DNA from: Acidobacteriaceae bacterium
GTDB lineage: Bacteria > Acidobacteriota > Terriglobia > Terriglobales > Acidobacteriaceae
Direction: 5' to 3'
NCBI GenBank assembly: GCA_025356095.1
Contig: JANXUR010000040.1
Span: forward strand, 1-39,800
Length of the DNA stretch: 39,800 nt
A program made the position numbers and the translations under genes. Positions 1 through 39,800 of this stretch are shown here, one piece after another; position 1 is the first letter of the stretch, and every line of letters begins with the position of its first letter. Under the pieces are notes generated by a model. That model made no database searches and was not told the origin of the DNA. It was given only the letters and a program-made list of their open reading frames with translations.

Positions 1-155
1 CAAAAACAACCCACGCCTTCGCAGGGCATAGTTACTCGGAAGACAAGTTCGCCACCAAAATTTCGAATTCACGCGGGCAATGAGGCGTGCAACATTGGGA
101 TCCATCTCCCCATAGGATCACAATCCTCCTATCAACCTCAAGATCACGAAAGGCC

Positions 156-2141
156 CTACTCCTCTTCCTTCAGCCGCGCCAGCACGCTGAAGTCTTCCAG
201 CGTGGTTACATCGCCCTTTATCTCGCCACCGCTGGCAATCTCGCGCAGCAGCCTCCGCATAATCTTCCCGCTGCGCGTCTTGGGCAGAATCTCCGTAAAC
301 CGGATCTCATCCGGCCGAGCCAGCGAGCCTATCTCCTTACTTACCCACTTACGCAACTCTTCCTTCAAGCCGGGCAGCATGCCCGCCTCGCGATGCTCGT
401 GGTTCAAGCTGACAAACGCAACAATACCCTGCCCTTTCACTTCATCCGGACGCCCCACCACAGCCGCTTCCGCCACTGCCGGATGAGACACCAGCGCACT
501 TTCTACTTCCATCGTACTTAGCCGGTGTCCACTTACATTAATCACGTCATCCACGCGGCCCATGATCCAGAAGTAACCGTCTTTGTCGCGATGCGCCCCA
601 TCGCCAGTAAAGTAACTTCCCGGTATCTGCGACCAATACTGCTCCACATACCGCTGCGGGTCGCCGTAAATAGTCCGCAGCATCCCCGGCCACGGTCGCC
701 GAATTACTAAGAACCCGCCCTGCCCGTCCGGCACCACATTGCCGTCTTTATCTACAATCTCAGCTAGCACGCCCGGCATAGGCCTGGTTGCCGAGCCCGG
801 CTTGGTCGGCACTACTCCTGGTACTGGTGCCAGCATCATGTGCCCGGTTTCAGTCTGCCACCATGTATCCACAATCGGACACCGATTCTTGCCAATCACT
901 TCGCGATACCACATCCAAGCTTCGGGATTGATGGGCTCACCAACTGTGCCCAGCAGTCGCAGGCTACTCAAGTCATGCGCGTTAGGGTGTTCATCGCCCC
1001 ACTTAATAAATGTGCGGATCGCCGTCGGCGCAGTGTATAGAATGTTCACCCGATGCCGCTCAATAATGTCCCAGAAACGGTCAAGCTGCGGATGATTCGG
1101 CGCACCTTCATACATCAGCACTGTTGCTCCGCACTGTAGCGGCCCATATAGGATGTAACTATGTCCCGTAACCCAACCAATATCTGCGGTGCACCAGTAT
1201 ATATCGTCTTCTTTTAAGTCAAACACCCACTTAGTCGTCAGGTAAGTTCCCACCGAGTAACCACCCGTAGTATGCAGTACACCCTTGGGCTTGCCCGTCG
1301 AGCCTGAAGTATAAAGAATAAACAGCGGATGCTCAGACTCCAGCGGCTCCGCCCTGGTACCCGGCTTGGCAGTTGCCATCAACTCATGCCACCAATAGTC
1401 ACGGCCTGCCTGCATCTCAATCGGCGTCCCCGTCCGCCGCAGCACCACCACGCTCTGCACCGCCGGACAAGCCTTTAGCGCCTCTTCCACCACCGGAAAC
1501 AGCTTTACCTCAGTTCCCTTGCGGAACGACCCATCTTGCGTAATCACCAGCGTCGCTTGGCAATCGTGAATGCGGTCCACCAGCGCACTTGCTGAAAATC
1601 CGCCAAAAATCACGGAGTGCGGTGCGCCAATCCGCGCACATGCCAGCATGGCAATCGGCAACTCCGGCGCCATGCCCATGTAAATGGCCACACGGTCGCC
1701 CTTCTGCACCCCCAACCGCTTCAGCACGCCAGCGAACTTCTCCACCTCAGTCAACAGTTGTTGATAGGTAAACGTCCGTATCTCGCCCGGCTCGCCCTCC
1801 CAAATAATCGCCGCCTTATTTCGCCGTGCTGAGGCCACATGACGATCCAAACAGTTGTAGCTCAAGTTGAGCTGCCCACCGCTAAACCACTTTACCCACG
1901 GGCAATCCCATTCCAGCGTCTTCTGCCACGGCTGGAACCAATGCAACTCGCTGGCTACGCGGCTCCAAAACGCGTCTGGCTCCTCAATAGATTCACGCCA
2001 CAACCGTTCATATTCAGCCGGGTCGTTCATCAAAGCCCGGGCGCGAAACTCTTCCGAAGGCGCAAAAACCCGGCCTTCATGCAGAATGGATTCAATAGGG
2101 CTGGCGTAATTGTTACCGGACAAGGCGCTACCTCGAGACAC
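156..2141 (-). CDS. acs: Acetyl-coenzyme A synthetase
   Basis: This 661-residue protein is an AMP-forming acetyl-CoA synthetase, which activates acetate to acetyl-CoA through acetyl-AMP in the cytoplasm. The length is typical of the family. Residues 1-90 match the usual N-terminal extension. The P-loop-like AMP-binding motif [11 protein letters not shown] lies at 277-287, the acetate-pocket motif WWQTETG at 427-433, the hinge/adenylate region [13 protein letters not shown] at 528-540, and PKTRSGK near 620-626. The lysine of PKTRSGK is the residue acetylated by Pat-type enzymes in known homologues, so post-translational control is plausible. It is divergent from vapBC with about 240 bp between them. 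The start chosen is the longest ATG; a shorter start inside the N-terminal extension is possible. No terminator is visible in the 155 bp downstream. Confidence 0.97.
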
Positions 2142-2370
2142 GAATTGGCCAACATGGAAGGCTACCGCGCGAGTCGCAATAACGCAAAGAGCGTTGCGCG
2201 CGAATCGCGTGGGTCAGTTTGGTTTCTTTTGTCCGGACGCGACTCGATGCACCATTGTCATCCTGAGAATCAAATTGTGCGTCGGAGTTGCGGGTCGAGC
2301 CGCGCCCCGGAAAGAAGGAAACTGGCCCACTACTGGCGAAAAGAGCGCATGGTAGATTAGGGGCGAGTCA

Positions 2371-2379
2371 TGGTAGAAT
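2371..2379 (+). promoter_or_regulatory. Extended -10 element of vapBC
   Basis: TGG-TAGAAT fits an extended -10 (TGn plus hexamer). Its expected transcription start falls at or next to the GTG start codon at 2386. There is no Shine-Dalgarno sequence between it and the GTG, so a leaderless transcript is likely. No good -35 is seen. Inference from sequence only. Confidence 0.4.
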
Positions 2380-2385
2380 TCGTCC

Positions 2386-2637
2386 GTGAACCTTAGCCTT
2401 AAAAATCCGGAAACCTACCGGCTTGCCCGTGAACTGGCACTACTTACCGGCAAGAGCATGACCGAAGCTGTCACCGAAGCTCTCAGACAAAGGCTGAATC
2501 ACCTTAAAAAGCAGCGTGAAGAGGCACACTTTCATGAAGAGGTGTGCGAAATGAGTCGCCAGTTTCGTTCACTCTTGCAAGAACCCCTTGCGTCCCACGG
2601 CGACCTGCTCTACGACGAGCGCGGCTTACCCAAATGA
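2386..2637 (+). CDS. vapB: VapB-type antitoxin (PSK/Rv0623-like family)
   Basis: This 83-residue protein is the likely antitoxin of a type II toxin-antitoxin pair. The first 45 residues follow the pattern of the PSK transcription-factor family (short beta strand, then helix-helix with LARELALLTGKSMTEAV), which acts as a DNA-binding ribbon-helix-helix-like dimer. The C-terminal half is charged and probably wraps around the toxin. It begins with GTG and has no Shine-Dalgarno sequence; the extended -10 just upstream suggests a leaderless message. Its TGA overlaps the ATG of vapC by 4 bp (ATGA), giving translational coupling. VapB-VapC complexes usually repress their own promoter, which would fit the short upstream region, but no operator palindrome is obvious. 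Confidence 0.85.
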   Translation: MNLSLKNPETYRLARELALLTGKSMTEAVTEALRQRLNHLKKQREEAHFHEEVCEMSRQFRSLLQEPLASHGDLLYDERGLPK

Positions 2638-3029
2638 TTGTGGATACCAGTGCCATCATGGCTATTCTGTTGGCCGAACCGGACGCCGCAATCTATCAAA
2701 GTGCAATTTTTCGAGCCGAGGTTTGTCGCGTTTCAGCCGCGACGTACGTAGAAATGCACTCGGCGTTACGAGGCCGGGTAGATGCACGTGCCATTACGAT
2801 TCTCGGGCTTCTGCTGCGGCGCATTGGGGCAGTCATCGAACCCTTTACTCATGAACAGGCGCTGTTGGCAAATGACGCATTTGCGCTTTTCGGTAAGGGA
2901 ATTCATCCTGCAGGCCTCAATTTTGGAGATTGCTTCAGTTACTCGTTGGCAAAAGCAACCGGCGAGCCGCTACTGTTCAAGGGGAACGATTTTGCTCAGA
3001 CCGATGTCCGGTCAGCCCTCAGTTCGTAG
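2634..3029 (+). CDS. vapC: VapC-type PIN-domain ribonuclease toxin
   Basis: This 131-residue protein is a PIN-domain toxin. It starts MIVDTSAI, with the first catalytic acidic residue at D4. A second acidic position is in YVEMHSAL near residue 42, and the C-terminal acidic cluster is in NFGDCFSYSLA and GNDFAQTDV. These are the family's Mg2+-binding positions, so the enzyme should cleave RNA (often tRNA anticodon loops in characterised VapCs). The start at 2634 was chosen because it begins exactly at the PIN motif and overlaps the vapB stop by 4 bp; a longer frame upstream adds 30 unrelated residues. The gene ends 5 bp before the convergent DCC-family gene. Confidence 0.9.
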   Translation: MIVDTSAIMAILLAEPDAAIYQSAIFRAEVCRVSAATYVEMHSALRGRVDARAITILGLLLRRIGAVIEPFTHEQALLANDAFALFGKGIHPAGLNFGDCFSYSLAKATGEPLLFKGNDFAQTDVRSALSS

Positions 3030-3034
3030 CTAGC

Positions 3035-3472
3035 TCAAGCCAAAAACCGCGACCGCTCCGGCCCTGTCGGAATCCTGCACTGATCAAACTTGCCGAATAT
3101 CTGGTAGCGGTACCGGGCCACGATCCCGTAGCAAAAATCGCGCAGCCCTCGCGGCAACACGCGGACGAATGTCGCCAGCTTCCACGGCCAGCCCAGGGTT
3201 TCGGCAATACCCAGCGAGGCATCGGATTTCTCCAGCAAGGTTTCCTCCGGCGTCCCGGGGTTCTTCACCAGAATCACACTCCCCATGTTCTCTGGGTCGC
3301 GCCCTCGCCGTAGCAGCAGGGCCCGCGCAAACCCGCTCTGCCGCGGAGCCAGCAGAAACTTCCCCTCGTGATCATGCTTCAGCACAAACTTTACCGTGCG
3401 GTCGCACAGGCCGCACACCCCGTCATACAAAATCACTGACTTGCCCACGAGACTCGCTGCTTGCTCTTCCAT
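3035..3472 (-). CDS. DCC-family (DUF393) thiol-disulfide oxidoreductase-like protein
   Basis: This 145-residue protein has the signature of the DCC family near its N-terminus: LYDGVCGLCD, a DGxCxxC motif at about residues 17-23, preceded by a short beta strand as in thioredoxin-like folds. A basic stretch (VKFVLKHDHEGKF) follows, and a C-terminal region typical of the family ends in GFRYQIFGKF-like sequence. The family is annotated as predicted thiol-disulfide oxidoreductases; the substrate is unknown. There is no signal peptide, so it is probably cytoplasmic. It lies downstream of the PepSY gene on the same strand but a strong hairpin separates them, so it may be transcribed separately. It converges on vapC with only 5 bp between stops. 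Confidence 0.85.
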   Translation of the reverse strand: MEEQAASLVGKSVILYDGVCGLCDRTVKFVLKHDHEGKFLLAPRQSGFARALLLRRGRDPENMGSVILVKNPGTPEETLLEKSDASLGIAETLGWPWKLATFVRVLPRGLRDFCYGIVARYRYQIFGKFDQCRIPTGPERSRFLA

Positions 3473-3498
3473 TGACCCATACTAGCTGAAAAATGGTA

Positions 3499-3526
3499 GG
3501 GGCCGGATGCGATCGCATCCGCCCCC
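3499..3526 (-). terminator. GC-rich hairpin, likely terminator of the PepSY gene
   Basis: On the minus strand a GGGG-CGGATGCGA stem pairs with its complement TCGCATCCG-CCCC with a single-base bulge, and TTTTT follows a few bases later. It sits just after the PepSY stop codon and before the DCC gene. The core contains GCGATCGC, a coincidental perfect palindrome. Confidence 0.5.
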
Positions 3527-3558
3527 GCTTGGCGCACGAACGCACCCATATGGCCGCG

Positions 3559-3900
3559 TTATTTTTTCTTGGCTGCCGCCGCGTCGGCGGCCTTCTCCGC
3601 CTTTTCCGCTGACGCGCTTTCCATCTTGTCTTCCACAATCGAGCCATCGTTGGCATTCACGCCGATTTCGTAGAGGCCCTTGGTGGTCTTGATGTCGAAG
3701 GAATACTGTTGCACGCCGTTTTCCGTTTCAAGTTCGGCGCTCTTAATCTTACCGGGATGCTTATCCAGTGCAATTTTCTTGGCTTCCGCCATAGAGAGCT
3801 TGGGCTTTTCCGCGGCAAAGACGGTTACAGACGCAAAAGCAAGGGTAACCGCGAATAGGACTGCGTAAGCCTTCGTCCCGCTAGAACGCTTCATGTGCAA
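3559..3900 (-). CDS. Secreted PepSY-domain protein
   Basis: This 113-residue protein has an N-terminal signal peptide (residues 1-30, basic start, hydrophobic core, cleavage near VFA-AEK), followed by one PepSY domain (about 33-90, including MAEAKKIALDKHPGKI and YSFDIKTTKGLYEIGVNANDG split across the fold). The tail is Ala/Lys/Glu-rich and ends in AAAAKKK. PepSY domains occur as periplasmic or cell-surface modules proposed to inhibit peptidases or to sense; the actual partner here is unknown. It is transcribed divergently from the Rieske oxygenase gene and is followed by a hairpin terminator, so it is probably monocistronic. Confidence 0.8.
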   Translation of the reverse strand: MHMKRSSGTKAYAVLFAVTLAFASVTVFAAEKPKLSMAEAKKIALDKHPGKIKSAELETENGVQQYSFDIKTTKGLYEIGVNANDGSIVEDKMESASAEKAEKAADAAAAKKK

Positions 3901-4149
3901 GTGAACCTCACAGTGAATTGATGGAGCATACAGGAATAGTCAATTAGACGCTGCGCTCGCAACCTCGTCAACCTCACTCTTCGCTCTCTTGAGCCCAGAG
4001 GTCCTTCCGAGTTTCTCGCTTTTTTTCTTGCCCGTGTTTCTTGCCCTATTTTTCTCCCCCACGCCGAACGTCGCCAACCTCCGTCCGCGCTTCCTTGCAG
4101 CGGCTTGCTGCCCCATCCCTGTGCTAGCCTCGAAGTAGGATTCCTCTTC

Positions 4150-5301
4150 ATGCCAACCAAGCCCTTAAATCTCGACGTACACGAGCGCATTGAGTGCGCA
4201 CACACCCTTTCTTCACACTTCTATACCGACCCCCGCATCTTGGAGGTCGAACGCGCCAACATCTTCCGCAAAACCTGGCAATTGGTAGGTACCGCCGACC
4301 AGCCCTGCGGAGAGCGGGATGGCGCCACTCGCACCATCGCCGACCCCGGCTCCTACTTCACCGCAGAAGTCGCCGGTGAGCCGGTGGTTGTAATTCGTGA
4401 CAAAGACGGTACGTTACGCGCCTTCAGCAATGTGTGCCGCCATCGCGCTGGTCCCATTGCCACCGGTTCCGGCCCCTGCGCTAACGTGCTGCGCTGCCAA
4501 TATCACGGATGGAGTTACGCCCTCGATGGACGACTGATTGGTACGCCCGATGTGGAGGGAGTGGAGTTCTTCGACCGCAGCAGCATGGGGATGTTTCCGG
4601 TGCGGCTGGAGCAGTGGGAAAACTTGCTGTTTGTGAACTTCGATAGCGAAGCCGAATCGCTGGCAACATTTCTCGGAGAGATTCCGCAGCGGGCCGCTGG
4701 CTTTCACTTCAACGACCTTGCAATGGTCGAGCGCCGCGATTACATCATTGATTGCAACTGGAAGGTATACGTAGACAATTATCTGGAGGGATACCACATC
4801 CCCATTGCACACCCCGGCTTGATGCGCGAAATTGACTACAGCCAGTATCGCGTGGAGACGTTTCGTTACTATTCGCAGCAGTTTGCCCCTTTGCGCGGGG
4901 TGCGGCCTGATGACGCTGCCGAACGTTTCTACACCCCGGCGGAAGGCAGCGACGCCCCCAACGAGGCGGTTTATTTCTGGCTCTTCCCTAACCTGATGCT
5001 GAATATTTACAGCGATAATATTTCCACGAATTTGATTGTGCCGTTAGGGCCGGATAAGACCCTCACCATCTTCGAGTGGTTTTTCCATAAGCCGAAATCA
5101 CCGAACGACCGCGAGCGCATAGCCGAACGCGTTGCCCGTGCCATCGCCTTCAGTGACGAAGTGCAGCAGGAAGACATCTTTCTGTGTGAGTCGGTGCAGA
5201 AAGGGTTGCGGTCCGCCACCTATGATCGCGGCCGCTACTCGGTGAAGCGGGAAAACGGCTTGCACCACTTCCACGCGCTGCTGGCAGAGTTTCTCGGGTA
5301 A
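4150..5301 (+). CDS. Rieske 2Fe-2S aromatic-ring-hydroxylating oxygenase, alpha-subunit type
   Basis: This 383-residue protein is a Rieske non-haem iron oxygenase of the large-subunit type. The Rieske centre ligands are in CRHRAGP (C96, H98) and CQYHGWSY (C116, H119). The mononuclear iron site is in NYLEGYHIPIAHPGL (H216, H221 with E213 in the bridging position), and a late acidic ligand probably lies near residue 355. The family includes choline/carnitine monooxygenases, glycine-betaine demethylases and aromatic dioxygenases; nothing here fixes the substrate. No reductase, ferredoxin or beta subunit is adjacent, so electrons must come from elsewhere. The start at 4150 is preferred over an upstream ATG at 4105 because GTAGGA lies 10 bases upstream and the extra 15 residues are not family-like. 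Confidence 0.9.
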   Translation: MPTKPLNLDVHERIECAHTLSSHFYTDPRILEVERANIFRKTWQLVGTADQPCGERDGATRTIADPGSYFTAEVAGEPVVVIRDKDGTLRAFSNVCRHRAGPIATGSGPCANVLRCQYHGWSYALDGRLIGTPDVEGVEFFDRSSMGMFPVRLEQWENLLFVNFDSEAESLATFLGEIPQRAAGFHFNDLAMVERRDYIIDCNWKVYVDNYLEGYHIPIAHPGLMREIDYSQYRVETFRYYSQQFAPLRGVRPDDAAERFYTPAEGSDAPNEAVYFWLFPNLMLNIYSDNISTNLIVPLGPDKTLTIFEWFFHKPKSPNDRERIAERVARAIAFSDEVQQEDIFLCESVQKGLRSATYDRGRYSVKRENGLHHFHALLAEFLG

Positions 5302-5339
5302 AGCCCTGCACACATTCTCGGGATAAAGCCCTGCACAAA
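5291..5339. repeat. 24-25 bp direct duplication spanning the Rieske gene stop codon
   Basis: TTCTCGGG-TAAAGCCCTGCACA at 5291 is repeated at 5315 with one inserted base. The first copy contains the last codons and TAA stop of the Rieske gene. It looks like a recent slippage duplication with no obvious role. The rest of the gap to 5538 shows nothing recognisable. Confidence 0.8.
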
Positions 5340-5538
5340 TGTCGGACGAAATGGATCACGAAAGCCGGCGTGGTGGCACTGTGCACCAAGGCCCGCAAAT
5401 GCGCGCGGCAAATTCTATCTATAGCAAGTAAATTCGTATAGTTGTGTTTCGTTCCACAGTACGGCATTTTTTTCCCCACGCTCGGTCTCCCAAGTCCAAA
5501 TTTTCCTCGAGCCTCCCTGCCTTCTTACCTCGCGTCCC

Positions 5539-8268
5539 CTACTTTGCATTCACTTCTGCATCCCAATTCACCACCAGCGTCATCGGTTGCGCCGTTTCCA
5601 GCAGCGCGTTGTTCACCAGAAACCGTCCGTCGCGCGCCACATCGTACCCCTGCAGCTCGATCGAAGCCCGGATGCTGGTCGGAAACAGCGTCTTGGGCGG
5701 GCTGAAGCTGATTCCCTGCTTGTCCTCAGTCACCACCACGGCGGTCATGTGCCGTCCTGCATCCAGATAGAACAATTGCTTGCCGTCGCTGCTCCATCGC
5801 GGCTGCGAGCCCCCATTGGGCGACACCTGATACCGCGCCCCGGGAGCAGGAAAGCTGGTCACATAAACCTGCGATTCGCCACCCACGCTGGCCTGGTAGG
5901 CCATCCACCGGTTTGTCCGTGGCATAAGCTGTGCGGAACTGCCCGCCTCAGCATCCTGCAGCACCACGGTCGGCGACCCGCTGCCCACCAAAGGCAACAA
6001 GCTCAGCGTCGCATTGCCGTTCGCCAGATTCGCCCGATACAGCAGTTTCTGTCCATCGGCAGTCGTATCGGCTGGAACCACCGGGAATGGATTCGAGATG
6101 AGCGAGCGTTCTTCTCCCCCGCCGTCCGCTCGCAAAGCTGCGATGCCGAATCCGGCTGAGCCGGTTGGGTCAGATACCGAGTAGTACAACCGCTCGCCAT
6201 CCGGCGACCACACCCCCGAATACGACGGGTTATTCAGTCCCGATCCGTGCGAAATCTGTGCCCGGCTTCCCCGCTGCAAATCCCATATCCATGTCTCAGT
6301 GCGACCGTCCGCCACCACGCCCGTAGACAGTTTCGAATTATCGGGCGACAGTCTGAGCGCACCATAGAACCGATAGTCTGATAGCGCGGACAACAACTTT
6401 CCCTGCGGACTGAACCACTCTTGCCGCTCCCCGACTTTCTCCCGCCCTTCCAGCACTAAGAGCATGCCATTCTGCGAGACGGAGTAAATCGCGCTGCCCG
6501 TCGTCTCGTCCATCGCCACCTGCCCGGACAGTTGCAACTGCTCGCCAGAAAGCTTCCCGGAGTCCGGATCAAACCGTTGCGCCAGCAGCGCCCGGTCGCG
6601 CACCGCCAGCAAATAGCCGGAAGCGTAACTAGCCACCGTGTAAGGCCCTGCCAGCAGGCGCCTGTCCTGCTTGCCGTCCACAGACCCCATATGGATTTCG
6701 TTGGTCGTCGAATACGCACCTGTGGGTGAGTACAGATACACAAAATGCTTACCATCCGGCAGAAACGATGGCCAGCGGGCCGAGTCCCCTCGGCCATCTA
6801 TCTTCGTTTGGGCAGTTGCCACTGCGCTGCCGCTGCCATCTGGCTGCACCACCCGGAGCGGCCCCAGATAGTCCGGGGCGTATACGATCAGGTTCTTGCT
6901 GCCCCAGCTACCCCCGCGGGCGGCGTGTACCGCTGCAATGGCTACGGGCGAGCCGCCACTCACATCAATCTTCCACAACTTGTGGCTGGCGAAGAATGCT
7001 AGAAAGTGTCCGTCAGGCGACCAGAAGGGATAGTACGCGGCCTCGGTTTCCGGCAGCTCTCGAGCTTGCGACTTGGTAAGATCGCGCACCCAAAGGCTCA
7101 GGTGTCCCTCGCGACTCGCGACAAAAGCAATCCGGGTTCCGTCGCTCGAAAGCACTGGGGGGCCGTCCTGATTTAGCGGCGCGAACTTTGTACCCTCAGG
7201 CGGCAGAATGGTGGTTCGCATCACCTGCCGCTTGGGCTGGCCCACCCCGTGGCTGAGCCATGCCGTGGCCGCCACCACCGCGAGCAACGCTACAGTGCAT
7301 AAAGTCCACTGCTTCCACGAACGCTTCGGCAGTGCAAGCGCAGCGGCGGAACTCTGCGAGTCCGACTTGCCAAGCCATGCCAGTTGCAGCTTCACATCGT
7401 GTGCGGTTTGAAAGCGATGCCCGGGATTCTTTTCCAGACAATTCTGTACCACGTAATCGAGCGCCGCCGGGCTGGCGGGCCGCACCGTGCTCAGTGGCTC
7501 CGGCTCGTGTTCCAGAATCGCCGTCATCACGCTCAACTGCGACTTGCCTTCAAATGCCCGCTTGCCCGTGACCATCTCATACAGCACGCAGCCGAACGCA
7601 AAGATGTCGCTGCGCGCGTCGGCTCTACCCCCTTGAATCACCTCAGGTGCCATGTACTGGAAGGTCCCAACGATTCTTCCCTGCTGCGTCAGCGCGGGCG
7701 CGGGCAGACTTAGAGACGTCACGTCAAGCGTAGGACTAGCCATGCCAGAGTCGGTGACGATTGAAGTCGCGCTGCCTGAAGGCACCGCAGCGCCCGTAGG
7801 CTTCGCCAAGCCAAAGTCGAGCAGTTTGGCCCCACTCGGAGTGAGAAAAATGTTCGCCGGCTTCAGGTCACGATGTACCGTGCCTGCTCGATGCGCCTTT
7901 TCCAGCGCGTCGGCAATCTGGACGCCGAACTCCAGCACCTGCTTTACCGGCAGCGGCCCCTTTTGTAGCCGCACGTCGAGCGGCTCCCCTTGCAGCAGTT
8001 CCATCACCAGAAAGTCTGTGCCGTCCTGCGAGCCAATGTCATATAACTGGCAAATGTGGGGATGGTTCAGCGAGGAGACGGAGCGAGCCTCCCGCTCCAG
8101 CCGTTGCTTCAGGTCAGGGTCGGCGGAATGCTCCGTCGGCAGTACTTTGATGGCGACATCGCGGCCCAGCCGCGTGTCGTGCGCGCGGTACACCTCTCCC
8201 ATGCCACCTGCACCCAGTGGCGACACAATTTCATAAGGACCGAGCTTGGTTCCGGGCGTCAGAGACAT
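5539..8268 (-). CDS. Membrane Ser/Thr protein kinase with C-terminal TolB/WD40-like propeller
   Basis: This 909-residue protein has a complete Hanks-type kinase domain at about 12-298: glycine loop GAGGMGEVYRA, VAIKVL with K41, HRDLKPAN at 132-140, DFGLAKP at 151-157 and YMAPEV at 205-210. A single membrane segment lies at about 321-341. The remaining 560 residues form repeated SPDG-type beta blades (for example FWSPDGHFLAF, WSPDGERLYY, RWSSDGKQLFY), a TolB/WD40-like propeller placed outside the membrane. This layout is common in Acidobacteriota and is read as an envelope sensor with a cytoplasmic kinase; the ligand is unknown. A 11-bp tandem repeat array lies just upstream, between it and tRNA-Gln. 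A truncated paralogue of the same kinase type occurs at 33695-34207. Confidence 0.93.
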   Translation of the reverse strand: MSLTPGTKLGPYEIVSPLGAGGMGEVYRAHDTRLGRDVAIKVLPTEHSADPDLKQRLEREARSVSSLNHPHICQLYDIGSQDGTDFLVMELLQGEPLDVRLQKGPLPVKQVLEFGVQIADALEKAHRAGTVHRDLKPANIFLTPSGAKLLDFGLAKPTGAAVPSGSATSIVTDSGMASPTLDVTSLSLPAPALTQQGRIVGTFQYMAPEVIQGGRADARSDIFAFGCVLYEMVTGKRAFEGKSQLSVMTAILEHEPEPLSTVRPASPAALDYVVQNCLEKNPGHRFQTAHDVKLQLAWLGKSDSQSSAAALALPKRSWKQWTLCTVALLAVVAATAWLSHGVGQPKRQVMRTTILPPEGTKFAPLNQDGPPVLSSDGTRIAFVASREGHLSLWVRDLTKSQARELPETEAAYYPFWSPDGHFLAFFASHKLWKIDVSGGSPVAIAAVHAARGGSWGSKNLIVYAPDYLGPLRVVQPDGSGSAVATAQTKIDGRGDSARWPSFLPDGKHFVYLYSPTGAYSTTNEIHMGSVDGKQDRRLLAGPYTVASYASGYLLAVRDRALLAQRFDPDSGKLSGEQLQLSGQVAMDETTGSAIYSVSQNGMLLVLEGREKVGERQEWFSPQGKLLSALSDYRFYGALRLSPDNSKLSTGVVADGRTETWIWDLQRGSRAQISHGSGLNNPSYSGVWSPDGERLYYSVSDPTGSAGFGIAALRADGGGEERSLISNPFPVVPADTTADGQKLLYRANLANGNATLSLLPLVGSGSPTVVLQDAEAGSSAQLMPRTNRWMAYQASVGGESQVYVTSFPAPGARYQVSPNGGSQPRWSSDGKQLFYLDAGRHMTAVVVTEDKQGISFSPPKTLFPTSIRASIELQGYDVARDGRFLVNNALLETAQPMTLVVNWDAEVNAK

Positions 8269-8322
8269 TCCGCCATAGTCTCACAAAGGCAGAAAAAGAG
8301 CAGAAACGGAAAACTTTAAGAG

Positions 8323-8421
8323 AGAATAACGCCAGAATAATGCGAGAACAACGCAGGAACAATGCAGTAACAATGCAGTAATAATGCAGTAATAACGCAG
8401 GAACAATGCTAGAACAATGCC
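8323..8421. repeat. 11-bp tandem repeat, nine copies
   Basis: Nine adjacent 11-base units run from 8323 to 8421, followed by one decayed unit. The consensus is RGAACAATGCA; units vary mainly at positions 1-2, 5 and 7-8 (examples: AGAACAACGCA, GGAACAATGCA, GTAATAATGCA). The unit is close to one helical turn. It lies between the minus-strand tRNA-Gln and the start codon of the Ser/Thr kinase, so it is either in the kinase 5' leader or in its promoter region. It is AT-rich against GC-rich surroundings. Confidence 0.9.
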
Positions 8422-8435
8422 AGAAAAATAAGTTT

Positions 8436-8510
8436 TGGCTGCCCCCCAGGGATTCGAACCCCAATATGCTGATTCAGAATCAGCTGTCCTAACCGTTGAA
8501 CGAGGGGGCA
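8436..8510 (-). tRNA. tRNA-Gln (anticodon CTG)
   Basis: The acceptor stem TGCCCCC pairs perfectly with GGGGGCA, discriminator G, and CCA is encoded. The anticodon arm is GCTGA-TTCTGAA-TCAGC, giving CTG. The T loop is TTCGAAT with a five-pair stem that includes two G-T wobbles. The cloverleaf is complete. Confidence 0.96.
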
Positions 8511-8630
8511 GCAAGCGTACGCCCGCACTATTAACCCTACAACCGTGCGGAGCAATTGCGACTGGAACTATTGGTATTCTACGGGCAGCGCGGGCATGGG
8601 TCAAACCCAACCCGCTGGAGGCTTTTCCCC

Positions 8631-9227
8631 ATGTCGCTCACCCTATCGGCCGAAAACACTTCTCACCCCGCCGCCCACCTGCTCGAGTCCTCCCGCTGCG
8701 CGCTCCTCGTCATAGACATCCAAGAAAAACTCCTCCCCGCCATCCACCAAAAAGACGCGCTGCTGCACAACGCGCAGTTGCTTACTCGCCTCGCCGGCAT
8801 TCTGCACATTCCCACCATCGTTTCCACGCAATATGCCAAGGGATTGGGCGGCACCGTCGCAGAAGTCGCAGCGCTCACCACCACCGCCGCCACCTGCGAC
8901 AAAACTTCCTTCGGCTGCTTTGCCAGCGACACCTTCCCCGCCCTGCTCAAAGCCTTGCCCGGCCAACGCAACACCCTGCTCCTCTGCGGCATGGAGTCCC
9001 ACATCTGCGTCATGCAAACCGCCTTGGGAGCGTTGCACGAAGGTTACATCGTCCATGTCGCAGCCGATGCGGTCGGCTCCCGCTCCGCAGCCAATTGGCA
9101 GATTGGCCTGGACCGTATGCGCGACGCCGGTGCCGTCATCTCGTCCACAGAAATGATGATGTACGAACTGATGCGCGCTTCTGGCACCGAGCCCTTCAAG
9201 GCTATGCTGCCTCACCTGAAGGCCTAG
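8631..9227 (+). CDS. Isochorismatase-family cysteine hydrolase
   Basis: This 198-residue protein belongs to the isochorismatase-like hydrolases. The catalytic Asp is in LLVIDIQEKLLP, a cis-peptide/lysine region follows in the central part (VSTQYAKGLGGTV), and the nucleophilic Cys is in LLCGMESHICVMQTA. The HICVMQT version of the motif is typical of the YcaC/nicotinamidase-related branch rather than true isochorismatase. The substrate is not determined; amide or imide hydrolysis is the family activity. The start at 8631 is chosen over one 75 bp upstream because GGAG lies at 8617-8620 and the upstream segment is not family-like. It is followed by a strong bidirectional terminator. Confidence 0.88.
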   Translation: MSLTLSAENTSHPAAHLLESSRCALLVIDIQEKLLPAIHQKDALLHNAQLLTRLAGILHIPTIVSTQYAKGLGGTVAEVAALTTTAATCDKTSFGCFASDTFPALLKALPGQRNTLLLCGMESHICVMQTALGALHEGYIVHVAADAVGSRSAANWQIGLDRMRDAGAVISSTEMMMYELMRASGTEPFKAMLPHLKA

Positions 9228-9323
9228 CGCAACCCGCCAAATCAAATGCGGAAATGAAAACCTCGGCGTATCTCGTGGCCTATCCCTTGGCCAATCACTC
9301 GCAGACCACGCGCCAACCAAGCG

Positions 9324-9351
9324 AAAAGCCACCCATCGCTGGGTGGCTTTT
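9324..9351. terminator. Bidirectional Rho-independent terminator
   Basis: AAAAGCCACCC (9324-9334) pairs perfectly with GGGTGGCTTTT (9341-9351) around a six-base loop, with A and T tracts on both sides. It sits between the convergent isochorismatase-like gene and the P-loop kinase gene and can serve both. Confidence 0.9.
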
Positions 9352-9372
9352 CCTATCTGCTCAATTTGCAAC

Positions 9373-10620
9373 TTACTCTTGCGGCGCTTCGTACACTGGC
9401 TCTTCGCCCGATTCCGCAGCCGCAAAGTCGTCCGCCTTCTTCTTCACCCTCACTACAGTGATCTTGACGAACCCCTCTTCAAACGTCGGAGCCTTCAACT
9501 TAGCTGCCATCTTGCGCAAAATCTCGTCATCTACCTGACGTTTCCGCGTCTGGTTGCGCAGCAGACAAACCTCCAGCGGCACATCAAAAAACACCGCTTG
9601 CGCCTCATAACCGTAATCATGGGCCAGCTTGATCCAGATCTGCCGGTCGTGCGGCGTCAGGTTGGTCGCATCCACATAGCTCATCGGACGCTTCGCCACC
9701 ATCCGCGACCGCAACATCGAACGCAGATTCTGGAAGACGTGCTCCGGCAGCTTCTGATCCGTCTCGTCATCGAACAAAAGAAAGCGTATCTGGTCGCTGG
9801 AGAGTGGCGTGATGTTGTGCCGCTTGAACCACGAACTCTTCCCCGAACCCGGCAACCCAATCGAAAGCACCACTGCACCCTTCGACTTGCGCGCAGCCGC
9901 CGATGCAGCCAACGGCTCCTCGGACTCCGGCGCTTCCGCAGAGGAGGCAGCAGCAGCCTCACGGCGCGGTTCGCCACGCTCGCTGCGTTCGCCACGCTCG
10001 CCACGCTCGCTGCGTTCACGGCGTTCGCTGCGGTCGCCACGCTCATTGCGTTCACGGCGGCCACCGCGTTCCCGGCGGCCACCCTCACGTGTCGCCGCAG
10101 GCGCGGCTTCGTCGCCCCGCTCCGCCACGCCACTCAGGTGGTCCATCGTCGGTTGCAGCGGCTTTTCCGCCTTCACCGCAGCGGCAGCCGGAGCGGCCTC
10201 GCCCGCAGGGCGATCGCCTCGCGGGCCTTTACCACCACGTCCCCGGCGACGACGTCGCGCACGAGCCGTTTTGCCATCGGCACCTTCACCACCCGCTTGC
10301 GCATTGCCGTCGTCAGCTTCGTCCCCACCAGCTTCATCGCTGGCACTGGAGTCTACCGCTTCCGGCGCAGGCACTGCGGCAGCTTCGGCCCGCCCCCGGC
10401 GACGCTTGTCGTCCACCGCTGCTGGCGGAGGGTTCGCCGGTTCAGCGTCCCGTACCGCGTCCCGGCGCGTTTCTCCGGGTAATAGAGAGTTTGACTCCGC
10501 ACTGGCGTCGCCAGCGGAGGACTGAGGTTTTTCGTTTTTCATGATGCCGGGATCCGGGGCGCTCCCGGTATCCGTCTGTTCCTTGCGTCGCCCAAAGCGA
10601 TCGCGCAACCAATTGCGCAT
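9373..10620 (-). CDS. Polynucleotide-kinase-like P-loop protein with charged repeat N-terminus
   Basis: The 415-residue protein has two parts. The C-terminal 170 residues are an AAA_33/polynucleotide-kinase-like domain: Walker A GLPGSGKSSWF, SSDQIRFLLFDDETDQ, YVDATNLTPHDRQ (Walker B-like with family DATN) and LRNQTRKRQVDDEI. The N-terminal 240 residues are low complexity: first acidic and Ala/Pro-rich, then Arg-rich (RRRRGRGGKGPRG), then repeated RGE/RSE/RRE units encoded by 9-bp repeats around 9960-10100. Arg/Glu-rich tails like this resemble RNA-binding or phase-separating segments of RNase E-type proteins, so an RNA 5'-end role is possible but inferred. Start: ATG at 10620, beginning MRNWLRDRFGRR; a longer frame to 10725 adds an unlikely Cys/Trp-rich leader. 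No clear ribosome site. Confidence 0.8.
   Translation of the reverse strand: MRNWLRDRFGRRKEQTDTGSAPDPGIMKNEKPQSSAGDASAESNSLLPGETRRDAVRDAEPANPPPAAVDDKRRRGRAEAAAVPAPEAVDSSASDEAGGDEADDGNAQAGGEGADGKTARARRRRRGRGGKGPRGDRPAGEAAPAAAAVKAEKPLQPTMDHLSGVAERGDEAAPAATREGGRRERGGRRERNERGDRSERRERSERGERGERSERGEPRREAAAASSAEAPESEEPLAASAAARKSKGAVVLSIGLPGSGKSSWFKRHNITPLSSDQIRFLLFDDETDQKLPEHVFQNLRSMLRSRMVAKRPMSYVDATNLTPHDRQIWIKLAHDYGYEAQAVFFDVPLEVCLLRNQTRKRQVDDEILRKMAAKLKAPTFEEGFVKITVVRVKKKADDFAAAESGEEPVYEAPQE
9960..10100. repeat. Degenerate 9-bp repeat tract coding Arg-Gly-Glu / Arg-Ser-Glu units
   Basis: Repeated CGTTCGCCACGCTCG-type words are stacked in multiples of nine bases inside the P-loop kinase gene. On the coding strand they give RGE, RSE, RRE, RNE and RGD triplets of residues, keeping frame. 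This is a typical substrate for slippage, so the length probably varies between strains. Confidence 0.75.
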
Positions 10621-10798
10621 ATTTTTGTTGGTCGAAGTTTCTGAAGAAATCGAAACCTGCCTGCGCGACAGTAGCACGCGGCAAAAGCTCCACTGCCAGC
10701 AGTATATACAGTTTGACGATTGCACGAACGTGGGTGCACCTCATGTGCCACCATTTCGCTTCCAGCCCCACCGCCATTCCCCATGAAATAATGCGCTT

Positions 10799-11200
10799 AT
10801 GGCCTCTTTTCATCCCACCTTGGCACGTGAAAACTATATTTCGCTCTGCACCTTCCGCAAAGACGGCACTGCCGTTCCAACCCCGGTTTGGTTCGCCGAG
10901 CACAACGGCACCCTGTTGGTCATGACCCGCGATAACTCCTTCAAAATTCGCCGCATCCGCAACAATCCGGCCGTGCAGGTGGCTCCCTGCTCCATGCGCG
11001 GACGCGTCACCGGCCCCTACCAGAATGCCGCTGCCGCAATCTTGCCCCCATCGGAATGGCCCGCCGCCCGCCGCCTGCTGGCTCGCAAGTATTGGCTCAT
11101 GCGCCTCACCTTTCTGTGGAGCAAGCACAACCTCTTCCTCGCAATCCGCTATGCCATCCACCCGCTCATCCACCCACTCCTCCACCCCTCTGACGGCTGA
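10799..11200 (+). CDS. Pyridoxamine-5'-phosphate-oxidase-like / F420-type split-barrel flavin protein
   Basis: This 133-residue protein matches the small split-barrel PPOX class. The N-terminus (YISLCTFRKDGTAVPTPVWF) and the second strand pair (LLVMTRDNSFKIRRIRNNP) are the standard cofactor-binding pattern; FMN or F420 can be bound by members of this class. The tail from about residue 100 is unusual: a hydrophobic WLMRLTFLWSKHNLFLAIRY helix followed by a short HPLIHPLLHPSDG repeat, which may be a membrane-facing segment. The gene is divergent from the P-loop kinase gene and lies upstream of gap with a 183-bp gap, so it is probably not part of the glycolytic unit. Reaction unknown. Confidence 0.78.
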   Translation: MASFHPTLARENYISLCTFRKDGTAVPTPVWFAEHNGTLLVMTRDNSFKIRRIRNNPAVQVAPCSMRGRVTGPYQNAAAAILPPSEWPAARRLLARKYWLMRLTFLWSKHNLFLAIRYAIHPLIHPLLHPSDG

Positions 11201-11246
11201 CGCCCCTTTCTGTGCGCCCGCCCCTGCATCCCACGCCGATCTCGCG

Positions 11247-11324
11247 TAGAATATCGTTGAGCGAAAACACAGGCGCAAAACCCTGAAATCTCCTCTTACC
11301 CGGCCCTGGTTTGCCGTGTAAGAG
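11247..11324 (+). promoter_or_regulatory. Probable gap promoter -10 and leader hairpin
   Basis: A -10-like TAGAAT lies at 11247-11252 without a convincing -35. About 40 bases downstream, CTCTTAC (11293-11299) plus CGGC (11301-11304) pair with GCCG (11313-11316) plus GTAAGAG (11318-11324), an 11-bp stem with one C-T mismatch and an 8-base loop. The hairpin would be in the 130-base untranslated leader of gap mRNA. A role in mRNA stability or control is inference. Confidence 0.35.
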
Positions 11325-11383
11325 CAGCCTGATAACGCAGGCGCGGGCTTAGCCCGGAACAATTCCCTCGCAATGGAGGATGT

Positions 11384-12394
11384 ATGGCAGTCAAAGTTGC
11401 AATCAACGGTTTTGGCCGCATCGGCCGTAACGTGCTTCGCACCGCCCTCAACGATCCGGAACTGGATTTCGTGGCGGTCAACGACCTTACCAGCCCCAAG
11501 ACGCTGGCTCACCTGCTCAAGTACGATTCGGTCCTCGGTAACCTGCACCACACCGTAACTGCTGGCGACGACTTCCTCCAGATTAACGACAAGAAAATCA
11601 AAGTGTTTGCCGAGCGCGACCCCGCCAAGCTCGATTGGACCTCCGTCGGCGCTCAGGTCGTGATTGAATCCACTGGCCACTTTACTAATGCCGAAGATGC
11701 CAAAAAGCACCTGCGCGGCACCGTCAAAAAGGTCATCATCAGCGCTCCCGCCAAAGGCGAAGACATCACCATCGTCATGGGCGTGAATGACGACAAATAC
11801 GTCGCAGCCAGCCACCACATCGTCTCGAATGCCTCCTGCACCACCAACTGTCTGGCTCCCGTCGCCAAGGTTTTGCACCAGCATTTCGGCATCATCAACG
11901 GCTCCATGACCACCATCCACTCCTACACCAACGATCAGGTCATTCTCGACTTCCCCCACAAAGACCTGCGCCGCGCCCGCGCCGCTGCTCTTTCCATGAT
12001 TCCTACCTCCACCGGTGCCGCCAAGGCCATCAGCCTCGTCGTCCCCGAACTCAAAGGCAAGCTCGATGGCTTCGCCATGCGCGTCCCTACCCCCAACGTT
12101 TCGGTGGTAGATCTTGTGGTGTTCTGCGAGAAGACGACGACCGTAGAAGAAGTCAACGCCGCTCTCCAGACCGCTTCTGAAGCTGGTCCGCTCAAAGGCT
12201 ACCTCGGCTTTGAAACCAATGAACTGGTCTCCAGCGACTTCAAGGGCGATTCCCGCTCCTCCATCGTGGATGCTCCCATGACTCGCGTCATTGGCGGCAA
12301 CTGCGTCAAAGTCATCGCTTGGTACGACAATGAGTGGGGTTACTCCTGCCGTGTGCGAGACCTCATCCACTTCTTCAACAACAAGGGCCTGTAA
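11384..12394 (+). CDS. gap: Glyceraldehyde-3-phosphate dehydrogenase
   Basis: This 336-residue protein is a type I phosphorylating GAPDH, converting glyceraldehyde 3-phosphate, NAD+ and phosphate to 1,3-bisphosphoglycerate. The NAD-binding motif INGFGRIGR is at 7-15. The VNDL segment (D34) suggests NAD rather than NADP preference. The catalytic SNASCTTN carries C152, and H179 in TIHSYTNDQ completes the pair. The C-terminal WYDNEWGYS motif is present. Start: ATG 8 bases after GGAGGA. It is the first gene of a glycolytic block with pgk (110 bp downstream) and tpiA. A leader hairpin precedes it. A long open frame on the opposite strand is a codon-bias shadow. Confidence 0.99.
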
Positions 12395-12504
12395 GGTCCA
12401 CCGATTCGCCGGGACGAGGGCGCTGCTTTCGTCCCGGATGTCACAAAACACACAGCACCCGTTGTCGCACCTCCTTCAACACACTTCTCGAAAGAGAGCC
12501 AGCC

Positions 12505-13713
12505 ATGTCCAAGCTTTCCATTAAAGATATTGATCTAAATGACAAGCGCGTCTTTATGCGCGTTGACTTCAACGTTCCGCTGGAAGAGGGCCGCGTTACC
12601 GACGACACCCGCATCCGCGAAACCCTGCCCACCATCGAGTACGCCTTGCGCCACGGCGCACGCCTCATTCTGGCCTCGCACCTCGGCCGCCCCAAAGGTA
12701 AAGTCAACCCCAAGCTCAGCTTGAAGCCCGTCGCCGAGCGTCTGCGCATTCTGCTCGATGAAAAAATGGGCCGCGGCCAAAACGTCGGCTTTTGCCCCGA
12801 CTGCGTCGGCCCGCAAGCCGAAGAGATGTCTGGCAAGCTCGAAAAAGGTCAAGCCCTCCTGCTAGAAAACTTGCGCTTCTACGCCGAAGAAGAAGCCAAC
12901 GACGAGACCTTCTCCAGACGTCTCGCCGCACTCTGCGACTACTACGTTAATGACGCGTTCGGCACCGCCCATCGCGCCCACGCCTCCACCGTCGGCATCA
13001 CCAAATGGGTGCAGAAATCCGCCGCTGGCTTGCTGATGCAAAAAGAACTCGACTACATGGGTAAGGCACTCACCAATCCTGAGCGCCCCTTCGTCGCCAT
13101 CCTCGGCGGCGCCAAAGTCAGCGACAAAATTGGTGTCATCCAAAACCTGCTCGCCAAAGTAGACACCCTGCTCATCGGCGGCGCCATGGCCTATACCTTC
13201 CTCAAGTCGCAGGGCCTTGAAGTGGGCAAGAGCCTGCTCGAAGCCGACAAACTCGACCTCGCCACCAGCCTGCTCACCGAGGCCAACGCCAAAGGTGTCA
13301 AGTTCCTGCTGCCTGTGGATCACATCGTCTCCGACAAGCTCGATGCCACCGCCCAAGCCAAAACCATTTCCGCAGGTCAGGCCATTCCTGCCGACATGAT
13401 GGGCCTCGACATCGGCCCCGATACCGTAGAAATCTACGAAAAAGAAATTAGCCGCGCTCAAACCATCATCTGGAACGGCCCCATGGGCGTCTTCGAAGTG
13501 AAGCAGTTCGCCAACGGCACCATGATGGTCGCCGAAGCCATTGCCGACAATCCCGGTGCAGTCTCCATCGTCGGTGGCGGCGATTCGGTCGCCGCAGTCC
13601 ACGCCGCACGCGTAGCCGAGCGCATCACCCACATCTCCACCGGCGGCGGTGCCTCCTTGGAATTTCTGGAAGGCAAAAAATTGCCCGGGGTTGAAGCCTT
13701 AAATGACAAGTAG
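12505..13713 (+). CDS. pgk: Phosphoglycerate kinase
   Basis: This 402-residue protein is a standard bacterial phosphoglycerate kinase, which makes ATP and 3-phosphoglycerate from 1,3-bisphosphoglycerate. The N-terminal signature [11 protein letters not shown] is at 19-29, HLGRPKG is in the substrate domain, [11 protein letters not shown] carries the substrate-binding residues, and the nucleotide domain ends with [12 protein letters not shown] and [13 protein letters not shown]. Start: ATG at 12505 ([10 protein letters not shown]) preceded by AAAGAGAG; the same frame stays open for 57 codons upstream but that part is out of family and overlaps the end of gap. It lies between gap and tpiA, so the order follows consecutive glycolytic steps. 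Confidence 0.99.
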
Positions 13714-13844
13714 TGGCAAAAAGGGGCAACGCGATCTCGCTGCGCCCCGCAATGCCCCGATTCGCTCCTGACCACGGCTTTGACCCTTGCCGAATCAAAC
13801 CGTAGTCAGCAATTTGAAATCTAAAACTCGAAGGGTATTCCCTC

Positions 13845-14597
13845 ATGTCCCGAAAAAAGGTAATTGCCGCCAACTGGAAGCTCTACAAGAACACCGCAGC
13901 GTCCAACGAATTTTTTACGGCCTTCCTGCCCCTCGTCGCTGGCCACGACCGTGACGAGATCGTCATCTGCCCCACCTTCTTGTGCATCCCCGCCGCCGTC
14001 GCCGCCACCACCGCCTCCAGCGTGCATATCGGCGGACAGAATCTCTACTGGAAGCAGGAAGGTGCCTTTACCGGAGAAATCTCCGCCGGAATGTTGCACC
14101 ACGCTGGATGTTCGCACGTCATCATCGGCCACTCCGAGCGCCGCCAGTATTTCCACGAGACCGACGACACCGTAAACCTGAAGCTCAAGGCCGCGCTAGA
14201 AGCTCATCTGGTGCCCATCGTCTGCGTAGGCGAAGTACTGGAAGAGCGCGAAGCGGGACTTACCGAAGACGTGTTGCGCCGCCAGGTGCAGGGCGCTCTG
14301 CGCGGCATGTCTGGAGAAAAAGCCGCAGCCCTTATCGTTGCCTACGAGCCCGTGTGGGCCATCGGCACCGGCAAAACTGCCACCCCAGCCATGGCCGTCG
14401 AAGCCCATCAGGTGATTCGCACCGAAGTGGCCGAATGCCTCGGCGACGACCACGCCAACACAACCCGCATCCTCTACGGCGGCAGCGTCAAGCCCGAAAA
14501 TGCCAACGCCCTCATGTCTGAAGTAGAAATTGACGGCGCACTCGTCGGCGGCGCCAGCTTAGACGCAGTGTCGTTTTTCAAAATCGTGCACTGGTAA
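13845..14597 (+). CDS. tpiA: Triose-phosphate isomerase
   Basis: This 250-residue TIM-barrel enzyme interconverts dihydroxyacetone phosphate and glyceraldehyde 3-phosphate. The catalytic set is intact: NWK with K12, GHSERR with H96, and AYEPVWAIGTGKTA with E168 and the flexible loop. The phosphate-binding YGGSVKPEN and GGASL motifs close the protein. Start: ATG at 13845 (MSRKKVIAANWK) after GAAGGG. It is third in the gap-pgk-tpiA series, 131 bp after pgk, and is followed by a 14-bp hairpin that probably ends the transcript. Confidence 0.99.
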   Translation: MSRKKVIAANWKLYKNTAASNEFFTAFLPLVAGHDRDEIVICPTFLCIPAAVAATTASSVHIGGQNLYWKQEGAFTGEISAGMLHHAGCSHVIIGHSERRQYFHETDDTVNLKLKAALEAHLVPIVCVGEVLEEREAGLTEDVLRRQVQGALRGMSGEKAAALIVAYEPVWAIGTGKTATPAMAVEAHQVIRTEVAECLGDDHANTTRILYGGSVKPENANALMSEVEIDGALVGGASLDAVSFFKIVHW

Positions 14598-14645
14598 CCG
14601 CCCTGCTGTAAGTACCAATCGGGTACTCGCCCACATGCACTAGGT

Positions 14646-14688
14646 AGCCCAGCTTTCCTCCCTGCACTTCGCGGAGGGAAGCTGGGTT
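14646..14688 (+). terminator. Hairpin after tpiA, terminator-like without U tract
   Basis: CCCAGCTTTCCTCC (14648-14661) pairs with GGAGGGAAGCTGGG (14673-14686), 14 pairs with one G-T, loop 11 bases. No T run follows. It may be a 3'-end stabiliser or a dispersed inverted repeat. The remaining gap to 14941 is AT-richer and shows no gene. Confidence 0.5.
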
Positions 14689-14941
14689 CACCCGCCAACA
14701 CACCCGCGACAACCAATCCCAGAAATGCTCCGCTAATCCCAATCTCCCGTTGACTTAAGGTTCAAAATCGTAGCAAGCTAGATAAGCTGGGTGGGTTGCG
14801 CATTTTTCGGTTTTCACATTCGTACTACAACCCCCAACTTACAATTTACTTTCGCAATCATTTCCCTTTTGCGGGTGCAGGCACACTCTCCCACCCGCCG
14901 CACTCCAAACCTCACACCGCAAACCTATTACCATCCATCTC

Positions 14942-15469
14942 ATGGTTCTCATCATCATGGGCGTCACCGGATCCGGCAAAACCACCATCGGCTCGCTGCT
15001 CGCCACGCGCCTCGGCTGCACCTTCGCCGACGCCGACACCTACCACTCCCCCGCCAACAAACTCAAAATCAGCCAAGGCATTCCCCTGACGGACGACGAC
15101 CGCGCCCCCTGGCTCGCTACTCTGCACAACCTCATCCTCCAATGGCTCGCCAACCAACAATCCGCCGTCCTCGCCTGCTCCGCCCTCAAGCACAGCTATC
15201 AGGCGGAACTCTGCGGCACCCCGCCGTACCCTGATGTACAACTGGTGTACCTCAAGGGCAACCCAGACCTCATCGCCTCCCGCCTCCGCGAACGCCACAA
15301 CCACTTCGCTGGAGAAGCCATCCTCGCCAGCCAGTTCCAAACCCTCGAACCACCAACCGACGCCACGGTGGTAGACATCGCAGGCACACCCGCAGAAATC
15401 GTCGAACAGATCGTCGAACAGATCAGCAAACAGACCATCCAACAGACCATCCAACAGACCATCCAATGA
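14942..15469 (+). CDS. gntK: Gluconokinase with repeat-expanded C-terminus
   Basis: The first 150 residues match thermoresistant-type gluconokinase, which phosphorylates gluconate to 6-phosphogluconate: P-loop GVTGSGKTT at 7-15, FADADTYHSPANKLKISQG with the family's substrate motif, PLTDDDRAPWL, and ACSALKHSYQ. The normal enzyme ends soon after SQFQTLEPP...VDI. Here the last 23 residues are IVEQ/IVEQ/ISKQ/TIQQ/TIQQ/TIQ, coded by a 12-bp tandem array running into the stop codon, so the tail is a slippage product and probably dispensable. Start: ATG at 14942; a ribosome site is not obvious. It follows tpiA on the same strand with a hairpin between, suggesting a separate transcript. Confidence 0.93.
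   Translation: MVLIIMGVTGSGKTTIGSLLATRLGCTFADADTYHSPANKLKISQGIPLTDDDRAPWLATLHNLILQWLANQQSAVLACSALKHSYQAELCGTPPYPDVQLVYLKGNPDLIASRLRERHNHFAGEAILASQFQTLEPPTDATVVDIAGTPAEIVEQIVEQISKQTIQQTIQQTIQ
15398..15466 (+). repeat. 12-bp tandem array at the 3' end of gntK
   Basis: Nearly six 12-base units: ATCGTCGAACAG twice, ATCAGCAAACAG once, ACCATCCAACAG twice, and a partial ACCATCCAA that meets the TGA stop. Units are in frame, so gain or loss of a copy only changes tail length by four residues. Confidence 0.92.
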
Positions 15470-15525
15470 ACCAACAAAAATGCTCAACGCCGCGATTCCA
15501 GCTCCGCAACATCCCCTGCCCTTGC

Positions 15526-15531
15526 TATAAT
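15526..15531 (+). promoter_or_regulatory. -10 box for tRNA-Leu (and perhaps secG)
   Basis: A perfect TATAAT in the context TTGCTATAATTT lies 33 bases before the tRNA-Leu 5' end. No consensus -35 is seen 16-18 bases upstream. Confidence 0.55.
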
Positions 15532-15564
15532 TTGAAAGTCCCTCAACTCGTTAGGCAACACTGT

Positions 15565-15649
15565 GCGGAAGTGGCGAAATTGGCAGACGCACCATCTTGA
15601 GGGGGTGGCGCCGAGAGGCATAGGGGTTCAAGTCCCCTCTTCCGCACCA
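15565..15649 (+). tRNA. tRNA-Leu (anticodon GAG)
   Basis: Class II tRNA with acceptor GCGGAAG/CTTCCGC, discriminator A and encoded CCA. The anticodon arm CCATC-TTGAGGG-GGTGG gives GAG (reads CTC/CTT). The long variable arm and the GGTTCAAGTCC T arm fit tRNA-Leu. It directly precedes secG. Confidence 0.97.
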
Positions 15650-15763
15650 AATTTTTATCAGGTTCGTCCTGCTGGCGAATTCCACCAGCATCAGCCTGCA
15701 AGCACCACGAAAATTCAGAACGCAAAGGAAAGCGGGCCGTACCTTTCACCCGCGCACACGATT

Positions 15764-16111
15764 ATGGTTTGGTGGATGTATGCAGTCGCTACGATTCATG
15801 TCCTTGCTTGCTTGATCCTCATCGGAGTGGTGTTGCTGCAACACGGCAAAGGCGCGGACTTGGCGCTATTCGCCGGCGGCAGCAGCCAAACCGCCTTTGG
15901 CCCTCGCGGCGCCGCTACCCTGCTCAGCCGCGTCACCACCTGGGCCGCCGTCATCTTCATGTTCACCTCCATCACCCTTTCGCTCGGCCAAAGCAAACAC
16001 GCCGATAGCTCGGTGATCGAACAATTGAAGAGCGCGCCCGCACCCACCACCTCAGCACCGGCTGCACCCGCGCCGCAGACCCCTGCGCCTGCCGCGCCTG
16101 CAAACAAGTAA
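15764..16111 (+). CDS. secG: Preprotein translocase subunit SecG
   Basis: This 115-residue protein has the two-helix SecG plan: membrane segment 1 at about 5-23 (YAVATIHVLACLILIGVVLL), the conserved cytoplasmic loop QHGKGADLALFAGGSSQTAFGPRG, and membrane segment 2 at about 55-72. SecG assists SecYE protein export. The C-terminus is an Ala/Pro/Thr linker (APAPTTSAPAAPAPQTP) as seen in many SecGs. Start: ATG at 15764; another ATG at 15776 is possible, and neither has a strong ribosome site. The open frame runs back through the tRNA but that part is not coding. Proximity to gap-pgk-tpiA is a widespread bacterial arrangement. Confidence 0.93.
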   Translation: MVWWMYAVATIHVLACLILIGVVLLQHGKGADLALFAGGSSQTAFGPRGAATLLSRVTTWAAVIFMFTSITLSLGQSKHADSSVIEQLKSAPAPTTSAPAAPAPQTPAPAAPANK

Positions 16112-16147
16112 ACCCAACCACCGTTTTCCACTGACGGCGAGGCCCTC

Positions 16148-16780
16148 ATGATTCACGAAATCCTCGCCGTCGGCCCCCTCCAGTGCAACTGCTCCATCCT
16201 CGGTGACGAGGCCACCCACGACGCCATGGTCATTGACCCCGGCGACGACATCTCCCGCATCACCGCCATCCTCGAAAAGCACAAACTGCACGTCAAGCAG
16301 ATCGTCATCACCCACGCCCACATTGACCACGTCGGCGGTGCCATGAAGCTGCGCGCCCTCACCGGCGCGCCCATTCTGCTGAATGAGAACGACTACGCCC
16401 TGCTGAAGCTGCTCGATATGCAAGCCGCCTGGCTCGGCATGGCCACCCCAGGCCCCGTCACCATTGACGCCAGCCCCCCGCATCTGAGCAAACTGCAAGC
16501 TGGCCCCCTTAGCGCCACCGTACTGCACACTCCCGGCCACACCGAAGGCAGCATCTGCCTCTACTTCGAGCCTCAGCAAACCCTCATTGCTGGCGATACC
16601 CTCTTCGCTGGCAGCATCGGTCGCACCGACCTGCCGGGCGGCTCCTTCGAAAAAATCATCCGCTCTATTCACAACACCGTGCTCGCACTACCCGATGACA
16701 CCAAAGTAGTCCCCGGCCACGGCGGCCTCACCACCATCGGCCACGAACGCGAATCCAACCCCTTCCTCATTAAGCGGTAG
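16148..16780 (+). CDS. Metallo-beta-lactamase-fold hydrolase (glyoxalase II-like)
   Basis: This 210-residue protein has all metal ligands of the MBL fold: THAHIDHVGG (H56, H58, D60, H61), LHTPGHTEGS (third His), AGDTLFAGSIGRTDLPGG (bridging Asp) and the final VVPGHGG His. The GRTDLPGG motif is typical of the YcbL/glyoxalase-II-related group, which hydrolyses thioesters such as lactoylglutathione in characterised members; the substrate here is unknown. Start: ATG at 16148 with GAGG 8 bases upstream. It begins 36 bp after secG and is probably co-transcribed with it. Confidence 0.93.
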   Translation: MIHEILAVGPLQCNCSILGDEATHDAMVIDPGDDISRITAILEKHKLHVKQIVITHAHIDHVGGAMKLRALTGAPILLNENDYALLKLLDMQAAWLGMATPGPVTIDASPPHLSKLQAGPLSATVLHTPGHTEGSICLYFEPQQTLIAGDTLFAGSIGRTDLPGGSFEKIIRSIHNTVLALPDDTKVVPGHGGLTTIGHERESNPFLIKR

Positions 16781-16818
16781 CTTCACTGCATAGCAGATAC
16801 CGGAACCTTCTTTACCAC

Positions 16819-16910
16819 CTGTCATTCTGAGTGGTTTACCGCCTGTCATCCTGAGCGCAGTGGGGGAATCGCAAAGCGATTCCCCCCACGCAGTCGAAGG
16901 ACCCCTACCC
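16819..16910. repeat. REP-like element with GTCATYCTGAG words and a central hairpin
   Basis: CTGTCATTCTGAG (16819) and CTGTCATCCTGAG (16843) are followed by a GTGGGGGAATCG stem (16860-16871) pairing with CGATTCCCCC...CAC (16877-16889), then GTCGAAGGACCCCTACCC. The same words recur at 2255 and 39500-39623. This pattern is a known style of dispersed intergenic element in soil bacteria. Confidence 0.75.
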
Positions 16911-16953
16911 CGGCAGCCCCCTCACCCGAAACTCGTGCTATTCTCGGTCAATC

Positions 16954-17733
16954 ATGCGTCCGCTTCCAGCCATACTTCTTGCCACGGCCCTGCTCTCCAC
17001 TGTCCACGCCCAAACCCCCAGGTCAGACGCCGACATTGCCACAATAGTGCAAGCCCGCGCTGGCGACTACGTCGCCTGGGGTCCGCAACTCAACCAGCCC
17101 GGCACATCGCTCGCTTTGTCGGAACTCTCGCGCGGCAGCGACGGCGTTCACTACAAGCTCACGGCCACCGGGCTTCCCCTCAACCGCACCTATCAGTTGG
17201 TCAGCTTTCCCATCACCAGCGACCTGCCCGTGGTTGTAATGGAGGGTGTCTCGCTGAACGATAGCGGCGTCGCCATCTGCACCGGCAGCACCGGACATTG
17301 CGCCGGAGCCACAGCCAACGATCCCGTGGCCCTGATCTTCAAGCCCGCCAAAGGTGAGCCTTATCGTGTGGCGCTGTTCGCCACCGGCGCCGGGCCCGAA
17401 ATTCGCGCCTTTGCAAAAACCATACCCATCCCCAACGAAGCCTCGGACGCGGGCTGCAAAGCCGCCGCCGTGCTGCTCTATCCCAACTCAGAAGCCCTGT
17501 TGATCGAAGGCTCAGGCTTTGCCCCCAACGCACCCGTCCAAATGCTTTCCACCTCAGCCGGCGAGCAGCAAAACTCCTCGCTCCAAGCCGACAGCAAAGG
17601 TGAATTCAGAACCTCGCTGCTGCCTTATGTAAAGGGCAAAGACAAGGGCTTGACGCAGGTAACCCTCAAGTCCGCCGCCTGCGCACCCGTAGTTTCCTTT
17701 GCTTGGGGCAAAGGCGTGAACACGCCGCAATAG
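16954..17733 (+). CDS. Secreted protein of unknown function
   Basis: This 259-residue protein is not recognised. It has a clear signal peptide (MRPLPAILLATALLSTVHA-Q, cleavage near residue 20) and no later membrane segment, so it should be periplasmic or exported. The mature part reads as beta-rich, with two lobes: residues 40-150 (including two Cys in VAICTGSTGHCAGA) and 165-255 (LLIEGSGFAPNAPVQM, DSKGEFRTSLLPYVKGK), the latter reminiscent of IPT/TIG or Ig-like modules. Four Cys in total could form two disulfides. It lies between a REP-like element and a convergent aminotransferase gene (8 bp between stops), so no operon partner informs its role. Confidence 0.75.
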   Translation: MRPLPAILLATALLSTVHAQTPRSDADIATIVQARAGDYVAWGPQLNQPGTSLALSELSRGSDGVHYKLTATGLPLNRTYQLVSFPITSDLPVVVMEGVSLNDSGVAICTGSTGHCAGATANDPVALIFKPAKGEPYRVALFATGAGPEIRAFAKTIPIPNEASDAGCKAAAVLLYPNSEALLIEGSGFAPNAPVQMLSTSAGEQQNSSLQADSKGEFRTSLLPYVKGKDKGLTQVTLKSAACAPVVSFAWGKGVNTPQ

Positions 17734-17741
17734 GCGCTAGA

Positions 17742-18980
17742 TTAGCGGGCTGCCAACAATGGGGCCATTCTGGTCAGACCCTCGCGAAAGACTGCTTCCG
17801 GCACAATCAGGCTCAGCACCAAATACCCTTCCTGGCGGAAGTCAAAAAAGTGCCCCGGATGCACCAGCACCCCGCATTCTTCCACCATCCGCACCGCCAA
17901 CTCTTCCTCGCTGCCAACATTCGGCACCCGCACAATCGCATACCAGCCCGCCTCCACCGCCAGCCGCAAACACGCAGGCAGTGCAGCCAATGCGTCATCC
18001 AGTTCCCGCAGATTCGTCCGCACCCGCTCCAGCAACTGCCGCTGAATCGCACCCCGTTGCCCCAGCATCACAGGCGCAGCCACTTGCACCGGCGTCCCCA
18101 CAGATAAGAACGTATCCGCAATCACTTCCAGCCGCGCCATGGCATCCGCCGCCAACTCCGCTGGCCCGCTCACCACCATCCATCCCAACTTCATCTGCGG
18201 CAAACAGCATATCTTCGAAAGCCCGCTCAGCGTAATCGTCAGCGCGCCCTCGTTCCCCGCAAAGCTGCGCAAACATGCCGCGGCCCCCAGCCGCTCGTCC
18301 GCCAGCCCATAGTCGAGAAACACCTCATCCACCACCAGCGCCAGCCCCAACTCTGCGGCAATCTGGTTCAACTCCTCCCGCTCGCCCGCGCTCACCGCCG
18401 ACCCCGTCGGGTTATTCGGATGCACCAGCACAATCGCCCGCGTCTTGGCCGTTATCGCCGCCCGCACACTCGTAAAGTCAATCTGCCAACCCCGGTCACC
18501 CGGGTCACACACCAGTGCATAATGCCTCAGCTTCACATCCTGCAAGTCCGCTAAAAATTGCAGTAGCGGATAGCTCGGCTCCGGCACCAGCACCTCGTCC
18601 CCGGCATCGCACAACAGGCGAAACGCATGGGCATAACCCTCGCTCGTACTCGTCGTCAGCACCATGCGCTCCGGGCGCACCGCCTGTGCAGGCACACGCT
18701 TGCCGTAGTACTCCGCCACCGCCTGCCGCGCGGAAAGCATCCCCACCGCATTCGGCTCGTATTGCAGCACTGCCGCACTCGCCAGCGGTTCCAGTAACTC
18801 CGCCGGATACCTCAACCCCACCCGCGTTGGGTTCGACTCAGTCAAGTCAACCATACCCAGCCCATCAGCCCGCCGCGCCGCAATCACCTGCGTCAGCCGA
18901 TTGCTCGCCAGCACCCACTCCGTCCGCCCAGCAAACCGAATCCCCATTCCCGAAGTATCCCACAGCAGCAGGGCATCCAT
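17742..18980 (-). CDS. PLP-dependent class I/II aminotransferase
   Basis: This 412-residue fold-type I enzyme shows the family landmarks: HPNNPTGS in the cofactor-binding half, VVDEVFLDYG with the PLP-pyridine Asp, and TLSGLSKICCLPQMKLGWM with the Schiff-base Lys. The usual PGLRxGW after the lysine is replaced by PQMKLGW, so the arginine normally near the phosphate is a lysine. An alanine/aspartate aminotransferase-like role is likely, but substrate specificity cannot be read. Start: the ATG at 18980 is used; an internal ATG at 18947 (MGIRFAGRTEW) is equally plausible. It is convergent with the secreted unknown and divergent from the Gfo/Idh/MocA gene. Confidence 0.88.
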   Translation of the reverse strand: MDALLLWDTSGMGIRFAGRTEWVLASNRLTQVIAARRADGLGMVDLTESNPTRVGLRYPAELLEPLASAAVLQYEPNAVGMLSARQAVAEYYGKRVPAQAVRPERMVLTTSTSEGYAHAFRLLCDAGDEVLVPEPSYPLLQFLADLQDVKLRHYALVCDPGDRGWQIDFTSVRAAITAKTRAIVLVHPNNPTGSAVSAGEREELNQIAAELGLALVVDEVFLDYGLADERLGAAACLRSFAGNEGALTITLSGLSKICCLPQMKLGWMVVSGPAELAADAMARLEVIADTFLSVGTPVQVAAPVMLGQRGAIQRQLLERVRTNLRELDDALAALPACLRLAVEAGWYAIVRVPNVGSEEELAVRMVEECGVLVHPGHFFDFRQEGYLVLSLIVPEAVFREGLTRMAPLLAAR

Positions 18981-19109
18981 TCTGGAATCTCACGTCAACC
19001 GGTCAAGCCTGCCGTTTCATTGCGGGGAGTGACGCTTCAGTGCCGCGCGCCCCCCCCGCTTGTTCCTGAAACTTGAAACTCACCGCTGCTTTTCTGCGAG
19101 AATCTTTCC

Positions 19110-20135
19110 ATGACCTCCACTTCTTCCCCCCGCGTCCGCTTCGGCATCGTCGGCTTTGGACTCCACGGCCACAAACGCCTTATGCCCGCCTTCCTCGCAT
19201 CCGAACGCTGCACCGTCACCGCCGTCTCCAACCGCTCACTCCCCAAGGCACAAGCCATTGCCGGGCAATATGGCATAGCCCTCGCCTTCGACTCTGCTGA
19301 CGCCCTCGCCGCCTCACCCGACGTGGATGCCGTCTTCGTCACCTCCGCCGACGTTGCCCACCTCGCCGACGTGCTCGCCTGCATCCGCCATCGCAAGCCC
19401 GTGCTCGTCGAAAAACCCATGGCCATGACTGCCGGCGAATGCCGCCAGATGGTCGAAGCCGCAGAAAATGCCCACGTGACTCTCGGTGTCGCCCATGCCT
19501 TCCGCTTCCACGAAAGCACCCGCGTTTTCCGCGACCGCATCCTCTCCGGCGACATCGGTGCCCCAGTCTTCGCCCGCTCCGAGTTCAGCTACATCGCCGC
19601 CGCCCATCCCCGTAAGTGGCTCACCGACCCCACCGTCGCCGCAGGCGGCCCCATTACAGATATCGGCGTCCACTGCATAGACTCCCTGCGCATGATCCTT
19701 ACCGATGAAGTCGTTTCTCTCTCCACCACCGCCGTCACCGACTCGGCCTCCGGCCCCGTCGAAGCCGCCGCCCTCATCAACCTTCGCTTCTCCCGCGGAG
19801 CACTCGCCGTCGTCGCCGTATCCACCCGCGCCTCCTACCGCACCCCGCTCGAGGTTGTTGGCAACACCGGCTCGCTCCTCAGCCCCAACGCCTTCAGCTC
19901 AGACCGCGACGTCTCCATCGAACTGCATCAGATGTCAGAATTTGTGGAAGCAGAGGTGGTGAGCAACGCCCTTACCTACCCGCGCCAGGCCGACGCCTTC
20001 GCCGACGCTGTCCTCGGTCGCGCGCCGTTCCCCATTTCGGGCCGCGAAGGCTGGCAAAATCAGTTGATTCTAGAAGCGGCCTACAAGAGTTGGAAGGATG
20101 GTGTAGCGGTGCCGGTCGCGATGGTTGCTCGCTAG
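19110..20135 (+). CDS. Gfo/Idh/MocA-family oxidoreductase
   Basis: This 341-residue protein has an N-terminal Rossmann domain with FGIVGFGLHGHKR (about 11-23) and the family's VLVEKPMAMT motif (K of EKP near residue 97), followed by the alpha/beta C-terminal domain with GGPITDIGVHCIDSLR containing the active-site Asp and His. Members oxidise or reduce sugars, inositols or related compounds using NAD(P). No sugar transporter or isomerase is adjacent, so the substrate is unknown. Start: ATG at 19110. Three copies of an 18-bp repeat begin 21 bp after the stop codon. Confidence 0.92.
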   Translation: MTSTSSPRVRFGIVGFGLHGHKRLMPAFLASERCTVTAVSNRSLPKAQAIAGQYGIALAFDSADALAASPDVDAVFVTSADVAHLADVLACIRHRKPVLVEKPMAMTAGECRQMVEAAENAHVTLGVAHAFRFHESTRVFRDRILSGDIGAPVFARSEFSYIAAAHPRKWLTDPTVAAGGPITDIGVHCIDSLRMILTDEVVSLSTTAVTDSASGPVEAAALINLRFSRGALAVVAVSTRASYRTPLEVVGNTGSLLSPNAFSSDRDVSIELHQMSEFVEAEVVSNALTYPRQADAFADAVLGRAPFPISGREGWQNQLILEAAYKSWKDGVAVPVAMVAR

Positions 20136-20156
20136 AATGCGCTTAACTGCAAATGC

Positions 20157-20210
20157 CTTGCAGATCACTCGCCACTTGCAGATGACCCGCAACTTGCCGA
20201 TAACGCGCAA
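20157..20210. repeat. Three tandem 18-bp repeats
   Basis: CTTGCAGATCACTCGCCA, CTTGCAGATGACCCGCAA and CTTGCCGATAACGCGCAA follow each other at 20157, 20175 and 20193, with a decayed fourth unit after. They lie just downstream of the oxidoreductase gene and downstream of the 39-codon minus-strand ORF. Confidence 0.85.
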
Positions 20211-20264
20211 TAAGATGACCGGCCCCGCCAGACCGCTGCCATTTAGGCTGGCAGAACGTGCAGA

Positions 20265-20384
20265 CTACAGCAAACCCATGCTCCGCAATCGCGGCACCGG
20301 ATCCGTCACCGCTTCCCGGTGGAAGACCCACCTAGCCACTGCGAACCCAAACATCACGTAGAAAAATTGCAGCAACTTCATCAT
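20265..20384 (-). CDS. Putative 39-residue membrane peptide
   Basis: This short frame starts with two ATGs (MMKLLQFFYVMFGFAVARWV, then a basic/proline-rich tail ending RLRSMGLL). Residues 3-20 form one hydrophobic segment, followed by positive residues, which predicts a single-pass inner-membrane peptide. The ribosome site is good: a GGGGGAGG tract and GAGG lie directly upstream. It sits 34 bases downstream of a structured RNA candidate on the same strand that resembles a cobalamin riboswitch, and that RNA holds a C-rich stretch able to pair with the G-rich ribosome site. I do not recognise the family; it is not the cobalt transporter subunit CbtB, since the His-rich tail is missing. It could instead be a regulatory leader ORF or noncoding. 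Confidence 0.45.
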   Translation of the reverse strand: MMKLLQFFYVMFGFAVARWVFHREAVTDPVPRLRSMGLL

Positions 20385-20418
20385 TCCTCGACCTCCCCCA
20401 CCGCTCATACACGCTTCG

Positions 20419-20590
20419 CGCTGGTGACGAATCTGGCTTCCGGCAGCGCCAGGCGGGGGGAGAATCGCCTTCCAATTCCGACCTTATGCTCCTACCAGAC
20501 CGAGGTCAATGTAACGAATGTGTCAGTCGCCCCCACAAAAGGGTCACCTCTCGCACTCGCCTCCGCCGGTTGCCTCTTGCCGAACCAACG
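20419..20590 (-). promoter_or_regulatory. Structured leader resembling a cobalamin riboswitch
   Basis: On the minus strand CGTTGGT (20590-20584) pairs with ACCAGCG (20425-20419), seven pairs with one G-U, closing a 172-base region. Inside are, in order, GAGAGGTGACCC, GGGGGCGACTGACA, TTGGAAGGCG and GGAAGCCAGATTCGTCACC. These correspond in order and rough spacing to the cobalamin riboswitch landmarks GGTG..., CCCCGCAACTGT, GGGAAGGC and AAGCCAGGAGACC, but several bases deviate. GGTGAC can also pair with GTCACC near the 3' end. A CCCCCCGCC segment can pair with the downstream GGTGGGGG ribosome-site region. The match is by eye; a covariance search is needed to settle it. Confidence 0.45.
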
Positions 20591-20614
20591 TTGTAAAGTC
20601 AAAGAAGTGGCAGT

Positions 20615-20890
20615 ATGACCCTGCAAGGCTTAAAACAGTGGATCGCGCTCATTTGCCTGCTGCTGACCCTTGGGTCAGCGGCCGCCGTAGTCGCGCACCA
20701 TCACGCCAACGCCAGCGAATCCGGCCAGTGCGCCGTTTGTGCCGCCGTCCACGCCCCGGCTTCCACCCAGGTTGCTCAACAAGCCTCTGTCGTGGCCATG
20801 TGGTCACCGGTTCTTGCCGCGCCCCGGCCTGCCCCTCGCCAGCCCATCATCGCCTTTGCTCTCTCCGTCCGGCCTCCTCCTGCCACCTAG
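20615..20890 (+). CDS. Small exported His/Cys protein, DUF2946-like
   Basis: This 91-residue protein has a signal peptide or anchor (residues 1-25, LKQWIALICLLLTLGSAAAV), then AHHHANASESGQCAVCAAVHAP, a His cluster followed by CxxC and a further His. That arrangement resembles DUF2946-type periplasmic proteins, which occur near TonB receptors and copper or other metal functions. The rest is Pro/Ala-rich with one hydrophobic stretch. It starts 70 bp before the TonB-dependent receptor gene and on the same strand, so the two probably form one transcript, and metal or metallo-cofactor uptake is a reasonable inference. Start ATG at 20615 has AGAAG upstream. Confidence 0.65.
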   Translation: MTLQGLKQWIALICLLLTLGSAAAVVAHHHANASESGQCAVCAAVHAPASTQVAQQASVVAMWSPVLAAPRPAPRQPIIAFALSVRPPPAT

Positions 20891-20959
20891 CCCTCAATGC
20901 GTTGCATCGCATCCAAGCGATGTGTGGGCGGTTTCGCTTTCATCTGGTTGGAGGATTTC

Positions 20960-23677
20960 ATGTCAGTTCGCTCGCAGCGGCCATTCTTGGCCGCATTCGC
21001 TCTACTTTTATTCGGTATTCTGTCGCTTGCCGCCCCCGCATATCCCCAGTCCGGCGGCAACTCTACTTCCGTCACCGCAACCGTTACAGACGCCACCGGT
21101 GCCGTCGTCCCCGGTGCTACCGCCGTCCTTCGTAACCCGGTCAGCGGATTCAACCGCACCGTCATCAGCGACAACGCCGGTCAGTTCACCGTCCCCAACG
21201 TCCCCTTCAACAACTACCACCTGATCGTCACCCGCGACGGCTTCAATCAGCTCGCGCAAGACGTGGATGTCCGCTCCAACGTCCCCGTCACCCTCACCCT
21301 CCTCCTTCAGGTCAAATCCACCACCGAAACCGTCAACGTAGAAGCCTCCAGTGAAGATCTGCTCGAAACCACCGCCAGCTTCCACACCGACGTGGATCGG
21401 GAACTCATCGAGAAACTGCCGCTCGAAAGCCAGTCCTCCTCGCTCAGCTCTCTGGTTACGCTTTCCACCCCCGGCGTCGCCGCCGACTCCAACGGTCTGT
21501 TTCACGGGCTCGGTGATCACGCCCAGAACTCCTTCTCAGTGGATGACCAGCCCATTACCGACCAGCAAAGCAAGTCCTTCTCCAACCAGATTCCCCTTGA
21601 TTCCATTGAGTCGCTCGAAGTCATCTCCGGCGCACCGCCTGCCGAGTATGGCGAAAAAACCAGCCTCGTTATCAACGTCACCACCCGCTCCGGCCAGGGA
21701 CTCACCACCCCCAAGGGCAGCGTCAAGCTTTCCTACGGCAGCTTCGGCAGTGCCAATCTTGGATTCAACCTTGGCTTTGGCGGCAAGAAATGGGGTAACT
21801 TCGTTTCGCTCAGCGGCTTCAATACCAGCCGCTTCCTCGATCCGCCCGAGTTCAAGGCCTTCCACGACCGCGGCAACGAAGAAAACGCCTTCGACCGCAT
21901 TGATTGGCAGCCCAATGCCAAGGATTCCATTCGCCTCAACCTTGGCTTTACCCGCTCCTGGTTCCAGACCCCCAACACTTACGACAATCTGCACCCCACA
22001 CTTACCGATCCACTCGGCAGCCTCACCGGCCAAACCGATCAGCGTTCGCAGATTCAGACTTACAACCTTGCGCCTACCTGGACGCACCTCATCAACAATC
22101 AAACTATCTTTTCGCTCGGCGGCTTCTACCGCCACGACCAATACAATTACTACCCCAGCAACAATCTCTTCGCCGACCTCGGCCCTCTTCAGCAGGAGAG
22201 CATTACCCAGAGTCGCGGCTTGAACAACGCTGGCATCCGCAGTAGCCTCTCCTACTCCAAGGGCATCCACAACGCTAAGTTCGGCATTACTTACCAGCAG
22301 ACCCGCCTGCGCGAAGCTGACTTACTCGGCATCGTCTCTCCCCTCGTTAACGCGCCGTGTCTCGACGCCACCGGCACGCCCGTCGCCGGCTTTACTGACC
22401 CCTCACAGTGCGCCGCAGAAGGCCTGCAATCGAACACTGCGGCCAATCCACTCGCCACTGCGCCCTTTCTCCCCTTCTTATCTTGTTATGACCTCACCCG
22501 CCCCAGCCCCGCCGCCAGCAGTAACTGCGTCGGCCCCAGCACGCAATACGGCTTCAACGGCCGCACCAACATCAAACTGCTTTCGCTTTACGGACAAGAC
22601 ACCGTCACCAAAGGCCCTTGGTCAGTTAGCTTCGGCCTCCGTGGCGACGTCTATCGTGGCCTCGCCTCGCATAGCGAAGTGCAACCGCGCCTCGGCGTCT
22701 CCTATAACATCAAGAAAACCAGTACCGTACTGCGCGTCTCCTACGCCCGCGCCCTCGAAACCCCTTTCAATGAGAACCTGATCCTTTCCGCCACCGGATG
22801 TAACTTCAACGTGATCGCCGCATTAGTGCCTTGCGTTCCCGCAAACTTCAGCCCCGGATGGCGCAATGAATTCCACGCTGGCCTTGAACAGGCTTGGGGT
22901 AAGTATCTGGTCTTTTCCGGAGAATACATCTGGAAGTACACCCACAACGCCTACGATTTCAGTGTGCTGGCAAATACCCCCATTTCATTTCCCATTGCCT
23001 GGAAGAGTTCCAAGATCCCCGGCTTCGCCGGACGCATCAGCGTCCCAAACTATAAGGGCATCTCTGGGCAGTTTGTCTTCTCCAGCGTCTCAGCACGTTT
23101 CTTTCCGCCGCAGATTGGCGGCCTCGGCACCACCGTCGGCCAAAGCGGACTGCCTTTTCGCATTGACCACGATGAGAAGTTCAACCAGACCACCCACATC
23201 CAGTATCAAGTCCCCAAAAACGGTCCCTGGATTGGCTTTAACTGGCGCTACGACAGCGGCTCGGTGGCCGGTGCCGTACCCTTCGCACTCGACTCCACGA
23301 CCCCAGTGGACTTGACTCGCTACACCGGCGACCAACAGTTACAAGTTGGCCTAAGTTGCGCCGGAGCCCTGCCCACACTCACTGCCCCACTTACTAGCTG
23401 CGCCCCTGCGGACTTACGCGCCTCGCGCGCCGTGATTCCCGCTCCCGGTACTCAGAATCCCGACCATAACCCGGCCCGCATCGCACCCCGCAACTTATTC
23501 GACTTCGCCATCGGCCACGACAACCTCTTCCGTACCGATAAGCGCAAAATCTCCGCTCAGTTCACCGTCATTAACTTAACCAACAAAGATACTCTCTATA
23601 ACTTCCTCTCCACCTTCAGCGGCACCCACTTCGTCTCGCCCAGAACCTACACCGGAGAGATCGCCTTCAACTTCTAA
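20960..23677 (+). CDS. TonB-dependent outer-membrane receptor with N-terminal carboxypeptidase-regulatory domain
   Basis: This 905-residue protein has a signal peptide (1-32, ending APAYPQS), a carboxypeptidase-regulatory-like Ig domain (about 37-120: VTATVTDATGAVVPGATAVL, FTVPNVPFNNYHLIV), a plug domain (about 140-240, with the SIESLEVISGAPPAEYGEKTSL stretch that ends the plug) and a 22-strand-type barrel ending in YTGEIAFNF with a terminal Phe, the outer-membrane insertion signal. Substrate unknown. The upstream small His/Cys protein and the cobalamin-riboswitch-like leader on the opposite strand make a metal or corrinoid substrate worth testing. Start: ATG at 20960, preceded by GGAGG at 8 bases; the longer frame to 20897 lacks a ribosome site. 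Confidence 0.93.
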   Translation: MSVRSQRPFLAAFALLLFGILSLAAPAYPQSGGNSTSVTATVTDATGAVVPGATAVLRNPVSGFNRTVISDNAGQFTVPNVPFNNYHLIVTRDGFNQLAQDVDVRSNVPVTLTLLLQVKSTTETVNVEASSEDLLETTASFHTDVDRELIEKLPLESQSSSLSSLVTLSTPGVAADSNGLFHGLGDHAQNSFSVDDQPITDQQSKSFSNQIPLDSIESLEVISGAPPAEYGEKTSLVINVTTRSGQGLTTPKGSVKLSYGSFGSANLGFNLGFGGKKWGNFVSLSGFNTSRFLDPPEFKAFHDRGNEENAFDRIDWQPNAKDSIRLNLGFTRSWFQTPNTYDNLHPTLTDPLGSLTGQTDQRSQIQTYNLAPTWTHLINNQTIFSLGGFYRHDQYNYYPSNNLFADLGPLQQESITQSRGLNNAGIRSSLSYSKGIHNAKFGITYQQTRLREADLLGIVSPLVNAPCLDATGTPVAGFTDPSQCAAEGLQSNTAANPLATAPFLPFLSCYDLTRPSPAASSNCVGPSTQYGFNGRTNIKLLSLYGQDTVTKGPWSVSFGLRGDVYRGLASHSEVQPRLGVSYNIKKTSTVLRVSYARALETPFNENLILSATGCNFNVIAALVPCVPANFSPGWRNEFHAGLEQAWGKYLVFSGEYIWKYTHNAYDFSVLANTPISFPIAWKSSKIPGFAGRISVPNYKGISGQFVFSSVSARFFPPQIGGLGTTVGQSGLPFRIDHDEKFNQTTHIQYQVPKNGPWIGFNWRYDSGSVAGAVPFALDSTTPVDLTRYTGDQQLQVGLSCAGALPTLTAPLTSCAPADLRASRAVIPAPGTQNPDHNPARIAPRNLFDFAIGHDNLFRTDKRKISAQFTVINLTNKDTLYNFLSTFSGTHFVSPRTYTGEIAFNF

Positions 23678-23718
23678 ACCCACAGTACCCAGCCCAACCC
23701 CAGTCCAGCCCTATCGTG

Positions 23719-23759
23719 CCCCACCTTGCACTCGCGTACTCCGTCGGTGCAAGGTGGGG
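23719..23759 (+). terminator. Hairpin after the TonB receptor gene
   Basis: CCCCACCTTGCAC (23719-23731) pairs perfectly with GTGCAAGGTGGGG (23747-23759). There is no T run. Likely 3'-end hairpin. Nothing else is recognised between it and tRNA-Leu. Confidence 0.5.
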
Positions 23760-23914
23760 TCGCAGTAACACCTTTGCCTGCCCGCTGCCTCGCTGTTCCT
23801 ACGTCGAACAAGAAGCGGCCAAATCGGCAGAAAAGCAGAAGTGATTCCATTACGTTCGGGGGCTATTTTCGGGAACTATTTTGGGAGTCATAAGCAGCTT
23901 CTAATAACTGCTTC

Positions 23915-24003
23915 TGGTACCGGGAGGGGGACTTGAACCCCCACAACCCTTGCGGGTCTGCGGATTTTAAGTCCGCTGCGTCTGCCGATTTCGCCATCCC
24001 GGC
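23915..24003 (-). tRNA. tRNA-Leu (anticodon TAA)
   Basis: Class II tRNA: acceptor GCCGGGA/TCCCGGT (first pair G-T), discriminator A, encoded CCA. The anticodon arm GCGGA-CTTAAAA-TCCGC gives TAA. The long variable arm and GGTTCAAGTCC T arm are present. The 330 bp between it and the histidine kinase gene hold no recognisable gene; they probably contain both promoters. Confidence 0.97.
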
Positions 24004-24331
24004 CCTTGCGCTCGATTCGCGCCGTAACATGTTGATAAATAGAGGTTAATTGATGTAGAAGCCGCGTGGCAAGCCGAACCCCCGGCTCCGTATCCCCGCC
24101 TTCCGCTCCCTCTCGCCGCCCCTCCTCACTCCATCCCGGTTCCAGTGCGCAATTTCCCGCACCCCGACCCAGAAAGCCTCGCCAAACCGACCTGCACTCT
24201 CTGGGATAGCCCCTTTCGTTCCCCGCATCTTCCCCCCTGCCCGCCTCTCACCCCCCTCAACGGACGATAGTCAAGTATCAGGCAGAGTTTTGCCCCGTTC
24301 GTACCGAACCTGCCAAGGGAGCATACATCCG

Positions 24332-25729
24332 ATGCCAGCCACCACCGCCACTCCCGCCCCCGTCAGCAAGAAGGAAGCCTCGCCCACCAAGCGCCCCACG
24401 CCCCAGCAGAAAACTGTCAGCCAACCGCCTCGCGAGCTCGAACTCACCCAACGCATCTCCAACCTCGAACGTAAGCTGCAAGACCGTACCATCCAAAGCA
24501 AATCCTTCGCCACCTCGCTTCAGCATGAAACCGCTTGGGACGCGGAAACGCAAGCCTCCCGCACCGCCAGTGAAGAGCGCTTCCGCCTCGTCCTCGATGG
24601 CGTCAAAGACTTCGCCGTCTACATGCTCGACCCCCAAGGCCGCATCCTGAGTTGCAACGCCGGCGCTGTTCGGCTTCAGGGATACTCCGCCACCGAGGTC
24701 ATGGGCCTCCATTACTCACTGTTTTACTCGGCCGAAGCTCAGACCCTTGGCTTGCCGCTCCGGCAGTTGCAAGCCGCCTCAGCCAATGGCCGCTTCGAGG
24801 GCGAATGCGAACATGTCCGCAAAGACGGCTCCACATTCTGGGCCAACGTCGTCATCACTCCCTTGCTCGACGACACCGGCAAACTCTATGGCTATTCCAA
24901 AGTTGCCCGCGACATCACTGCCCTTCGTCAAGCTCAGGAAGCGGTTCGCGCCCTAAACCAAACCCTCGAACAGCGCGTCGCCGACCGCACCCGAGAATTG
25001 CAAATTGTCAACGAAGACCTCGAGGCTTTCACCTACTCCGTCTCTCATGATCTGCGCGCCCCCCTCCGCCACATGGCGGGCTTCGCCAAGATGCTCTCCG
25101 AGGACTACGGCAGCGCCCTCGACCAGGACGGCCAGCACTGCTTGCAGCGGATTCAGGAAGGCTCGCGCCACATGGGCATTCTAGTCGACGACCTGCTCAA
25201 TCTGGCGCGCATCGGCCGCCATGAACTGCACAAGCAGGTTGCCAGCCTTGGAATGCTTGTGAGCGAAGTCATCACCGACCTCACGCAAGACATCGGCACG
25301 CGCCAAGTGGAATGGATCGTGGGCGAGCTGCCCTGCGCGGAAATGGACCCCGCACTCATGAAGGTTGTCTTCCAAAACCTGCTCTCCAACGCCCTCAAGT
25401 ATTCCCGACCCCGTGCCCACACCATCATTGCAGTCGGACACGGGCAGAGCGAAGGCCATTCCGTGATCTTCATCCGCGACAACGGCGTCGGCTTCGACAT
25501 GAAATATGCCGACAAACTATTTGGCGTCTTCCAGCGCCTCCACCGCTCCGAAGACTTCGACGGCACCGGCGTCGGCCTCGCCATCGTGCAGCGCATCCTG
25601 CAAAAACACGGAGGCCGCATCTGGGCCCGTGCTGAAGTGGATAAGGGTGCCACCTTCTGCTTCACCTTGAACGGCATCAACCACAGCGACTTCAGCAACC
25701 CATCTAACCTCACGGAGACAATAGTATGA
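24332..25729 (+). CDS. PAS-domain sensor histidine kinase
   Basis: This 465-residue kinase starts with a Pro/Lys-rich segment and coiled coil (1-80), then a PAS domain with PAC motif (about 83-195: FRLVLDGVKDFAVYMLDPQGRIL and GYSKVARDITAL), a short coiled coil (198-230, ALNQTLEQRVADRTREL), the HisKA box YSVSHDLRAPLRHM with H239, and a HATPase domain with FQNLLSNALKYSRP, RDNGVGFD and GTGVGLAIVQRI. There is no membrane segment, so it senses in the cytoplasm; a bound haem, flavin or other ligand cannot be read. The HisKA type is the one found with bacteriophytochromes, but no GAF/PHY is present. First gene of the six-gene operon; its TGA overlaps the next ATG by 4 bp. Confidence 0.94.
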   Translation: MPATTATPAPVSKKEASPTKRPTPQQKTVSQPPRELELTQRISNLERKLQDRTIQSKSFATSLQHETAWDAETQASRTASEERFRLVLDGVKDFAVYMLDPQGRILSCNAGAVRLQGYSATEVMGLHYSLFYSAEAQTLGLPLRQLQAASANGRFEGECEHVRKDGSTFWANVVITPLLDDTGKLYGYSKVARDITALRQAQEAVRALNQTLEQRVADRTRELQIVNEDLEAFTYSVSHDLRAPLRHMAGFAKMLSEDYGSALDQDGQHCLQRIQEGSRHMGILVDDLLNLARIGRHELHKQVASLGMLVSEVITDLTQDIGTRQVEWIVGELPCAEMDPALMKVVFQNLLSNALKYSRPRAHTIIAVGHGQSEGHSVIFIRDNGVGFDMKYADKLFGVFQRLHRSEDFDGTGVGLAIVQRILQKHGGRIWARAEVDKGATFCFTLNGINHSDFSNPSNLTETIV

Positions 25730-26208
25730 ACAACTTCAGCGTCCTAGATATCCTCTTGGTCGAAGACGACAAAGACGATCTGGAACTCACCCTCCACGCC
25801 CTGCGCCGCGAGCACCTCGCCAACAACATCTTCGCCGTGCGCGATGGCGAAGAAGCCCTCGAGTTCCTCTACTGCACCGGCCGCTATGCAGACCGCGCCG
25901 GTAGCCAGCAACCCCGCCTCGTCCTGCTCGACCTCAAATTACCCAAAGTCAATGGCCTCGAAGTCTTGGAACGCATCAAGAACGATCCCCGCACCCGCGC
26001 CATTCCAATCGTCATCCTCACCTCCTCCAAAGAAGAATGCGACTTGGTCACCAGCTACCACTTCGGAGCTAACAGTTACATCCAGAAGCCGGTGGACTTC
26101 GACCAATTTCGCAACGTCATCAAGAACGCCGGCCTCTACTGGATGGTCATTAACCAGCTGCCGTTGTCTAATCCGGCGGACGCCGCGATGGCCGCTGGCA
26201 AGCCATGA
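25726..26208 (+). CDS. Single-domain response regulator (Rcp1-like)
   Basis: This 160-residue protein is a stand-alone receiver. Acidic pocket: LLVEDDKDD; phosphoacceptor D69 in LVLLDLKLPKVNG; switch Thr/Ser in VILTSSKEE; Lys in YIQKPVDFDQF. The longer beta3-alpha3 loop (LYCTGRYADRAGSQQPR) and the C-terminal WMVINQLP are typical of Rcp1-type regulators that pair with phytochrome-like kinases. There is no output domain, so it acts as a phosphate shuttle or by protein contact. It overlaps the genes on both sides by 4 bp (ATGA), so translation is coupled with the flanking kinases. Confidence 0.95.
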   Translation: MNNFSVLDILLVEDDKDDLELTLHALRREHLANNIFAVRDGEEALEFLYCTGRYADRAGSQQPRLVLLDLKLPKVNGLEVLERIKNDPRTRAIPIVILTSSKEECDLVTSYHFGANSYIQKPVDFDQFRNVIKNAGLYWMVINQLPLSNPADAAMAAGKP

Positions 26209-27377
26209 GCGCCGCCGCTCCCGCCCGGTGCCAGCCCGCCCCACTCCGCGTGCTGCTCATTGAAGACAGTCCCGCAGACGCGGAACTTACCCTCGCCGCC
26301 CTTCGCCGCGATGCCATGGACGTCTCCAGCGACCTGGCGCAATCCCGCGAATCCATTGCCGCCGCGCTGCGCGACAAACCTTACGACATCATCCTCGCCG
26401 ACTACCACTTGCCCAACTTCCGCGGTATGGAAACCCTCGACATCCTTCGCGAACTAGGCCTCAATACCCCGCTCATCTTGATGACCGGGGCTATGCAAAC
26501 CATCACTGCGGTCGAGTGTGTCAAGCAAGGTGCCAGCGACTACATCCTCAAAGAAAACCTCAACCGCCTCCCCCACTGCATCCGCCGCGCCCTCGAAGAA
26601 GCTCGCCTCCGGGAAGAAAGCAAACTCGCCCAGGAAGAGCTCGCCACCAAAGTGGCGGAACTCGCCCGCTCTAACGCCGACCTCGAACAGTTTGCCTATG
26701 TCGCTTCTCACGACCTCCAGGAACCCTTGCGCATGGTCTCCGCCTATACCCAGTTGCTCGCCAAACGCTACTCCGGACAACTCGATGCCACAGCCGACAA
26801 ATACATCGGCTACGCCGTCGAAGGCGCCACCCGCATGCATACCCTGATCGCCGACTTGCTCGCTTTCTCCCGCGTCGGCCGCAAACGCGGCGAACCAGAA
26901 GCCATCGAATGTGACCGCGTCGTGGATGAAGCCGTCCGCAACTTGGCCGTCGCCCTCCAAGAAAGTCGAGCCGTCCTGCGCCGCTCCCCTCTGCCTCAGG
27001 TTTGCGCCGATCACGTCGAACTCTTGCAGTTGTTCCAAAACCTCATCGGCAACGCCATCAAGTTTCGCGGCACCCGCGCCCCCAAAATTCACCTTTCCGC
27101 CGAACGCCATCAAGACCACTGGTCCTTCGCCGTCTCCGACAACGGCATCGGCATCGCCCCAGAACATAGTGAAGATATCTTTAAGGCATTTCACAGATTG
27201 CACTTGCGGTCCGAGTACACGGGTAATGGCGTCGGTCTCGCCATCTGCAAAAAAATCGTTGAACAGCGCGGTGGCCGCATCTGGGTAGAATCCGTGGTCG
27301 GAAAGGGAGCGACCTTTCGATTCACGTTCCCCCTAAAGTCTGCCGATGGTGCCTGTAGCGATGAGAATTACACGTGA
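26205..27377 (+). CDS. Receiver-histidine kinase (REC-HisKA-HATPase)
   Basis: This 390-residue protein starts with a receiver domain (LLIEDSPAD; D66 in IILADYHLPNFRG; LMTGAM; YILKENLNR), followed by a short coiled coil (about 130-160) and a HisKA box FAYVASHDLQEPLRMV with H169, then a HATPase domain (NLIGNAIKF, SDNGIGIAPE, GNGVGLAICKKI). A receiver at the N-terminus of a kinase is the reverse of the classic hybrid order and suggests that an upstream phosphodonor gates the kinase. Third gene of the operon, coupled by ATGA at its start; its end overlaps the next receiver gene. Confidence 0.94.
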   Translation: MSAAAPARCQPAPLRVLLIEDSPADAELTLAALRRDAMDVSSDLAQSRESIAAALRDKPYDIILADYHLPNFRGMETLDILRELGLNTPLILMTGAMQTITAVECVKQGASDYILKENLNRLPHCIRRALEEARLREESKLAQEELATKVAELARSNADLEQFAYVASHDLQEPLRMVSAYTQLLAKRYSGQLDATADKYIGYAVEGATRMHTLIADLLAFSRVGRKRGEPEAIECDRVVDEAVRNLAVALQESRAVLRRSPLPQVCADHVELLQLFQNLIGNAIKFRGTRAPKIHLSAERHQDHWSFAVSDNGIGIAPEHSEDIFKAFHRLHLRSEYTGNGVGLAICKKIVEQRGGRIWVESVVGKGATFRFTFPLKSADGACSDENYT

Positions 27378-27798
27378 AATCCTGTTAGTGGATGACAATC
27401 CGGCTGACTCTGACCTCACCCGCGAAGTACTCGCCGCCAGCAGCCATCCCAACCACGTCACCACCCTGCTTGACGGCGAAGCCGCCATCGCTTTGCTCCG
27501 CCGCACCGGCCCCTACGGCACCGCCCGCCGCCCCGACTTGATCATCCTCGACCTCAACCTTCCTCGCATAGATGGTCGCGCCGTACTCGCCGAAATCAAA
27601 ACCGACCCCGAACTCAATCAAATTCCTGTCGTCATCTTCTCCACTTCTCACTCCGCTCAAGAAGTCGCCCGCTGTTACGAACTCGGTGCCAACTGCTACC
27701 TCCGTAAACCGGTCAGTCTCTCCGAGTTCTTTTCCGCAGTCCAATCCCTTGACGAATTCTGGATCGGATTCGCCAGCTTGCCCAAACAGGAGATATGA
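27361..27798 (+). CDS. Single-domain response regulator (Rcp1-like)
   Basis: This 145-residue receiver has LLVDDNPAD, phosphoacceptor D64 in LIILDLNLPRIDG, the switch position in VIFSTSHSA, and LRKPVSLSEF. Like the second gene of the operon it has the RTGPYGTARRP loop and a C-terminal FWIGFASLP of the Rcp1 group. The start at 27361 (MRITREILLV) gives a 17-bp overlap with the upstream kinase; an ATG-equivalent at 27346 would add five residues. Its TGA overlaps the next start by 4 bp. Fourth gene of the operon. Confidence 0.93.
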   Translation: MRITREILLVDDNPADSDLTREVLAASSHPNHVTTLLDGEAAIALLRRTGPYGTARRPDLIILDLNLPRIDGRAVLAEIKTDPELNQIPVVIFSTSHSAQEVARCYELGANCYLRKPVSLSEFFSAVQSLDEFWIGFASLPKQEI

Positions 27799-29396
27799 TG
27801 CGCTGCCACCCCTCCCACATCCTCCTGATTGAAGACAACCCCGGCGATGCCGACCTCGTCTGCTTGTGCCTCGCCGACGCCCAAGCCCAAGTCGAAATCC
27901 GCTGCGTTACTCATCTCGCCGCTGGCTTGGCCTCTCTTCTCGAATGCCCCCCTTCGCTCGTCCTGCTAGACCTCAATCTTCCCGATAGCCATGGCAGCGA
28001 CACCTTTCAGCGCATACTCGAAACTGCACCCACCGTCCCCGTCGTCATCCTCTCCGGTCAAGACGACGAAGAACTGGCAATCAAGGCCATTCATCAAGGT
28101 GCTCAGGACTATCTCGTCAAAGGCTCTTTGACCAGCCTCTCCCTCGAACGCGCCATCCATTATGCGGTCGAGCGCCAAGCCCTGTTGCGCTCGCTCGATA
28201 TGAGCCGCAAACAGCAGATTGACTTCAAAAATCAGTTCTTATCCCACGTCTCCCACGAACTGCGAACCCCCCTTACCTGCATTCATCAGTATGTGTCCCT
28301 CTTGTTCGATGGCCTCGCCGGCTCCATCTCGCCCGATCAGCGCGCCCACCTCCAAACCGTGCTCAAAAGCGTCCACCAGCTTCAAGCCATGATCAAGGAC
28401 TTGCTGGAGGCCACCCGCGCCGAGTCGGGCAAAACCCGCATCGAACCCCGCTGCTTGGCTCTTGCCGACCTGCTGCGCGAGTCCGTCGCCATGATGCAAC
28501 CCTTGGCTCGTGAACACCATATCCACCTCGCCTTGTCGGTTGATTCTCTACTCCCTCTGGCCTACGCCGATCCCGACCGTATCCTCGGCGTCGTCCTCAA
28601 CCTGATTGATAACGCCATTAAATTCACACCCCCAGAAGGCAACATTACCGTCAGCGCCAGCACCATGGCCAATGACCCCGACTTCGTTTACATCTCGGTG
28701 GCCGATACCGGTCGCGGCATTAGTCCAGAAGCTCTGCCCCTTATCTTTGAGCGGCTCTATCAAGATCCTTCGTCGGCTGACACCAACCGCTCTGGCCTCG
28801 GCCTTGGCCTTTACATTGCCAAGGAGATGGTGACTCTCAACGGTGGTCAGATCTGGGCTACCAGCCAGATCGGTTGCGGCAGTACCTTCTCCATCAAGCT
28901 CCCCAAACACTCCCTCGCCAAGTTACTCATGCCTATCGTCCTCCACAAGGGCCGTTTACGCGATTCCCTTGTCCTCGTTCGCGTGGATCTCGCACCGCTC
29001 CCCCATGTGGCTCGCGCCCACTGGCGCGAAACTTGCCTCAATTGCCTAGATCTCCTTCGCCGCTGCGTCCACATTGATACTGACCTGGTTCTGCCCCCTC
29101 TCGCTGCCACCAGCTTGGAAGAAAGCTTCTACATCCTCGCCTCCACAGACATGGTGCGGGTCAACATCATGATTGCTCGCATCGCCGAACAGATCGCGGC
29201 CCTCCCCCACTTCCAATCCAACGCCACCATCACCGTCACCGCCAAGCCAGTCGCCCGCATTGCAACGGACTACAGTGCCCCTCTGGCCTCTCAGGTGGAA
29301 GCAGTCGCCACCCACGTTACCCAACTCATCACCGCCGACCTGCACGACAAAGGCTCACACTCCGTCACTCAAAGGAAGCAATATGCAAACGCTTGA
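27795..29396 (+). CDS. Receiver-histidine kinase with C-terminal extra domain
   Basis: This 533-residue protein has a receiver (LLIEDNPGD; D59 in LVLLDLNLPDSHG; ILSGQDD; YLVKGSL), HisKA box LSHVSHELRTPLT with H154, and a HATPase domain (N273 in LNLIDNAIKF, ADTGRGIS at 303-310, SGLGLGLYIAK). After the kinase, residues 372-533 form an additional domain. It contains DSLVLVRVDLAPLP, CLDLLRRCVHIDTDLVLPP and ILASTDMVRVNIMIARIAEQI, a strand-helix pattern reminiscent of GGDEF domains but without any GGDEF or RxxD motif. It could be a degenerate cyclase-like module for dimerisation or sensing. Fifth gene of the operon; its end overlaps the last receiver gene by 14 bp. Confidence 0.92.
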   Translation: MMRCHPSHILLIEDNPGDADLVCLCLADAQAQVEIRCVTHLAAGLASLLECPPSLVLLDLNLPDSHGSDTFQRILETAPTVPVVILSGQDDEELAIKAIHQGAQDYLVKGSLTSLSLERAIHYAVERQALLRSLDMSRKQQIDFKNQFLSHVSHELRTPLTCIHQYVSLLFDGLAGSISPDQRAHLQTVLKSVHQLQAMIKDLLEATRAESGKTRIEPRCLALADLLRESVAMMQPLAREHHIHLALSVDSLLPLAYADPDRILGVVLNLIDNAIKFTPPEGNITVSASTMANDPDFVYISVADTGRGISPEALPLIFERLYQDPSSADTNRSGLGLGLYIAKEMVTLNGGQIWATSQIGCGSTFSIKLPKHSLAKLLMPIVLHKGRLRDSLVLVRVDLAPLPHVARAHWRETCLNCLDLLRRCVHIDTDLVLPPLAATSLEESFYILASTDMVRVNIMIARIAEQIAALPHFQSNATITVTAKPVARIATDYSAPLASQVEAVATHVTQLITADLHDKGSHSVTQRKQYANA

Positions 29397-29811
29397 CAAC
29401 ACCAACAGCCAGCCCCGCCAGAAGATTCTCATCGTGGACGACGATCAGGACTTGCGTACCGCCATGAAGTTGCGTCTCAAAGCGAACCGCTACGAAACCG
29501 TCACCGCCTCCGATGGCTATACCGCCATCGCTCAAGCTCAGAAAGAGCAGCCCGACCTCATTATTCTCGATTTGGGCCTGCCCGCTGGCGACGGCTTCTC
29601 CGTGCTGCAACGCATCCAAGAAAGCGACTCGCTCTCCAGCATCCCCGTCATCGTCTTGAGCGCCCGCGACCCCCAAGGCAACGCCCGCCGCAGTCTGGAA
29701 GCCGGAGCCGTAGCTTTCTTCCAAAAACCGGCCGATAACCACGAGTTGCTGAATGTAATTCAGGCCACGCTGGGTGCAGGCGCGCTCATGGAATCGCCCC
29801 TTCGCGTCTGA
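29383..29811 (+). CDS. Single-domain response regulator
   Basis: This 142-residue receiver has LIVDDDQDL, phosphoacceptor D63 in IILDLGLPAGDG, VLSARDPQG and FFQKPADNHEL. It is closer to the CheY/OmpR receiver type than to the Rcp1 type of the two other single receivers. There is no output domain. Start: ATG at 29383 with AGGAAG 6 bases before, inside the end of the upstream kinase gene. It is the last gene of the operon; no terminator hairpin is visible after it. With five receivers and three kinases in the unit, phosphate could be branched or relayed, but no Hpt domain is seen in the window. Confidence 0.93.
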   Translation: MQTLDNTNSQPRQKILIVDDDQDLRTAMKLRLKANRYETVTASDGYTAIAQAQKEQPDLIILDLGLPAGDGFSVLQRIQESDSLSSIPVIVLSARDPQGNARRSLEAGAVAFFQKPADNHELLNVIQATLGAGALMESPLRV

Positions 29812-30192
29812 CTTTGGCACCATGCTCTTGCCTTCTAACAGTTTTCCACCATACTGCGGCGTTTCGCGCGGCGGCATCCCCGCACCGCTTGCGCGCCGCT
29901 CCTCCCAAACCTATGTAAACAAGTAACTTCACTTAAAGCCCGCCCCACACTAAGCCCCTTGATTTTGCTTGATTCTAAGGGCAGTTCGCGGTACTATTGT
30001 ATGTTTGGAGCAGATTCCACAACCTGCGGGCGATGCCTGTCCTTACCGCATCCCCGAGGGAAGTCTTGCCACAACTCTGGATCACTCCAACATGAATTGC
30101 TCGACTCTGGATTGGCTCGCCCGATTTGATTGCATAGACCGAGCAACCAGTAAACTCGCACCTCATCACTTTTTACACATAAGGCAGGTCAC
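29812..30192. other. Intergenic stretch without recognised features
   Basis: This 381-bp gap between the phosphorelay operon and the small conserved gene shows no coding frame with a ribosome site, no tRNA and no strong hairpin. AAGGCAGG near 30182 is the ribosome site of the next gene. Confidence 0.6.
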
Positions 30193-30420
30193 ATGGCTAA
30201 AAGACGCGGAAATCCTAACTGGGGCAAGCCGGAACCCATCGGCCCCGTAGTTCCCACCGTCACCGAGTTCGAGCAAGTGGTGAAAGAGTGGAAGCTCACC
30301 CCAGATCAGTACCTGCGCTCCACCCGCCTCCGCGAGTGGGCTCGCCGCAACAAAAACTCCAAATACATCCCCGAACCCCTCCTCGAAGCTTGGGGCTTCG
30401 AGATCGAGTCGGCTCTGTAA
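30193..30420 (+). CDS. Small basic conserved-looking protein
   Basis: This 75-residue protein begins MAKRRGNPNWGKPEPIGPVV and then has an amphipathic helical part (EFEQVVKEWKLTPDQYLRST, RLREWARRNKNSKYIPEPLL). It is basic, has no signal peptide and no membrane segment, and could bind nucleic acid; the KRRGNPNWGKP start resembles short proteins that I associate with Acidobacteriota genomes, but I cannot name the family. It has AAGGCAGG 6-8 bases upstream of the ATG and a hairpin terminator downstream, which supports a real single-gene unit. Confidence 0.75.
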   Translation: MAKRRGNPNWGKPEPIGPVVPTVTEFEQVVKEWKLTPDQYLRSTRLREWARRNKNSKYIPEPLLEAWGFEIESAL

Positions 30421-30457
30421 TCCCCCAACTCTTTTCATCAACACCAAGCGAACCAAG

Positions 30458-30487
30458 GGCCGCCCCAATAGGCGGCCTCACCTTTTC
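30458..30487 (+). terminator. Rho-independent terminator of the small basic gene
   Basis: GGCCGCC (30458-30464) pairs perfectly with GGCGGCC (30471-30477), loop CCAATA, followed by TCACCTTTT. The T run is short and displaced. Confidence 0.6.
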
Positions 30488-30717
30488 CACTTCTACTTCC
30501 ACTTCGGTCAATTGAGACCCTCCTCCCCTACACACAAGCCACGCACCGTCGAACCCGCACCACGCTGCTACTGCGTTCCTATTATTGCCCCCATTTTCCT
30601 TGTCCCCAATAATTCCATAACTTCCTGAAAGAGAAAGTCATGGCACCCCGAGTCTGTGGCCGCCTTCTGCCCCTTCCTTCTTTCACGTCTATTTTGCTAA
30701 GGGAGAATTCGCATCGC

Positions 30718-33488
30718 ATGAGCCATTTGAAGAGCGTGCTGTGTGTGCTCGCATTTCTGTTGACTGGTCTTAACGCTCGAGCACAACAAATTACTGGAAG
30801 CATCCGCCGCACCGTAACCGACTCCAGTAATGCGATCGTGCAAGGTGCCTCCGTCAGCGCCAAGCAGACGGTAACCGGATTGACCCGCACCGCCACCACC
30901 GACCGCACCGGTGCCTACGTTCTCGTGGAGTTACCCGTCGGACACTACCAGTTGCAGGCCGAAGCCAAGGGCTTTCGCACCTACGTCCAGCAAGGCATCA
31001 TCCTCACCGTCAATCAGTCCGCCACCATCCCCGTCCACCTCGCCGTCGGCCTCGAAACCCAAAAGGTAGAAGTCATGGCAGACGCCCAGCCCATTCAATC
31101 CACCACCACCGCTTTGGGCAAGACCGTTACCCCCCGTGAGGTACTCCACCTGCCTCTTGACGGCCGTAACTTTACGCAACTCGGCTTGCTCCAGCCCGGC
31201 GTCGTACCCATCACGCCCGGCCTCGCCGAAGCCGGAGGCTCGCTGCGCGCTGGTCAGGCCTACCCCGTTAACGGCCAGCGCCCAGAGTCTAATAACTTCC
31301 TGATTGATGGGGCCAACAACTTCAACGGCGTGGATCGCGGCTTCGTCCTCAAACCTCCCGTGGATGCCATCACCGAGTTCAATATCCTCACCCACAACGC
31401 CGGTGCCGAGTTCGGCCGTAGCCTCGGCTCCACCACCAACATCATCACCCGCTCCGGCACCAACGCTATCCACGGTGCGCTCTGGGAATTCCTCCGCAAC
31501 GACGTCTTCGATGCCAAACATTACTTTGCCAGCACCATCGAACCCCTCAAGCAAAACCAGTTCGGAGGCAGCATCGGCGGCCCCATCCGCAAAGATAAAA
31601 CTTTCGTATTCGGTTACTTCGAAGGCTTCCGCAATCGTCAGGGCGAAACCGACTCCTCCACCCTCCCCTCGCTCCTCGAACGCGGCAGTCACTTCTCCGC
31701 CATCTGTACCGAAGGTTTTGTCCAAGGCTTTTGCCAAAATCAAGACCACCAACTCTTCAACGTCTTTTTGAACCAGCCCTACCCCAACAATCAGCTCCCC
31801 GTCGAACAGATCAACCCCGTTTCTTCCAGCTTACTCAGCTACTTCCCCCTCCCCACTAGCGGCACCAACGTCTTCACCCCCACCCAAGTCGTGCGTCAAG
31901 ACACCAATCAGTTTGGCTTGCAGCTCGATCACTACATCAGCACGTCGGATGTCCTGAATTTCCGCTAGGCTTTCAGTAACGGCACTCAATTCAATCCCAT
32001 CCCTACGTCCGGAGCCAGCCTGCCCGGTTTTCCCATCGGGCAAGAGCAGCGCGCGCAAAACTTCGTCGCGCAAGAAACCCATACCTTCTCGCCCTCGATG
32101 ATCGGCGTGGCTCGCTTCTCGGTCTTGCGCAATAAATTCCTCTACCGTGAACCCACCAACCACACCACTCCACAAAGTCTGGGCTTCCAATACTCGCCGA
32201 GCTTGGACGCAGCCATCGGCCCACCCTTCATTCAAGTCAACGGCTATACCACCGTCGGTGACCCCATCACAGGCCCCCGCAACACTTATGAGGACGCCTT
32301 TGACTACTCTGCCTCTCTGAGTTGGGTTCATGGCCGACATGATGTCAAATTTGGCAGAGGGTATCAGCACCTACACATCAACGTCCTGCTGGGTATTGCC
32401 ACCAACGGCTTCTTTGTCTTCGCGCTCTTCCCCGTCGTCCCCAACGCCTTCGCCAGCTTCCTCTTCGGGCAGCCGGTCTTCTTTCTGCAGGGTCGTGGAG
32501 ACTTCTCGCGCGGTATCAATGGCCAGTCGCTCAACGCTTACGCCCAAGATACCTTCAAGGTCTCACCGCGCCTCACCCTCAACTATGGCTTGCGCTATCA
32601 GCTACCCTTCCCTTACACCGAAATCAAGAACCGCCAGACTCTCTGGATTCCCGGACGCCAATCCACCGTGCTTCCCAAGGCACCCGCCGGATTGCTCTAC
32701 CCCGGCGATCGCGGCGTACCTGCTGGCCTCATCCCCACTTTCAAAAAGGGCTTCGCTCCCCGCATTGGTATCGCGTGGGATCCTACCGACAGTGCCAAAT
32801 GGTTGGTGACTTCTGCTTACGGCATCTTCTATGAGCCCTACTACACCGGACAAGGTGGCCCGCTTCAGCCCCCCATCAGCGCTCCTCCGTACCTTCAAAC
32901 CGACCAGATTAGCCTGCCCAACTTCTCCGACCCCTACAACGGCAATCCCCCTGCGCCGGGTGCGTTTGCCACCCCACTTACCAACCTCACCCTCGCTTCC
33001 TACCTCGCGCTGCCTTATCCGCAAGACTGGGACATTAACCTGCAAAGGTCCATCGGCGCCGATATGCTACTCGAAGTCGGTTACGTAGGCACCAAGGGAA
33101 CCAAGCTGCCTCGCTTCGTCGAAGGCAATCCGGCTGTATACATTCCCGGCTTCGACTCCAAAGGCCAGCCCGCACCCACGGCGCATGGCTCAACGCCAAC
33201 GCCTTCCAGCGCATTATCCAAGACCCTAACTCGCCCGTCCAACAGTTCGGCACCGCGGGCCGTAACATCGCCGTCGGTCCCGGCTACGCCAATTGGGACG
33301 TCTCGGCCTTCAAGGATTTCCATCCGGCAGAGTCGAAAACCTTCCAGTTCCGCGCCGAACTGTTCAACGTCCTCAACCACACCAACTTCCGCTTGCCAGA
33401 TAGCGACATCAGTTCCCCAACCTTCAACCAGATCCTAGCCGCTCAGTCTCCACGTCTCGTGCAGTTTGCACTCAAGTTCTTGTTCTGA
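30718..33488 (+). pseudogene. TonB-dependent receptor pseudogene (nonsense plus deletion/frameshift)
   Basis: An Oar-type receptor is broken in at least two places. The first part (MSHLKSVLCVLAFLLTGLNA signal, carboxypeptidase-regulatory domain, plug with NFLIDGANNFNGV and AEFGRSLGSTTNIITRSGT) runs to an in-frame TAG at 31966. The frame then continues without shift (AFSNGTQFNPIP...) to about 33180, so the TAG replaces one codon, probably TAT/TAC (Tyr). Near 33180 the reading changes frame: the true C-terminus, AWLNANAFQRII through NWDVSAFKDF, AELFNVLNHTNF and QFALKFLF, is read in another frame up to the TGA at 33486-33488. About 150-250 barrel residues normally found between these parts are missing, so a deletion is likely. 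Start chosen at 30718 with AAGGGAG upstream. Confidence 0.9.
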
Positions 33489-33513
33489 ACCAGATGTAAT
33501 TCGCATATCCATC

Positions 33514-33550
33514 CGGCCATGCTCCCCTCACGTCTCAGGGAGCATGGCCG
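33514..33550 (+). terminator. Hairpin after the TonB pseudogene
   Basis: CGGCCATGCTCCC pairs with GGGAGCATGGCCG, 13 pairs around an 11-base loop, without a T run. It marks the old 3' end of the receptor gene. Confidence 0.5.
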
Positions 33551-33694
33551 CTCCACCCGCTCCGCTGCCTCGCAGCAAATTTCCGCGAACCTGCATCAAT
33601 CGCTGCGCACTCTACCAGCCCAAGTTCATTCGCTGCGTATCTCGCCCTAAATTCACAGCCCAAGCCTAAGATGCCCCGATAATAAGGCTCTCTA

Positions 33695-34207
33695 TTGCCG
33701 CTGAGTGCTGGTACCAAATTCGGCCCCTACCAGTTTGCGGTCCCCATCGGCTCCGGCGGCATGGGCACGGTTTATCGTGCACTCGATACCCGCCTCCAAC
33801 GCACCGTCACCATCAAAATTCTCCATCCCCATCTTTCCCAGAGCCGCGACTTCCGCGAGCGCTTTGAGCGCGAAGCCAAAACCATCTCCCAACTCAACCA
33901 TCCCCATATCTGCCACCTCTATGACGTCGGTACCGCTGACGGCATCAGCTATCTGGTCATGGAGCACCTGAACGGCGCCACCCTCGCCGCCCGCATCGCT
34001 GAAGATCCTCTGCCTTTCGAGCAATTGATCAAAATCTCGCTCCAGATCACCGACGCTTTAGATCGCGCTCACTCCATCGCCCTCGTCCACCGCGACCTCA
34101 AGCCCGCCAATATCTTCCTCACGCAAGATGGCTACCCCAACTCGCCCACTTACCCACAAAAATACGATAAACTGCACCCTGCGGAGCTGGAGCCGCCCCA
34201 ATGCTGA
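33695..34207 (+). pseudogene. Truncated Ser/Thr protein kinase
   Basis: The first 145 residues are a Hanks-type kinase closely similar in layout to the intact kinase at 5539-8268: GTKFGPYQFAVPIGSGGMGT, TIKIL with the ATP-binding Lys, HPHICHLYDVG and HRDLKPANIFLT. It then breaks off before the DFG motif, activation loop, C-lobe, membrane segment and propeller. The last 25 residues are unrelated (PNSPTYPQKYDKLH...) and appear to come from the leader of the next gene, whose ATG it overlaps by 7 bp. It cannot be an active kinase. The start is a TTG at 33695. The junction lies near 34133 and probably marks a deletion. Confidence 0.85.
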
Positions 34208-34812
34208 AGCTTCCGATCACGGACGGCGAATTAGTCGCCTTGCTTGTCAGCACCAGCTTTGCCGCCGGGTTGAACGTCTATGCCACCGTCGCCACCCTCG
34301 GCCTGCTTGGCCACTTTCAAATGGTCGTCCTTCCAGACGCCCTCAACCTCATCACCAACTGGTGGGTCATCGCCGCCGCCACCGTGCTCTTTGCCATCGA
34401 GTTCGTCGCCGACAAAATTCCCGCCTTCGACCTCATCTGGAACGCACTCCATACCTTCATCCGCGTGCCTGTCGCATCTCTCATCGCTTGGGGTGCCACC
34501 TCGCACTTGGAGCCTCAGTGGCAAATGGTTGCCACACTCGCTGGCGGACTCATCGCCTTTGCCGCCCACGGAGGCAAGACAGCCGCCCGCGCCGCCGTCA
34601 CTCCCTCCCCGGAACCTGTCAGCAATATGGCCCTCAGCATGGGTGAAGATGTCACCGCGATCGGCCTCTCCTGGGCCGCCACCCAGCATCCCTACGCGGC
34701 CGCAGGGTTCGTTGTTGTCGCCCTCGTCCTCACCCTCTTCGTCATGCGCTGGGTGGTAAGGGCAATGAAGCGGCTGTTCAGCACCGGCCCCGACGCAGCC
34801 CCAGCCGCTTAA
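34201..34812 (+). CDS. DUF4126-family membrane protein
   Basis: This 203-residue protein matches the DUF4126 family: SFAAGLNVYATVATLGLLG near the start, NWWVIAAATVLFAIEFVADK, IPAFDLIWNALHTFIRVPVA and a C-terminal hydrophobic helix (AAAGFVVVALVLTLFVMRWV). About five to six membrane segments are predicted. The function of the family is unknown. It follows the truncated kinase with a 7-bp overlap, which is probably accidental: the kinase deletion brought it there, and a region with TACGATAAACT about 35 bp upstream may serve as its promoter. Start ATG at 34201, GGAGCTGGAG upstream. Confidence 0.88.
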   Translation: MLKLPITDGELVALLVSTSFAAGLNVYATVATLGLLGHFQMVVLPDALNLITNWWVIAAATVLFAIEFVADKIPAFDLIWNALHTFIRVPVASLIAWGATSHLEPQWQMVATLAGGLIAFAAHGGKTAARAAVTPSPEPVSNMALSMGEDVTAIGLSWAATQHPYAAAGFVVVALVLTLFVMRWVVRAMKRLFSTGPDAAPAA

Positions 34813-34877
34813 GCCCCAACTCCTTAGACTCCGCCCATTCAAGCCATCCCTCCGCCATCCGCCACCACAAAAATAAA

Positions 34878-34903
34878 GGACGGGCAGCCGTAGCCACCCG
34901 TCC
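34878..34903. terminator. Hairpin between convergent genes
   Basis: GGACGGG (34878-34884) pairs perfectly with CCCGTCC (34897-34903), loop 12 bases. AT-rich sequence lies on the left side (CAAAAATAAA), so on the minus strand a T-rich tail follows the stem, fitting termination of the LEA-like gene. Confidence 0.55.
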
Positions 34904-34932
34904 CCGCCTTACCTTCTAGCCTTCAACCCAAC

Positions 34933-35319
34933 CTACTTCTTGTCTGGATCCATCTTCTCGCCAACCTTCTCCGTACCCTTAGCGACTTTATGCGCGCCCT
35001 TCTTCGCACCCTTCTTGGTTTCATGGGCTACCTTCTTGGTCGCGTCAGCAGTCGCGTCCGCGGCCTTCACAGTGTCCTTCTTCGCCACATGCGCTACCTT
35101 CTTGGTTTCCTTGGCGGTCGCGTCCGCTGCGTGCTCGGTGCCCTTCGCCGCTTTCTTCGCCACCTTCTTTGTCTCGTGGCCAGCCTTTTTCATACCATCT
35201 TCGGTCGCGTCGGCAGCCTTCTTCGCATCATCTTTCATATCTTGCGCAAACCCGCTCAAGCTCATACCAAGCATCAGGCAACCCGCCAACACACCGGCAG
35301 CACGTAGTTGAATTTTCAT
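34933..35319 (-). CDS. Exported Lys/Ala-rich repeat protein, LEA-like
   Basis: This 128-residue protein has a signal peptide (MKIQLRAAGVLAGCLMLGMS, cleavage near GFA-QD) and then about 100 residues of degenerate repeats of the type KKAADATEDGMKKAGHETKK, KKVAHETKKGAKKGAH and AADATAKETKKVAHVAKKD. The periodicity is close to 11 residues with an Ala face and a charged face, as in group 3 LEA proteins or apolipophorin-like amphipathic helices. It would be disordered when dissolved and could protect the envelope during drying or bind nucleic acid or polymers; this is inference. The single Cys in the signal does not sit in a proper lipobox. It is convergent with DUF4126 and divergent from ribBA. Confidence 0.78.
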   Translation of the reverse strand: MKIQLRAAGVLAGCLMLGMSLSGFAQDMKDDAKKAADATEDGMKKAGHETKKVAKKAAKGTEHAADATAKETKKVAHVAKKDTVKAADATADATKKVAHETKKGAKKGAHKVAKGTEKVGEKMDPDKK

Positions 35320-35437
35320 CGTCTCAATCTCCTTGCAAAATAGGATGCAAAACTCCTAAAGTATAACCCCGCTTTCACCTCTGCGCCCCCGTCTCAGCAC
35401 CTTTGTTAAACTAACGTGTTCCCTACCGAGGCTCCTC

Positions 35438-36685
35438 ATGTCGCCCAATCCCGCGTTTGTTGACGTACCCACCGCCCTCGCCGAGTTCCGTGCAGGCCGC
35501 ATGATCATCGTCGTGGACGACGAAGACCGCGAAAACGAAGGCGACCTCACCATGGCCGCCGAGTTCGTTACTCCCGAAGCCATCAACTTCATGGCTCGCT
35601 TTGGCCGCGGCCTCATCTGCCTTACCCTTACGGAAGAACGACTGGACTACCTCCGCCTCGGTCCGATGACCCAGCACAATACCTCAGCCTTCGGTACCGC
35701 GTTTTGTGAATCCATTGAAGCCCGCGAAGGCGTCACCACCGGCATCAGCGCCGCAGACCGCGCCCGCACCATCCAAGTGGCAATTGACCCCGCCAGCAAG
35801 CCGCAAGACCTCGCCAAACCGGGCCACGTCTTTCCTCTGCGCGCCCGCAAAGGCGGCGTCCTGGTGCGTGCCGGGCAAACCGAAGCCTCCGTTGACCTGG
35901 CCCGCCTCGCCGGTCTTGTTCCTGCTGGCATCATCTGCGAGATTATGCGCGACGACGGCGCCATGGCCCGCGTCCCCGACTTGATCGACTTTTGTCGCGA
36001 ACACCAACTCAAAATGATTACCGTCGCGGAAATCATTCGCTATCGCCGCCTCACCGAGCGTTACGTCTTCCGTATCGGCGAAGCCATGCTTCCCACTCCC
36101 TATGGTGAGTTTCGCATGCTCGCTTACGCCAGTGAAGTGGATGGAGGAGAAAGTCATGTAGCACTGGTGATGGGCGACGTGATCGGCGACGTGATGGGCG
36201 ACGTGATGGGCGACACGGCGGGTGCCCTCGGAAATCCTCCGTCAGCACTCGAACCTCCGCTCGAACCAGCAGTCGAGCCAGTCCTCGTCCGCATGCACAC
36301 CCATTGTCTCGTCGGCGGAGTCTTCGGCTCCAGCGACTGCGACTGCAAGCAGACCCTCGAAAGCTCCATGCGCATCATCGCTCAAGCCGGACGCGGTGCC
36401 ATCATCTATCTCCACCAAACTTCGCCCGCCTTCTCCGTCGAACACCTCGGCGAACGCAGCGTACTCAGCTTTCATCGCGAGCGGCACCTGCCCGCCTTGC
36501 CGGAAAGCGAACGGCGCACTCAGCGGAACGTCGGCATCGGCGCCCAGATACTAAGTGACCTCAATCTCACCCGCATCAAGCTGCTCACCAACCACCCCCG
36601 CCGCGTAGCCGGCCTAGAAGGCTTCGGCATAGAAATTGCAGGCCATGTTCCACTGTCCGTCAAGGCAGAGTCAGTCGTAGGCTAG
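35438..36685 (+). CDS. ribBA: RibBA-type protein: DHBP synthase fused to a degenerate GTP cyclohydrolase II
   Basis: Residues 1-205 are a complete 3,4-dihydroxy-2-butanone-4-phosphate synthase, with [45 protein letters not shown] and GHVFPLRA intact. Residues 206-415 align with GTP cyclohydrolase II. The zinc cysteines are kept (C290 in [12 protein letters not shown]301 and C303 in DCDC), but the catalytic stretch is changed: the usual RQEGRGIGL is replaced by HQTSPAF, the segment carrying the catalytic Tyr (KIRAY) is missing, and the DERD/DLRD motif reads TQRN. Cyclohydrolase activity is therefore doubtful. Between the two halves of the second domain a 12-bp repeat codes VMGD/VIGD units. Compare RibBX proteins of Proteobacteria. 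Start ATG at 35438. Confidence 0.9.
36167..36214 (+). repeat. Four tandem 12-bp repeats inside ribBA
   Basis: GTGATGGGCGAC occurs at 36167, 36191 and 36203, with GTGATCGGCGAC at 36179. The units are in frame and code VMGD/VIGD. They extend the loop after HVALV in the cyclohydrolase-like domain. Confidence 0.93.
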
Positions 36686-36936
36686 CAACAGCAAGCACTA
36701 CCAGGTTGTGGCATCGTGCGCGGCGATCGGAATTGCCGCTCTTCCCGTCTGAAAAAGGTCGAGGGCGATTCGTTCTAAGTTTTTCTCCCAGAAAATTGCT
36801 GTAGCGCGAAGAAAGCCGGTGTCGGCTTGTACTCGGATCTAGTTGGTCGAGTCTGGTCAGGCGAGTCTGCTTAGGCGACACCAACTGGTGGACTTCTGGT
36901 GGTGACAAAGGGACGGGACGCCCGGAAGGTCTCCTC

Positions 36937-37065
36937 CCATCCGTGCAGTCATCTGCTCGGTCATCTGCGCGAGAACCCGCGCCATCACCTGTTCGACCGT
37001 TCGCGCAGTCATCTGCTCGACCGTTCGCGCAGTCATCTGCTCGACCGTCCGCGCGACAATCCGCT
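36937..37065. repeat. 24-bp tandem repeat tract in a gene-poor gap
   Basis: Two perfect copies of a 24-base unit (starting CGACCGTTCGCGCAGTCATC) lie at 36994 and 37018, with a diverged copy at 37042, another at 36970 and half units back to about 36937. The gap 36686-37190 otherwise holds no supported gene. On the minus strand the tract is open and reads ARTVEQMT repeats, but the frame has no ribosome site. Confidence 0.88.
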
Positions 37066-37190
37066 CCGCTCCTAAAACCGTAAGATGTTGGTGATGTACA
37101 CGAAACGGAATACAATCGTTTGCAGGCCGCTGCGTGCTGGTTTGTGCCCGAAGAGCACCACCCGGCGGCACCAGCACAAGGTTGAGGAAT

Positions 37191-37265
<75 letters not shown>

Positions 37266-37418
37266 TCTTTTTAATAACTTGCCAACCCCGGTTTCATTCC
37301 GAACACTTTTTAGAACACTTTCTCGATGTTGATAATCCCCTTACCCCACGAGCTGCTCGCATCGGGGAAATGGAGGCAACACCGTTCAACTTCTCAAAAG
37401 TCGGGTGCCCCATCCCCC

Positions 37419-37844
37419 TCACCACCACCCATCCCGCCGAGGCCACGGCAGGTCTCCTAACTCCAACACACCACGCCACGCCAAAACCACTTGGTCCCGG
37501 TCGTCTGCCACCTGCACCGAGTCTTTCGCCACCGCCCGCGCCATCCGCATAAAATTCGCATACACCGGATGCATCCCACGGTTCACCCGCCAGTAGAATC
37601 GGTACCGCCCCTCCTGCCGCACCCGCACCAGCCCCAACCGGTACAACTCCCCGAATCCCCGTGACACCTTCGGCTGTGTTAATCCCATCACATGGGTGCA
37701 AAACTCCACGCACAGCGGCTCGCTCCACACCATATTCAGCAACCGCAACGGAATCGGCCTACCCAACACCCGGATCAGACGCGCCGTCTCCTCCGTCTGC
37801 ACCACCGCTGCGTAACTCCACGGGTGTTGCGCTTCGTTCGACAT
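37419..37844 (-). CDS. ArsR-type winged-helix transcriptional regulator
   Basis: This 141-residue protein has an ArsR-like helix-turn-helix: RLIRVLGRPIPLRLLNMVW (alpha1-2), EPLCVEFCTHVMG (position of the metal-site ELCVCDL helix), LTQPKVSRGFGELYRLGLV (recognition helix) and VRQEGRYRFYWRV (wing). The CxxxC (C-VEF-C) in place of the classic CVC could still bind a metal, so an As/Sb/Cd- or thiol-responsive role is possible but unproven. The C-terminal 45 residues are a helix plus a Trp/Arg-rich tail. No arsenic or metal efflux gene is adjacent, so the target is unknown. The 500 bp upstream contain hairpins that may include the operator. Confidence 0.82.
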   Translation of the reverse strand: MSNEAQHPWSYAAVVQTEETARLIRVLGRPIPLRLLNMVWSEPLCVEFCTHVMGLTQPKVSRGFGELYRLGLVRVRQEGRYRFYWRVNRGMHPVYANFMRMARAVAKDSVQVADDRDQVVLAWRGVLELGDLPWPRRDGWW

Positions 37845-37925
37845 ACTTCCACCCTACCCACCCCACCTCCTTAAGTCAGCCCCATGCCCAGCCCTCCCCT
37901 AAAAATCCCCAAACACCGTCCCAAA

Positions 37926-37976
37926 TCGGGACTGCATCAGTCCCGACCGTAGTGTGTCCGATTCAGTCGGGCACAC
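37926..37976. repeat. Pair of adjacent hairpins (REP-like)
   Basis: TCGGGACTG-CAT-CAGTCCCGA (37926-37946) is a perfect 9-bp stem. It is followed by GTGTGTCCGA-TTCAG-TCGGGCACAC (37952-37976), a 10-bp stem with one G-T pair. The two share the CAGTC and TCGG words. They lie upstream of the ArsR gene. The rest of 37845-38270 shows no gene. Confidence 0.75.
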
Positions 37977-38270
37977 ACGCGATTGGACCCACGCTCGCAG
38001 TCAACGGGCCCGCAGAGCACCACACCAACAAGCGCAAAATCATGTCGCGACCTTCGCGCGATGCAAAAACCCACCCTGCATTACCTTACAACTGGTTTAT
38101 TTGCTATACTTTGCATCGCTTTCCGTCCACACAAACTGCATTCTTCTCCGCTCCCGCTCAAAAATTTTTCCACCCGTAAACCCCTACGCAACAATCACTT
38201 GCAGCGCACCGCGCTTTGGTATGCAGAATCCCGCATGGAACTCGCACTTTTCACACAATTCACCCACAAA

Positions 38271-38301
38271 AAAGCCCCGAAAACGTAGTTTTCGGGGCTT
38301 T
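38271..38301 (-). terminator. Strong Rho-independent terminator of the alcohol dehydrogenase gene
   Basis: AAAGCCCCGAAAAC pairs perfectly with GTTTTCGGGGCTTT around a three-base GTA loop. On the minus strand a run of six T follows. It lies 66 bp after the dehydrogenase stop. Confidence 0.95.
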
Positions 38302-38367
38302 GAATTCATGCTGAAATTTAACGTACTGGTAATCTTTGCTGCGAAGCGAAGTTTACTTTGTCGCCAT

Positions 38368-39435
38368 CTACAGCGTCGCTGTATCAATCACAAAACGATA
38401 CCGCACATCGCTCTTTAGCACCCGCTCATACGCTTCGTTGATTTTGTCTGCCGCGATCACTTCAATATCGCACGCAATCCCCTTGCTGGCGCAGAAATCC
38501 AGCATTTCCTGCGTTTCTCGGATGCCACCAATAATCGACCCAGACAGCGAGTGCCGCCCAATTACCAGAGAAAAAGCATTCACCGGAACCGGCTTCTCCG
38601 GAACCCCAACCACCACCATCGTCCCGCTCGGTGCCAGCAGGCTAAGATACTGATTCCAATCAATATCCGCCGACACGGTGTTGATGATCAGGTCAAATTG
38701 GCCCGCCAAGGTCTTGAAGGTTTCCGGGTCAGAAGTTGCGAAAAAGCGGCTCGCGCCCAGGCGCTTGGAATCTTCCTGTTTGCGGTTCGATTGGCTCAGC
38801 ACCGTCACCTCAGCGCCCATTGCCACCGCGATTTTCACGCCGATATGGCCCAAGCCACCCATGCCCACAATGGCTACCTTTTTACCCGGCCCTGCCTTCC
38901 AGTAATTCAGCGGCGAGTACAGGGTGATGCCCGCGCACAGCAGCGGCGCGGCCGCGTCCAAAGGCAGGTTCGCAGGGATGCGCAGTACGTAGTTTTCATC
39001 CACCACAACATCCTGCGAATACCCACCGAATGATGGAGTTCCGTCCTTTTCTTTCGAGTTATACGTGAAGTTCATTCCGCCTAGGCAAAACTGCTCTTCC
39101 CCGGCCAAACATTGCGCGCAGGTGCGGCAGGAATCCACAAAACAGCCGACGCCAACTTGGTCGCCGACCTTGTGCTTGCTGACACCCGAACCCACCGCCG
39201 TGACGATCCCGGCAATCTCATGTCCCGGAACCATCGGGAAGGTGGCATTGCCCCACTCGTCGCGGGCCTGATGAATGTCAGAGTGGCAGATTCCACAGTA
39301 CTTGATGGCAATGGCAACATCGAACTCGCGCGGCGCGCGGCGTTCAATGGTAAATGGAACGAGCGGAGCTTTAGCAGTCAGAGCGGCGTAGGCTTTAGTT
39401 GGCAGAATAGGTCTCCTGAAGTGAAATCTACCCAT
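38368..39435 (-). CDS. Zinc-dependent alcohol dehydrogenase (YahK/CAD-like)
   Basis: This medium-chain dehydrogenase carries the catalytic zinc set ([11 protein letters not shown] in [12 protein letters not shown]...), the structural zinc cysteines ([15 protein letters not shown]) and the cofactor motif [12 protein letters not shown]. The end ([19 protein letters not shown]-type) matches YahK-like NADP-dependent aldehyde reductases, which reduce a wide range of aldehydes. The start is uncertain. The ATG at 39435 gives 355 residues but has no ribosome site, and family similarity begins only at [15 protein letters not shown] strong AGGAG at 39417-39413 lies seven bases before a CTG at 39405, so the real start may be CTG (345 residues). 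The ATG is used here by convention. Confidence 0.9.
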
Positions 39436-39499
39436 AGGATGACAGCCAAGGCTGGTTGGGTGCAAGCAGGTGGACAGCAGCGGCGCACAAGGGCTTTGT

Positions 39500-39623
39500 T
39501 TGTCATTCTGAGCCCGCCTAAGCGGGCGAAGAACCCCTACCTCACCGCGAACTATCGTCGCAGCTTGCGGGGCGCGGCGGCCGGGTAGGGATTCTTCGGC
39601 CAAAGGCGGCCTCAGAACGACAA
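39500..39623. repeat. Long imperfect inverted repeat of the GTCATYCTGAG type
   Basis: The left arm (39500-39541, TTGTCATTCTGAGCCCGCCT...GAAGAACCCCTACC) is the imperfect complement of the right arm (39585-39623, GGTAGGGATTCTTCGGCC...CTCAGAACGACAA). About 34 of 40 bases match. It is the fullest copy of the REP-like element also seen at 16819-16910 and 2255. It sits upstream of the dehydrogenase gene. Confidence 0.85.
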
Positions 39624-39710
39624 GCACTGGCGGGCGGCTGTTGCACTGGCGGGGCAGCCGTCGCACTTGCGAGGCGGCCGTTGCGCGGGCAGCACCGTTG
39701 CGACAGCTAG

Positions 39711-39800
39711 CTACGAAGCTCCGCCGAAGAGCGTCACCTGGCGTTTAGTGAGCTGCGGGCCTCCGGCGGCTAGAATGGCGGCGATGGCGGCGTTCACGAT
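39711..39800 (-). CDS. Possible C-terminal end of a gene running off the window
   Basis: A minus-strand frame is open from the window edge and ends with TAG at 39711, giving 29 residues ([20 protein letters not shown] and a short VTLFGGAS tail). The codon use fits the neighbourhood, but the piece is too short to identify. It could also be noncoding. Confidence 0.3.

Follow-up and report, generated by a model that had tools for sequence, protein, structure and literature searches.

A six-gene acidobacterial operon with exchangeable sensors may encode a three-tier cascade of receiver-controlled kinases

Introduction

What could a set of six overlapping two-component genes sense, and where could its signal go, when none of the proteins carries a membrane segment and the single receivers have no output domain? 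The question is raised by a genome of an Acidobacteriaceae bacterium (Acidobacteriota; Terriglobia; Terriglobales; GenBank assembly GCA_025356095.1), of which we analysed a stretch of 39,800 nucleotides (contig JANXUR010000040.1, positions 1 to 39,800), hereafter the window. A preliminary description, made from the sequence alone, had read the genes as a closed cytoplasmic signalling array and had assigned it neither an input nor an output. Here we report how the genes are arranged in relatives, which sensors precede them there, and which route of phosphate transfer would fit these arrangements.

Results

Six open frames, A to F, whose organization as one co-directional operon is supported, occupy positions 24332-29811 of the window; the ORF list and the sequence give junction overlaps of 4, 4, 17, 4 and 14 bp. 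The features are as follows:

24332..25729, + strand: gene A, soluble PAS-HisKA-HATPase kinase, H239 (ORF list, Pfam, box patterns)
25726..26208, + strand: gene B, single receiver, Rcp1/RcpB-like, D69 (Pfam, solved-structure search, patterns)
26205..27377, + strand: gene C, receiver-HisKA-HATPase, LvrB-like, D66 and H169 (Pfam, LvrB alignment, patterns)
27361..27798, + strand: gene D, single receiver, Rcp1/RcpA-like, D64 (Pfam, solved-structure search, patterns)
27795..29396, + strand: gene E, receiver-HisKA-HATPase with a C-terminal extension, D59 and H154 (Pfam, patterns)
28899..29393, + strand: C-terminal domain of E, predicted GGDEF/PelD-like fold without a GGDEF motif (AlphaFold2 model, VIA-align; no Pfam match)
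29383..29811, + strand: gene F, single receiver, PleD/DivK-like, D63 (Pfam, solved-structure search, patterns)

Coordinates, overlaps and Pfam domains all agree with the earlier count of three kinases and five receivers in six overlapping genes, and Pfam gives the same alternation of kinase, receiver, receiver-kinase, receiver, receiver-kinase and receiver. Scripted patterns showed that the H, N, G1 and G2 boxes are intact in kinases A, C and E, and that each of the five receivers has the acidic pair, the phospho-Asp and the Lys. The script matched the Thr/Ser position in B, C and D only; by eye, the receivers of E and F have Ser there (ILSG and VLSA, respectively). No Hpt, GAF or PHY match was present among the Pfam families listed for the six proteins, as the preliminary description had held for Hpt and for a photosensor. 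Within these six proteins, a classical Hpt phosphorelay was rejected on the first count, and a phytochrome partner for the Rcp1-like receivers was ruled out by the other two. We found no membrane segment in A-F (19-residue hydrophobic segment, threshold 1.6).

No promoter-like site was found upstream of A, promoter- and terminator-like matches in the operon region did not rise above those in shuffles, and the RNA-element search of the window returned a known tRNA only. Downstream lies a TonB-type gene (carboxypeptidase-regulatory plus receptor; 30640-33490) with an in-frame stop at about 31966 and a frame change at about 33170, which reflect either decay or sequencing error; a truncated serine/threonine protein kinase ORF is found at 33695-34207.

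We searched for related loci with the C-terminal tail of E as a specific probe. The tail matched in 15 of 100 genomes: its own, 13 of the 59 relatives from the same family (17 places in all) and genome G089, whose match was left out, being weak (5.9e-4), with internal stops and no two-component genes nearby. A phylum-wide profile search with the tail was positive in 6 of 396 genomes, again including its own, and three of these matches were weak. The table of gene order comprises 23 loci, 17 from the relatives and six from a non-exhaustive set of named acidobacterial records (L043 and L044, which repeat the contigs of L028 and L029, were left out).

The preliminary description had suggested looking for the six-gene order elsewhere, its reading to be given up if no relative kept it. 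The order is conserved: A-B-C-D-E-F runs uninterrupted in 8 of the 23 loci (L020, L022, L023, L025, L029, L030, L033 and L042), in L022 with gene A split over two frames and in L033 with a called E without the receiver. Another two hold all six genes in permuted order, namely C, then A-B, then D-E-F (L024), or C-D-E-F, then A-B (L039). Partial or rearranged sets, some at contig ends, make up the remaining 13. The genes need not occur as a unit of six, since 11 of the 23 loci have a partial set only and in L032, additionally, a single ORF comprises A and B. E and F adjoin in 22 of the 23 loci, and in genome G027 the set is split between L146 (A-B-C-D) and L021 (D-E-F); A-B, C-D and E-F are found repeatedly as units that can be separated. 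With starts taken from the longest ORFs, the 4-bp start-stop overlap recurs between A and B in five loci (L020, L023, L033, L039, L042) and between B and C in six (L020, L022, L023, L025, L033, L042). Outside the operon, after ORFs antisense to it had been set aside by position, groups of shared neighbour ORFs span at most four loci among the 15 listed.

Some genomes carry two full or partial copies with different sensors (L022 and L024 in G044, L020 and L036 in G026, L029 and L034 in G055). At L031 (9152-10606) the E gene lacks the region of the phospho-acceptor His, so that the remaining kinase core has no H box. Loci L046 to L117 are mostly generic kinases, of which L046 to L049 were inspected. 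In an Actinomycetota MAG (L046, 6569-11319), four genes encode a kinase, a B-like receiver, an E-type receiver-kinase and an F-like receiver; judged from this four-gene version, the design may exist outside acidobacteria. In a Chloroflexi MAG (L047, 4967-7344), an E-type kinase is directly followed by an F-like receiver that is 54% identical.

In all ten loci with the complete set, the N-terminal part of A is a membrane sensor. Five of these sensors are ETR1-type ethylene-binding domains (EBDs), four are CHASE3 and one is another membrane region. Pfam ETR1_N matched A of L020, L022 and L033 at about 1e-40, and A of L039 and L042 is 66% and 70% identical, respectively, to the L020 EBD by BLAST. 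Pfam matches to CHASE3 were found in L022, L023, L024, L025 and L030, and in A of L029 seven hydrophobic segments were counted, with no match to EBD or CHASE3. The sensor at A is thus exchanged across loci, and in the comparison with these ten loci the cytoplasmic form is peculiar to the window genome. The input, left blank in the preliminary description, can be assigned in relatives to a membrane sensor (EBD or CHASE3), and the reading as a closed array is not supported.

According to excerpts of the paper on AzoEtr1 (PMC11819568), the Asp, Cys and His of the EBD are copper- and ethylene-binding positions. These ligand positions are kept in four of the five operon EBDs (L020, L022, L039 and L042). 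In the fifth (L033, 11071-13614) Gly replaces the copper-binding Cys, so that it is possibly a natural non-binding receptor; in the EBD of L146, Asn replaces Asp. By its sequence, A of the EBD-bearing relatives is a bacterial ethylene receptor and would be expected to sense ethylene. The window A has no N-terminal EBD, the feature that defines this class. Nor did the ETR1_N search find a match in the window's own genome (control genomes in that search also gave no match); the search does detect the domain in relatives, with 17 EBD genes in 14 of the 100 genomes. Surroundings were available for 16 of these genes: a B-like receiver adjoins in eight, and in seven of the eight the third gene is a receiver-fronted kinase. 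A tblastn search of the window with A from six relatives revealed no EBD remnant and returned PAS/kinase matches and chance-level ones.

Was the sensor lost in the window lineage, or never gained? The PAS domain of the window A is 62% identical to residues 677-810 of A of L042 (1201 residues, of which the first 130 are the EBD) and 59% identical to part of A of L039. On the E tree, the window E groups with E of the EBD-bearing L020 and L042 (support 99/97). Because of this grouping and of the PAS identity to L042 and L039, we favour loss: the window A is probably a sensor-stripped descendant. The ancestral sensor state of its lineage rests on two relatives, and a CHASE3-type ORF of L032 also has a similar PAS stretch, which counts against loss. 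Also against loss, neither EBD nor CHASE3 clusters on the E tree beyond chance (110 and 90 of 500 shuffles, respectively, were as low), and sensors therefore swap often.

The branch of the window E is long (0.39 versus 0.07-0.09), which likewise counts against loss, and constraint on this E may therefore be relaxed. We consider it very unlikely that the window copy is decaying after sensor loss and retains little function. Its missing membrane sensor and PilZ neighbour (see below), its long E branch and the broken TonB-type gene nearby would fit decay, but the six frames are open, all kinase boxes are intact and the start-stop overlaps match those of relatives.

We compared the kinases and receivers with solved structures. 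C aligned end to end with LvrB (8vc9; E 3.2e-31, query 16-377 over chain 6-376), and LvrB was absent among the matches of E at 1e-20. B and D matched Rcp1, RcpA and RcpB, in line with the earlier description of two Rcp1-like single receivers; the best matches of F were PleD receivers, and the kinase cores of A and C matched bacteriophytochromes. An SHDL-type HisKA box is found in A (9 of 10 ORFs) and C (16 of 16), both of which precede Rcp1-type receivers, and an SHELR[TS]P box in E (22 of 23), which precedes a PleD/DivK-type receiver. In its sequence motifs, then, kinase type matches the type of the neighbouring receiver. In receiver helix alpha-1, B and C are alike in the window (ELTLxALRR) and unlike in L023 and L042, and this likeness was therefore not used to infer specificity.

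Both C and E have the defining features of Rec-controlled kinases, that is, a receiver directly before DHp and CA with the phospho-Asp and His present; C has no other sensor, and E has the extra C-terminal domain. For a switch by phosphorylation there is a precedent: according to excerpts of two papers (PMC5863495, PMC13269768), Leptospira LvrA phosphorylates the N-terminal receiver of LvrB and thereby raises its kinase activity. By the NCBIfam cut-offs for LvrA and LvrB (NF047465/NF047466), A and C are not orthologues of these proteins, A scoring 234 of 1200 bits and C 135.5 of 500 bits. The earlier claim that no receiver has an enzymatic output agrees with the single domains B and D; it is not supported for the receivers of C and E, whose output, by analogy with LvrB, would be their own kinases.

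The co-linearity with LvrB, the match between kinase and receiver types and the pairs that travel separately argue for three pairs placed in series through the receivers of C and E. On balance we think it somewhat probable that the six genes specify a cascade of Rec-controlled kinases in three tiers, with A acting on B and C, C on D and E, and E on F. In the first tier, A would sense the signal and pass phosphate to its partner B and to the receiver fronting C. The phosphorylated receiver would switch on kinase C, the second tier, as in LvrB of Leptospira, and C would then phosphorylate its partner D and the receiver fronting E. Once switched on, E, the third tier, would phosphorylate F. F would be the output and B and D side branches. 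In the window, A has no membrane sensor and a single PAS domain remains, so that the cascade probably now reads a cytoplasmic cue.

Alternatively, A-B, C-D and E-F might be independent pairs that share a transcript, the receivers of C and E being served by other kinases or by acetyl phosphate. Loci with E-F alone (L031, L035, L040), with C-D and D-E-F without A-B (L036, L045), and with receiver-less versions of C or E (L034, L035, L036) are consistent with this. However, the pairs are repeatedly found together, in one order and with short overlaps, and LvrA-LvrB sets a precedent for transfer from a kinase to a receiver-kinase within an operon. We consider independent pairs unlikely.

On the output side, the preliminary description had missed the C-terminus of E, about 165 unnamed residues without a match to a Pfam family. 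An AlphaFold2 model of this tail, built from nine sequences, reached pLDDT 79.9 and pTM 0.76. All 50 displayed rows of its VIA-align comparison were GGDEF or PelD (Z 8.4-10.6), the best being 4zve (Z 10.6, 3.4 A over 132 residues, 13% identity). The GGDEF assignment rests on this re-ranking by VIA-align of Foldseek's 1000 candidates; Foldseek itself gave two matches at E <= 0.001, neither of them GGDEF, and the first GGDEF at rank 7 (3.1e-3). By eye, the GG[DE]EF catalytic motif is absent in all nine sequences. The model thus shows a GGDEF/PelD-like fold without the catalytic motif, and in the proposed cascade this catalytically dead domain would serve as a binding module.

Of the 22 loci that have F, five have a PilZ gene directly after it, identified by Pfam in L020, L038, L041 and L042 and by a profile of those four in L039. 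No PilZ gene follows F in the window. Its genome has three PilZ genes elsewhere, the best of which is 26% identical to the relatives' PilZ over 105 residues (E 0.001), so that there is no clear counterpart. The GGDEF-like domain of E and the PilZ genes of five relatives give the output side two candidates where the preliminary description had named none. B and D could be phosphate sinks or feedback elements, with F or the GGDEF-like domain of E alone carrying the signal. Consistent with such a role, B and D each consist of one domain and lack an output, no pair is as constant as E-F (22 of 23 loci), and PilZ follows F in the five loci; this proposal, which we think improbable, is nevertheless compatible with the cascade, from which it departs solely in what B and D would do.

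Discussion

The operon shares features with several known systems. Like Leptospira LvrA-LvrB(-LvrC), it combines an upstream PAS kinase with a sensor-less soluble receiver-kinase encoded downstream in the same operon. It differs in having two receiver-kinases, proposed to act in series, single receivers between them and an extra domain on E; the anti-sigma output provided by LvrC, the partner of LvrB, was not seen in the window operon. We know of no earlier arrangement in which two LvrB-like Rec-controlled kinases stand in series.

The closest published parallel to A-B, on the excerpts of PMC11819568, is AzoEtr1 of Azospirillum brasilense, an EBD-PAS-kinase whose gene overlaps that of a 135-residue output-less receiver (AzoRR-etr1), as in A-B of the EBD-bearing relatives; SynEtr1 of Synechocystis uses a DNA-activating regulator (PMC11819568). 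Compared with bacterial ethylene receptors, the window A lacks the EBD, and the acidobacterial version adds C-D-E-F. With phytochrome-Rcp1 systems the operon shares the matches of B and D to Rcp1, RcpA and RcpB and of the A and C cores to bacteriophytochromes, but the window A lacks the GAF/PHY photosensor. The modelled tail of E shares its fold with PelD and degenerate GGDEF proteins; unlike them, it sits on a Rec-controlled kinase, and by eye it has no GGDEF motif, and the Arg of the RxxD inhibitory site is missing. Among CC-licensed PMC papers, titles and abstract openings revealed none on acidobacterial ethylene receptors or on operon A-F.

As a tentative wider picture, ethylene receptors and CHASE3 sensors might feed a conserved three-tier cascade that leads to a GGDEF-like or PilZ-linked output, and some lineages, including that of the window, might have dropped the gas sensor and now be driven by PAS. 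Bacterial ethylene receptors have few known partners, and the proposed cascade would be a concrete, testable pathway downstream of them in acidobacteria. The operons also form a natural series, in which the same cascade stands behind different or missing sensors, and the rules of receiver-linked kinases could be studied within one gene set.
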